A DNA stretch of 31,867 nt, taken from positions 1 through 31,867 of the IMG/VR virus record IMGVR_UViG_3300037842_000047; one strand, written 5' to 3'. The position numbers and the translations under genes were made by a program. This document shows, piece by piece, positions 1 to 31,867 of this stretch. Origin of the DNA: a virus. Within the stretch, counting starts at the first letter, position 1. Each line of letters begins with the position of its first letter. The notes under the pieces are model-generated. The model did no database searches. It was given only the letters and a program-made list of their open reading frames with translations, and had not been told where the DNA came from.

Positions 1-211
1 TAGCCCATGCGTGGGTTCCAGTTCCACTCCCGCCTCCTCCTCCACCGCCCCCACCGCTATCCCAATCAGACCACGTACATTTATACATGGTGTTACTACG
101 CTCAACCAAGATTAGGTCGGTGGCATCAATGTTTGCGCGGTTCCCAAAGGTCTCCTTGTAGACCGTGTTACTCCGCTCAACTAACAACAAATCTGAACTA
201 GCAAGTCCCAT
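1..211 (-). CDS. Partial structural protein with LVERSNT repeats and polyglycine run (C-terminus outside window)
   Basis: An open frame begins with ATG at 211, sharing its A with the TAA of the upstream fibre gene (TAATG junction), and stays open to the window edge, giving 70 residues. Two near-identical segments, LLLVERSNTVYK (about residues 8-19) and LILVERSNTMYK (33-44), are spaced 25 residues apart, followed by WSDWDS and nine consecutive glycines (53-61). The L(V/I)LV-R-S/G-x-x-Y-K element is a recurring module in tail-fibre and structural proteins of marine phages, so I infer a further fibre or virion structural protein. It lies last in the receptor-binding module and is probably translationally coupled to the fibre gene before it. 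The frame is incomplete, so length and C-terminal function are unknown. Confidence 0.75.
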   Translation of the reverse strand, partial: MGLASSDLLLVERSNTVYKETFGNRANIDATDLILVERSNTMYKCTWSDWDSGGGGGGGGGSGTGTHAWA

Positions 212-3147
212 TATGGTAAAGCAGTTAACGCACTAACGTTTTGAAGCTGGTTGTACTCGATTGTATCCCACGAGAAATTTCCTCCGCTCGCGTACCGAAG
301 GTACTCATTGGAGCTTCCGTTCACCGTGGTAACACACGCTACGGAGGAATTGGAGTTGTTCATAATCTTATAAGCAGAATCCCGGCTAAAGCCTTGGTTC
401 GTGATTCCGCTTGCCCCGCCTCCGAAAAGCATACTCATCGTGGGCTGAGAAGACGTTATAAAGGCTGTGCTGTTGTAGGCGTTACTACCGAAGATTTCTG
501 TGAATCGCTTTCTCGACGGCACACCAGCATCGAACATCATAACCTCATCACTTACCGTGTCTACCGCGCTGGTGGCATCTGTGAAGGCACTTGTTGTTAG
601 ACTGAAGGTAGTCCCACTCAGATTTATCCCTGCCCCCGCCGAGTAGGTAGTGTTTGGATTAGCAACCCATTGGGCTGTTCCTCCGCTCGCGTACCCCAAG
701 AACTGTCCTGATGATCCATTTGCAGGAATATGATTATAAGGCGAACCAATCCAATGCGATACGTACCCACCTCCAAAGTTCAGTCCAGTATGCGCTCCAT
801 TGAACGTCTGTCCGACATTAACCTGTGCGCCTGCTGCGATACCATCAAGTTTATTCTTAAGGGTCGTAGTGAAGTTCTGCTGTGTAAGTCCTCCTGCTCC
901 TACAGCTATTGCAGAGGTATAAAAAGGAGCCGCTGTATTTGTGGCACTCGCTGCGATACCATCAAGTTTATTCTTCAGGGTAGTCGTGAAGTTTTGCTGT
1001 GTAAGTCCTCCTGCTCCTACAGCTATTGCAGAGGTATAAAAAGGAGCCGCTGTATTTGTGGCACTCGCTGCGATACCATCCAGTTTGTTCTTTAGGGTGG
1101 TAGTGAAGTTCTGCTGTGTAAGTCCTCCTGCTCCTACAGCTATCGCTGAGGTATAATAAGGAGCCGCCGTATTAGTGGCACTCGCTGCGATACCATCGAG
1201 CTTACTTTTAAGAGTTGTGGTAAAGTTCTGCTGTGTAAGTCCTCCTGCTCCTACTGAATATGTCGTATTGGTATAGTTAGAGGAGTGAATAGTCCCTGCA
1301 GAAGACGCCGCCCAATTTGTCAAAGACGTTGAAGCTATTGCAGAGGTATAATAAGGAGCCGCCGTATTAGTGGCACTTGCTGCGATACCATTAAGTTTAG
1401 TCCTTAGAGTATCCGTAAAGTTTGCTTGAGTTAGGCCGTGGTCTCCCTCGGCGTAAGTTGTGTTGGTATAATTGTGAGCATGGATTGTTCCTACACCTGA
1501 TGCTGTCCAATCAGGAGTGTTGGTAGCTGAAGCAGCGATACCGTCTAGTTTACTCTTAAGAGTTGTGGTAAAGTTCTGCTGTGTAAGTCCTCCTGCTCCA
1601 ACGGCTATCGCAGAGGTATAATAAGGAGCCGCTGTATTAGTGGCACTCGCTGCGATACCATCAAGCTTAGACTTAAGGGTCGTAGTGAAGTTCTTCTGAG
1701 TAAGCCCACCGTCAGTTACAGCTATCGGAGAGGTATAAAAAGGAGCCGCTGTATTTGTGGCTCCCGTTGCGATACCATCGAGTTTATTCTTAAGAGTCGT
1801 AGTGAAGTTCTTTTGGGTAAGACCACCGTCTCCTACAGAGTAAGTGGTATTCTGGTGCTGACTACTGTCCTGACTGTGCGTGTAAGCCGTGTTGGCATTA
1901 GCAGAGCCTCCACCTGACCAAGTTAACGCGCCATTGAAAGTTACTGCACCTGTGCTGGCGTAAGAATATCCGAATACTTCGGTTCTTGTGCCAGCGTTGA
2001 GTGCATAAAAGGTGATCCAATCGGCTGTTTCTCCACTAGCAAACGCAGGAGAATTATCCCCATTATAGGATATACCTCCACCGTGGCTACCATCTTGAGT
2101 TACCTCAACTACGCCCGTACCTTGTGAACCATCTGTACTCTGTCCAATAACTAACTTAGCGACTCCAGCATCGTCAGCGCGGATGTTTAGCGTTGTGTTA
2201 GTTCCACCGTCGATTGTTCCACCAGTCTTTAGCAAATAACCAGATAAATCTTGATCAGCCGTAGCTCCTGCCTCTATAGCATCTAACTTATTCTTGAGAG
2301 TAGTAGTAAAGTTCTTTTGGGTAAGCCCTCCATCTCCGACTGCTATTGCGGAGGTATAGTGAGGAGCCGCTGTATTCGTTGCACTCGCTGCGATCCCATC
2401 CAGTTTATTCTTCAGGGTAGTCGTGAAGTTTTGCTGTGAAAACTGACCAGCCGTTACAGAGTGGGTATGGCTCGTTGAGGATTTCCCCGCAAGAGCGTTG
2501 GTTACCGTAGTGGCATAGCTGGCATCATCACCAATAGAAGCAGCCAGTTCGTTTAGAGTATCAAGCGCACCGGGAGCAGCGTCAACAAGGGCATCAAGTT
2601 CATTGCTTAATTCTGTGTTGGTAACATAAGCAGATAAATCCTGATCAGCCGTAGCTCCTGCCTCTATAGCATCGAGCTTATTCTTGAGGGTAGTGGTGAA
2701 GTTCTGCTGTGTAAGTCCTCCTGCTCCCACAGCTATCGCAGAGGTATAATAAGGAGCCGCTGTATTAGTGGCACTCGCTGCGATACCATCAAGCTTAGAC
2801 TTAAGGGTTGTGGTGAAGTTCTTCTGAGTAAGTCCCCCATCCCCCACAGCTATCGCAGAGGTATAATGAGGAGCCGCCGTATTAGTGGCACTCGCTGCGA
2901 TACCGTTAAGTTTAGTCCTGAGAGTATCGGTGAAGTTAGCCTGAGTTAGGCCATGATCTCCTTCAGAGTAGGTAGTGTTGGTATAGGCGGTAGCCTGATC
3001 ATATAACAGGACATTCCCTGAAGTGTTACCGTTTGTACCTACCCATACCTTCTTATTCGTAGTATTAACTGCAAGCTCACCTAGCTGTAGTCCATCAGGT
3101 GTATGGCCAGATGTGGTGGTGGCTGCTAATTTGAGTGTATTTGCCAT
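211..3147 (-). CDS. Tail fibre protein with 13 degenerate 39-residue repeats
   Basis: 978 residues, starting at ATG 3147, six bases after the stop of the previous fibre gene. The N-terminus (MANTLKLAATT...LQLGELAVNTTNKKVWVG) shares an LxxGEL-N-W(V/I)G module with the neighbouring 595-residue fibre, suggesting a common attachment or trimerisation head. The body holds 13 copies of a unit centred on GLTQxNFTTTLKxKLDGI, joined by xxSATNTAAPxYTSAIAV linkers, and several copies follow one another at exactly 117 bp. Non-repeat inserts occur at about residues 185-235 (NELDALVDAAPGALDTLNEL) and about 300-420 (beta-rich). The last 150 or so residues are unique and are the likely receptor-facing tip. 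LKxKLDGI repeats are typical of phage fibre shafts. I see no enzymatic or intramolecular-chaperone motif. Role as a host-recognition fibre is inferred from repeats and position. Confidence 0.85.
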   Translation of the reverse strand: MANTLKLAATTTSGHTPDGLQLGELAVNTTNKKVWVGTNGNTSGNVLLYDQATAYTNTTYSEGDHGLTQANFTDTLRTKLNGIAASATNTAAPHYTSAIAVGDGGLTQKNFTTTLKSKLDGIAASATNTAAPYYTSAIAVGAGGLTQQNFTTTLKNKLDAIEAGATADQDLSAYVTNTELSNELDALVDAAPGALDTLNELAASIGDDASYATTVTNALAGKSSTSHTHSVTAGQFSQQNFTTTLKNKLDGIAASATNTAAPHYTSAIAVGDGGLTQKNFTTTLKNKLDAIEAGATADQDLSGYLLKTGGTIDGGTNTTLNIRADDAGVAKLVIGQSTDGSQGTGVVEVTQDGSHGGGISYNGDNSPAFASGETADWITFYALNAGTRTEVFGYSYASTGAVTFNGALTWSGGGSANANTAYTHSQDSSQHQNTTYSVGDGGLTQKNFTTTLKNKLDGIATGATNTAAPFYTSPIAVTDGGLTQKNFTTTLKSKLDGIAASATNTAAPYYTSAIAVGAGGLTQQNFTTTLKSKLDGIAASATNTPDWTASGVGTIHAHNYTNTTYAEGDHGLTQANFTDTLRTKLNGIAASATNTAAPYYTSAIASTSLTNWAASSAGTIHSSNYTNTTYSVGAGGLTQQNFTTTLKSKLDGIAASATNTAAPYYTSAIAVGAGGLTQQNFTTTLKNKLDGIAASATNTAAPFYTSAIAVGAGGLTQQNFTTTLKNKLDGIAASATNTAAPFYTSAIAVGAGGLTQQNFTTTLKNKLDGIAAGAQVNVGQTFNGAHTGLNFGGGYVSHWIGSPYNHIPANGSSGQFLGYASGGTAQWVANPNTTYSAGAGINLSGTTFSLTTSAFTDATSAVDTVSDEVMMFDAGVPSRKRFTEIFGSNAYNSTAFITSSQPTMSMLFGGGASGITNQGFSRDSAYKIMNNSNSSVACVTTVNGSSNEYLRYASGGNFSWDTIEYNQLQNVSALTALP
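871..1338 (-). repeat. Four head-to-tail 117-bp repeats inside the fibre gene
   Basis: The landmark GAAGTT/AAAGTT (plus strand) recurs at 871, 988, 1105 and 1222, an exact 117-base period that equals 39 codons. The units are nearly identical at DNA level and encode the GLTQQNFTTTLKxKLDGIAASATNTAAPxYTSAIAVGA segment. Further, more diverged copies continue along both fibre genes. The period is a multiple of three, so gain or loss of units would keep the reading frame. Confidence 0.9.
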
Positions 3148-3153
3148 GTTTCA

Positions 3154-4941
3154 TTATGAACCCCAAGTCACAGAACCACAATCAACCGTGCTGTTTGCAG
3201 AAATCATAGCTCCAGTTGTGCCGGTTACTGTGTTAATCGCTGCCAGAGTGAGCGTATAGGTCGTATCAGTCCACGGCACATTAACAAACATCTTCTCTGA
3301 GCTAAGCTCCACGGGGTAATTCTTGCCTGACTCGACATATCCAATCTTAACTCCACCACGTACAGTACCACTCGCCAGATCGAGTACAAAAGCATTGGCT
3401 CCAGTCGCAATTCCATTAAGTTTAGTCCTGAGAGTATCTGTAAAGTTAGCCTGAGTAAGCCCATGATCCCCCTCTGCATAGGTGGTGTTGGTATAGTTGT
3501 GGGCATGAATCGTCCCTACTCCAGAGGTAGTCCAATCAGGAGTATTAGTGGCACTCGCTGCGATACCATCAAGCTTAGTCTTTAGGGTCGTAGTGAAGTT
3601 TTGCTGAGTAAGTCCTCCTGCTCCAACGGCTATCGCAGCGGTATAATAAGGAGCCGCTGTATTAGTGGCTCCCGCTGCGATACCATCGAGTTTATCCTTA
3701 AGAGTCGTAGTGAAGTTCTTTTGGGTAAGACCGCCGTCTCCTACAGCTATCGCAGAAGTATAGTGAGGAGCCGCTGTATTAGTGGCTCCCGCTGCGATAC
3801 CATCGAGTTTATCCTTAAGAGTCGTAGTGAAGTTCTTTTGGGTAAGACCACCGTCTCCTACGGTATAGGTTGTGTTGACTCCAGTAATTGTCAGCTTCGA
3901 CGCATTGGTTCTTGCAACTGAAACGCTACCAGCACCTACGACTTCAACATCCTGCCCTGAACCAGAGGATGGGTTCAATGTCAGCTTAGTAGTTGCATTA
4001 GCTACGTTAAACGTATAGGTAGTATCGGAATCTGTAGGGAGCGCACCAAATGTACCATCGTGTTTCAAGAAGTGGCCTACAGTTCCTATTGTCGGAACAA
4101 GGTTTCCATTACCAGTACCTATAAGAGTACGCATCTCACCGCCCGTTTGATCAGCCGTTGCGCTGGCTTCAATCCCGTCGAGCTTAGACTTGAGGGTCGT
4201 AGTGAAGTTCTTTTGAGTAAGACCCCCGTCTCCTACGGTATAGGTGGTATCCACATAGCTTCCTGTAATAACGTGGGAAGACTTAAGTTTGGTTGTGTCA
4301 TGATCCCACTTTATTGAAGCTACGTCAGAAAAAAGTAAACCACCCTCATCAAGATTAGCTGAAGTTGACCCATCTCCTAAAACAAAGGTCTTATCTGCAA
4401 CGGTAACTGTAGTTGAACTGACCGTAGTGGTATCACCCTCAACAAGTAGATCACCCTTAATTTTAACCTGTGAGTTAACATGACCGCCTATGGTTATAAC
4501 TGTTCCATCACCTACAGTAGCTCCAATCGTACAGTCAGCATTAGTAAAATCTAGTCCTGTTAGACCCGCGATACTCGGAGCAGTAGCACCTAGAGAGACC
4601 GCTGTGCTACCTATGGTTACGCTGGAGTTTGCCAGTTCAGCGTTAGCTACGCCGCCAGCTTTAATGGTAACAATAGAGCCATCATCATTCGCGTAATCAG
4701 CAGCCGAGATGGCAAAATTATCCGCTGAGAATCCTGCAGCACCGGGAGTAGTCGCCGTGGCTTGACGGCCTACAATTTCAAAAGGAGCGGGCGAGCCATC
4801 CGCAGAGTTATCTGTCGCACGGCCAATCCATAAGCGGTTCTCGCCGTTGTTCCAGCCTAGTTCTCCGAATTCAAGCTGAGACCCCGTAGGGTTCGCAGTC
4901 GCGTCATGCGCGGATCGTTTAATTTGTAAGTTATTTGCCAT
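3154..4941 (-). CDS. Tail fibre protein with 5 copies of the same 39-residue repeat
   Basis: 595 residues from ATG 4941. The N-terminus (MANNLQIKRSAHDATANPTG, then LEFGELGWNNGENRLWIG) matches the style of virion fibres in aquatic phages and parallels the N-terminus of the downstream 978-residue fibre. Residues about 70-210 are beta-rich and Thr/Val/Gly-rich (IGATVGDGTVITIGGHV; a VxGDTTTVSSTTVTVAD stretch). Five GLTQxNFTxTLxxKLxGI repeats follow in the second half, three of them at an exact 117-bp period. The C-terminal 85 or so residues (VRGGVKIGYVESGKNYPVELSSE) are unique. It probably forms the proximal or alternative part of a composite fibre with its paralogous neighbour. A 13-bp tandem duplication sits directly upstream. 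Confidence 0.82.
   Translation of the reverse strand: MANNLQIKRSAHDATANPTGSQLEFGELGWNNGENRLWIGRATDNSADGSPAPFEIVGRQATATTPGAAGFSADNFAISAADYANDDGSIVTIKAGGVANAELANSSVTIGSTAVSLGATAPSIAGLTGLDFTNADCTIGATVGDGTVITIGGHVNSQVKIKGDLLVEGDTTTVSSTTVTVADKTFVLGDGSTSANLDEGGLLFSDVASIKWDHDTTKLKSSHVITGSYVDTTYTVGDGGLTQKNFTTTLKSKLDGIEASATADQTGGEMRTLIGTGNGNLVPTIGTVGHFLKHDGTFGALPTDSDTTYTFNVANATTKLTLNPSSGSGQDVEVVGAGSVSVARTNASKLTITGVNTTYTVGDGGLTQKNFTTTLKDKLDGIAAGATNTAAPHYTSAIAVGDGGLTQKNFTTTLKDKLDGIAAGATNTAAPYYTAAIAVGAGGLTQQNFTTTLKTKLDGIAASATNTPDWTTSGVGTIHAHNYTNTTYAEGDHGLTQANFTDTLRTKLNGIATGANAFVLDLASGTVRGGVKIGYVESGKNYPVELSSEKMFVNVPWTDTTYTLTLAAINTVTGTTGAMISANSTVDCGSVTWGS
3595..3945 (-). repeat. 117-bp repeats in the second fibre gene
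   Basis: GAAGTT (plus strand) recurs at 3595, 3712 and 3829, again exactly 117 bases apart; the 3712 and 3829 units are almost identical. Blocks such as CTCGCTGCGATACCATC are shared with the 978-residue fibre gene, so the two genes carry homologous repeat DNA within about 2 kb. Confidence 0.85.
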
Positions 4942-4943
4942 TT

Positions 4944-4969
4944 TATTAAGGGGTTATATTAAGGGGTTA
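4944..4969. repeat. Perfect 13-bp tandem duplication at the adaptor-fibre junction
   Basis: Plus-strand TATTAAGGGGTTA occurs twice in a row (4944-4956 and 4957-4969). On the coding strand this reads TAACCCCTTAATA twice, and the first TAA is the stop codon of the 189-residue adaptor gene. The duplication therefore makes up almost the whole gap before the fibre ATG at 4941. Confidence 0.9.
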
Positions 4970-5536
4970 GCTTCCGCTCCAGTTAGCTTGACCAGCATCA
5001 AAGTTTGATCCTGAACCTGTGGAAGGGAAAGTTTTGTTTAAAACAGTCTGTGCGCTGTCAGTATCGACAAAATCGCCTGATGTTCCTGCTGCTGTTTTCA
5101 TTTTTGCCAATGTAAGTTCGTAATCAGAGAAATCCGCAAGGGTGTCTTCCAACTCCTGCGTTCGATATAGAGCATAGTTATTAGAGTTGTCAAGGTCTGT
5201 TTCAGTAATTGGTGAACCAGCCTGAAAATTCACATAATGTGTAGATTTAGGTGTAATGCGGCGAATCTCAAATTGATACGTGCCTCCATTCGTCAGACTA
5301 GGGACTTCGAGAAGCTTGCCTGTAATGGAGTAATCATTGAATAAGCTGAGCTTATCCTGCCCCGCTTTTACAGCCGCCTGAAACGCTACGAGGCTTTGTC
5401 CCGCTGAAGATAATCGTAACTCCACGTGGCTATTGTTAAGCCAATTAAAAGAGGCATTATCAGGATTTGAAATAGTATGACTAAGAAGACCTGAGCCATT
5501 CGCCGCAGCGTTTCCATAATATTTTGACAGCCCCAT
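4967..5536 (-). CDS. Stand-alone tail fibre N-terminal (T7 gp17-type) adaptor protein
   Basis: 189 residues from ATG 5536, one base after the stop of the gp16-like gene. The pattern FEIRRITPKSTHYVNFQAGS followed by ITETDLDNSNNYALYRTQELED matches the well-known N-terminal domain of T7-family gp17 fibres (RxTP, VxFxxGSxLTExDLDxxNxQxLYxxQE), which docks the fibre on the tail. In T7 this domain is fused to the shaft and tip; here the gene ends about 50 residues after the domain, in a Gly/Ser/Asn-rich tail (STGSGSNFDAGQANWSGS). The two repeat-rich fibre genes follow, so I infer a multi-subunit fibre in which this protein is the tail-proximal connector. Confidence 0.85.
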   Translation of the reverse strand: MGLSKYYGNAAANGSGLLSHTISNPDNASFNWLNNSHVELRLSSAGQSLVAFQAAVKAGQDKLSLFNDYSITGKLLEVPSLTNGGTYQFEIRRITPKSTHYVNFQAGSPITETDLDNSNNYALYRTQELEDTLADFSDYELTLAKMKTAAGTSGDFVDTDSAQTVLNKTFPSTGSGSNFDAGQANWSGS

Positions 5537-5537
5537 T

Positions 5538-8500
5538 TTAATTCTCCAAAAGTTTTTTCATCTGGCTCTCTGTTTGCCAGTTGTAAGTTTTCACAGCCCC
5601 TAACAAATTGGGGTACTCTACTAATACTCGATTTTTCGCTCTATTTCTAAACCGTGACATTAGGCTTTTTACGGCCTTTATCCGAGGGTCTCGAAAGGTT
5701 CCTTGGTGAAATAGCTCACCCTTATCTGCCATCAGACTTGCTTTCTGGTAAGCAGGACTGTCAAACAGCCGTTCTAGTGCATTTCTAATGGTAAGTCCAT
5801 TGATTTTTTCCTGACCTATGGCTTCTTGGAAACGATCAAAAGCTGATCTTCCGTTATCGTCAAAGAACTTTCGCATATCCAAGTGGCGAGACCCTTTAAT
5901 TCTGGCGGTAGGTGCGCCAAATCCATAGTCCAGATAGCCAATCTCATCCAAAACCTTGTCATTCTTGGCCTGACTAACTAGGAAGGGATTCAATCCAGCG
6001 GCCCAAACCGTAGGGGCATACATGGATTCAATAGGGTCACCTAGGTAATTTCTCATAGGCTCGACGTACTTTGCAGCACCGGGAATCCTGACTGCTAACC
6101 CTTCCAGTATCCCGTAGGTCTTCTTCATGTAATGATCATCCGTAAGCGGCGTCCATTGGGAGACTATTTTAGGAATATAAGAACCTGATTGCTTCTTCAG
6201 GAGGGCTTTCAGTTTGGTTTCAGGCTCCAAAAAGGCCTGTAGCACGTTATTTATGCCTGACAAGTAGCTCTTATCAGCGATATTATTAGAGACTGAGTAG
6301 GCTCCAGCGAGCATCACAGCGGTAAATCCATCCTCTTCAATATCCCCAGCCTTACCCTGCTCAGCGAATTTCTCATAGGTATCCGCTGCTAAGCCTAGAA
6401 CCGAAGAGAAGGGGTCGAGACGGGAGTAAGAGATATACTTATCGTCAATCCTAACAGAATACGGCCTCCAGCCTGTGGCAATTAGATTAGTGCGCTCTGA
6501 GGGATTCGAGGGGCCACCGCCTGTGATAACCCCTGAACTAGCTAACCCAATACTACTCACCCAATAAAACCGTCCTGCCCAGATTCTCCCAGCAGCTTCA
6601 GCCATTCTTTGCGGGTCACCGCTGGCCATATCTGCCTGATATCTAGAGTGCATATTCTTGAGCCATTGGTACTCCTTCCCTAGCATAGTCCCATTAGGAG
6701 AAATAACGCCGGGAATGCTCATCCTTTGAAGAGGAAACTTCAGGATGTTCACCGGGGTTTTCACAAAGGGCATGACCAACCTCAAGAAGGGATGTCTATG
6801 CACCATATCCTGAGTATCCTGCATCAAAGAGCCTGCCTTCGGGGTCTTCCCTAAGCTCTTCAAAAAGACTACATCTTTATCCAACCTACGGGTATACGTT
6901 ACATCCTCAGCCCAATCCATAGCTCGTTCCGATAACTTGCCTTTATTCGGATTGTAGTGATGAGCAACGTAATCATCGAGGAAAGCGTCTCTGTCTCGGT
7001 ACTGTTCAGGAAACTCGCTCGTAGACTTCTCGTTGAACCGAGATAAGATTTTACCGTGTTCCCGATAGGCTTCATCTTGAATTGCTTTACCTGAATGCCT
7101 TTGACCATTCTTGCGAATTAACCCTGTGAAGTTATCAGCGATATAACGAGCGATATCCTCAGCCTTGGTGAACCCAGCATCTAGTGCGTCTGCACTTAGC
7201 TTGGACATTGCAGTAGCTCTAAAGGACATCTGCTTAAAGAGTTCATCAGTTGTAATCATCATACGCATAGGAAGACGCACGATATTCCCAACATACTCCA
7301 AAGTAGCTCTTGCTCCTAAACTGCTACCAAAAAAAGACCCGTCTGAAGCTTCACCCAGCAGATCGCCAGAAATGGCATGAGGCTGCTTAACATCAAATAA
7401 ATCTGAGTTCTGACTCAGCGTTCCCTCGCCGTGTCTGAAAGATTTCCTAGCTCCTGCGACAGCACCCGTTGCTTGTGCTAAGGGGCCAGTACCTTCTTGT
7501 CCTCGTTTAAAAATCTTAGCGCGATTCGCGTGAAACCCAGCGTTATCAAACATACCTCCCATGTGCTTGAAGTTGTTCCAGCCAAGTGATCCAAGCACCC
7601 TAACTACAGAAGCATTGATCATTGCTGTTTGGACTAGCTGATCCATCATCACTTTAGCTTGAGCAGGATCGAGGCGCATCATAGACCCTAACATTCCCTC
7701 TAAAGGTTTGTAATAGAGATGAAGACCTGTGGACACAAAGTTAACCAGTTGAGTCTTCGTTCCACTAAGAATGGAGTTAAGCCAATACTCGTTATGAACG
7801 TCAATACCTCTAACGGTCTGTGCTAGGTATTTCTTAGAAGCAATCGCTTCACTCACAGCGTCATGTCTATTGGCTTCCATAACAGCGTGTAACCTCTGTG
7901 CGTGTTTCTTTAGCTGTTTTGGGTTGCCATACTTCATCTGGTCAATGTGCTGTTCCATATCGGAAAACACAGCCTTATGAAAATCTTGTTGAGCGCGGAG
8001 CATCCTACCTGAAGCTGTGGCAAGCTTTTGGATATTCGACACTTTCATGGCTATCCGCTCTAGCTCAGCATTGTAGGCCTGCTGTAACCCTTTGTTAGCC
8101 GCCCACTCCTCATCAGACATCTTCGAAATGTCCTCCGTTAGTTGCTTCAGCTTTTTGACTTGGATAATGGAGTCCATTTTGTAAGCCACAGAACGTATGT
8201 AGGCTTCTTTTAAGACCTTAACATCCTGTCGCATGGATTCGTCCATGCTCGTTGCGGGAGCTAACTCACCGTACAGCTTTCTAAACTCACCACGGCCTTG
8301 CCTTATACGCTCAGCCATTGCGTCCCTGCCTATCGCGTTTGAATCAGCAATGTCATCAATGGCATTGAGAACATCTTCCTCCAATATAGCTGCTGGGCCT
8401 CTACGATGAGGGTCTTTAACAAACCCAAGAGCATCTGCAAGGGTATCCACATCTTTCTTTTTGAAATTAACGGCTTCATCAGGGAGGTTGGAGAACCCTT

Positions 8501-11015
8501 GACGGAGGTTGTGGATGAAAAAGGACATTACACGGCCAGTCAGGTACTTGGAACCTATGTCCGTCATCGTGTTATCGATGTTAATAATCTTTGCCGCCTC
8601 GTTCATCGCGTCAGTCACGCTCTTTCCACGGGCTTTCCCAGCGTTACGCAGGATTTCAACAACCTTACGTCCAGCTTCATCATTGCCTTCTCCAAACAAG
8701 ACACGAAGCTGCTCACTTTCTGTTAGTTGCAACCCCTTTGGAGCATCGGGGTCAAATTCATACTTATAGAAGTCGCCAATCCCCTTGCGCTTGGCAGAGT
8801 TCATGGCGTGTTTTCTAACACGTAACTCGTAATTAGCATCGGACTCTCCTCTCAACTTAGGAAAGCGACTTTTGGCTGTCTCTCTCTCTATTAGATACCT
8901 TTCATAGTCTTCATAGTTGGCAAAGACATCTTTAGGTATTAGTTCGTCTCCAACCGTTTCGTCTTTCCACCCTTTCCAATGTGTAGTGGCAGCATCTCGA
9001 TCTATGTGAACGGTTTTCTTACCACCACTTACTGTAGTTGCTGTTAGGGAACCGTTGAAAGGTACTTCATCAGGTTTAGCTATTTTAACTGCTAAGTCTC
9101 CTTCGTTTAAAACAGGCAATGTTGTTTCAAGGCTTCTGTCTGACCCCAGCTTATCAAGATAAGCGTTTTCCAGATTGTTGTCATATTGATTCCATTTGCC
9201 TGCAGGAATCACAATAGGCTCATCCGAAACAACACGTTGTTCGATCTTACCTCGTGTCGTACCTTGGCCTTCTAAAACGTCCAAGTCTTTTACTGCTGCT
9301 AACCATGCATCTTCATCTATTTCAACTATAGAGGCGACAAGTCCTTCGTTTTCAGCAAACTGAGCAAGCGTATCCTCGGCTTCAGGGGGGCCATCGGGAT
9401 ACCATTGCATCACCGCCCCCTCATCGTCCCCATAGATGTTCATCTCTGCATCACGAATCTTCTGATCAACATCTCGTACAGCGTAGAAGCGAGCAGTTTG
9501 AGGGTCATCAATGACAGACGTACCCTCAGAATTAAACATGGAATCAAATCGATTCTCTATGACGAGATCGCCTTGTTCATTAACCGTGATCCTTTGCTTA
9601 CTACTTCCACGATATACTTTCCCTGAAGCTGCTACGCTAGAAAGAGGGATATGCTGCCCTGTCTTATCAGTCCAAGCAGTCGAAGGCTCTCCATAATACT
9701 CTGAAGGGTCTTGGGGAGGAGGCACTTCCTTAGAGCGTTGTTCATACCTTACAGGTATTGATTCGTCCTGTTTCACAGGCTTCGTATCATACAAAGCATC
9801 GTCACCCTTCAAGCCTGCAGACGCCTCGTTAACGGTATCGTCATCCCATGACCTTGGGGCCATTGTCTCGTCTTCAACGTCTACACGATCCTTGCGTTTG
9901 AAGGCTTCGTCAGCCTCCGCAGCATCGTGGGCAGCAACGCTTGCGTTAGTCAGTTCGTCCTCTGCTTTGTTAATCTCTGCGACAGTATCTTTATCTCCTC
10001 CAAAAGCTAAATCTTCAGCATCCTGTAGCTTCTGCTGTTTCTTAGATAAAACATTAGCTCCTGCTTCTGTTGCATCGGCTCCTATCTTTGCTGCCGCATC
10101 GCGTCCAGCTAGAATGCGCCTAAGCCCAGAGGAGGTGGTACGTCCTGCAGTTTTTGCTGCGACCTTTAGAGAAGCTGCTAGGTAGTTGAAAAAGATACCA
10201 AATACAGCACCTTCGCCTGCAAACTTCATACGCCCAAGCGCGTTACCTTGAAAGGCGTTCCAACTGTATGTTATGGACTCACCGAGTTCATTCGCTGGTG
10301 CGTTAACCCAGTCTGGGTTTGCTTCTATAGCCTGCTCAACAATAGTCTCTAGTTCGCTATGTTCGTTAAAGAACCCCTGCAACCAGTTTACAAGTAACTC
10401 CTCATCCTGCCCTCTCCAAAAAATACCTTCAGCAATGACGCCTGTTCCAACGCCTTGTTTTCCCACTTCAAAAAGCTTCTGGGGGGTTAACCCACGTTCC
10501 CTAGCGGCTCTATCGGCTGCTCGCTTAGACTTCGCCATGTCGCTTACATAAGCAGCACGGGTCTTATCGTCCATCGCAGCTATTTGTTTATCAGACTTTG
10601 GCCTCCCACCCCAGCGTTTCGCCTGATCTTTTGACCAAGGGGCTTTAGTCTTAGGGCCACCTCCTACCCGCTTCATGACTCGATGCCCTAGTAAGTAGGA
10701 GCTTACTAAGTGGCTTCCTATTTTAGATAATTCGAAATTAGTACTATGAGGATTATCAGGGATGTAATCAGAAAAAGTAAATACTCGTTGATCGGCTCCT
10801 GCGAAATCAGGAATAAAGTTGGCAGCGGCTTCACCTGTTTGAAAGACGCCCTTAGCGGCTCCTTGAAGAGTGTTATCGTACCAAGAGCGTTCCTGCATTT
10901 GGCGATCTTTATAGTCAGTCGTATCTTGATTCTTGTACCAAGAGTTTAACTGAGATTGATAAATATCCAGTTCGCTTTTAGTTGCGCCCCCTAATTGTGT
11001 TTGTCCTACAGGCAT
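5538..11015 (-). CDS. Very large internal virion / DNA-ejection protein (T7 gp16 position)
   Basis: 1825 residues from ATG 11015; its A is shared with the TAA of the gp15-position gene. T7 gp16 (1318 residues) is an ejected core protein with an N-terminal transglycosylase; I see no such motif here. Residues 1-300 include a basic Lys/Arg-rich part (about 130-175). Residues about 300-440 are acidic, alanine-rich and probably disordered or coiled. Residues about 440-615 resemble an ADP-ribosyltransferase fold (see separate entry). Residues 940-1065 are helical and charged. The C-terminal 750 residues carry segments seen in large phage ejection or polyvalent proteins (TTDELFKQMSFRATAMSKLS at 1255-1274; GWRPYSVRIDDKYISYSRLDP at about 1515-1535). 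Position between the gp15-like protein and the fibre adaptor supports an ejected core protein. The role is inferred mainly from synteny and size. Confidence 0.75.
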   Translation of the reverse strand: MPVGQTQLGGATKSELDIYQSQLNSWYKNQDTTDYKDRQMQERSWYDNTLQGAAKGVFQTGEAAANFIPDFAGADQRVFTFSDYIPDNPHSTNFELSKIGSHLVSSYLLGHRVMKRVGGGPKTKAPWSKDQAKRWGGRPKSDKQIAAMDDKTRAAYVSDMAKSKRAADRAARERGLTPQKLFEVGKQGVGTGVIAEGIFWRGQDEELLVNWLQGFFNEHSELETIVEQAIEANPDWVNAPANELGESITYSWNAFQGNALGRMKFAGEGAVFGIFFNYLAASLKVAAKTAGRTTSSGLRRILAGRDAAAKIGADATEAGANVLSKKQQKLQDAEDLAFGGDKDTVAEINKAEDELTNASVAAHDAAEADEAFKRKDRVDVEDETMAPRSWDDDTVNEASAGLKGDDALYDTKPVKQDESIPVRYEQRSKEVPPPQDPSEYYGEPSTAWTDKTGQHIPLSSVAASGKVYRGSSKQRITVNEQGDLVIENRFDSMFNSEGTSVIDDPQTARFYAVRDVDQKIRDAEMNIYGDDEGAVMQWYPDGPPEAEDTLAQFAENEGLVASIVEIDEDAWLAAVKDLDVLEGQGTTRGKIEQRVVSDEPIVIPAGKWNQYDNNLENAYLDKLGSDRSLETTLPVLNEGDLAVKIAKPDEVPFNGSLTATTVSGGKKTVHIDRDAATTHWKGWKDETVGDELIPKDVFANYEDYERYLIERETAKSRFPKLRGESDANYELRVRKHAMNSAKRKGIGDFYKYEFDPDAPKGLQLTESEQLRVLFGEGNDEAGRKVVEILRNAGKARGKSVTDAMNEAAKIINIDNTMTDIGSKYLTGRVMSFFIHNLRQGFSNLPDEAVNFKKKDVDTLADALGFVKDPHRRGPAAILEEDVLNAIDDIADSNAIGRDAMAERIRQGRGEFRKLYGELAPATSMDESMRQDVKVLKEAYIRSVAYKMDSIIQVKKLKQLTEDISKMSDEEWAANKGLQQAYNAELERIAMKVSNIQKLATASGRMLRAQQDFHKAVFSDMEQHIDQMKYGNPKQLKKHAQRLHAVMEANRHDAVSEAIASKKYLAQTVRGIDVHNEYWLNSILSGTKTQLVNFVSTGLHLYYKPLEGMLGSMMRLDPAQAKVMMDQLVQTAMINASVVRVLGSLGWNNFKHMGGMFDNAGFHANRAKIFKRGQEGTGPLAQATGAVAGARKSFRHGEGTLSQNSDLFDVKQPHAISGDLLGEASDGSFFGSSLGARATLEYVGNIVRLPMRMMITTDELFKQMSFRATAMSKLSADALDAGFTKAEDIARYIADNFTGLIRKNGQRHSGKAIQDEAYREHGKILSRFNEKSTSEFPEQYRDRDAFLDDYVAHHYNPNKGKLSERAMDWAEDVTYTRRLDKDVVFLKSLGKTPKAGSLMQDTQDMVHRHPFLRLVMPFVKTPVNILKFPLQRMSIPGVISPNGTMLGKEYQWLKNMHSRYQADMASGDPQRMAEAAGRIWAGRFYWVSSIGLASSGVITGGGPSNPSERTNLIATGWRPYSVRIDDKYISYSRLDPFSSVLGLAADTYEKFAEQGKAGDIEEDGFTAVMLAGAYSVSNNIADKSYLSGINNVLQAFLEPETKLKALLKKQSGSYIPKIVSQWTPLTDDHYMKKTYGILEGLAVRIPGAAKYVEPMRNYLGDPIESMYAPTVWAAGLNPFLVSQAKNDKVLDEIGYLDYGFGAPTARIKGSRHLDMRKFFDDNGRSAFDRFQEAIGQEKINGLTIRNALERLFDSPAYQKASLMADKGELFHQGTFRDPRIKAVKSLMSRFRNRAKNRVLVEYPNLLGAVKTYNWQTESQMKKLLEN
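9171..9713 (-). other. Candidate ADP-ribosyltransferase-like region within the gp16-position protein
   Basis: Residues about 435-615 show, in the right order and spacing, elements reminiscent of R-S-E class ADP-ribosyltransferases: KVYRGSS (466-472; Arg469), EGTS then DDPQTARFYA (497-512; like the STS motif followed by dPxxAxxYA), a strand GLVASIVEID (558-567), and KIEQRVVSDEPIVIPAG (590-606; like the E-x-E-V motif followed by a hydrophobic strand). The usual catalytic Glu would align either with E592 or with R594, so activity is uncertain. This is a motif-level reading only; it could be an inactive relative or a chance resemblance. Confidence 0.4.
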
Positions 11016-14000
11016 TATTTCTTTGGTTTTGGCTTATTGATTTTTGGCTTCGGAACCTTATCCACAAGCTTCTGAATGGCTTCGTCTTGAATCTGTTGGA
11101 TTATCTCTGGGACAGTAGGCAAGGCGTCTGCTTTAGGTGTAGCCCCTTTCGGAGGAGAAGTGCGATACCGCTCTGCTTCTCTCTTATTAGCCCCTTCCAT
11201 TACTTCTGCTGTCCTTTGTTTAACACGATCAGGAAATAGCTTATCCAAATATTGCTGAACAGCTTTACGTTCTTTCGGATTTTGGATTAAGCCTCCTATT
11301 TCTTTCTTCTGCTCTTCGTGAACCCAAGGAGCATCGGGAGTTAGCCTCGTCGGACGGCGCACTTCACCATCAGGGCCGGGAGGTAACTGTTCTACTGCAG
11401 GCTGTATAAGTCCATCAGGAGACATGGTTTGTTCCATCTCAGGAACCTTCCCTCTGTTGGGAGTCCCTTCACGAGGCTCGTGTAGACCTTGAAGATGAAG
11501 CCTTTCGTTGGCTGTCTTCGCTCCCCAAGGCTTCAAACGGTTAAACGGTGAATCACTTTGGGCTTCCTTATGAGGAATAGTGAGTGGAGCTACACCAAAG
11601 ACATTGGTGCGGTCTCCATAAAATCCTTTTGTATACCCTGATCTTTTTATGAGGAGGTTGACAGCCTTAGCTCTCGCGCTGTTCATCTCAGCACCACCAC
11701 TTAAGACACCAACGTAATGCTCAGTACGTCTCTTAAACTCGTCAGGATCGATCCTAAGTCCTGTACCGCTTGTGCTTCTTCCAAACGGAACCCACATCTG
11801 TTCCATATCAGGAAGATTATGCGGGGAATTATAGTTCATCTCAGCTAAAGCTACTTGCTGAGCTAAGATGTATTGTTGTCCAATTCGATCCCGGCGGGGG
11901 ATTGCGTTAAAATCTAGTCCAAGTTTATCAAGGCGTTCTTGGGTTTTCTCGACATCACCTATTTTTCCAAACTTCCGTACTTCTTGACTTCCGTACTTGC
12001 TATCCTTAGAAAACTTCTTGCCTGTTAACGCATCTCCCGCATCCCCAAGCTCAGGTTGCCCCAGCGTTTCTGAACCTAAAGAATATTCTGCCCCTGCGCC
12101 ATCTCGCTGCTTACCGCTCTCAATGGTGTAATATTTAGGCGCAGCAGGGAGTCTCCCTGTAGCTCTTCCCAACATATTTCCATCTAAATCTACCGTAAAA
12201 TCGCGCCACCACGTTCCAAAACGGCCAAGCTGCTCACCTGACTCCGCAGCGTCTTTGATTTCATACCTATAGACGGGGTACTGTCCATTAGAGATTACTC
12301 CAGATATATCTTTGAAAGCCTCCCAGCCAAACCCATCCTCAATATTATACTCTTCGTTCAACACTTTCTGATTGTGTTGTAGAAAGCGGTCAAAGTGTTG
12401 CTTTTCAGCAGGAGTCCACGAAGTGTTCTGGTATATGGAGTGGTCAGAGCCTAAAAACTCCGATACCACGTGGTTCTCGATCTGATTTGAAGCGGATTCA
12501 GGCAACTCCTGTGGCATACGAGCCATGAACTTAATCATTTGGCCCCGCATCTTCTGATCATAATCGGTATGAGCTTCTTGAAGTAAGGCGAGTTGCTTAG
12601 GGTCTTCCAAGTTATAATTCTGAGGATTGATATCCTTACCGTGCATGAGCTTCCAAATCTTAAAGAAACCCTTGGCCTCACCTGAAAACTCCCACTCACC
12701 TATTTCAGACGCATTGATCTCTACGTTAAGATCATCAATCTGATCCCATGAAGTGTAGAGTAAGTGTGTGTTAGCTGATAACTGGTGAGTAACCACATTG
12801 AAGGGAACTTCTAAGTCATCCTCACCTTCAACAGGAATGTTTAGGTTGTAATCCTCCTTGAAATTTCCGTTCTCATCTATCCATTGACGCCAATCTAACC
12901 CGTCTCCCATCATCTGAGAATTACGTAGATATTCTTGGTGGCCTTGAATAGTTACCAGTAGTTCTTTTTGAGCATCAAGGTCTCCAACTTTCTGGGCTTC
13001 CCTATATTTACCCATAGTGTTTCCATAGTTTTCAACCTCTCGATTAAACTCTTCTTTTCTAAGTCTACGTTTGTCGTTGAGAGCCTGCTTTAAGCTGAAA
13101 CCACTTGGCCCTGTCCAAAATTGAACTGCTGAGTGCGTACCCGTAGCTCCTTTTTGATTGTCGTTAAAAACTTTCTCGTTAGTTGATTGTCCTAAGTCTC
13201 TAAAGTGAGACTCCATCTGACCTTCAATACTTGTAATAGTATCTTCAGCCTTTTTAAGTTGCGCTCCAAGCTTAAGCTGCTGTGCCTCTCTTGCTGCCTG
13301 TCCTTCTGGACTCCACCTAAGATGATCTTTGTAAACCCTTGTGTAGATGTTGACTCGTTTACGCATCTCTTCAGTCAACGCTGTCTTAAGGTCGGTGTAA
13401 CCTTTTTCGTCCCAATGTTTTTGACGCTCAGTTGGATCAGGGTGAGCGAGGTGGTAACGGTTCAGCAGCTTACGGGCAGTCTGCTGGATGTCTTCCTTCA
13501 TTGCGTCGAGGGCTTTGTGCGCTGCCTCTTTCTCAAGCGAGCTAGGCTTAGCAAGAGATACACCTTCAGCATCAGTTAGGTCATCTGCTTGACGAAACTT
13601 ATATTCAAACTGAGGTGCAATGACTTCCTTGAGAAGAGAGTCAGACGATCCATCAATAATGGAGGTAATAATATCCTTCTCATCACGCTCAAGTTGAGTC
13701 CAGTTGTCGCTAATGTTGACATGGGATTCAACCATCTTAATGGCGCGTCCTATGGCCTCATCATCTTCGCTTTCAAAAGTTTCGTTCTGAGCATCCTTAA
13801 GTTCCGCAAGTAACTCAAAAGGGTCAGTTAGTTTGTCTCGACCTGATGCGAGATTAGAAGCCATCTGAATCAAATCGTTCTGCTTAGCTAATGCTGAGTT
13901 ATCCAGAGACCTTTCCATTGCTGCTGTAAGAGCGAGTTGGACGCCCACGGCTTCTGGTTTAAATGTAGGGTTAGCCCAGATAAAGCGATTAACTAACGCT

Positions 14001-15484
14001 TCAGGATTCAAAAGTTTTCTAGCTGCAGCACGGGCGTCATCTAAGTTCGAGGCTCCTCCAACGGCATCGCTGAACAAGCCTTGAATCTCCTTGTAGAATT
14101 CGGTCTTCTTCAAGAAAGGACTCATGTGTTTCGCAAGATTATCCTGCAGAATTTCGCCGTAGTCTTCTTCCTTCTTCATGAAGGCAAGGTTATCGCTATA
14201 AACAGCGCGACTCATATCTCTCACCATGTCTCGATAGACATTCTGTGAGTGGTAGTCGCCGCCCTTGCGTATCCACTTTGAAGTAAAGCGTTCGTCTTTC
14301 AGTAAGATGTCAGCAGCCTCTTGAACACCCTGTTCATTGTAAGGAAAAGGGATGTGCTGAAGATCGTTGTTTGCGCGGTCTTTAATCTCTAAGTCAATGA
14401 TATGACTAACTCGCTTTATCTCCTCCATCTCACGGCTATACTGCTTATGATGAGCCATTGCTTGGACATCAAACATCTTCTCAGCAAAAGAATCTGAATC
14501 AAGGAAGCCGCCGCGCCCATCACCGCCACCAGAAGTACCGTCCATAAAACGCTTAAACATCTGATGGCGTTTTCCAGACTTATCCTCACGGGTCATCTTC
14601 ATGACACGCTCATAGACAGACTCCAATATTAGTTCGTTGTCTGGGTCTTCAGCTAGGTCTAAGAAGACTGGTTGAATAACCTTTTGAAATATTGCCTGAT
14701 TAAACGAGTGATTGTCATCAGGGTATGAGGCCCATTGCTTACTGATGTACTCCCGTAAGGGTTTAATGTTTATCGGGCTTCCCGGCTGCTTTGTGTCAGG
14801 CTGGTTCAGCTTAATGACATCCAAAAGATGATTACGGGATTGCTCATAGAAACTCTCTAAAACCTCGTTACGGTCTGACGCTACTTTTTCTTGTAAGAAG
14901 GGAGCGATTAGCCGCTGCCTTGCGTCCATCCATTTAGGAGCGTAGCCAGCATCCCAATAGCCTCCTTCTTTCTTATTCTCAGGCTGTCTCTGTCGATGTG
15001 CAGCTAAGTGCTGCTCTGCAATCTGCTCAGCTTCTTGAGCAAAATTATCTCCCTTCTTAGCTAATTCAATAGCTGCTAAAAACTCTTCATTAGTCCTTAG
15101 AAAATCAGCATCTTTATAAGCTGTGTTACCAGCTATGTTCATGATCTGATTTCGGTAGACATGGGGATTTCTCCATTGAGAATACCCAGCTTTCCTCAAG
15201 CCAGTCTTAAAGTCGTAAGCATTATCGGAGACACTCTGTTCCATCTCCCGCAAATACTGATCAGCTTCATGCATCCCACGCTGAGTCTTGCCCAGCATAT
15301 ACTTCTCAAGCACAGGGTTAAACCTATTCAAGGCTGCGCCGAGTTGCTGCAAGTCTGTCCCTCCCGCTGTCTTCTGCGCTCGCCCAACAATAGAGCCAAC
15401 CTGTGACTGACCGGGATTGGACGTAGGGATTGCTCCTAAAACGTCTTCTGGGCTGGGATTCCAGCGTTTTGCTCTAGCTGCCAT
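11015..15484 (-). CDS. Large internal virion protein (T7 gp15 position)
   Basis: 1489 residues from ATG 15484 in a TAATG junction with the gp14-like gene. T7 gp15 is 747 residues, so this is about twice that length. The protein is highly charged and mostly helical in appearance, with repeated Glu/Lys/Gln-rich stretches; a coiled-coil-like segment (EAQQLKLGAQLKKAEDTI and onward) lies near residues 720-765. The C-terminus is Pro/Lys-rich and basic (ending KPKINKPKPKK). No transglycosylase, peptidase or other catalytic motif is evident. By order (gp14-like, this, gp16 position) it is expected to be in the internal core and be ejected with the genome through the envelope. Direct similarity to T7 gp15 is not visible by eye. 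Confidence 0.72.
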   Translation of the reverse strand: MAARAKRWNPSPEDVLGAIPTSNPGQSQVGSIVGRAQKTAGGTDLQQLGAALNRFNPVLEKYMLGKTQRGMHEADQYLREMEQSVSDNAYDFKTGLRKAGYSQWRNPHVYRNQIMNIAGNTAYKDADFLRTNEEFLAAIELAKKGDNFAQEAEQIAEQHLAAHRQRQPENKKEGGYWDAGYAPKWMDARQRLIAPFLQEKVASDRNEVLESFYEQSRNHLLDVIKLNQPDTKQPGSPINIKPLREYISKQWASYPDDNHSFNQAIFQKVIQPVFLDLAEDPDNELILESVYERVMKMTREDKSGKRHQMFKRFMDGTSGGGDGRGGFLDSDSFAEKMFDVQAMAHHKQYSREMEEIKRVSHIIDLEIKDRANNDLQHIPFPYNEQGVQEAADILLKDERFTSKWIRKGGDYHSQNVYRDMVRDMSRAVYSDNLAFMKKEEDYGEILQDNLAKHMSPFLKKTEFYKEIQGLFSDAVGGASNLDDARAAARKLLNPEALVNRFIWANPTFKPEAVGVQLALTAAMERSLDNSALAKQNDLIQMASNLASGRDKLTDPFELLAELKDAQNETFESEDDEAIGRAIKMVESHVNISDNWTQLERDEKDIITSIIDGSSDSLLKEVIAPQFEYKFRQADDLTDAEGVSLAKPSSLEKEAAHKALDAMKEDIQQTARKLLNRYHLAHPDPTERQKHWDEKGYTDLKTALTEEMRKRVNIYTRVYKDHLRWSPEGQAAREAQQLKLGAQLKKAEDTITSIEGQMESHFRDLGQSTNEKVFNDNQKGATGTHSAVQFWTGPSGFSLKQALNDKRRLRKEEFNREVENYGNTMGKYREAQKVGDLDAQKELLVTIQGHQEYLRNSQMMGDGLDWRQWIDENGNFKEDYNLNIPVEGEDDLEVPFNVVTHQLSANTHLLYTSWDQIDDLNVEINASEIGEWEFSGEAKGFFKIWKLMHGKDINPQNYNLEDPKQLALLQEAHTDYDQKMRGQMIKFMARMPQELPESASNQIENHVVSEFLGSDHSIYQNTSWTPAEKQHFDRFLQHNQKVLNEEYNIEDGFGWEAFKDISGVISNGQYPVYRYEIKDAAESGEQLGRFGTWWRDFTVDLDGNMLGRATGRLPAAPKYYTIESGKQRDGAGAEYSLGSETLGQPELGDAGDALTGKKFSKDSKYGSQEVRKFGKIGDVEKTQERLDKLGLDFNAIPRRDRIGQQYILAQQVALAEMNYNSPHNLPDMEQMWVPFGRSTSGTGLRIDPDEFKRRTEHYVGVLSGGAEMNSARAKAVNLLIKRSGYTKGFYGDRTNVFGVAPLTIPHKEAQSDSPFNRLKPWGAKTANERLHLQGLHEPREGTPNRGKVPEMEQTMSPDGLIQPAVEQLPPGPDGEVRRPTRLTPDAPWVHEEQKKEIGGLIQNPKERKAVQQYLDKLFPDRVKQRTAEVMEGANKREAERYRTSPPKGATPKADALPTVPEIIQQIQDEAIQKLVDKVPKPKINKPKPKK

Positions 15485-16095
15485 TAGATGTCCACCTCTC
15501 CGCTAATATCTGGACTCGCTCCAAAGACTTTATCCTTGGGTTTAAAGCCTTGCCTAGTCTTGTAGCTGTCATAAGCAGACAACATTCCACCAGCCGCTTC
15601 CAAGCCGTAAGCCAATTCTGAAGGCTGAGCGACAGGAGAGAAAGTAGAGACCAGACGGCCCTGAACCTGTGAAGCTAATAGAGATTTATCACGATCCCAC
15701 TTAGCTAACGCTGTGTCTTCCTTGAGGTATTGGGCTTCTAACCACCTAGCCTCATAAGCATCAAATTCCTGCTGGGCTAGTTCTAGGCTAGTCCCTTCTG
15801 CTCCTGATTCTGCACCTGAAGCAGCAGCTTTAGCAGACATTGTGAGAGCCTTACGTTGAAAAGATTCCCGCTGTCTAGCTGAAGCATCTAACTTCTCTCT
15901 CACATTCGAGGCTAGAACAGTCTGCTGCATCCCGTGTTGTCGCTGGATATCAGCAGCCACAGCATTCTGATGATCTAGGGTTGCCTCAGCTTGTTGCTTC
16001 GCGCCTGCATATTGAGCAGCAGCAGAGGCAGCAGAGACCACCATCATGGCAATCGTTGTGGGTTCGCAGGCTAGGATGTAGATGGGTTCAATCAT
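15484..16095 (-). CDS. Internal virion protein B (T7 gp14-like)
   Basis: 203 residues from ATG 16095, overlapping the gp13-like stop by eight bases. T7 gp14 is 196 residues and is ejected to help form the envelope-spanning channel. The N-terminus (CEPTTIAMMVVSAASAAAQYAGAKQQ) is a short hydrophobic, alanine-rich segment followed by a long helical, Gln/Ala-rich region, the usual layout of this family. The middle (AKAAASGAESGAEGTSLELAQQEF) resembles the conserved SxxEGxSxxR/L segment of gp14 homologues. No alternative start exists between the ATG and Cys10, although several relatives begin at the equivalent of that cysteine. Both synteny and sequence style support the call. Confidence 0.82.
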   Translation of the reverse strand: MIEPIYILACEPTTIAMMVVSAASAAAQYAGAKQQAEATLDHQNAVAADIQRQHGMQQTVLASNVREKLDASARQRESFQRKALTMSAKAAASGAESGAEGTSLELAQQEFDAYEARWLEAQYLKEDTALAKWDRDKSLLASQVQGRLVSTFSPVAQPSELAYGLEAAGGMLSAYDSYKTRQGFKPKDKVFGASPDISGEVDI

Positions 16096-16606
16096 TTTTT
16101 CTAATAAACACTAAGAAGCGTCTCTTCTCCAACCCATAGTCCTCGAAGGTTCGAACAAAACGGAAGCCAAGCCACTTGAGCCATTTAATATAAACTGTCT
16201 GTCGTGAGTCAATGATATTAAACAGAACCTTATGTTTCTTGTGTAATTCATTTACCCACCACTTGGAGTTACGTAAAAATTTGAGTGCAATTCTGAACAA
16301 ATCATCAGTTCCGAGCATCCAGATAATGCCGAGATCGGTATCTCCAGAGTCGTTGACACCAAAAATTGCACAGGGATTGTCACCGTCTCGGAGGCAGACC
16401 GTGTAGGCAAATTCAGAGTCGTTGATTCCATCTTCAATGACGGATACAGGAGACTGCTTGGTGAGGGCAGCGAGTTCATTTCTGTCAGCAACCCGTAAAT
16501 TGGGGCCGAGTGCGGCTGCGTCTGATATGGTAGCTGTCCTAACATAGGCCTTTCCGTAGTCCCATCTATCCCCATCTAGTGGCTCGTGAGTATGCTCTTC
16601 CTTCAT
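16088..16606 (-). CDS. Internal virion protein A (T7 gp13-like, DUF2833-type)
   Basis: 172 residues from ATG 16606; the frame also opens six bases earlier at a TTG, which I do not prefer. It overlaps the end of the tail tubular B gene by 41 bases. The profile follows T7 gp13: an N-terminal TISDAAALGPNLRVADRNEL segment, a central GVNDSGDTDLGIIWMLGTDDL, and a C-terminal HKVLFNIIDSRQTVYIKWLKW then LGFRFVRTF, matching gp13's xxNxVxxxNxxxIRFLKxxGxxF pattern. The family has a GNAT-acetyltransferase-like fold from memory of its annotation, but is not known to be an active acetyltransferase. In T7, gp13 is required for stable packaging of the core proteins. Confidence 0.85.
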   Translation of the reverse strand: MKEEHTHEPLDGDRWDYGKAYVRTATISDAAALGPNLRVADRNELAALTKQSPVSVIEDGINDSEFAYTVCLRDGDNPCAIFGVNDSGDTDLGIIWMLGTDDLFRIALKFLRNSKWWVNELHKKHKVLFNIIDSRQTVYIKWLKWLGFRFVRTFEDYGLEKRRFLVFIRKND

Positions 16607-19600
16607 AATCAATACTTAAAAAATCAGAAGGATACGGAGTATCGTTACTGATCTTAATGTTAACTCGGTCACTCTTTCCCATGATTCCAAACTTGTAAAC
16701 TCCTTGCGACAGAGTAGAGGCTCCCTCTATTGCGGTAGCATATCCTAACTCTGTTCCGTTAAAAGTGTGTGTGCTACTCTGCGTAACATTCTGAGGAAGA
16801 TGGGTAACAGCCACATCAAAGCTACGAGCATTGGAAAACTCTAACGCACCTCGGAATAACTGATGGCGTCCACCATAGAGTGGCCCCTTGCCTTCACTCT
16901 GCGCTTTACGGAGATAAGGTTTAGAGAGTGTGTACTCCATTGTGTACGGCTCACCCATGATTAACTCCTGACCTCGAAGATCAACACCAGCAAAAACCGC
17001 ATGGGTAGAAGTAACGGAGGAGGCAGTTAACTGTGTGTTGTTCGCCAGTACCACGGTGAAGGATGTTGAAGGCGCATAAGGAACAGCAATGTTAGTGTCT
17101 GAACCATTAACGGTTACCTCTCCAACGCCTGATGCCATTTTAATACGACGATCCAAAAGAATCTTAAAGTTTCGAGAAGTATCTTTCTGAGAATCTTCAA
17201 AGAGAATAAACTCCAGACAAACAATCGAACCCCGTAAGACAACCATGTAGAGCTTATTCTGAATAAACTCTATGGATAAAATCTGGGCATCCTTATCCCC
17301 TGTCTCATAGGTGAACCATGCTGACTGAACCTTCTGTTGGTTATCAGCCGTATAATATTTATAGATAAACAGCTTAGCTTTATCTGTGACTGCTGTCGGA
17401 TTGTCATCAGTAAGAACCGCAAGTACATCTTCAGAAGGACACACAGCCATATCAATCACATTGCCTTTGATATACTTAGGAATGTGACTGGTAATATCTT
17501 TAGCATCTAAGCTATCTACCTGATCTTTCGATAAGAAATATTCAGAGACACCACTAAAGTCAGTCCTTGGGAACGCAAAGAACACAGATGTTCCTGAAAG
17601 GATTGGAGGACAGGTTGTACCACTAGCAAAGGCAGTAGTAGGAGTGATGTTAACTGTCTTGGGGGAGAGGTAGGAATCTCCCTGTAAAGCAAACTGTTGG
17701 TTATCAGAGAAGAGAACCAGCCTGTCTGCAAAAGTATGGGCAGTATGCAGCTTAGTTACTCTCTCGGTAGCTGCAGAGACATCAATAGGTGAAGTGTCTA
17801 AGAATGCAGCTACAGTTGTTCTGAAGAAATTAAAGTATTCACCTGACTCGCTCAGGATTACGTTACGATCAGCTAAGAATCCAAAGCGGTTCTTGAACAG
17901 AAAGATATCGGTTAGCCTGCGTCCTACAAAAGAGGGCATGGGGTTGGTGTAGTTATCCCCTGCTCCTCTCTCATCCCATGCTCTGTGTGCTAACTCAAAG
18001 TATTTCGTACCATCTGGTTTAAACTTTCGAGTTAGTGTAACAGGCATTGACCTTGGGTTAATCGAAACCGTTGTATCAAAACCCTGACATTCGATCCAAC
18101 GTCCCCTACTCAACTCCTCGGCATCCTCGTTATCGGCAACAAATTTTAAGTAGTAATCATCAGCAGCTTCTCTCGCATTGCCAACCACCCTGACTACATG
18201 ACCGTGCCTGCAGATATCAGGAAGCTTGGCCTGTTCCGCAACTTCATAATAAGTCAGGTCTAAGCCAGCGTCTCCTAAGTCATCGCTAACAGAGATGGGA
18301 AAGGGAAGGTCATCATCGGAGCGACGAATCGCAATGGTACTTCCCTTCTGCTCAACGATCCAATCTTGAACATCATCGAGTACACGCTCTGTAGGCGCAC
18401 TTAGTTTTTGAAGAATCTTTGTGGCTCCTGTTACAGCAGATGTTTCTAAGTCAGCAGCGCGATACGTCAGTCCCAGTCCTGCTTCCTTTTGTTTCAGTCG
18501 CTTGTCGGCATCCCCTTCATACGAAGATAACTTCCTGCCATCAGCCCGTTGAAGGTTGGCTTGATTGCCTCCTGCCCCATCATTAGAAACTAACCAAACT
18601 CCTTCAGCAATTCTCATGTTGCTGGACAACATTTCAGCGATACGCTCTGTACCGACAGCGGTTTGGTCTGCGTCCCCTATCCATTTAGGAGAACGATAGA
18701 AGTACTCACCATCGTAAAGGTCAGTAGAAGACCCCGTTCCTAAACCAGTTGTTACTCCTGTACCAGTAGCTCCCGCTGTGATTGCCCTGCCTCTTTTCTT
18801 TAAACGGTCTTCAGTTGTAGAGTCAGGCGTGGAGGGAGACATCAGCCCAATCTTCATGTACTGACGCAAAGAATCATGAACGGAATCAGTTATTTGTTTG
18901 TAGTAACCTGTCTCCCTAACAATATAGTCCATACCCCAAGGCATTTCCCACCTACCATACTCATAAGTATCTCGGTTTTTCTTGAAGCCCCAGTTTTGTT
19001 TTTTGGGATGCGTCACTTTGCCTAGCTCTGTCTCTAGGAAAAAGTTAGATTCAGCGGAGAGGCTGGATGAGTCATAGTTATCGTCACCAGCTATACGACC
19101 TTGGTCATCACAAAGTACAACCTCCCACTCACCTCCTGCTGCTGACCCTGCTAAATGTTCCTTAAGATGTCCTACGGTAGTGCGATTAGAAAGATAACCG
19201 GGAACACCCTTGGCCCAGTAAAAGTTAATCCAAATGAAAAGCTTTCGATAAGTTTTATCATAGTGAATGGCTACAAACTTAGAATCCTTCTTTTCATCCT
19301 TATGAAATCCACCTTCAGTTTTCATGTAGGCATTAAGCTTAATGCCTTTTAGCTCCCTACGAAGGTCTTGCTTAGATGATTCTAACCAAGTACCTCCATT
19401 GTCATTTGGCAGTAGATCATAATGCTGGGTTCCCCAGTCAGCAAAAACTTGAGACACTCCATCAGTTGCTTGATAACCGTAAGCAAATCTAAAATTTTGA
19501 AGTAATCGAATCTTTAAGCTGTTCCCGAACCCCGCTTTCTTGTGTTGAATCCTACAGATAGGACGAGCAACTGCAGTAGACGTAGCGGTAGCATTTCCAT

Positions 19601-21269
19601 AGAGCAGCGTGTACCCCTTGGTTGCCGCTGCTCCTCTCTCTTCAGCCTGAACAGCTTCAACGGCATCAGAGCCAATTTTGATACGGTAGTTCTTATTGTA
19701 GTCTGCTTGCCTAACGGTAACGAAAGCTTCGAATCTTTCATGGTGAGGAGACCAGTTAGACTCCCTGACATGGACTGTCTTGTTAATGAGGAAGGTAGTA
19801 TCTCCTATTGTCTTAGCCTTAAGGTCAGCCGAAGGATTAGTAATGTCTAAAAGATATCTATAAGGATTAGCAATGTTATCGCTGGCTTCAACAGGACACT
19901 CTACTCCTGTGTTCAGATCATAAACGAATGGCCCTGCACCCGTAACTCCTCCAATGGCTTTACAGGTTCCACCGGGATCACCGAATTGAACAATCTTATT
20001 AGAAGTTCTGTAATCAGTTTCAAGAAATTGTCGCGCTGCATTTGAGTTAACAATCGTGGCCCATCCTCTTAATTGGCAGCGGTTGTTAGAGGTATCATCA
20101 TAGATTATACCTGTGGTATCTAATGCCTCTGCACAGGTAATCTCCGTTGCTGTAGTGCTGACTACAATGGCACGGGGATTGGTAGCCGCACCGCCGATTT
20201 TTAGTAGGCGACCAGCGACTAAGGTTGTGCAGTCAAAGGTTCCTGTCTGGCGAGTGAGTGTGTTGCCTGCAATAGAGAACTGAGAGTCATTTAAGTAGGC
20301 CCACCCCACTACCTCATTTACCTGAGACTCGCCTTTTGCAAACCTTTCCCCCCAAGTCTCATCAAAATGAAGGTGATCACCATCAACAAAAAAACCATGT
20401 TGCAATGCCTTAGCGTGGGGCCAAGAACCCTTGTGTTTTAACCAGAATTTATTGGCAAGCTCATTTGCTCTGAGGGTTTGGCCTGCTGTCCCTGAAGAAG
20501 TCAGGCTTTGTGTTTTGGTAGGTTGAAAGAGTTCAAGCTTATTGACTTGTCCCCAGTAAAAATAAGAGGAAGTGCCTTGCCAATTCTCAGAAGGCATCTC
20601 CACCAACTCTCCGACATCAAAGTTATGTCCCTTAGTACCGTCAAAGCGAAGGGTGATGACACCATCAAGCCAAGTTCCATCGTCAAGCTTCAGAGATTCA
20701 ATAAGCATCCCAGCTTTGTACTCATCAGTAGATGTCCCCAAGGCTGGTGCAACTAACTCCGTAGTTCCTACGGTAATATTAGCGGTTGCGATCTTGGTAG
20801 CTTTGACCTTAAGCCACCTAGTACTCCCATCGACTGCCCCCATTGAATGAACAAAGTAAGAGATACCCTGCTCTAATCCAGTAGGAATCTCATCCCCGTA
20901 ACTAAATTTAAGTAACTGAATCTTGTCATTTACGCTGAATTTATTCTCCGTGGATTCATAAGTTAAGGCATTGTTCTCTGTGCCTGCATTGATAACCCCG
21001 GTGATATCAACCTCTACGCCTTGGTTAACAACTACAGCATACTGCTCTGATGAATCTCGGTTTAGAAGATGAAGAAAACTTTTGGTACTGCTGGTAGCGT
21101 TAACTCCAATTTCAGCTATATGTTCTGTCGGAGGGCGTTTGGTTAGTCCCTTAACATGGGACGAATACGCATTGATCTGTTCAGCAGCCTGAGAGGGGAA
21201 TCGTTGGGACTCCGCTTGTTGGCTTGCTCCCTGTGACAGGTTGGAAACGGCATACTTAACTACTGGCAT
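16566..21269 (-). CDS. Tail tubular protein B (T7 gp12-like), double length
   Basis: 1567 residues from ATG 21269, three bases after the gp11-like stop; an AGGG lies eight bases before the ATG. The N-terminus (VSNLSQGASQQAESQRFPSQ, then a KGLTKRPPTE segment) matches the gp12 hallmark (I/V-NLxxGxSQQ...R...QxNxxxxxxxGLxKRPP). A second landmark, FVGRRLTDIFLFKNRFGFLA followed by LSESGEYFNFF (about residues 1110-1150), is the conserved propeller region of the family. T7 gp12 is 794 residues and forms the tail nozzle. The extra length lies mainly between the two landmarks and includes a Gly/Thr-rich patch (about 820-850, GATGTGVTTGLGTGSSTDL). The extra domains may decorate the nozzle or contact the host surface. 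Confidence 0.9.
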   Translation of the reverse strand: MPVVKYAVSNLSQGASQQAESQRFPSQAAEQINAYSSHVKGLTKRPPTEHIAEIGVNATSSTKSFLHLLNRDSSEQYAVVVNQGVEVDITGVINAGTENNALTYESTENKFSVNDKIQLLKFSYGDEIPTGLEQGISYFVHSMGAVDGSTRWLKVKATKIATANITVGTTELVAPALGTSTDEYKAGMLIESLKLDDGTWLDGVITLRFDGTKGHNFDVGELVEMPSENWQGTSSYFYWGQVNKLELFQPTKTQSLTSSGTAGQTLRANELANKFWLKHKGSWPHAKALQHGFFVDGDHLHFDETWGERFAKGESQVNEVVGWAYLNDSQFSIAGNTLTRQTGTFDCTTLVAGRLLKIGGAATNPRAIVVSTTATEITCAEALDTTGIIYDDTSNNRCQLRGWATIVNSNAARQFLETDYRTSNKIVQFGDPGGTCKAIGGVTGAGPFVYDLNTGVECPVEASDNIANPYRYLLDITNPSADLKAKTIGDTTFLINKTVHVRESNWSPHHERFEAFVTVRQADYNKNYRIKIGSDAVEAVQAEERGAAATKGYTLLYGNATATSTAVARPICRIQHKKAGFGNSLKIRLLQNFRFAYGYQATDGVSQVFADWGTQHYDLLPNDNGGTWLESSKQDLRRELKGIKLNAYMKTEGGFHKDEKKDSKFVAIHYDKTYRKLFIWINFYWAKGVPGYLSNRTTVGHLKEHLAGSAAGGEWEVVLCDDQGRIAGDDNYDSSSLSAESNFFLETELGKVTHPKKQNWGFKKNRDTYEYGRWEMPWGMDYIVRETGYYKQITDSVHDSLRQYMKIGLMSPSTPDSTTEDRLKKRGRAITAGATGTGVTTGLGTGSSTDLYDGEYFYRSPKWIGDADQTAVGTERIAEMLSSNMRIAEGVWLVSNDGAGGNQANLQRADGRKLSSYEGDADKRLKQKEAGLGLTYRAADLETSAVTGATKILQKLSAPTERVLDDVQDWIVEQKGSTIAIRRSDDDLPFPISVSDDLGDAGLDLTYYEVAEQAKLPDICRHGHVVRVVGNAREAADDYYLKFVADNEDAEELSRGRWIECQGFDTTVSINPRSMPVTLTRKFKPDGTKYFELAHRAWDERGAGDNYTNPMPSFVGRRLTDIFLFKNRFGFLADRNVILSESGEYFNFFRTTVAAFLDTSPIDVSAATERVTKLHTAHTFADRLVLFSDNQQFALQGDSYLSPKTVNITPTTAFASGTTCPPILSGTSVFFAFPRTDFSGVSEYFLSKDQVDSLDAKDITSHIPKYIKGNVIDMAVCPSEDVLAVLTDDNPTAVTDKAKLFIYKYYTADNQQKVQSAWFTYETGDKDAQILSIEFIQNKLYMVVLRGSIVCLEFILFEDSQKDTSRNFKILLDRRIKMASGVGEVTVNGSDTNIAVPYAPSTSFTVVLANNTQLTASSVTSTHAVFAGVDLRGQELIMGEPYTMEYTLSKPYLRKAQSEGKGPLYGGRHQLFRGALEFSNARSFDVAVTHLPQNVTQSSTHTFNGTELGYATAIEGASTLSQGVYKFGIMGKSDRVNIKISNDTPYPSDFLSIDYEGRAYSRATRWG

Positions 21270-21272
21270 TAC

Positions 21273-22115
21273 TTAGACCCTATAGAGATTGCTTATTGGA
21301 TTAACATTGGACGTAGCATTACGTGCAACGGTGTAATAAGCCAGAGAAGAATCAAAGATACTATAGTCAGCAGTATCACCTTCAACGGCAAGGAATGACA
21401 ACCACGCATCTCGCTCTTCCTGAATTACAAATTGCAGTAATTGAGGGTCACCCACGTATCTCTGTGCGAAAATCCTAGCGGCTCTCATTGTTATGAAACG
21501 CCGTGCGTGTTCAGGCAACGAGGGTTCTCCTTCATCCCCCTGATCGAAGGCCACTTGGTAAACGATGGTAGCCTTTAGATCAGTCGTAAAGATATATGTT
21601 CCATCATACTTATCGTAAAGGAATCTACCTCTAACAATAGGATCAAGACTGGAGTATGCCCCCAACTTAGTATCTATTTGTAACGCATTATTAGGTGCAG
21701 CGATTCGCTGACTATATCTTAGGGTTGTTCCTGATGCGTTTGAAGCTGTTACGAAAGTAGTCTCATCGGTGATCGAGGCAACGGTGTTGCTGACGCTATC
21801 AATCGCAATGGCCTCTCCCTTTTCTAAAAAATGTTTGCTGTCAGCAGACCCACCGATAACTTTAGAGTTAACTGTGGTTGCTGGTTGATTGGGAATTTGA
21901 CAGCCAAGGGTAGCTGTTCCCAGCGCAAGGGCTTCGTCAAAAAATCGGTTAAAGTGCCACCCCTCCGTTTGAACTGCCTTGTCAACTTCTTCTAAAACCT
22001 TCTCTGCTTCGTAAGCTTCGCCAGACGTTTGAAGGGTAGCCACACGTGACTGCCCTATGGTAGACAGCATTTGATTTACTGCCTCCAACTTAGATGTAAG
22101 TACTCCGTAAGCCAT
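21273..22115 (-). CDS. Tail tubular protein A (T7 gp11-like)
   Basis: 280 residues from ATG 22115. The frame extends to a TTG at 22151, but that extension lies inside the hairpin region and conserved sequence begins at MAYGVLTSKLEAVNQMLSTI. T7 gp11 (196 residues) has the same LxAVNxxLxxIGxxxVxTL start and a QxxGWxFN motif, seen here as QTEGWHFNRF (about residue 62). The C-terminal half has the expected RFITMRAARIFAQRYVG segment and an acidic helix (QEERDAWLSF). The protein forms the adaptor ring between portal and nozzle. The start has no good Shine-Dalgarno sequence: the bases before the ATG are a T-rich tract belonging to a possible terminator. Confidence 0.9.
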   Translation of the reverse strand: MAYGVLTSKLEAVNQMLSTIGQSRVATLQTSGEAYEAEKVLEEVDKAVQTEGWHFNRFFDEALALGTATLGCQIPNQPATTVNSKVIGGSADSKHFLEKGEAIAIDSVSNTVASITDETTFVTASNASGTTLRYSQRIAAPNNALQIDTKLGAYSSLDPIVRGRFLYDKYDGTYIFTTDLKATIVYQVAFDQGDEGEPSLPEHARRFITMRAARIFAQRYVGDPQLLQFVIQEERDAWLSFLAVEGDTADYSIFDSSLAYYTVARNATSNVNPISNLYRV

Positions 22116-22184
22116 AATAAAAAGAAGGGCTACGTCCCCCCAACTCTCCAAGAGTTGTTGCCCTGCTCAGTAAGCGAGGGGACG
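22116..22184 (-). terminator. Terminator-like, possibly two-state RNA structure after the capsid gene
   Basis: On the coding strand the 84-base gap after the capsid stop contains a 7-bp hairpin, CAACTCT-TGG-AGAGTTG (plus 22141-22157), enclosed by an AGGGC/GCCCT stem (22160-22164 with 22126-22130) and followed at once by TCTTTTTATT, the form of a Rho-independent terminator. A competing pairing, CGTCCCC with GGGGACG (22178-22184 with 22133-22139), encloses the same hairpin but crosses the terminator stem, so both cannot form in a simple fold. T7 has its partial terminator T-phi at the same place, just after gene 10. Function is inferred; energies were not calculated. Confidence 0.6.
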
Positions 22185-22199
22185 CACCCAAATGTTACG

Positions 22200-23429
22200 T
22201 TAAGAAGTTACGTCAGCATCAGTCAACGCTTCAGGACGAGTACCGTCAGACCAAACAACAACAGACTCAGGGCGAAGAGGCCCGTGACCCATGCTGTACT
22301 TGGAGACGAAGAGATTACCTTGACGGTTAATCAAATACTCCGATTCCATTGTCATGTCCTGCAGCTTCAGCGTACCGAAACCACCCTTCTGGAATACAAT
22401 GCCTGCAACGTGCGTGTAATCCATTGAGTAGTCGTTACCCGTACCAGAATCCCAGCGATTCTTCAGGAACGCTGCACCAGTTTGATCATCTCCCGGCAAG
22501 TGCATGGAGGTGAGCAGCGTGATACCTGCGATCTGACTTACAGTACCAGTAGCAATCGAACCCTGACCACCAATGTCTCTGTTAATCACAGAGCCAGTAA
22601 TGATGTTGTCAGAATTGATCAGCGTGTAGTACTGCTCAGGGGTAACGATGGCATAGCGATCACTCGAAGGAACATCCTTCTCATCCAGCAACCGAGCCGA
22701 TTCAAACAAGGCATTCCGCAACGCAGTAGCGTCAGGAGTATACCGTAGTTTGTTGATGGCATCCGAAGCAGAAGCAGAGTTCGCCTTCATGACGTTATCA
22801 ACTTCACCCGCCACAGCATTACTGTAAACCACAGAACCTTTCTGGGTCATCCCCGGTATCCACTCATCTGCAGGGAGGAGGATCAACTTATCAGTTGCGT
22901 TTCCTGCGACTGCAGCGGCTTCCACGGTGGTTGCGTGATTCTTAGCACCTGTCTTAAGGGCGACTTTGAGTACGTTCTTATCGAACTGATTAGCCAAAGC
23001 CTCACCTAGCTGATGAGCGTAAGGAGCGCGAACGTCAAAATGAGACACCAACTCATCTATCGATGCAATGAATGTCGAAGACATTAACATCTTATCGATG
23101 TGAATCAGGGTTTCAGTTTGCTTGAACTTGTTCAGACCACCGCCGTCATTTGTACCTGTGCCGGGAAGTAAGTCGGAGTCAAGAATGTCCTGACCGGGAC
23201 TGTAGTATCCTGCTGTCGCAGTACCAATGATGGGGAACTGTGCTGATTTACCTTTGCTGATCGTGCGGATCGTATGCAAAGGTTTCATGATATTCTTCTC
23301 ATCGAAGACCGTCATTACCTCTCCCGCGAATTTCTTCAAGAAGAGAGCCGTTGAGTCGCCTGCGTGCTTATCAGCACCAACGCGACCTGCTACACCTGAA
23401 CCAAATAGATTACCTGCATAGGTAGCCAT
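22200..23429 (-). CDS. Major capsid protein (T7 gp10-like, HK97 fold)
   Basis: 409 residues from ATG 23429, with GAAAGG nine bases upstream. T7 gp10A is 345 residues. Landmarks include MATYAGNLFGSGVAGRVGAD at the N-terminus, FAGEVMTVFDEKNIMKPLHT then a TISKGKSAQFPIIG segment (the strongly conserved F-G-E-V-x-x-A-F...R-I-x-x-G-K-S-A-x-F-P pattern of T7-group capsids), ETLIHIDKMLMSSTFIASID, and EKDVPSSDRYAIVTPEQYYT in the C-terminal half. It follows the scaffold gene as expected, except for four small genes in between. It has its own leader with a good ribosome site and a possible promoter, consistent with the high expression a capsid protein needs. I see no evidence for a T7-style frameshifted longer form. 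Confidence 0.95.
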   Translation of the reverse strand: MATYAGNLFGSGVAGRVGADKHAGDSTALFLKKFAGEVMTVFDEKNIMKPLHTIRTISKGKSAQFPIIGTATAGYYSPGQDILDSDLLPGTGTNDGGGLNKFKQTETLIHIDKMLMSSTFIASIDELVSHFDVRAPYAHQLGEALANQFDKNVLKVALKTGAKNHATTVEAAAVAGNATDKLILLPADEWIPGMTQKGSVVYSNAVAGEVDNVMKANSASASDAINKLRYTPDATALRNALFESARLLDEKDVPSSDRYAIVTPEQYYTLINSDNIITGSVINRDIGGQGSIATGTVSQIAGITLLTSMHLPGDDQTGAAFLKNRWDSGTGNDYSMDYTHVAGIVFQKGGFGTLKLQDMTMESEYLINRQGNLFVSKYSMGHGPLRPESVVVWSDGTRPEALTDADVTS

Positions 23430-23438
23430 ATTATTTTA

Positions 23439-23444
23439 CCTTTC
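23439..23444 (-). promoter_or_regulatory. Shine-Dalgarno site of the capsid gene
   Basis: GAAAGG on the coding strand, nine bases before ATG 23429, fixes the capsid start. Confidence 0.65.
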
Positions 23445-23469
23445 GTTATACGTTATTAAACAACTAAAC

Positions 23470-23491
23470 GATCATAGCACTCACTATGATC
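23470..23491. repeat. Perfect 8-bp inverted repeat upstream of the capsid gene
   Basis: GATCATAG, six bases, then CTATGATC. It could be an operator, an RNA hairpin or RNase III site. The T-poor, AT-rich stem is not a convincing terminator. The plus-strand loop with its right arm reads CACTCACTAT, matching 9 of 10 bases of the T7 promoter core but pointing away from the genes. Confidence 0.8.
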
Positions 23492-23538
23492 TAACTCACA
23501 ACCCCTCTGGTTGCTTTCAAGTTGTCTGACGTATCAGG

Positions 23539-23805
23539 CTATTCAGCGTCCCCTTCGGGCAAATCTAGTGGCCCTGCTAACCATCCTTCAGGCAGAGTGA
23601 CTCTGTTTTTAGAGAGTTCCCACTCTTTGCCCGTCCAATAGTAGACTCGGCCTTTGACATCTGGCCCTATACGAACCAGCGTGTCACTCGTCGGAATGAA
23701 GACTACTCTTTTTCCACTTGTCAAGCATCCGTTTGTTCCAAGCATCACGCAACTTGCGAGGCACAGCAGGAACAACCGTGGCTTTAACAGGTTCAGTAGC
23801 TTCAT
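23539..23805 (-). CDS. Small lipoprotein, candidate outer-membrane spanin (o-spanin-like)
   Basis: 88 residues from ATG 23805. The N-terminus MKLLNLLKPRLFLLCLASC has a basic start, a hydrophobic core and a good lipobox LASC (Cys19); a second, weaker site ends at Cys27. After processing about 60-70 residues remain, with the segment RIGPDVKGRVYYWTGKEWEL and an acidic C-terminus (LDLPEGDAE). The gene begins 23 bases after the holin-like stop, as in lysis cassettes where an outer-membrane lipoprotein completes envelope disruption. Most of the 60-residue frame overlaps it. The lipoprotein assignment is firm; the spanin role is inferred from neighbours. It might instead be an exclusion or unrelated lipoprotein. 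Confidence 0.75.
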   Translation of the reverse strand: MKLLNLLKPRLFLLCLASCVMLGTNGCLTSGKRVVFIPTSDTLVRIGPDVKGRVYYWTGKEWELSKNRVTLPEGWLAGPLDLPEGDAE

Positions 23806-23866
23806 TCCATAGTAATCTCAGTATCTCTTTAAGAATCGTTATTAGTGCTGCTACCATTGGCTGCAT
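23684..23866 (-). CDS. Overlapping 60-residue protein, possible lysis-cassette partner
   Basis: A 60-residue frame from ATG 23866 (or Met4 at 23857). It overlaps the holin-like gene by 38 bases and the lipoprotein gene by 122 bases, so only 23 bases are its own. The product has a hydrophobic amphipathic N-terminus (MVAALITILKEILRLLW), a Pro/Val linker and a basic C-terminal helix (RKLRDAWNKRMLDKWKK), a plausible membrane-associated small protein. Embedded or overlapping genes are usual for spanin pairs, but the N-terminal hydrophobic stretch is short for a full transmembrane anchor and there is no clear Shine-Dalgarno site. It may be a spurious frame. Confidence 0.4.
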   Translation of the reverse strand: MQPMVAALITILKEILRLLWNEATEPVKATVVPAVPRKLRDAWNKRMLDKWKKSSLHSDE

Positions 23867-24092
23867 CCAGTTTCTTGATGGTCAAACGAGAACCTGTATA
23901 CCCAAGAGCAACCAGCGCAGTCATCACTAGGCCTACCACCTTAGTCATTGCGCTGTCATCCTCTAAAATACCTGATGAAGCTATGGCTCCTATGACTACA
24001 GCAGCCATACTCATATAAAACTCTGTAGATTTGTACCCCGGCTTCTTCTGCGAGGGGGACACTACAGGGACGGTTTGTTTTGTTTTTGGCAT
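23829..24092 (-). CDS. Holin-like protein with two transmembrane segments
   Basis: 87 residues from ATG 24092. A basic, polar N-terminus (KTKQTVPVVSPSQKKPGYK) is followed by hydrophobic segments at about 24-43 (EFYMSMAAVVIGAIASSGIL) and 50-67 (TKVVGLVMTALVALGYTG), a short acidic loop EDDSA, and a polar C-terminus with RLTIKKLDAANG. This gives a hairpin with both ends cytoplasmic, the layout of class II holins; the KSTEF...GYTxSR pattern also recurs in phage holin-like proteins. It lies immediately before the overlapping frame and lipoprotein. A lysis role is inferred. T7 keeps its holin gene (17.5) far away, after the tail fibre, so the position is unusual. No endolysin is visible in this window. 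Confidence 0.65.
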   Translation of the reverse strand: MPKTKQTVPVVSPSQKKPGYKSTEFYMSMAAVVIGAIASSGILEDDSAMTKVVGLVMTALVALGYTGSRLTIKKLDAANGSSTNNDS

Positions 24093-24118
24093 ATCAACAT
24101 TGATGTATGATTGGTAAA

Positions 24119-24436
24119 TTACTTTTCCTTACGGTTGTTTGTGTTCACTTCCCCTAGCTTTAGCTCCACTTTCTTGCCCTGTACTCCAATAGTAATGGAG
24201 GGAAGAGGGATGTCTAGGGCCAAATAGGGTATCTTAAAGCTCACTCCTTTGGAGGAGACGTTAGCATCAGGGAGAACCCCGGCTGCTTTCCCTAAGCACA
24301 GGGAGGGGATGCCCCACTTGATGGTCTGCCCGAATAACGTGACGCTTGGGATAGGCTTCAAGCTTGCCCCAAAGGTCTCTGCTCTTGCAGTCGTTGCGAG
24401 CAACGCTACACCGATAGTTAATAGTATCTTCTTCAT
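24119..24436 (-). CDS. Predicted secreted protein of unknown function
   Basis: 105 residues from ATG 24436 in a TAATG junction with the scaffold gene. The start MKKILLTIGVALLATTARAE is a textbook Sec signal peptide with an A-R-A cleavage site, predicting a mature periplasmic protein of about 86 residues. The mature part is beta-rich with alternating Pro and hydrophobic residues (KWGIPSLCLGKAAG; YLALDIPLPSITIGV) and ends in a charged tail (GEVNTNNRKEK). It has only one cysteine in the mature part. I do not recognise the family. Its place between scaffold and holin-like genes suggests late expression and an envelope task such as lysis or superinfection control, but this is speculative. Confidence 0.75.
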   Translation of the reverse strand: MKKILLTIGVALLATTARAETFGASLKPIPSVTLFGQTIKWGIPSLCLGKAAGVLPDANVSSKGVSFKIPYLALDIPLPSITIGVQGKKVELKLGEVNTNNRKEK

Positions 24437-25164
24437 TACATTATGTCTGACATTTCCAGACGTTTCTCCACCATTGCGTGGAAAGCTTTATCTCCATTCT
24501 TATACAAAGGGTTTCTCATATCCTGTGTCATTTCATAAGTCGAACCGTACCCTGTAACTGGCGCAGCTTTACCTCCTTGGACTAAGGCAGGAGTGGGAGC
24601 AGTCTGAGCCTGTGAACTATACAGGGCGTAGAGTCCCTGAATTGCCAGCTTAGCTAGACCTACGTCTCTCCCTCCGACAGCGTTGTTAAAGGATTCCATC
24701 TCGTCTTCGCCTATGTTTTCACCAGCCCAGTCAGTCATCCGAGTGTAATTCTCCTCGCCTCCTGCCAGACCAAACAAAGAGTCTGCCTGCTTTTGGCTTA
24801 GGTGTTCTCGGCCTTCTATGAAAGAGTCTACAAGCTCCTTTGAGATGCCTTTCTTAGCGAGTTCCTTGTAGGACTCATCACCAATAGACCCATTATTTTT
24901 GAGGTATTCTTCCTCATATTTTTCTAGGTCTGAGGGTGTAACGAGTCCCTGTTCCTCGGCCTGCCTAGAAGAAAGTTTTTTCTCAAGTTGCCCATAAGCT
25001 TTGGCAAGCTCTTCAGGATGGGTAAACTTATCGGGAAGCCAGTCTGGTTTCTCGCTTTCTTCTTGTTGTTGTACCTCTTGCGGCTCTTCAGCTTCCGCTT
25101 GTTGAGCCTCAAGTTGGGGGTCATCTGCTGGAGTCTCTTGATCTCCGATTACTACTCTTTCCAT
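24436..25164 (-). CDS. Capsid scaffolding protein (T7 gp9-like)
   Basis: 242 residues from ATG 25164, eleven bases after the portal stop. The first 50 residues are extremely acidic and Gln/Glu-rich (QLEAQQAEAEEPQEVQQQEE), followed by the hallmark PDWLPDKFTHPEELAKAYGQ, shared by many T7-group scaffold proteins (xPExF-x-x-x-E-x-L-A-x-A-Y-x-x-L-E). The middle is helical; the C-terminus (YEMTQDMRNPLYKNGDKAFH) fits the family's MxxxMxDPxYxxDxAFRxxV pattern, the capsid-interacting end. T7 gp9 is 307 residues. Position between portal and capsid agrees. It would guide procapsid assembly and leave the mature head. Confidence 0.9.
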   Translation of the reverse strand: MERVVIGDQETPADDPQLEAQQAEAEEPQEVQQQEESEKPDWLPDKFTHPEELAKAYGQLEKKLSSRQAEEQGLVTPSDLEKYEEEYLKNNGSIGDESYKELAKKGISKELVDSFIEGREHLSQKQADSLFGLAGGEENYTRMTDWAGENIGEDEMESFNNAVGGRDVGLAKLAIQGLYALYSSQAQTAPTPALVQGGKAAPVTGYGSTYEMTQDMRNPLYKNGDKAFHAMVEKRLEMSDIM

Positions 25165-25175
25165 GTTTTAATAGG

Positions 25176-26765
25176 TTATTGCTGCATCTGCTGACCAACG
25201 GCACTCGCCATTTGCTGCAGTTTTTCTGGGTCTTCTTGTGCCATCTTGCCTGCTGCATTGGCAACATTCGGTGCGACTTGTTGAGCCATCATCTGAGCTT
25301 GTTGTTGCTGCTGTTCAGCTTGTATCTGCTCCTGATCTTTAACTAATCCTTCAGTATCTATCCCCAAGGACGTAGCTCGTCGCTTTAAATAATCTCCTAA
25401 ATCTATGTAAGTCTTGAAGTCATCTCCCAATAGCTGGGCCACTCCTTGAATAAACATATCCAATTTGTTTAGATCATGACCTCGACCAAGGGCTTCCAGC
25501 CCTGTGACGATTGTAGGTTTGACAATCTTTTTAGGAAGAGCAGGCAGACGGCCTCCCTTCTCCATCCTTGCCATCAATCTATTGACTAAAGGCATCTGAA
25601 ACTCTTGAGCAAGGATCGAATAGACACCACCGAGGACATCCTCTAGCTCCTGTGCCATGAACCTTATCTCTTCAGCGGTAACTCGCTCGCCTTTCCTTTG
25701 AATGGCGGTGTTCATCAAGAAGGCAAACCCAAGGCGTTCCTTGATTTGATTCATCGTTTCTTGAGCCACCTTGAAATCAGCGTGTTTCTGCATCTGCAAA
25801 ACCGTGACATCATCTGCATTGCCTTGAACAATAGCCCCGTTAGGAGCAGAAGCCAGAGTGCGTCCACGTGTGGTTCCATTGGGACTAACTAAGAATAAGA
25901 CTTTAGCAGCCGCCGCTGAACCCTCAACGATGGCTTGGGTTAAACCTTCAAGAGATTGAAGGTCTCCGAGATACTCCTCAATGAAACTCCTTCCGTAATC
26001 ATCGTTCTCAATTCGAGTATATCGCAGAGGAATCCAAGGGTTTTTATCTAGGGGATACTCACCATAGGCCTCATCGATTTCTATGTCAGCCACTTGTTGA
26101 CGGGCTACCCACTTTCCTTTTTCCCTTGAAATACCTGTGTAAACGTCCACTTCTTTTCGACCGTGAGCATCCTTCTGTGTCTCATCGACAGCATCTACTT
26201 GCGCTCGAATGTTGTCAGGAAGGACATCAGGATCGATAGATTCTTTAACGATAATGGACTGAACATTACCCATTGGGTCACGCTTACAAACGTACCTGTC
26301 TAGGTTGAAAACTCTAACTCCACCTTTGTCTGGGACATACAGCAGGACATTACCCGCCACAATCAGTTGCTTTAAGGCCTCAAATACCCCCACTCGGACG
26401 GCACTTGTCTCAACCTCAGCTTGAACAGCACGCTCAATCTCAGCTAAAGCTTTCTCCAATTCTGTCTTTAACTCTGGGTCTGCCTGTCCTTCCGAAGCTT
26501 TGTCATACTCATACTTGTCTATGACTAATCTAAAGAAGGGGGAGTTGGGAGGGAGTAAAGCCAGCAGAAGTTTGGAGGCTAGATTATTGACGCCCCGCGC
26601 CCCAACGCCTTGGAATGGGGTCACATAGGTGGTGTTAGGGCCGGGGCTATTCGGAGGAACGAGGTAGGGAATGGTCAACTCCGCACAATCTCTCGCTCTC
26701 CGTAAAAACGATTCACGCTCACCTTCGCAAGCGTTGTAGTAAGCTTTTAATTGACTGTCGAGCAT
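25176..26765 (-). CDS. Portal / head-to-tail connector protein (T7 gp8-like)
   Basis: 529 residues from ATG 26765 in a TGATG junction with the previous small gene; T7 gp8 is 536 residues. Characteristic segments: CAELTIPYLVPP near residue 30, GVGARGVNNLASKLLLALLP (about 54-73), FFRLVIDKYE, and VEGSAAAAKVLFLVSPNGTT near the middle, the conserved part of T7-group portals. The C-terminus is rich in Gln, Met and Ala (EQIQAEQQQQQAQMMAQQ), as is common for this family. It forms the dodecameric ring through which DNA is packaged and ejected. Length, order and motifs all agree. Confidence 0.95.
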   Translation of the reverse strand: MLDSQLKAYYNACEGERESFLRRARDCAELTIPYLVPPNSPGPNTTYVTPFQGVGARGVNNLASKLLLALLPPNSPFFRLVIDKYEYDKASEGQADPELKTELEKALAEIERAVQAEVETSAVRVGVFEALKQLIVAGNVLLYVPDKGGVRVFNLDRYVCKRDPMGNVQSIIVKESIDPDVLPDNIRAQVDAVDETQKDAHGRKEVDVYTGISREKGKWVARQQVADIEIDEAYGEYPLDKNPWIPLRYTRIENDDYGRSFIEEYLGDLQSLEGLTQAIVEGSAAAAKVLFLVSPNGTTRGRTLASAPNGAIVQGNADDVTVLQMQKHADFKVAQETMNQIKERLGFAFLMNTAIQRKGERVTAEEIRFMAQELEDVLGGVYSILAQEFQMPLVNRLMARMEKGGRLPALPKKIVKPTIVTGLEALGRGHDLNKLDMFIQGVAQLLGDDFKTYIDLGDYLKRRATSLGIDTEGLVKDQEQIQAEQQQQQAQMMAQQVAPNVANAAGKMAQEDPEKLQQMASAVGQQMQQ

Positions 26766-26995
26766 CAGCTATACTGTGAAGGTGAGTAGGCTCCAACGCC
26801 TCCCGTGCCTGTATTTACCCCTTGGGGACGGGAGATCGTTAAATCTTTAGCTGAAGTACCCCGGCGGCGAGTGCCTCCTTTCTTACTGGCTACTTGGGTT
26901 TTAGGTTTCAGGTCTACACGGCTCTGCTTGGCCTGCTGTAGGGCTGATAACATTAAGGCTTTCGGTTTCTGAACCGTAGGGCTACTCATGCACAT
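26765..26995 (-). CDS. Small basic protein before portal, possibly T7 gp7.3-like tail assembly protein
   Basis: 76 residues from ATG 26995, which has GAGGAA seven bases upstream (27003-27008); a second ATG at 26989 is less well placed. The protein is basic in the middle (KKGGTRRRGTSAKDLTISRP) and ends in a Gly/Ser/Tyr-rich tail (VNTGTGGVGAYSPSQYS). The RRRG-(S/T)-x-x-x-LT core resembles the RRxGxxSTILT motif I associate with small tail-assembly proteins encoded just before the portal in T7-group phages (gp7.3 position). It overlaps the upstream stop by 14 bases. Function is tentative; existence is well supported by spacing and ribosome site. Confidence 0.7.
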   Translation of the reverse strand: MCMSSPTVQKPKALMLSALQQAKQSRVDLKPKTQVASKKGGTRRRGTSAKDLTISRPQGVNTGTGGVGAYSPSQYS

Positions 26996-27191
26996 TGTGA
27001 TGTTCCTCGTATATACTTGTAAGTGTTCTAACTACAGAGATTTGACCCTGTTTATGCTTTATGTCCTTTATGTCCTCATCATCGGGCATCCGATCAGGGA
27101 ACGCCCCTTTCAGCCACACGATAAGCTCCTCTGGTACGGGAGGCAACTTCTCGTTAGCAAAATTAAGGGGTAAGTCAAGCGGATTCGCCAT
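26982..27191 (-). CDS. Small conserved-looking hypothetical protein
   Basis: 69 residues from ATG 27191, overlapping the dNMP kinase end by 17 bases and the next small gene by 14. The sequence PPVPEELIVWLKGAFPDRMP is a compact helical segment, followed by an acidic stretch (DDEDIKDIKHK) and GQISVVRTLTSIYEE. A PxELIxWLExxFP...GQ.xVI..L pattern is familiar from small T7-group phage proteins at this location, but I cannot assign a function. The overlapping arrangement supports a real coding gene within the operon. Confidence 0.7.
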   Translation of the reverse strand: MANPLDLPLNFANEKLPPVPEELIVWLKGAFPDRMPDDEDIKDIKHKQGQISVVRTLTSIYEEHHNVHE

Positions 27192-27762
27192 GCAAGTCTA
27201 AAGTGTGTAGCATTTTCTCGACAGCATCCTTTAGCTTGTCGCGGGTTTTATCATTGTCCAAGACATAATCATAATTAGGGTAATCATCGAGAGCAGTCTC
27301 CGAGGCATGATCATCGATCCCGTTGGGGTAAGTATCATACACATCGACTCGTCGGACAACCCGAATCATCTTCCCGCCTAACTCCTTGATAAGATCAGCC
27401 TCATTAGGAAACCTAACATCTGTTACAAACAGAATATCATAGTGTCCTTTGCTGGCCTCTATGATTCCTCTCATCTTCTTGAGCCAATACAAATCACCGC
27501 ACAGGTTCCTCCTGAAATCACTACCCCATACCTGAAGGAGTGTCCTGAAGTCTTCCTTGTGTTCTTCAATGTGATCTACTCTGAACCCTGTTATCTCTGA
27601 TACCTCGTGCTTGACGAGATCACCGAAGGCAACTCGGCCTACTCTTTGCAGCGTTTCCATCGAGCTTACTCGTAAGGATCGCTCCGCACATATATCACGG
27701 GCAGTACTAAAGACAGTATCTTTCCCGCTCTGTTTCTTTCCGGCTAATGCAATAATATTCAT
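27175..27762 (-). CDS. Deoxynucleoside monophosphate kinase (P-loop kinase)
   Basis: 195 residues from ATG 27762, in an ATGA overlap with the exonuclease stop; an upstream in-frame TTG at 27771 is less likely. The N-terminus MNIIALAGKKQSGKDTVFST contains the Walker A loop GKKQSGKDT (residues 8-16), typical of phage dNMP kinases related to T4 gp1 (G-x-x-x-S/G-GKDT). Later elements fit the family: YDILFVTDVRFPNEADLI (the V-x-D-V-R-F/Y-x-N-E signature), GGKMIRVVRR, and DDHASETALDDYPNYDYVLDN (the H-x-S-E-x-x-L segment with the D-x-x-I/L-x-N that follows). It would phosphorylate dNMPs from host DNA breakdown towards dNTPs, in keeping with the exonuclease gene before it. Confidence 0.9.
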   Translation of the reverse strand: MNIIALAGKKQSGKDTVFSTARDICAERSLRVSSMETLQRVGRVAFGDLVKHEVSEITGFRVDHIEEHKEDFRTLLQVWGSDFRRNLCGDLYWLKKMRGIIEASKGHYDILFVTDVRFPNEADLIKELGGKMIRVVRRVDVYDTYPNGIDDHASETALDDYPNYDYVLDNDKTRDKLKDAVEKMLHTLDLHGESA

Positions 27763-28520
27763 GGGTTCCAATGCTTTATCTCTCCGCTTCTCATGTTATA
27801 ATTTTCAGTTCTTAGTATCCTCGCAAGCCTAGCCTGAACTAAGGCGTCTTCCTCAGATAAATTTTTTCGACCAAAACTATTGACCACTTTCTCCCAGCTT
27901 GTGGGAGCAGTATCAGCATCTAATATACTACGGGCTGTCTTAGGCCCAACGCCGGGACACCCTGCGTAGCCATCAGTAGCATCTCCGCACAGGGCTTGGA
28001 AGAGGTGGAAGTCATCGGCATACTCTTTGGTAATCTCTCGGACTCCTCGATCCACCTTGCCCGGATTCCACAGGTTACAGGGGATGGTCTGCATATCCTT
28101 ATCGGTACTGACTATAATCTTTTTTGAACCTACCTCATACATAGGGTCAGTTGCCCAGATTCCTAACAAGTCATCGGCCTCTAGGTTATCCACCACAGTC
28201 GCTCGCCACTTTACCATGAGGTGTTCACGTAATGCACCTAGGCCTATAGGTTTCCTTGACTTCTTACGTGATGCCTTATAGCTGGGGTCGATGTCTCTTC
28301 TAAAGCATTCCTTATGGGAAAGGGCAACGCGAACCTTCTGAGCATCCAGAGCAAGGACACAAGCTTTGATCGCTGAGTCCATTACTTTGCAGGCTATAGC
28401 CACATCAGTATGCAGCGTCCACATATCGTCTCCCCAATCGATTGGAGTCTCAGAACCAGCGGCGTGTTTGTAGGCGTATATATCGCCGTCAAGTAGAAGG
28501 GTGGTCGGTTTTTTGCTCAT
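27759..28520 (-). CDS. 5'-3' exonuclease / flap endonuclease (T7 gp6 role)
   Basis: 253 residues from ATG 28520, in an ATGA overlap with the metallopeptidase gene. Metal-binding acidic residues of the FEN superfamily are visible: LLLDGDIYAY (Asp11, Asp13), DNLEADDLLG (Glu114, Asp116, Asp117), VSTDKDMQ (Asp140, Asp142) and CGDATDGY (Asp180, Asp183), followed by the helix-three-turn-helix GCPGVGPKTARSIL (about 187-200) that grips DNA. Basic RRDIDPSYKASRKKSRKP (74-91) matches the helical-arch entry region (xYKxxR). T7 gp6 is 300 residues; it removes RNA primers and degrades host DNA. The gene sits in the replication block next to the dNMP kinase. Confidence 0.93.
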   Translation of the reverse strand: MSKKPTTLLLDGDIYAYKHAAGSETPIDWGDDMWTLHTDVAIACKVMDSAIKACVLALDAQKVRVALSHKECFRRDIDPSYKASRKKSRKPIGLGALREHLMVKWRATVVDNLEADDLLGIWATDPMYEVGSKKIIVSTDKDMQTIPCNLWNPGKVDRGVREITKEYADDFHLFQALCGDATDGYAGCPGVGPKTARSILDADTAPTSWEKVVNSFGRKNLSEEDALVQARLARILRTENYNMRSGEIKHWNP

Positions 28521-28852
28521 GTAATAAATTGTTTATGAAGCCATTCAAAGACTTTGGGGTTGTGCTTCCACACAGTACACAAACCCGTGGACAGGCGTGT
28601 GGTACTCTCCTCTTCGTTGGTAGAATCATCAATGCCCATCACATGGTTCACCGCATGGATTAACTCATGTAAGAAGGTATCTGCTGTAGTCCCTTTAGGG
28701 TAACCCTTCACCATCTGGATGATACATTTATTAAGATCAACGCTTCCATGCACATCACCTGTGGAGACCCATTCTACCTTAAACTCTTGGTTAAGGACGG
28801 TAATCTTAGTGGGCCTCCTTAAGTAAGTGCCATGCGTCTTTATATTTTTCAT
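28517..28852 (-). CDS. Small zinc metallopeptidase-like protein (HExxH)
   Basis: 111 residues from ATG 28852 (start uncertain). FLHELIHAVNHVMG carries a clear HExxH zinc site (His62, Glu63, His66), followed by an acidic helix with NEEESTTRLSTGL that could provide the third ligand. The preceding strand-rich part (ITVLNQEFKVEWVS... VDLNKCIIQMVKG) fits small phage peptidases of the SprT/ImmA/WSS1-like broad class. Substrate is unknown; cleavage of host, repressor-like or DNA-bound proteins is possible. It overlaps the nuclease gene by 47 bases if ATG 28852 is used. That ATG has no good ribosome site, whereas AAGGAGG occurs downstream, nine bases before an in-frame ATT at 28804. Confidence 0.8.
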   Translation of the reverse strand: MKNIKTHGTYLRRPTKITVLNQEFKVEWVSTGDVHGSVDLNKCIIQMVKGYPKGTTADTFLHELIHAVNHVMGIDDSTNEEESTTRLSTGLCTVWKHNPKVFEWLHKQFIT

Positions 28853-29258
28853 ACTTATGGGGTCTTTCTTTGTGGATGATTACCCACTTTCTTTCTAATT
28901 CATTCCAAGGTATAACATAGGTGGATTCAGTAGGAACAACGTGAGCAAGGAGGACAGAGTATCCACCTACCTTGTCCCCCGCATGAATCCTATAGTAACC
29001 TTTCTCACAATGCTCTACTGACCTAACCTGAACGGTGTTTACCACTCCATCATACTCCGTAATAAAATCGTAGCTAGTGGACAAGATGGGGTCTGATATA
29101 CTGAAGCCCTGCTTTATTAAAATTGATTTCATCATTAACTCTACAGCTATGCCTGCTACCTCATGCCTAGTGTGTTTCTGCCCATGTGGAACCAGCCCTA
29201 GCCTCACCGTCAAGGGGACATTTAAATCCGAGAGTTGTTCCGGCTTGTCTGATGGCAT
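28806..29258 (-). CDS. PD-(D/E)XK-type nuclease
   Basis: 150 residues from ATG 29258, which has AAGGAG seven bases upstream, so the 92-base overlap with the DNA polymerase gene is probably genuine. HEVAGIAVELMMKSILIKQGF (32-52) followed by SYDFITEYDGVVNTVQVRSV (62-81) matches the small PD-(D/E)XK families (GexAexxvxxxLlkxGy...YDlixexxGxxxxVQVKt). Asp64 and Gln77-x-Arg79 take the places of the catalytic D...(E/Q)xK, with Lys replaced by Arg. The C-terminal part (YVIPWNELERKW) is also family-like. T7 has its resolvase (gp3, 149 residues) elsewhere; this protein could take over junction resolution or DNA degradation. The specific substrate is unknown. Confidence 0.75.
   Translation of the reverse strand: MPSDKPEQLSDLNVPLTVRLGLVPHGQKHTRHEVAGIAVELMMKSILIKQGFSISDPILSTSYDFITEYDGVVNTVQVRSVEHCEKGYYRIHAGDKVGGYSVLLAHVVPTESTYVIPWNELERKWVIIHKERPHKYEKYKDAWHLLKEAH
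28814..28820 (-). promoter_or_regulatory. Strong Shine-Dalgarno-like AAGGAGG near the metallopeptidase start
   Basis: AAGGAGG lies within the end of the nuclease gene and inside the metallopeptidase frame. Nine bases later comes ATT (28804-28802), in frame, directly after the nuclease stop. No ATG, GTG or TTG is properly spaced from it. It could mark a rare ATT start, or be chance coding sequence (Arg-Arg). Confidence 0.4.
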
Positions 29259-30996
29259 TGACTGACTCCTTAGTAATCAAGTCAACGTGCTGGGGCTTGG
29301 CTTCAAGCTGAAACTCATCGTGAACATGAGCAACAAAACCATAGTCCTCTCCATGTTCCAGACCCGCATCTGTTAACTTTTCGTATAGGTGAACGGTAGC
29401 CTGCTTCATAACTATAGCCCCCGCACCTTGTAATAAACAATTCAATGCGGAGTGTGCGCTACGAATGTATAGTCGCCGCCCGTCTAGCCCTTTCAACCAC
29501 TCTCTTGCGCTCAACGCATTGGAGATGCAAGCCTTAAGTGAGGCTAGAGCCGGGAGCCTTTGTAAAAAGGTTTCTTTAATGGCTCGTCCAGCACCTCGCC
29601 CCTTGCCAATGATCTTTCCAATCTTCTCGTCGCCTGCTCCATAGAGGAAGGCGTAAATAAACGTCTTCGCTGCATCTCTTGTAGGTAGCCCTGCAGCATT
29701 CTGGTTAACTGTATGTATATCTTCTTGTAGTATCTTATTGGCATAGTCTCCTCCATCATAGGGGTGAAGGTAATGTGCGAGGCAACGTAGCTCTAAGCCA
29801 GAGGCATCGCAACCTATGAGAGTGGCTCCCTCTGTAGCCTTGAATAACGCACGGCATTCCTCCCCATAGGGAGAGCCAGCGCGAGGCACTTGGGCCATGT
29901 TAGGGCGAGAGTGTGTGCAGCGGCCTGTTACGGCTCCATTGGTATTGATTCTACCATACATCCTCCCACCTTTCTCAGAGGTCAGCCATGCCTGTCTACC
30001 TTCAGCTACCTGACCCATACGTTTCACAAGCATGAGGAATTCCTTCAGCATCTTGACCGAAGGATGATCGATCTTAATCGCGGATAGCACAGCCTCATCT
30101 ACTTTAGGTTTACCTTCCTCCGTAAAGACTGAAGGCTCCCAGCCTAATCGCTGTAACCTATCGGCTATATGATCACGGGAACCGGGGTTGAAGGGGATAG
30201 CTTTGGTTTTGTTTGGCCCTTTAGTTATCTCCTTGGCCTTATGTCCTGCAGCTAACGCCTCTTTCTTAGTGTCGAAGAGGTCATCCCCTGCCTTCCAGAA
30301 GGTAGACTTCATGATTAGAGTGTCAGGGAGAAACATCGTCTGAAGCTCATCATTCAACTCAATCTTTCGCTGGCTTAGCCTGACGTACAGATTGGTTGCA
30401 GCCTTTACGTCAAACCTAAACCCATGACTCATCATCATCTGCATAATAGAAGCAAAGTGATGTTCAAGGGTGATGCTTTGGGCATCCCAATCTTCTTCAA
30501 CTAAACTCTGGTATAACCGAAAGGTAACCTCGGTATCCTTGATACAATAGCACAGCATCTCTTCGCTGTAGTGATCGTAGCCATGATCTTCGAGGTAAGT
30601 TCCTTTCAGCATACCTAGACGATACCCCCACGCCTTGAGCGACTGTGAACCTACAAGTCTCGGTGAAATGTAGGCTGACTTCGTATTTCTCATACGGTCA
30701 TTGTCTGATATGGTTGTATGTATCAACCGAGCCATCACCAAGGTATCTGTAACCTTGGGAAGCAACCGATTGTGATCAATCAAATTCAGTTGCTCAAGAG
30801 CGGGGATATCAAAATCAATAATGTTGTGACCTATGATCTCATCGTGTGATAGTAGGAAGTCTACTCCCTCTTTGATTTCACTAGGCCCAAAGGTTGATAC
30901 TTCACCTGTCTCTACATTGCGACAGACTATACACCAAACGGTGGTCAACGAATCAAGGAGGCCGTCAGTTTCAATATCAAATATTGTTCTCTTCAT
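29167..30996 (-). CDS. DNA polymerase, family A (T7 gp5-like)
   Basis: 609 residues from ATG 30996, chosen over an upstream in-frame TTG at 31014 because AGGAGG stands six bases before it and the exonuclease motif follows at once. Proofreading residues are present: DIETD (Asp7, Glu9), HNIIDFDIPAL (Asp63) and CIKDTEV (Asp154). Polymerase motif A is CDASGLELRCLAHYL (Asp397), motif B RDAAKTFIYAFLYGAGDEKI (Arg440, Lys444, Tyr448, Tyr452), motif C VAHVHDEFQLE (His559, Asp560). It is about 95 residues shorter than T7 gp5; the shortfall lies before FNPGSRDHIADRLQ, where T7 carries its thioredoxin-binding loop. It overlaps the helicase end by 20 bases and would replicate the genome together with it. 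Confidence 0.96.
   Translation of the reverse strand: MKRTIFDIETDGLLDSLTTVWCIVCRNVETGEVSTFGPSEIKEGVDFLLSHDEIIGHNIIDFDIPALEQLNLIDHNRLLPKVTDTLVMARLIHTTISDNDRMRNTKSAYISPRLVGSQSLKAWGYRLGMLKGTYLEDHGYDHYSEEMLCYCIKDTEVTFRLYQSLVEEDWDAQSITLEHHFASIMQMMMSHGFRFDVKAATNLYVRLSQRKIELNDELQTMFLPDTLIMKSTFWKAGDDLFDTKKEALAAGHKAKEITKGPNKTKAIPFNPGSRDHIADRLQRLGWEPSVFTEEGKPKVDEAVLSAIKIDHPSVKMLKEFLMLVKRMGQVAEGRQAWLTSEKGGRMYGRINTNGAVTGRCTHSRPNMAQVPRAGSPYGEECRALFKATEGATLIGCDASGLELRCLAHYLHPYDGGDYANKILQEDIHTVNQNAAGLPTRDAAKTFIYAFLYGAGDEKIGKIIGKGRGAGRAIKETFLQRLPALASLKACISNALSAREWLKGLDGRRLYIRSAHSALNCLLQGAGAIVMKQATVHLYEKLTDAGLEHGEDYGFVAHVHDEFQLEAKPQHVDLITKESVNAIRQAGTTLGFKCPLDGEARAGSTWAETH
29266..29271 (-). promoter_or_regulatory. 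Shine-Dalgarno site deciding the nuclease start
   Basis: AAGGAG inside the polymerase gene, seven bases before ATG 29258. It supports the long start of the nuclease and the 92-base gene overlap. Confidence 0.7.
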
Positions 30997-31867
30997 GTCC
31001 CTCCTCCTCTCCAAAATCTACAGCCTCGTGTAGCCTCCCTGTTTGGTCATCAAACTCTAGCGTAGTTGCCACTCCATTCTTTCCGCACCAGCGATTCTTT
31101 AGCACACGTATTGTAGTGAACTTGGCAGTCGCAGGGTCTTGTTGGTCACGCTCCAAGCCAAGCACCATGTCAGATAGCTGAGCAATACCAGCACTACCTC
31201 GTAGCTGAGCCAGCGTTGTCCTTGCACCCTCTTCATGACCCTTGCCTTCAGGTCTCTTCAAGTGACTGACAATAACCAACGAGCATCTCAACTCCTCCAC
31301 TAATGAGCGCAGCTTGGTCATAGTGTTGTCAATCATGCGGCGTTCATCCCCTCCCTCCATGCCAGACACAACTATAGAGAGATGGTCGAGAAAAATTATG
31401 CGGCAATCAAGTGCCGTGATTAAATATCTAATTTTCTGTAATAGATTCTCTTCACCTAGTGATCCCCAATGATCATAAGTAAAGTAGCGGCCTGAACCTA
31501 CAGTAGCATCAAAAGCCGCTTTAAGTTCTGCCTCCTCAACTTCAGAGGGATCGAGGTAAATGGGTTTATTCATATAGATACCCATAATACCGAGCGCGGT
31601 ACGTTTAGTGGACTCTTCGAGGGCGATATAGCCTACAGAGTGTCCATCCATGATCAAATGATGGGCAACCTCCTTACATATACTTGACTTGCCGATACCT
31701 GACCCAGAACAGAGCGTGGTAATCTCGCCTGCTCTTAGGCCCATCGTCATATCGTTGAGGCTCCCCCAAGGATACATATAGGTGGTAGTCTGCTCTACCT
31801 TCGTTAAGTCATCCCATAGGTCTGTCCCAGCGACGATCCCATCAGGTCTCCAAGGCTTCGCATTCCA
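30977..31867 (-). CDS. Replicative helicase domain of a T7 gp4-like primase-helicase (N-terminus outside window)
   Basis: 296 residues are visible; the frame is open through the window edge, so the N-terminal part (primase, if present) is missing. The visible start WNAKPWRPDGIVAGTDLWDDL matches the linker just before the T7 helicase domain. Walker A is CSGSGIGKSS, the Walker B-like strand is CRIIFLDHLSIVVS, and VSHLKRPEGKGHEEG plus AQLRGSAGIAQLSDMVLGLE match T7 gp4 closely (DNA-binding loop and arginine-finger region). The C-terminus is acidic (FGEEEGHEENNI), like the gp4 tail that contacts the polymerase, but lacks the terminal aromatic residue of T7. It would unwind DNA ahead of the neighbouring polymerase. 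Confidence 0.95.
   Translation of the reverse strand, partial: WNAKPWRPDGIVAGTDLWDDLTKVEQTTTYMYPWGSLNDMTMGLRAGEITTLCSGSGIGKSSICKEVAHHLIMDGHSVGYIALEESTKRTALGIMGIYMNKPIYLDPSEVEEAELKAAFDATVGSGRYFTYDHWGSLGEENLLQKIRYLITALDCRIIFLDHLSIVVSGMEGGDERRMIDNTMTKLRSLVEELRCSLVIVSHLKRPEGKGHEEGARTTLAQLRGSAGIAQLSDMVLGLERDQQDPATAKFTTIRVLKNRWCGKNGVATTLEFDDQTGRLHEAVDFGEEEGHEENNI
31000..31008 (-). promoter_or_regulatory. Shine-Dalgarno site of the DNA polymerase gene
   Basis: AGGAGGAGG on the coding strand, within the end of the helicase gene; AGGAGG at 31003-31008 leaves a spacer of six bases to ATG 30996. Confidence 0.75.

Follow-up and report, generated by a model that had tools for sequence, protein, structure and literature searches.

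What are four small genes doing between the scaffold and major capsid genes of a T7-like phage? The question is raised by a 31.9-kb stretch of DNA from a marine virus (the window, by which we mean the whole stretch that was analysed, an IMG/VR record of 31,867 bases), in which a first-pass annotation had described a lysis-like gene cluster at this place, contrasted the place with T7, where the scaffold and capsid genes adjoin, and suggested that lysis timing may be linked to head-gene expression. The genes of this phage run along the minus strand and include those for the portal, scaffold, capsid, tail tube, internal proteins and tail fibres; polymerase, exonuclease and dNMP-kinase genes were identified by eye, and the window stops just beyond the tail-fibre genes, short of the terminase. 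A T7-type scaffold gene (24436-25164, minus strand; PF05396, E 1.3e-15; phrog_1052) lies upstream of the interval and a T7-type major capsid gene (22200-23429, minus strand; PF21703, E 1.9e-50) lies downstream, and all four of the small open reading frames (ORFs) described earlier were confirmed between them on the minus strand, namely SEC (24119-24436), HOL (23829-24092), SM (23684-23866) and LIPO (23539-23805). SM shares 38 nt with HOL and 122 nt with LIPO, the overlap with LIPO being out of frame. Elsewhere in the window (28517-28852, minus strand), a small HExxH protein gene overlaps its neighbours and is kept in many relatives; its product matches a SprT-like family at E 0.0019, under the cut-off, and phrog_1233 at E 2.4e-14.

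We consider it likely, if unproven, that the four genes form a late lysis-type cassette of a T7-like phage. HOL would be a holin that makes holes in the membrane, and SM and LIPO, made from overlapping frames, would most likely act jointly on the outer envelope in place of a spanin, with LIPO in the outer membrane and SM as its small amphipathic, cationic partner. SEC would be an exported accessory of the same set. The cassette sits in an interval ahead of the capsid gene that commonly takes up cargo, and it ends at a conserved RNA hairpin of the capsid leader. A lysis function is favoured because of the anatomy of HOL, a capsid-side lysozyme gene in three relatives, the placement of the genes in one contig with a different layout (G035) and the occurrence of SEC beside holin-like genes; that curated holins of the GTA_holin_3TM family share the interval in other T7-like phages also counts for it.

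The cassette is widely conserved. A search of IMG/VR with the capsid protein yielded 44 loci, among which there are 31 distinct complete scaffold-to-capsid intervals. In these capsid-found relatives, examined by the gene-order comparison that the first-pass annotation had proposed, HOL, SM and LIPO (the triad) are each present in all 31, and SEC is present in 13 and absent from 18. Alignments of HOL and of LIPO, used as queries with the best 80 kept out of 170 and out of 283, respectively, reach far more distant phages, with gene order unchanged. When the intervals found with these two queries (80 kept from each) were pooled with those from the capsid query into a query-biased set of 78 distinct intervals, SM and LIPO were present in all 78 and overlapped in every one, HOL was present in 73 and SEC in 14. 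HOL was undetected in the remaining five pooled intervals (L165, L166, L167, L177 and L188), four of which (L165, L167, L177 and L188) have a different protein of 64-66 aa in its place, with two hydrophobic segments in both of the copies measured (n=2). The four genes are real, conserved and linked, and the notion of a cassette confined to this phage was rejected, as the same arrangement occurs in near and distant relatives.

Named phages, searched by tblastn, gave no match for the window HOL or SEC, only five weak 30-aa matches for the window LIPO (E 0.3-0.9) and nothing when a distant copy of LIPO, of HOL or of SEC served as query. Bacterial genomes gave no HOL match; the single LIPO match there was partial and came from a 4.5-kb contig in the bin of a Neomarinimicrobiota MAG, which is useless for host assignment. 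No description of the arrangement was found in the titles and abstract beginnings listed by literature searches. The cassette brings out four marine-phage protein families for which Pfam and PHROGs gave no firm match; that none of the four proteins belongs to a named curated family counts against a lysis role.

Within the cassette, the firmest assignment is that of HOL (87 aa), which is most likely a holin and was compared with the class II type (two transmembrane segments and short cytoplasmic ends). It has one clear and one weaker hydrophobic segment. Only the first passes the Kyte-Doolittle threshold (KD 1.6), so that of the two transmembrane (TM) segments ascribed to it earlier one is borne out by hydropathy and the second is placed by eye. 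Basic residues lie on both sides, and by the positive-inside rule, applied by eye, both ends would be cytoplasmic. Weak matches to a holin PHROG were obtained for 6 of 18 HOL members (best E 0.005); the window HOL has no Pfam holin match, placing it outside the curated holin families, and PDB sequence profiles gave a best E of 3.2. A protein resembling HOL (hhalign P 0.0002, probability 47%) is also encoded at a further locus, L316, next to one that combines a lipobox with a C-terminal hydrophobic segment.

The most frequent weak match of HOL is phrog_4980, a superinfection-exclusion family, which matches 14 of the 18 members (best E 0.015) and thus more of them than the holin PHROG does; this weakens the lysis interpretation. 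Small phage lipoproteins such as T5 Llp work by superinfection exclusion or receptor masking, and HOL, SM, LIPO and SEC might likewise remodel the envelope against other phages or against the sticking of progeny to debris. Besides the PHROG matches, the presence of a lipoprotein and an exported protein and the lack of a recognized endolysin in most relatives are in line with such a role. However, curated holins occupy the same slot in other T7-like phages, a lysozyme gene lies nearby in three relatives, and SEC stands beside small holin-like or multi-TM genes at non-T7 loci; we therefore regard exclusion or masking as a rather improbable function of the set, and keep to HOL as a candidate holin.

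SEC (105 aa) has a Sec-type signal peptide followed by a remainder of unknown fold, and matched no PHROG at E≤10 and no Pfam family at E≤1. The best E against PDB sequence profiles was 1.5, and its structure model, with a mean pLDDT of 50, was too poor for a structure search. Relatives of SEC were found at 63 loci, of which 56 were analysed (16 T7-like and 40 other, not deduplicated). At the 40 non-T7 loci, a holin-like gene of what we call the KSKT type directly follows SEC in 35 and comes one gene later in 3; at the other 2, SEC is followed by a multi-TM gene of another kind. Many KSKT-type proteins have one hydrophobic segment above threshold, and others have two. SEC therefore also travels with other small membrane genes, and the earlier suggestion that this secreted protein belongs to an envelope-acting set is strengthened by its adjoining small holin-like genes in non-T7 contigs too. 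Homology between HOL and the KSKT family is not claimed (hhalign probability 8%, P 0.004); the window HOL matched the KSKT profile at E 1.5e-4 in a 17-sequence set.

In non-T7 contigs of up to 71 kb (L227-L267), SEC belongs to a recurrent block with a one-TM protein of 50 aa (27 loci) and a KSKT holin-like protein of 55-85 aa, accompanied in some contigs by further lipoproteins. The family of 51-aa one-TM proteins beside SEC gave one match, at E 0.0024, when compared with the proteins of near relatives. The most distant copies of SEC, in contigs of 54 and 201 kb (L269 and L270), have as neighbours pilin-like genes carrying a GFTLIELLVVIAIIAILAALLLPAL leader, and we take these genes to be reminiscent of PVC-group bacteria. 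SEC may be dispensable, because it is missing from 18 of the 31 relatives and because in one contig (L002/L224), which does not otherwise differ from the window in the genes compared, the SEC gene has 17 nt less and a broken frame, unless this break is an assembly error.

An endolysin, which the first-pass annotation had proposed to look for elsewhere in the genome, was not recognized among the window proteins scanned with Pfam, and the lysis set comes without a recognized endolysin gene. Among 30 contigs of relatives searched, a PF00959 phage lysozyme gene lies between the capsid and tail-tube genes in three (L013, L017 and L043), one of which (L013) is over the curated Pfam cut-off; PF01510 and PF01464 were each found in 0 of the 30 and PF03330 in 1. 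The proteins of relatives scanned with Pfam (n=76, and n=90 with 25 of 31 families listed) contained no lytic enzyme except PF03330 among the families listed, and in the longer contigs of close relatives the searches recognized none beyond the capsid-adjacent lysozymes and one RlpA-like protein. The latter (L062:5854-6387, contig G008) is a double-psi beta-barrel protein with a signal-like stretch that matches PF03330 at E 2.6e-19. That no endolysin is recognized in most relatives weakens the case for lysis.

The longer contigs of close relatives also encode further one-TM proteins near the terminase, and the case is weakened again because these could be the holin. The main holin would then be such a one-TM protein, at what we take to be the T7 holin position, and the cassette would be auxiliary to it, as an antiholin, a second holin or an outer-membrane helper. 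Proteins of 54 and 60 aa with one TM segment are encoded just before the small terminase gene in G001 and G008, although the former matches a holin PHROG at only E 0.14. G001 also encodes a 100-aa protein with a TM segment and a coiled-coil look (phrog_18771, E 7e-4), and similar proteins occur in G002, G003 and G007; XhlA-like proteins occur in distant relatives (PF10779; the one shown scores 18.6 bits, below the cut-off of 34.7), and G029 encodes a protein that matches holin phrog_4898 at E 0.0012. However, none of these matches is strong and the window does not reach the terminase, and we think it unlikely that the main holin lies there. HOL is retained as the probable holin of the set.

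We then ask what SM and LIPO would do beside a holin. When LIPO was shuffled synonymously at 33 loci picked because SM had been seen there, the SM frame stayed open by chance with a probability of 0.11 to 1.0 per locus, giving a product of 10^-16.3 over loci that are not independent. SM (60 aa) has a hydrophobic or amphipathic N-terminal stretch and a basic C-terminus. Its length is 54-67 aa in the six copies measured, and its maximum KD19 hydrophobicity is 1.39 in the window copy and reaches 1.7-1.9 in three of the six. LIPO is a predicted lipoprotein of 88 aa with a small beta domain after the signal. The lipobox cysteine is invariant in 36 of 36 aligned copies and several relatives have LTGC or LSGC; the window lipobox itself, read by eye as TNGC, is off the usual pattern. 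An AlphaFold2 model of LIPO (mean pLDDT 67.6) found nothing in the PDB at E≤0.001 with Foldseek, and PDB sequence profiles gave a best E of 0.41.

As in Rz/Rz1-type two-component spanins, among which we count T7 gp18.5/18.7, a lipoprotein gene here overlaps another gene out of frame. In contrast to them, SM has no firm N-terminal TM segment and could not accommodate a long periplasmic coiled coil, LIPO is not rich in proline and the genome location differs. SM was ruled out as an i-spanin, being too short, with too weak a hydrophobic stretch and without that N-terminal TM segment and coiled coil, and LIPO was ruled out as a u-spanin, its hydrophobic segments lying only at the start and its C-terminus being polar. 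Despite the overlap, the two do not qualify as Rz/Rz1 spanins; because SM lacks i-spanin anatomy and LIPO lacks a C-terminal TM segment, we file them under neither spanin family. Another comparison is offered by phiKT gp28 (NC_019520), presumably a disruptin in role, a type of small, cationic and helical peptide that disrupts the outer membrane. It has 56 aa and a charge of +7, against 60 aa and +4 for SM, both being from T7-like phages. However, no sequence likeness between the two was seen by eye, the gp28 gene lies between the endolysin and holin genes of phiKT, and no lipoprotein gene is annotated there. Disruptins are treated in general terms in part of PMC9239132. SM/LIPO may be put forward as an overlapping-frame candidate for outer-membrane disruption without Rz.

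Is the position of these genes special? As a control, a portal alignment was used to sample loci encoding a relative (the best 80 of 591), of which 57 cover the region from scaffold to capsid. In this portal sample (best 80 of 591), the interval is at least 450 nt long in 25 of the 57 loci and shorter than 260 nt in 32, counts that are not deduplicated and in which the capsid start is misplaced in at least two loci (L310 and L342). The triad occurs in only 2 of these 57 loci from the best 80 of 591, both of them contigs already found. Ten slot proteins were chosen by eye, and five of them (L315, L322, L335, L338 and L342) match GTA_holin_3TM (PF11351) above the curated cut-off; three of the five, the only ones scanned against PHROG, also match holin phrog_3427. 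Like HOL, these are small membrane proteins encoded in the same interval, here of a curated holin family; unlike HOL, to which they bear no clear relation, they have 134-152 aa and, by the family name, three TM segments. The slot protein of Limnohabitans phage YIMV22061 is 44% identical to the L342 holin by blastp. Desulfovibrio phage ProddE (MZ666938), for which no literature was found, has the order scaffold, endolysin, putative holin and capsid in its depositors' annotation, similar to the arrangement described here, although its proteins are different, include an endolysin and come without an annotated overlapping lipoprotein. Prochlorococcus phage P-SSP7 likewise carries cargo (hliP and psbA) in the interval, but this consists of photosynthesis genes instead of envelope lysis genes. 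LUZ100 has, by eye, a hydrophobic protein and a lipoprotein-like protein there, and the stretches of HTVC031P and CRP-403 that were seen encode only basic, non-membrane-looking small proteins.

Because the interval is so often occupied across T7-like phages by varied genes, it is a shared cargo site, filled often but not always with lysis-type genes. The first-pass description of a lysis-like cluster therefore stands as far as an envelope-acting, lysis-type set is concerned, as indicated by linkage, by holins in the same slot and by the neighbours of SEC; a special position is not supported, the interval being commonly filled, as in 25 of the 57 portal-sampled loci (best 80 of 591) with at least 450 nt, in the GTA_holin_3TM loci, in ProddE and in P-SSP7. 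For T7-like phages, this identifies the scaffold-capsid interval as a shared cargo and lysis site. In two further intervals (L287 and L290), a protein is encoded that has both a lipobox and a hydrophobic segment at its C-terminus and resembles a u-spanin, and two others (L307 and L324) encode similar proteins with an off-pattern lipobox; the L287 protein gave no family match and no match in named phages.

The location of the four genes among head genes also raises the possibility that they encode head-morphogenesis or virion accessory proteins, not envelope lysis proteins. However, they have signal peptides, a lipobox and hydrophobic segments, SEC occurs in contigs with other layouts, and in the 9.4-kb contig G035 the triad is found away from the head genes, downstream of the tail-fibre genes and behind a coiled-coil-plus-TM-looking gene, a place that we take to be comparable to the holin position of T7. 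A head or virion role is accordingly very improbable, and an envelope-directed lysis cassette at a cargo site remains the reading that we prefer.

Does the cassette share its control with the capsid gene? Directly 3' of the LIPO stop, in the capsid leader, lies an RNA hairpin (23521-23538, minus strand) with a 4-bp stem, a UNCG cap and then ACAAC. In a 23-locus alignment, 98.9% of the cells of its four-pair stem are paired, and three of these pairs show changes in both partners. The covariation score of the whole nine-pair structure exceeds those of all 500 shuffles and of every slid version; the five outer pairs have less support (43.5% and 87% of cells), and the four-pair stem is all that RNAalifold predicts. 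The UNCG hairpin followed by AYAAY is an undescribed RNA that forms part of the capsid leader, and its structure is well supported. No literature on it was found, and Rfam 15 gave no gathering-level match for 12 loci, with chance-level matches only in two short stretches.

A covariance model of the hairpin, built from kin of the triad loci with a shortened calibration, matched 33 of the 57 portal-sampled loci (best 80 of 591) at E≤0.01, in 31 of them immediately before the capsid ORF; in the other two (L310 and L342) the capsid start is misplaced. Only 2 of the 33 matched loci carry the triad, whose kin built the model. Across 36 matches (31 loci and five named phages), four pairs could be read in every stem, in 18 distinct sequences, a result towards which matches chosen by the model lean. 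Among named phages, the hairpin precedes the capsid gene in the Pelagibacter phages HTVC019P (E 4.1e-5) and HTVC031P (E 2.1e-4), in Bordetella phage BB8 (E 2.2e-4), CRP-403 (E 9.4e-4) and MedDCM-OCT-S45-C18 (E 6.3e-3), and weakly in P-SCSP2 (E 0.053) and RHEph01 (E 0.29), these E-values depending on the bases searched each time. It was not found in the stretches of T7, phiKMV and P-SSP7, nor at E≤10 in those of LUZ100, ProddE, phiKT and the Limnohabitans phage. Eight triad loci (L106, L133, L165, L167, L169, L181, L188 and L191) were missed, and L182 gave a chance-level match only. Two exact 20-base variants, sought in IMG/VR, were found in 116 and 18 stretches (134 occurrences, not deduplicated), with a capsid ORF starting 1-102 nt downstream in 130 and a contig end within 250 nt in the other 4.

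The hairpin precedes the capsid gene in loci without LIPO, and the view that it belongs to LIPO was therefore rejected. Some LIPO copies end in P-x-x-V-D-N or similar residues coded by hairpin bases; a coding relic was set aside, since there is covariation in the stem and the frame is not the same at all loci. The hairpin suggests a signal for capsid expression that is separate from the upstream cassette, and nothing that we saw points to the link between lysis timing and head-gene expression proposed by the first-pass annotation. Taken jointly, SM/LIPO would be a spanin-independent, overlapping-frame outer-membrane module and the hairpin a new class of cis-acting RNA for the capsid gene of many Autographiviridae, a combined proposal that we put forward tentatively; its RNA half is well supported as a structure, and its SM/LIPO half is what we infer. 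If true, the hairpin would uncouple capsid expression from the upstream cargo, be it lysis genes, other genes or none. The hairpin is the newest thing in the region, and it is present in phages of Pelagibacter, Roseobacter and Bordetella that are in culture, and weakly in one of Prochlorococcus; its role is therefore directly testable. A second inverted repeat lies further along the capsid leader (23470-23491, minus strand), with the core GTGAGTGC; it was seen by eye in many close relatives, among which its stems seem, also by eye, to covary.
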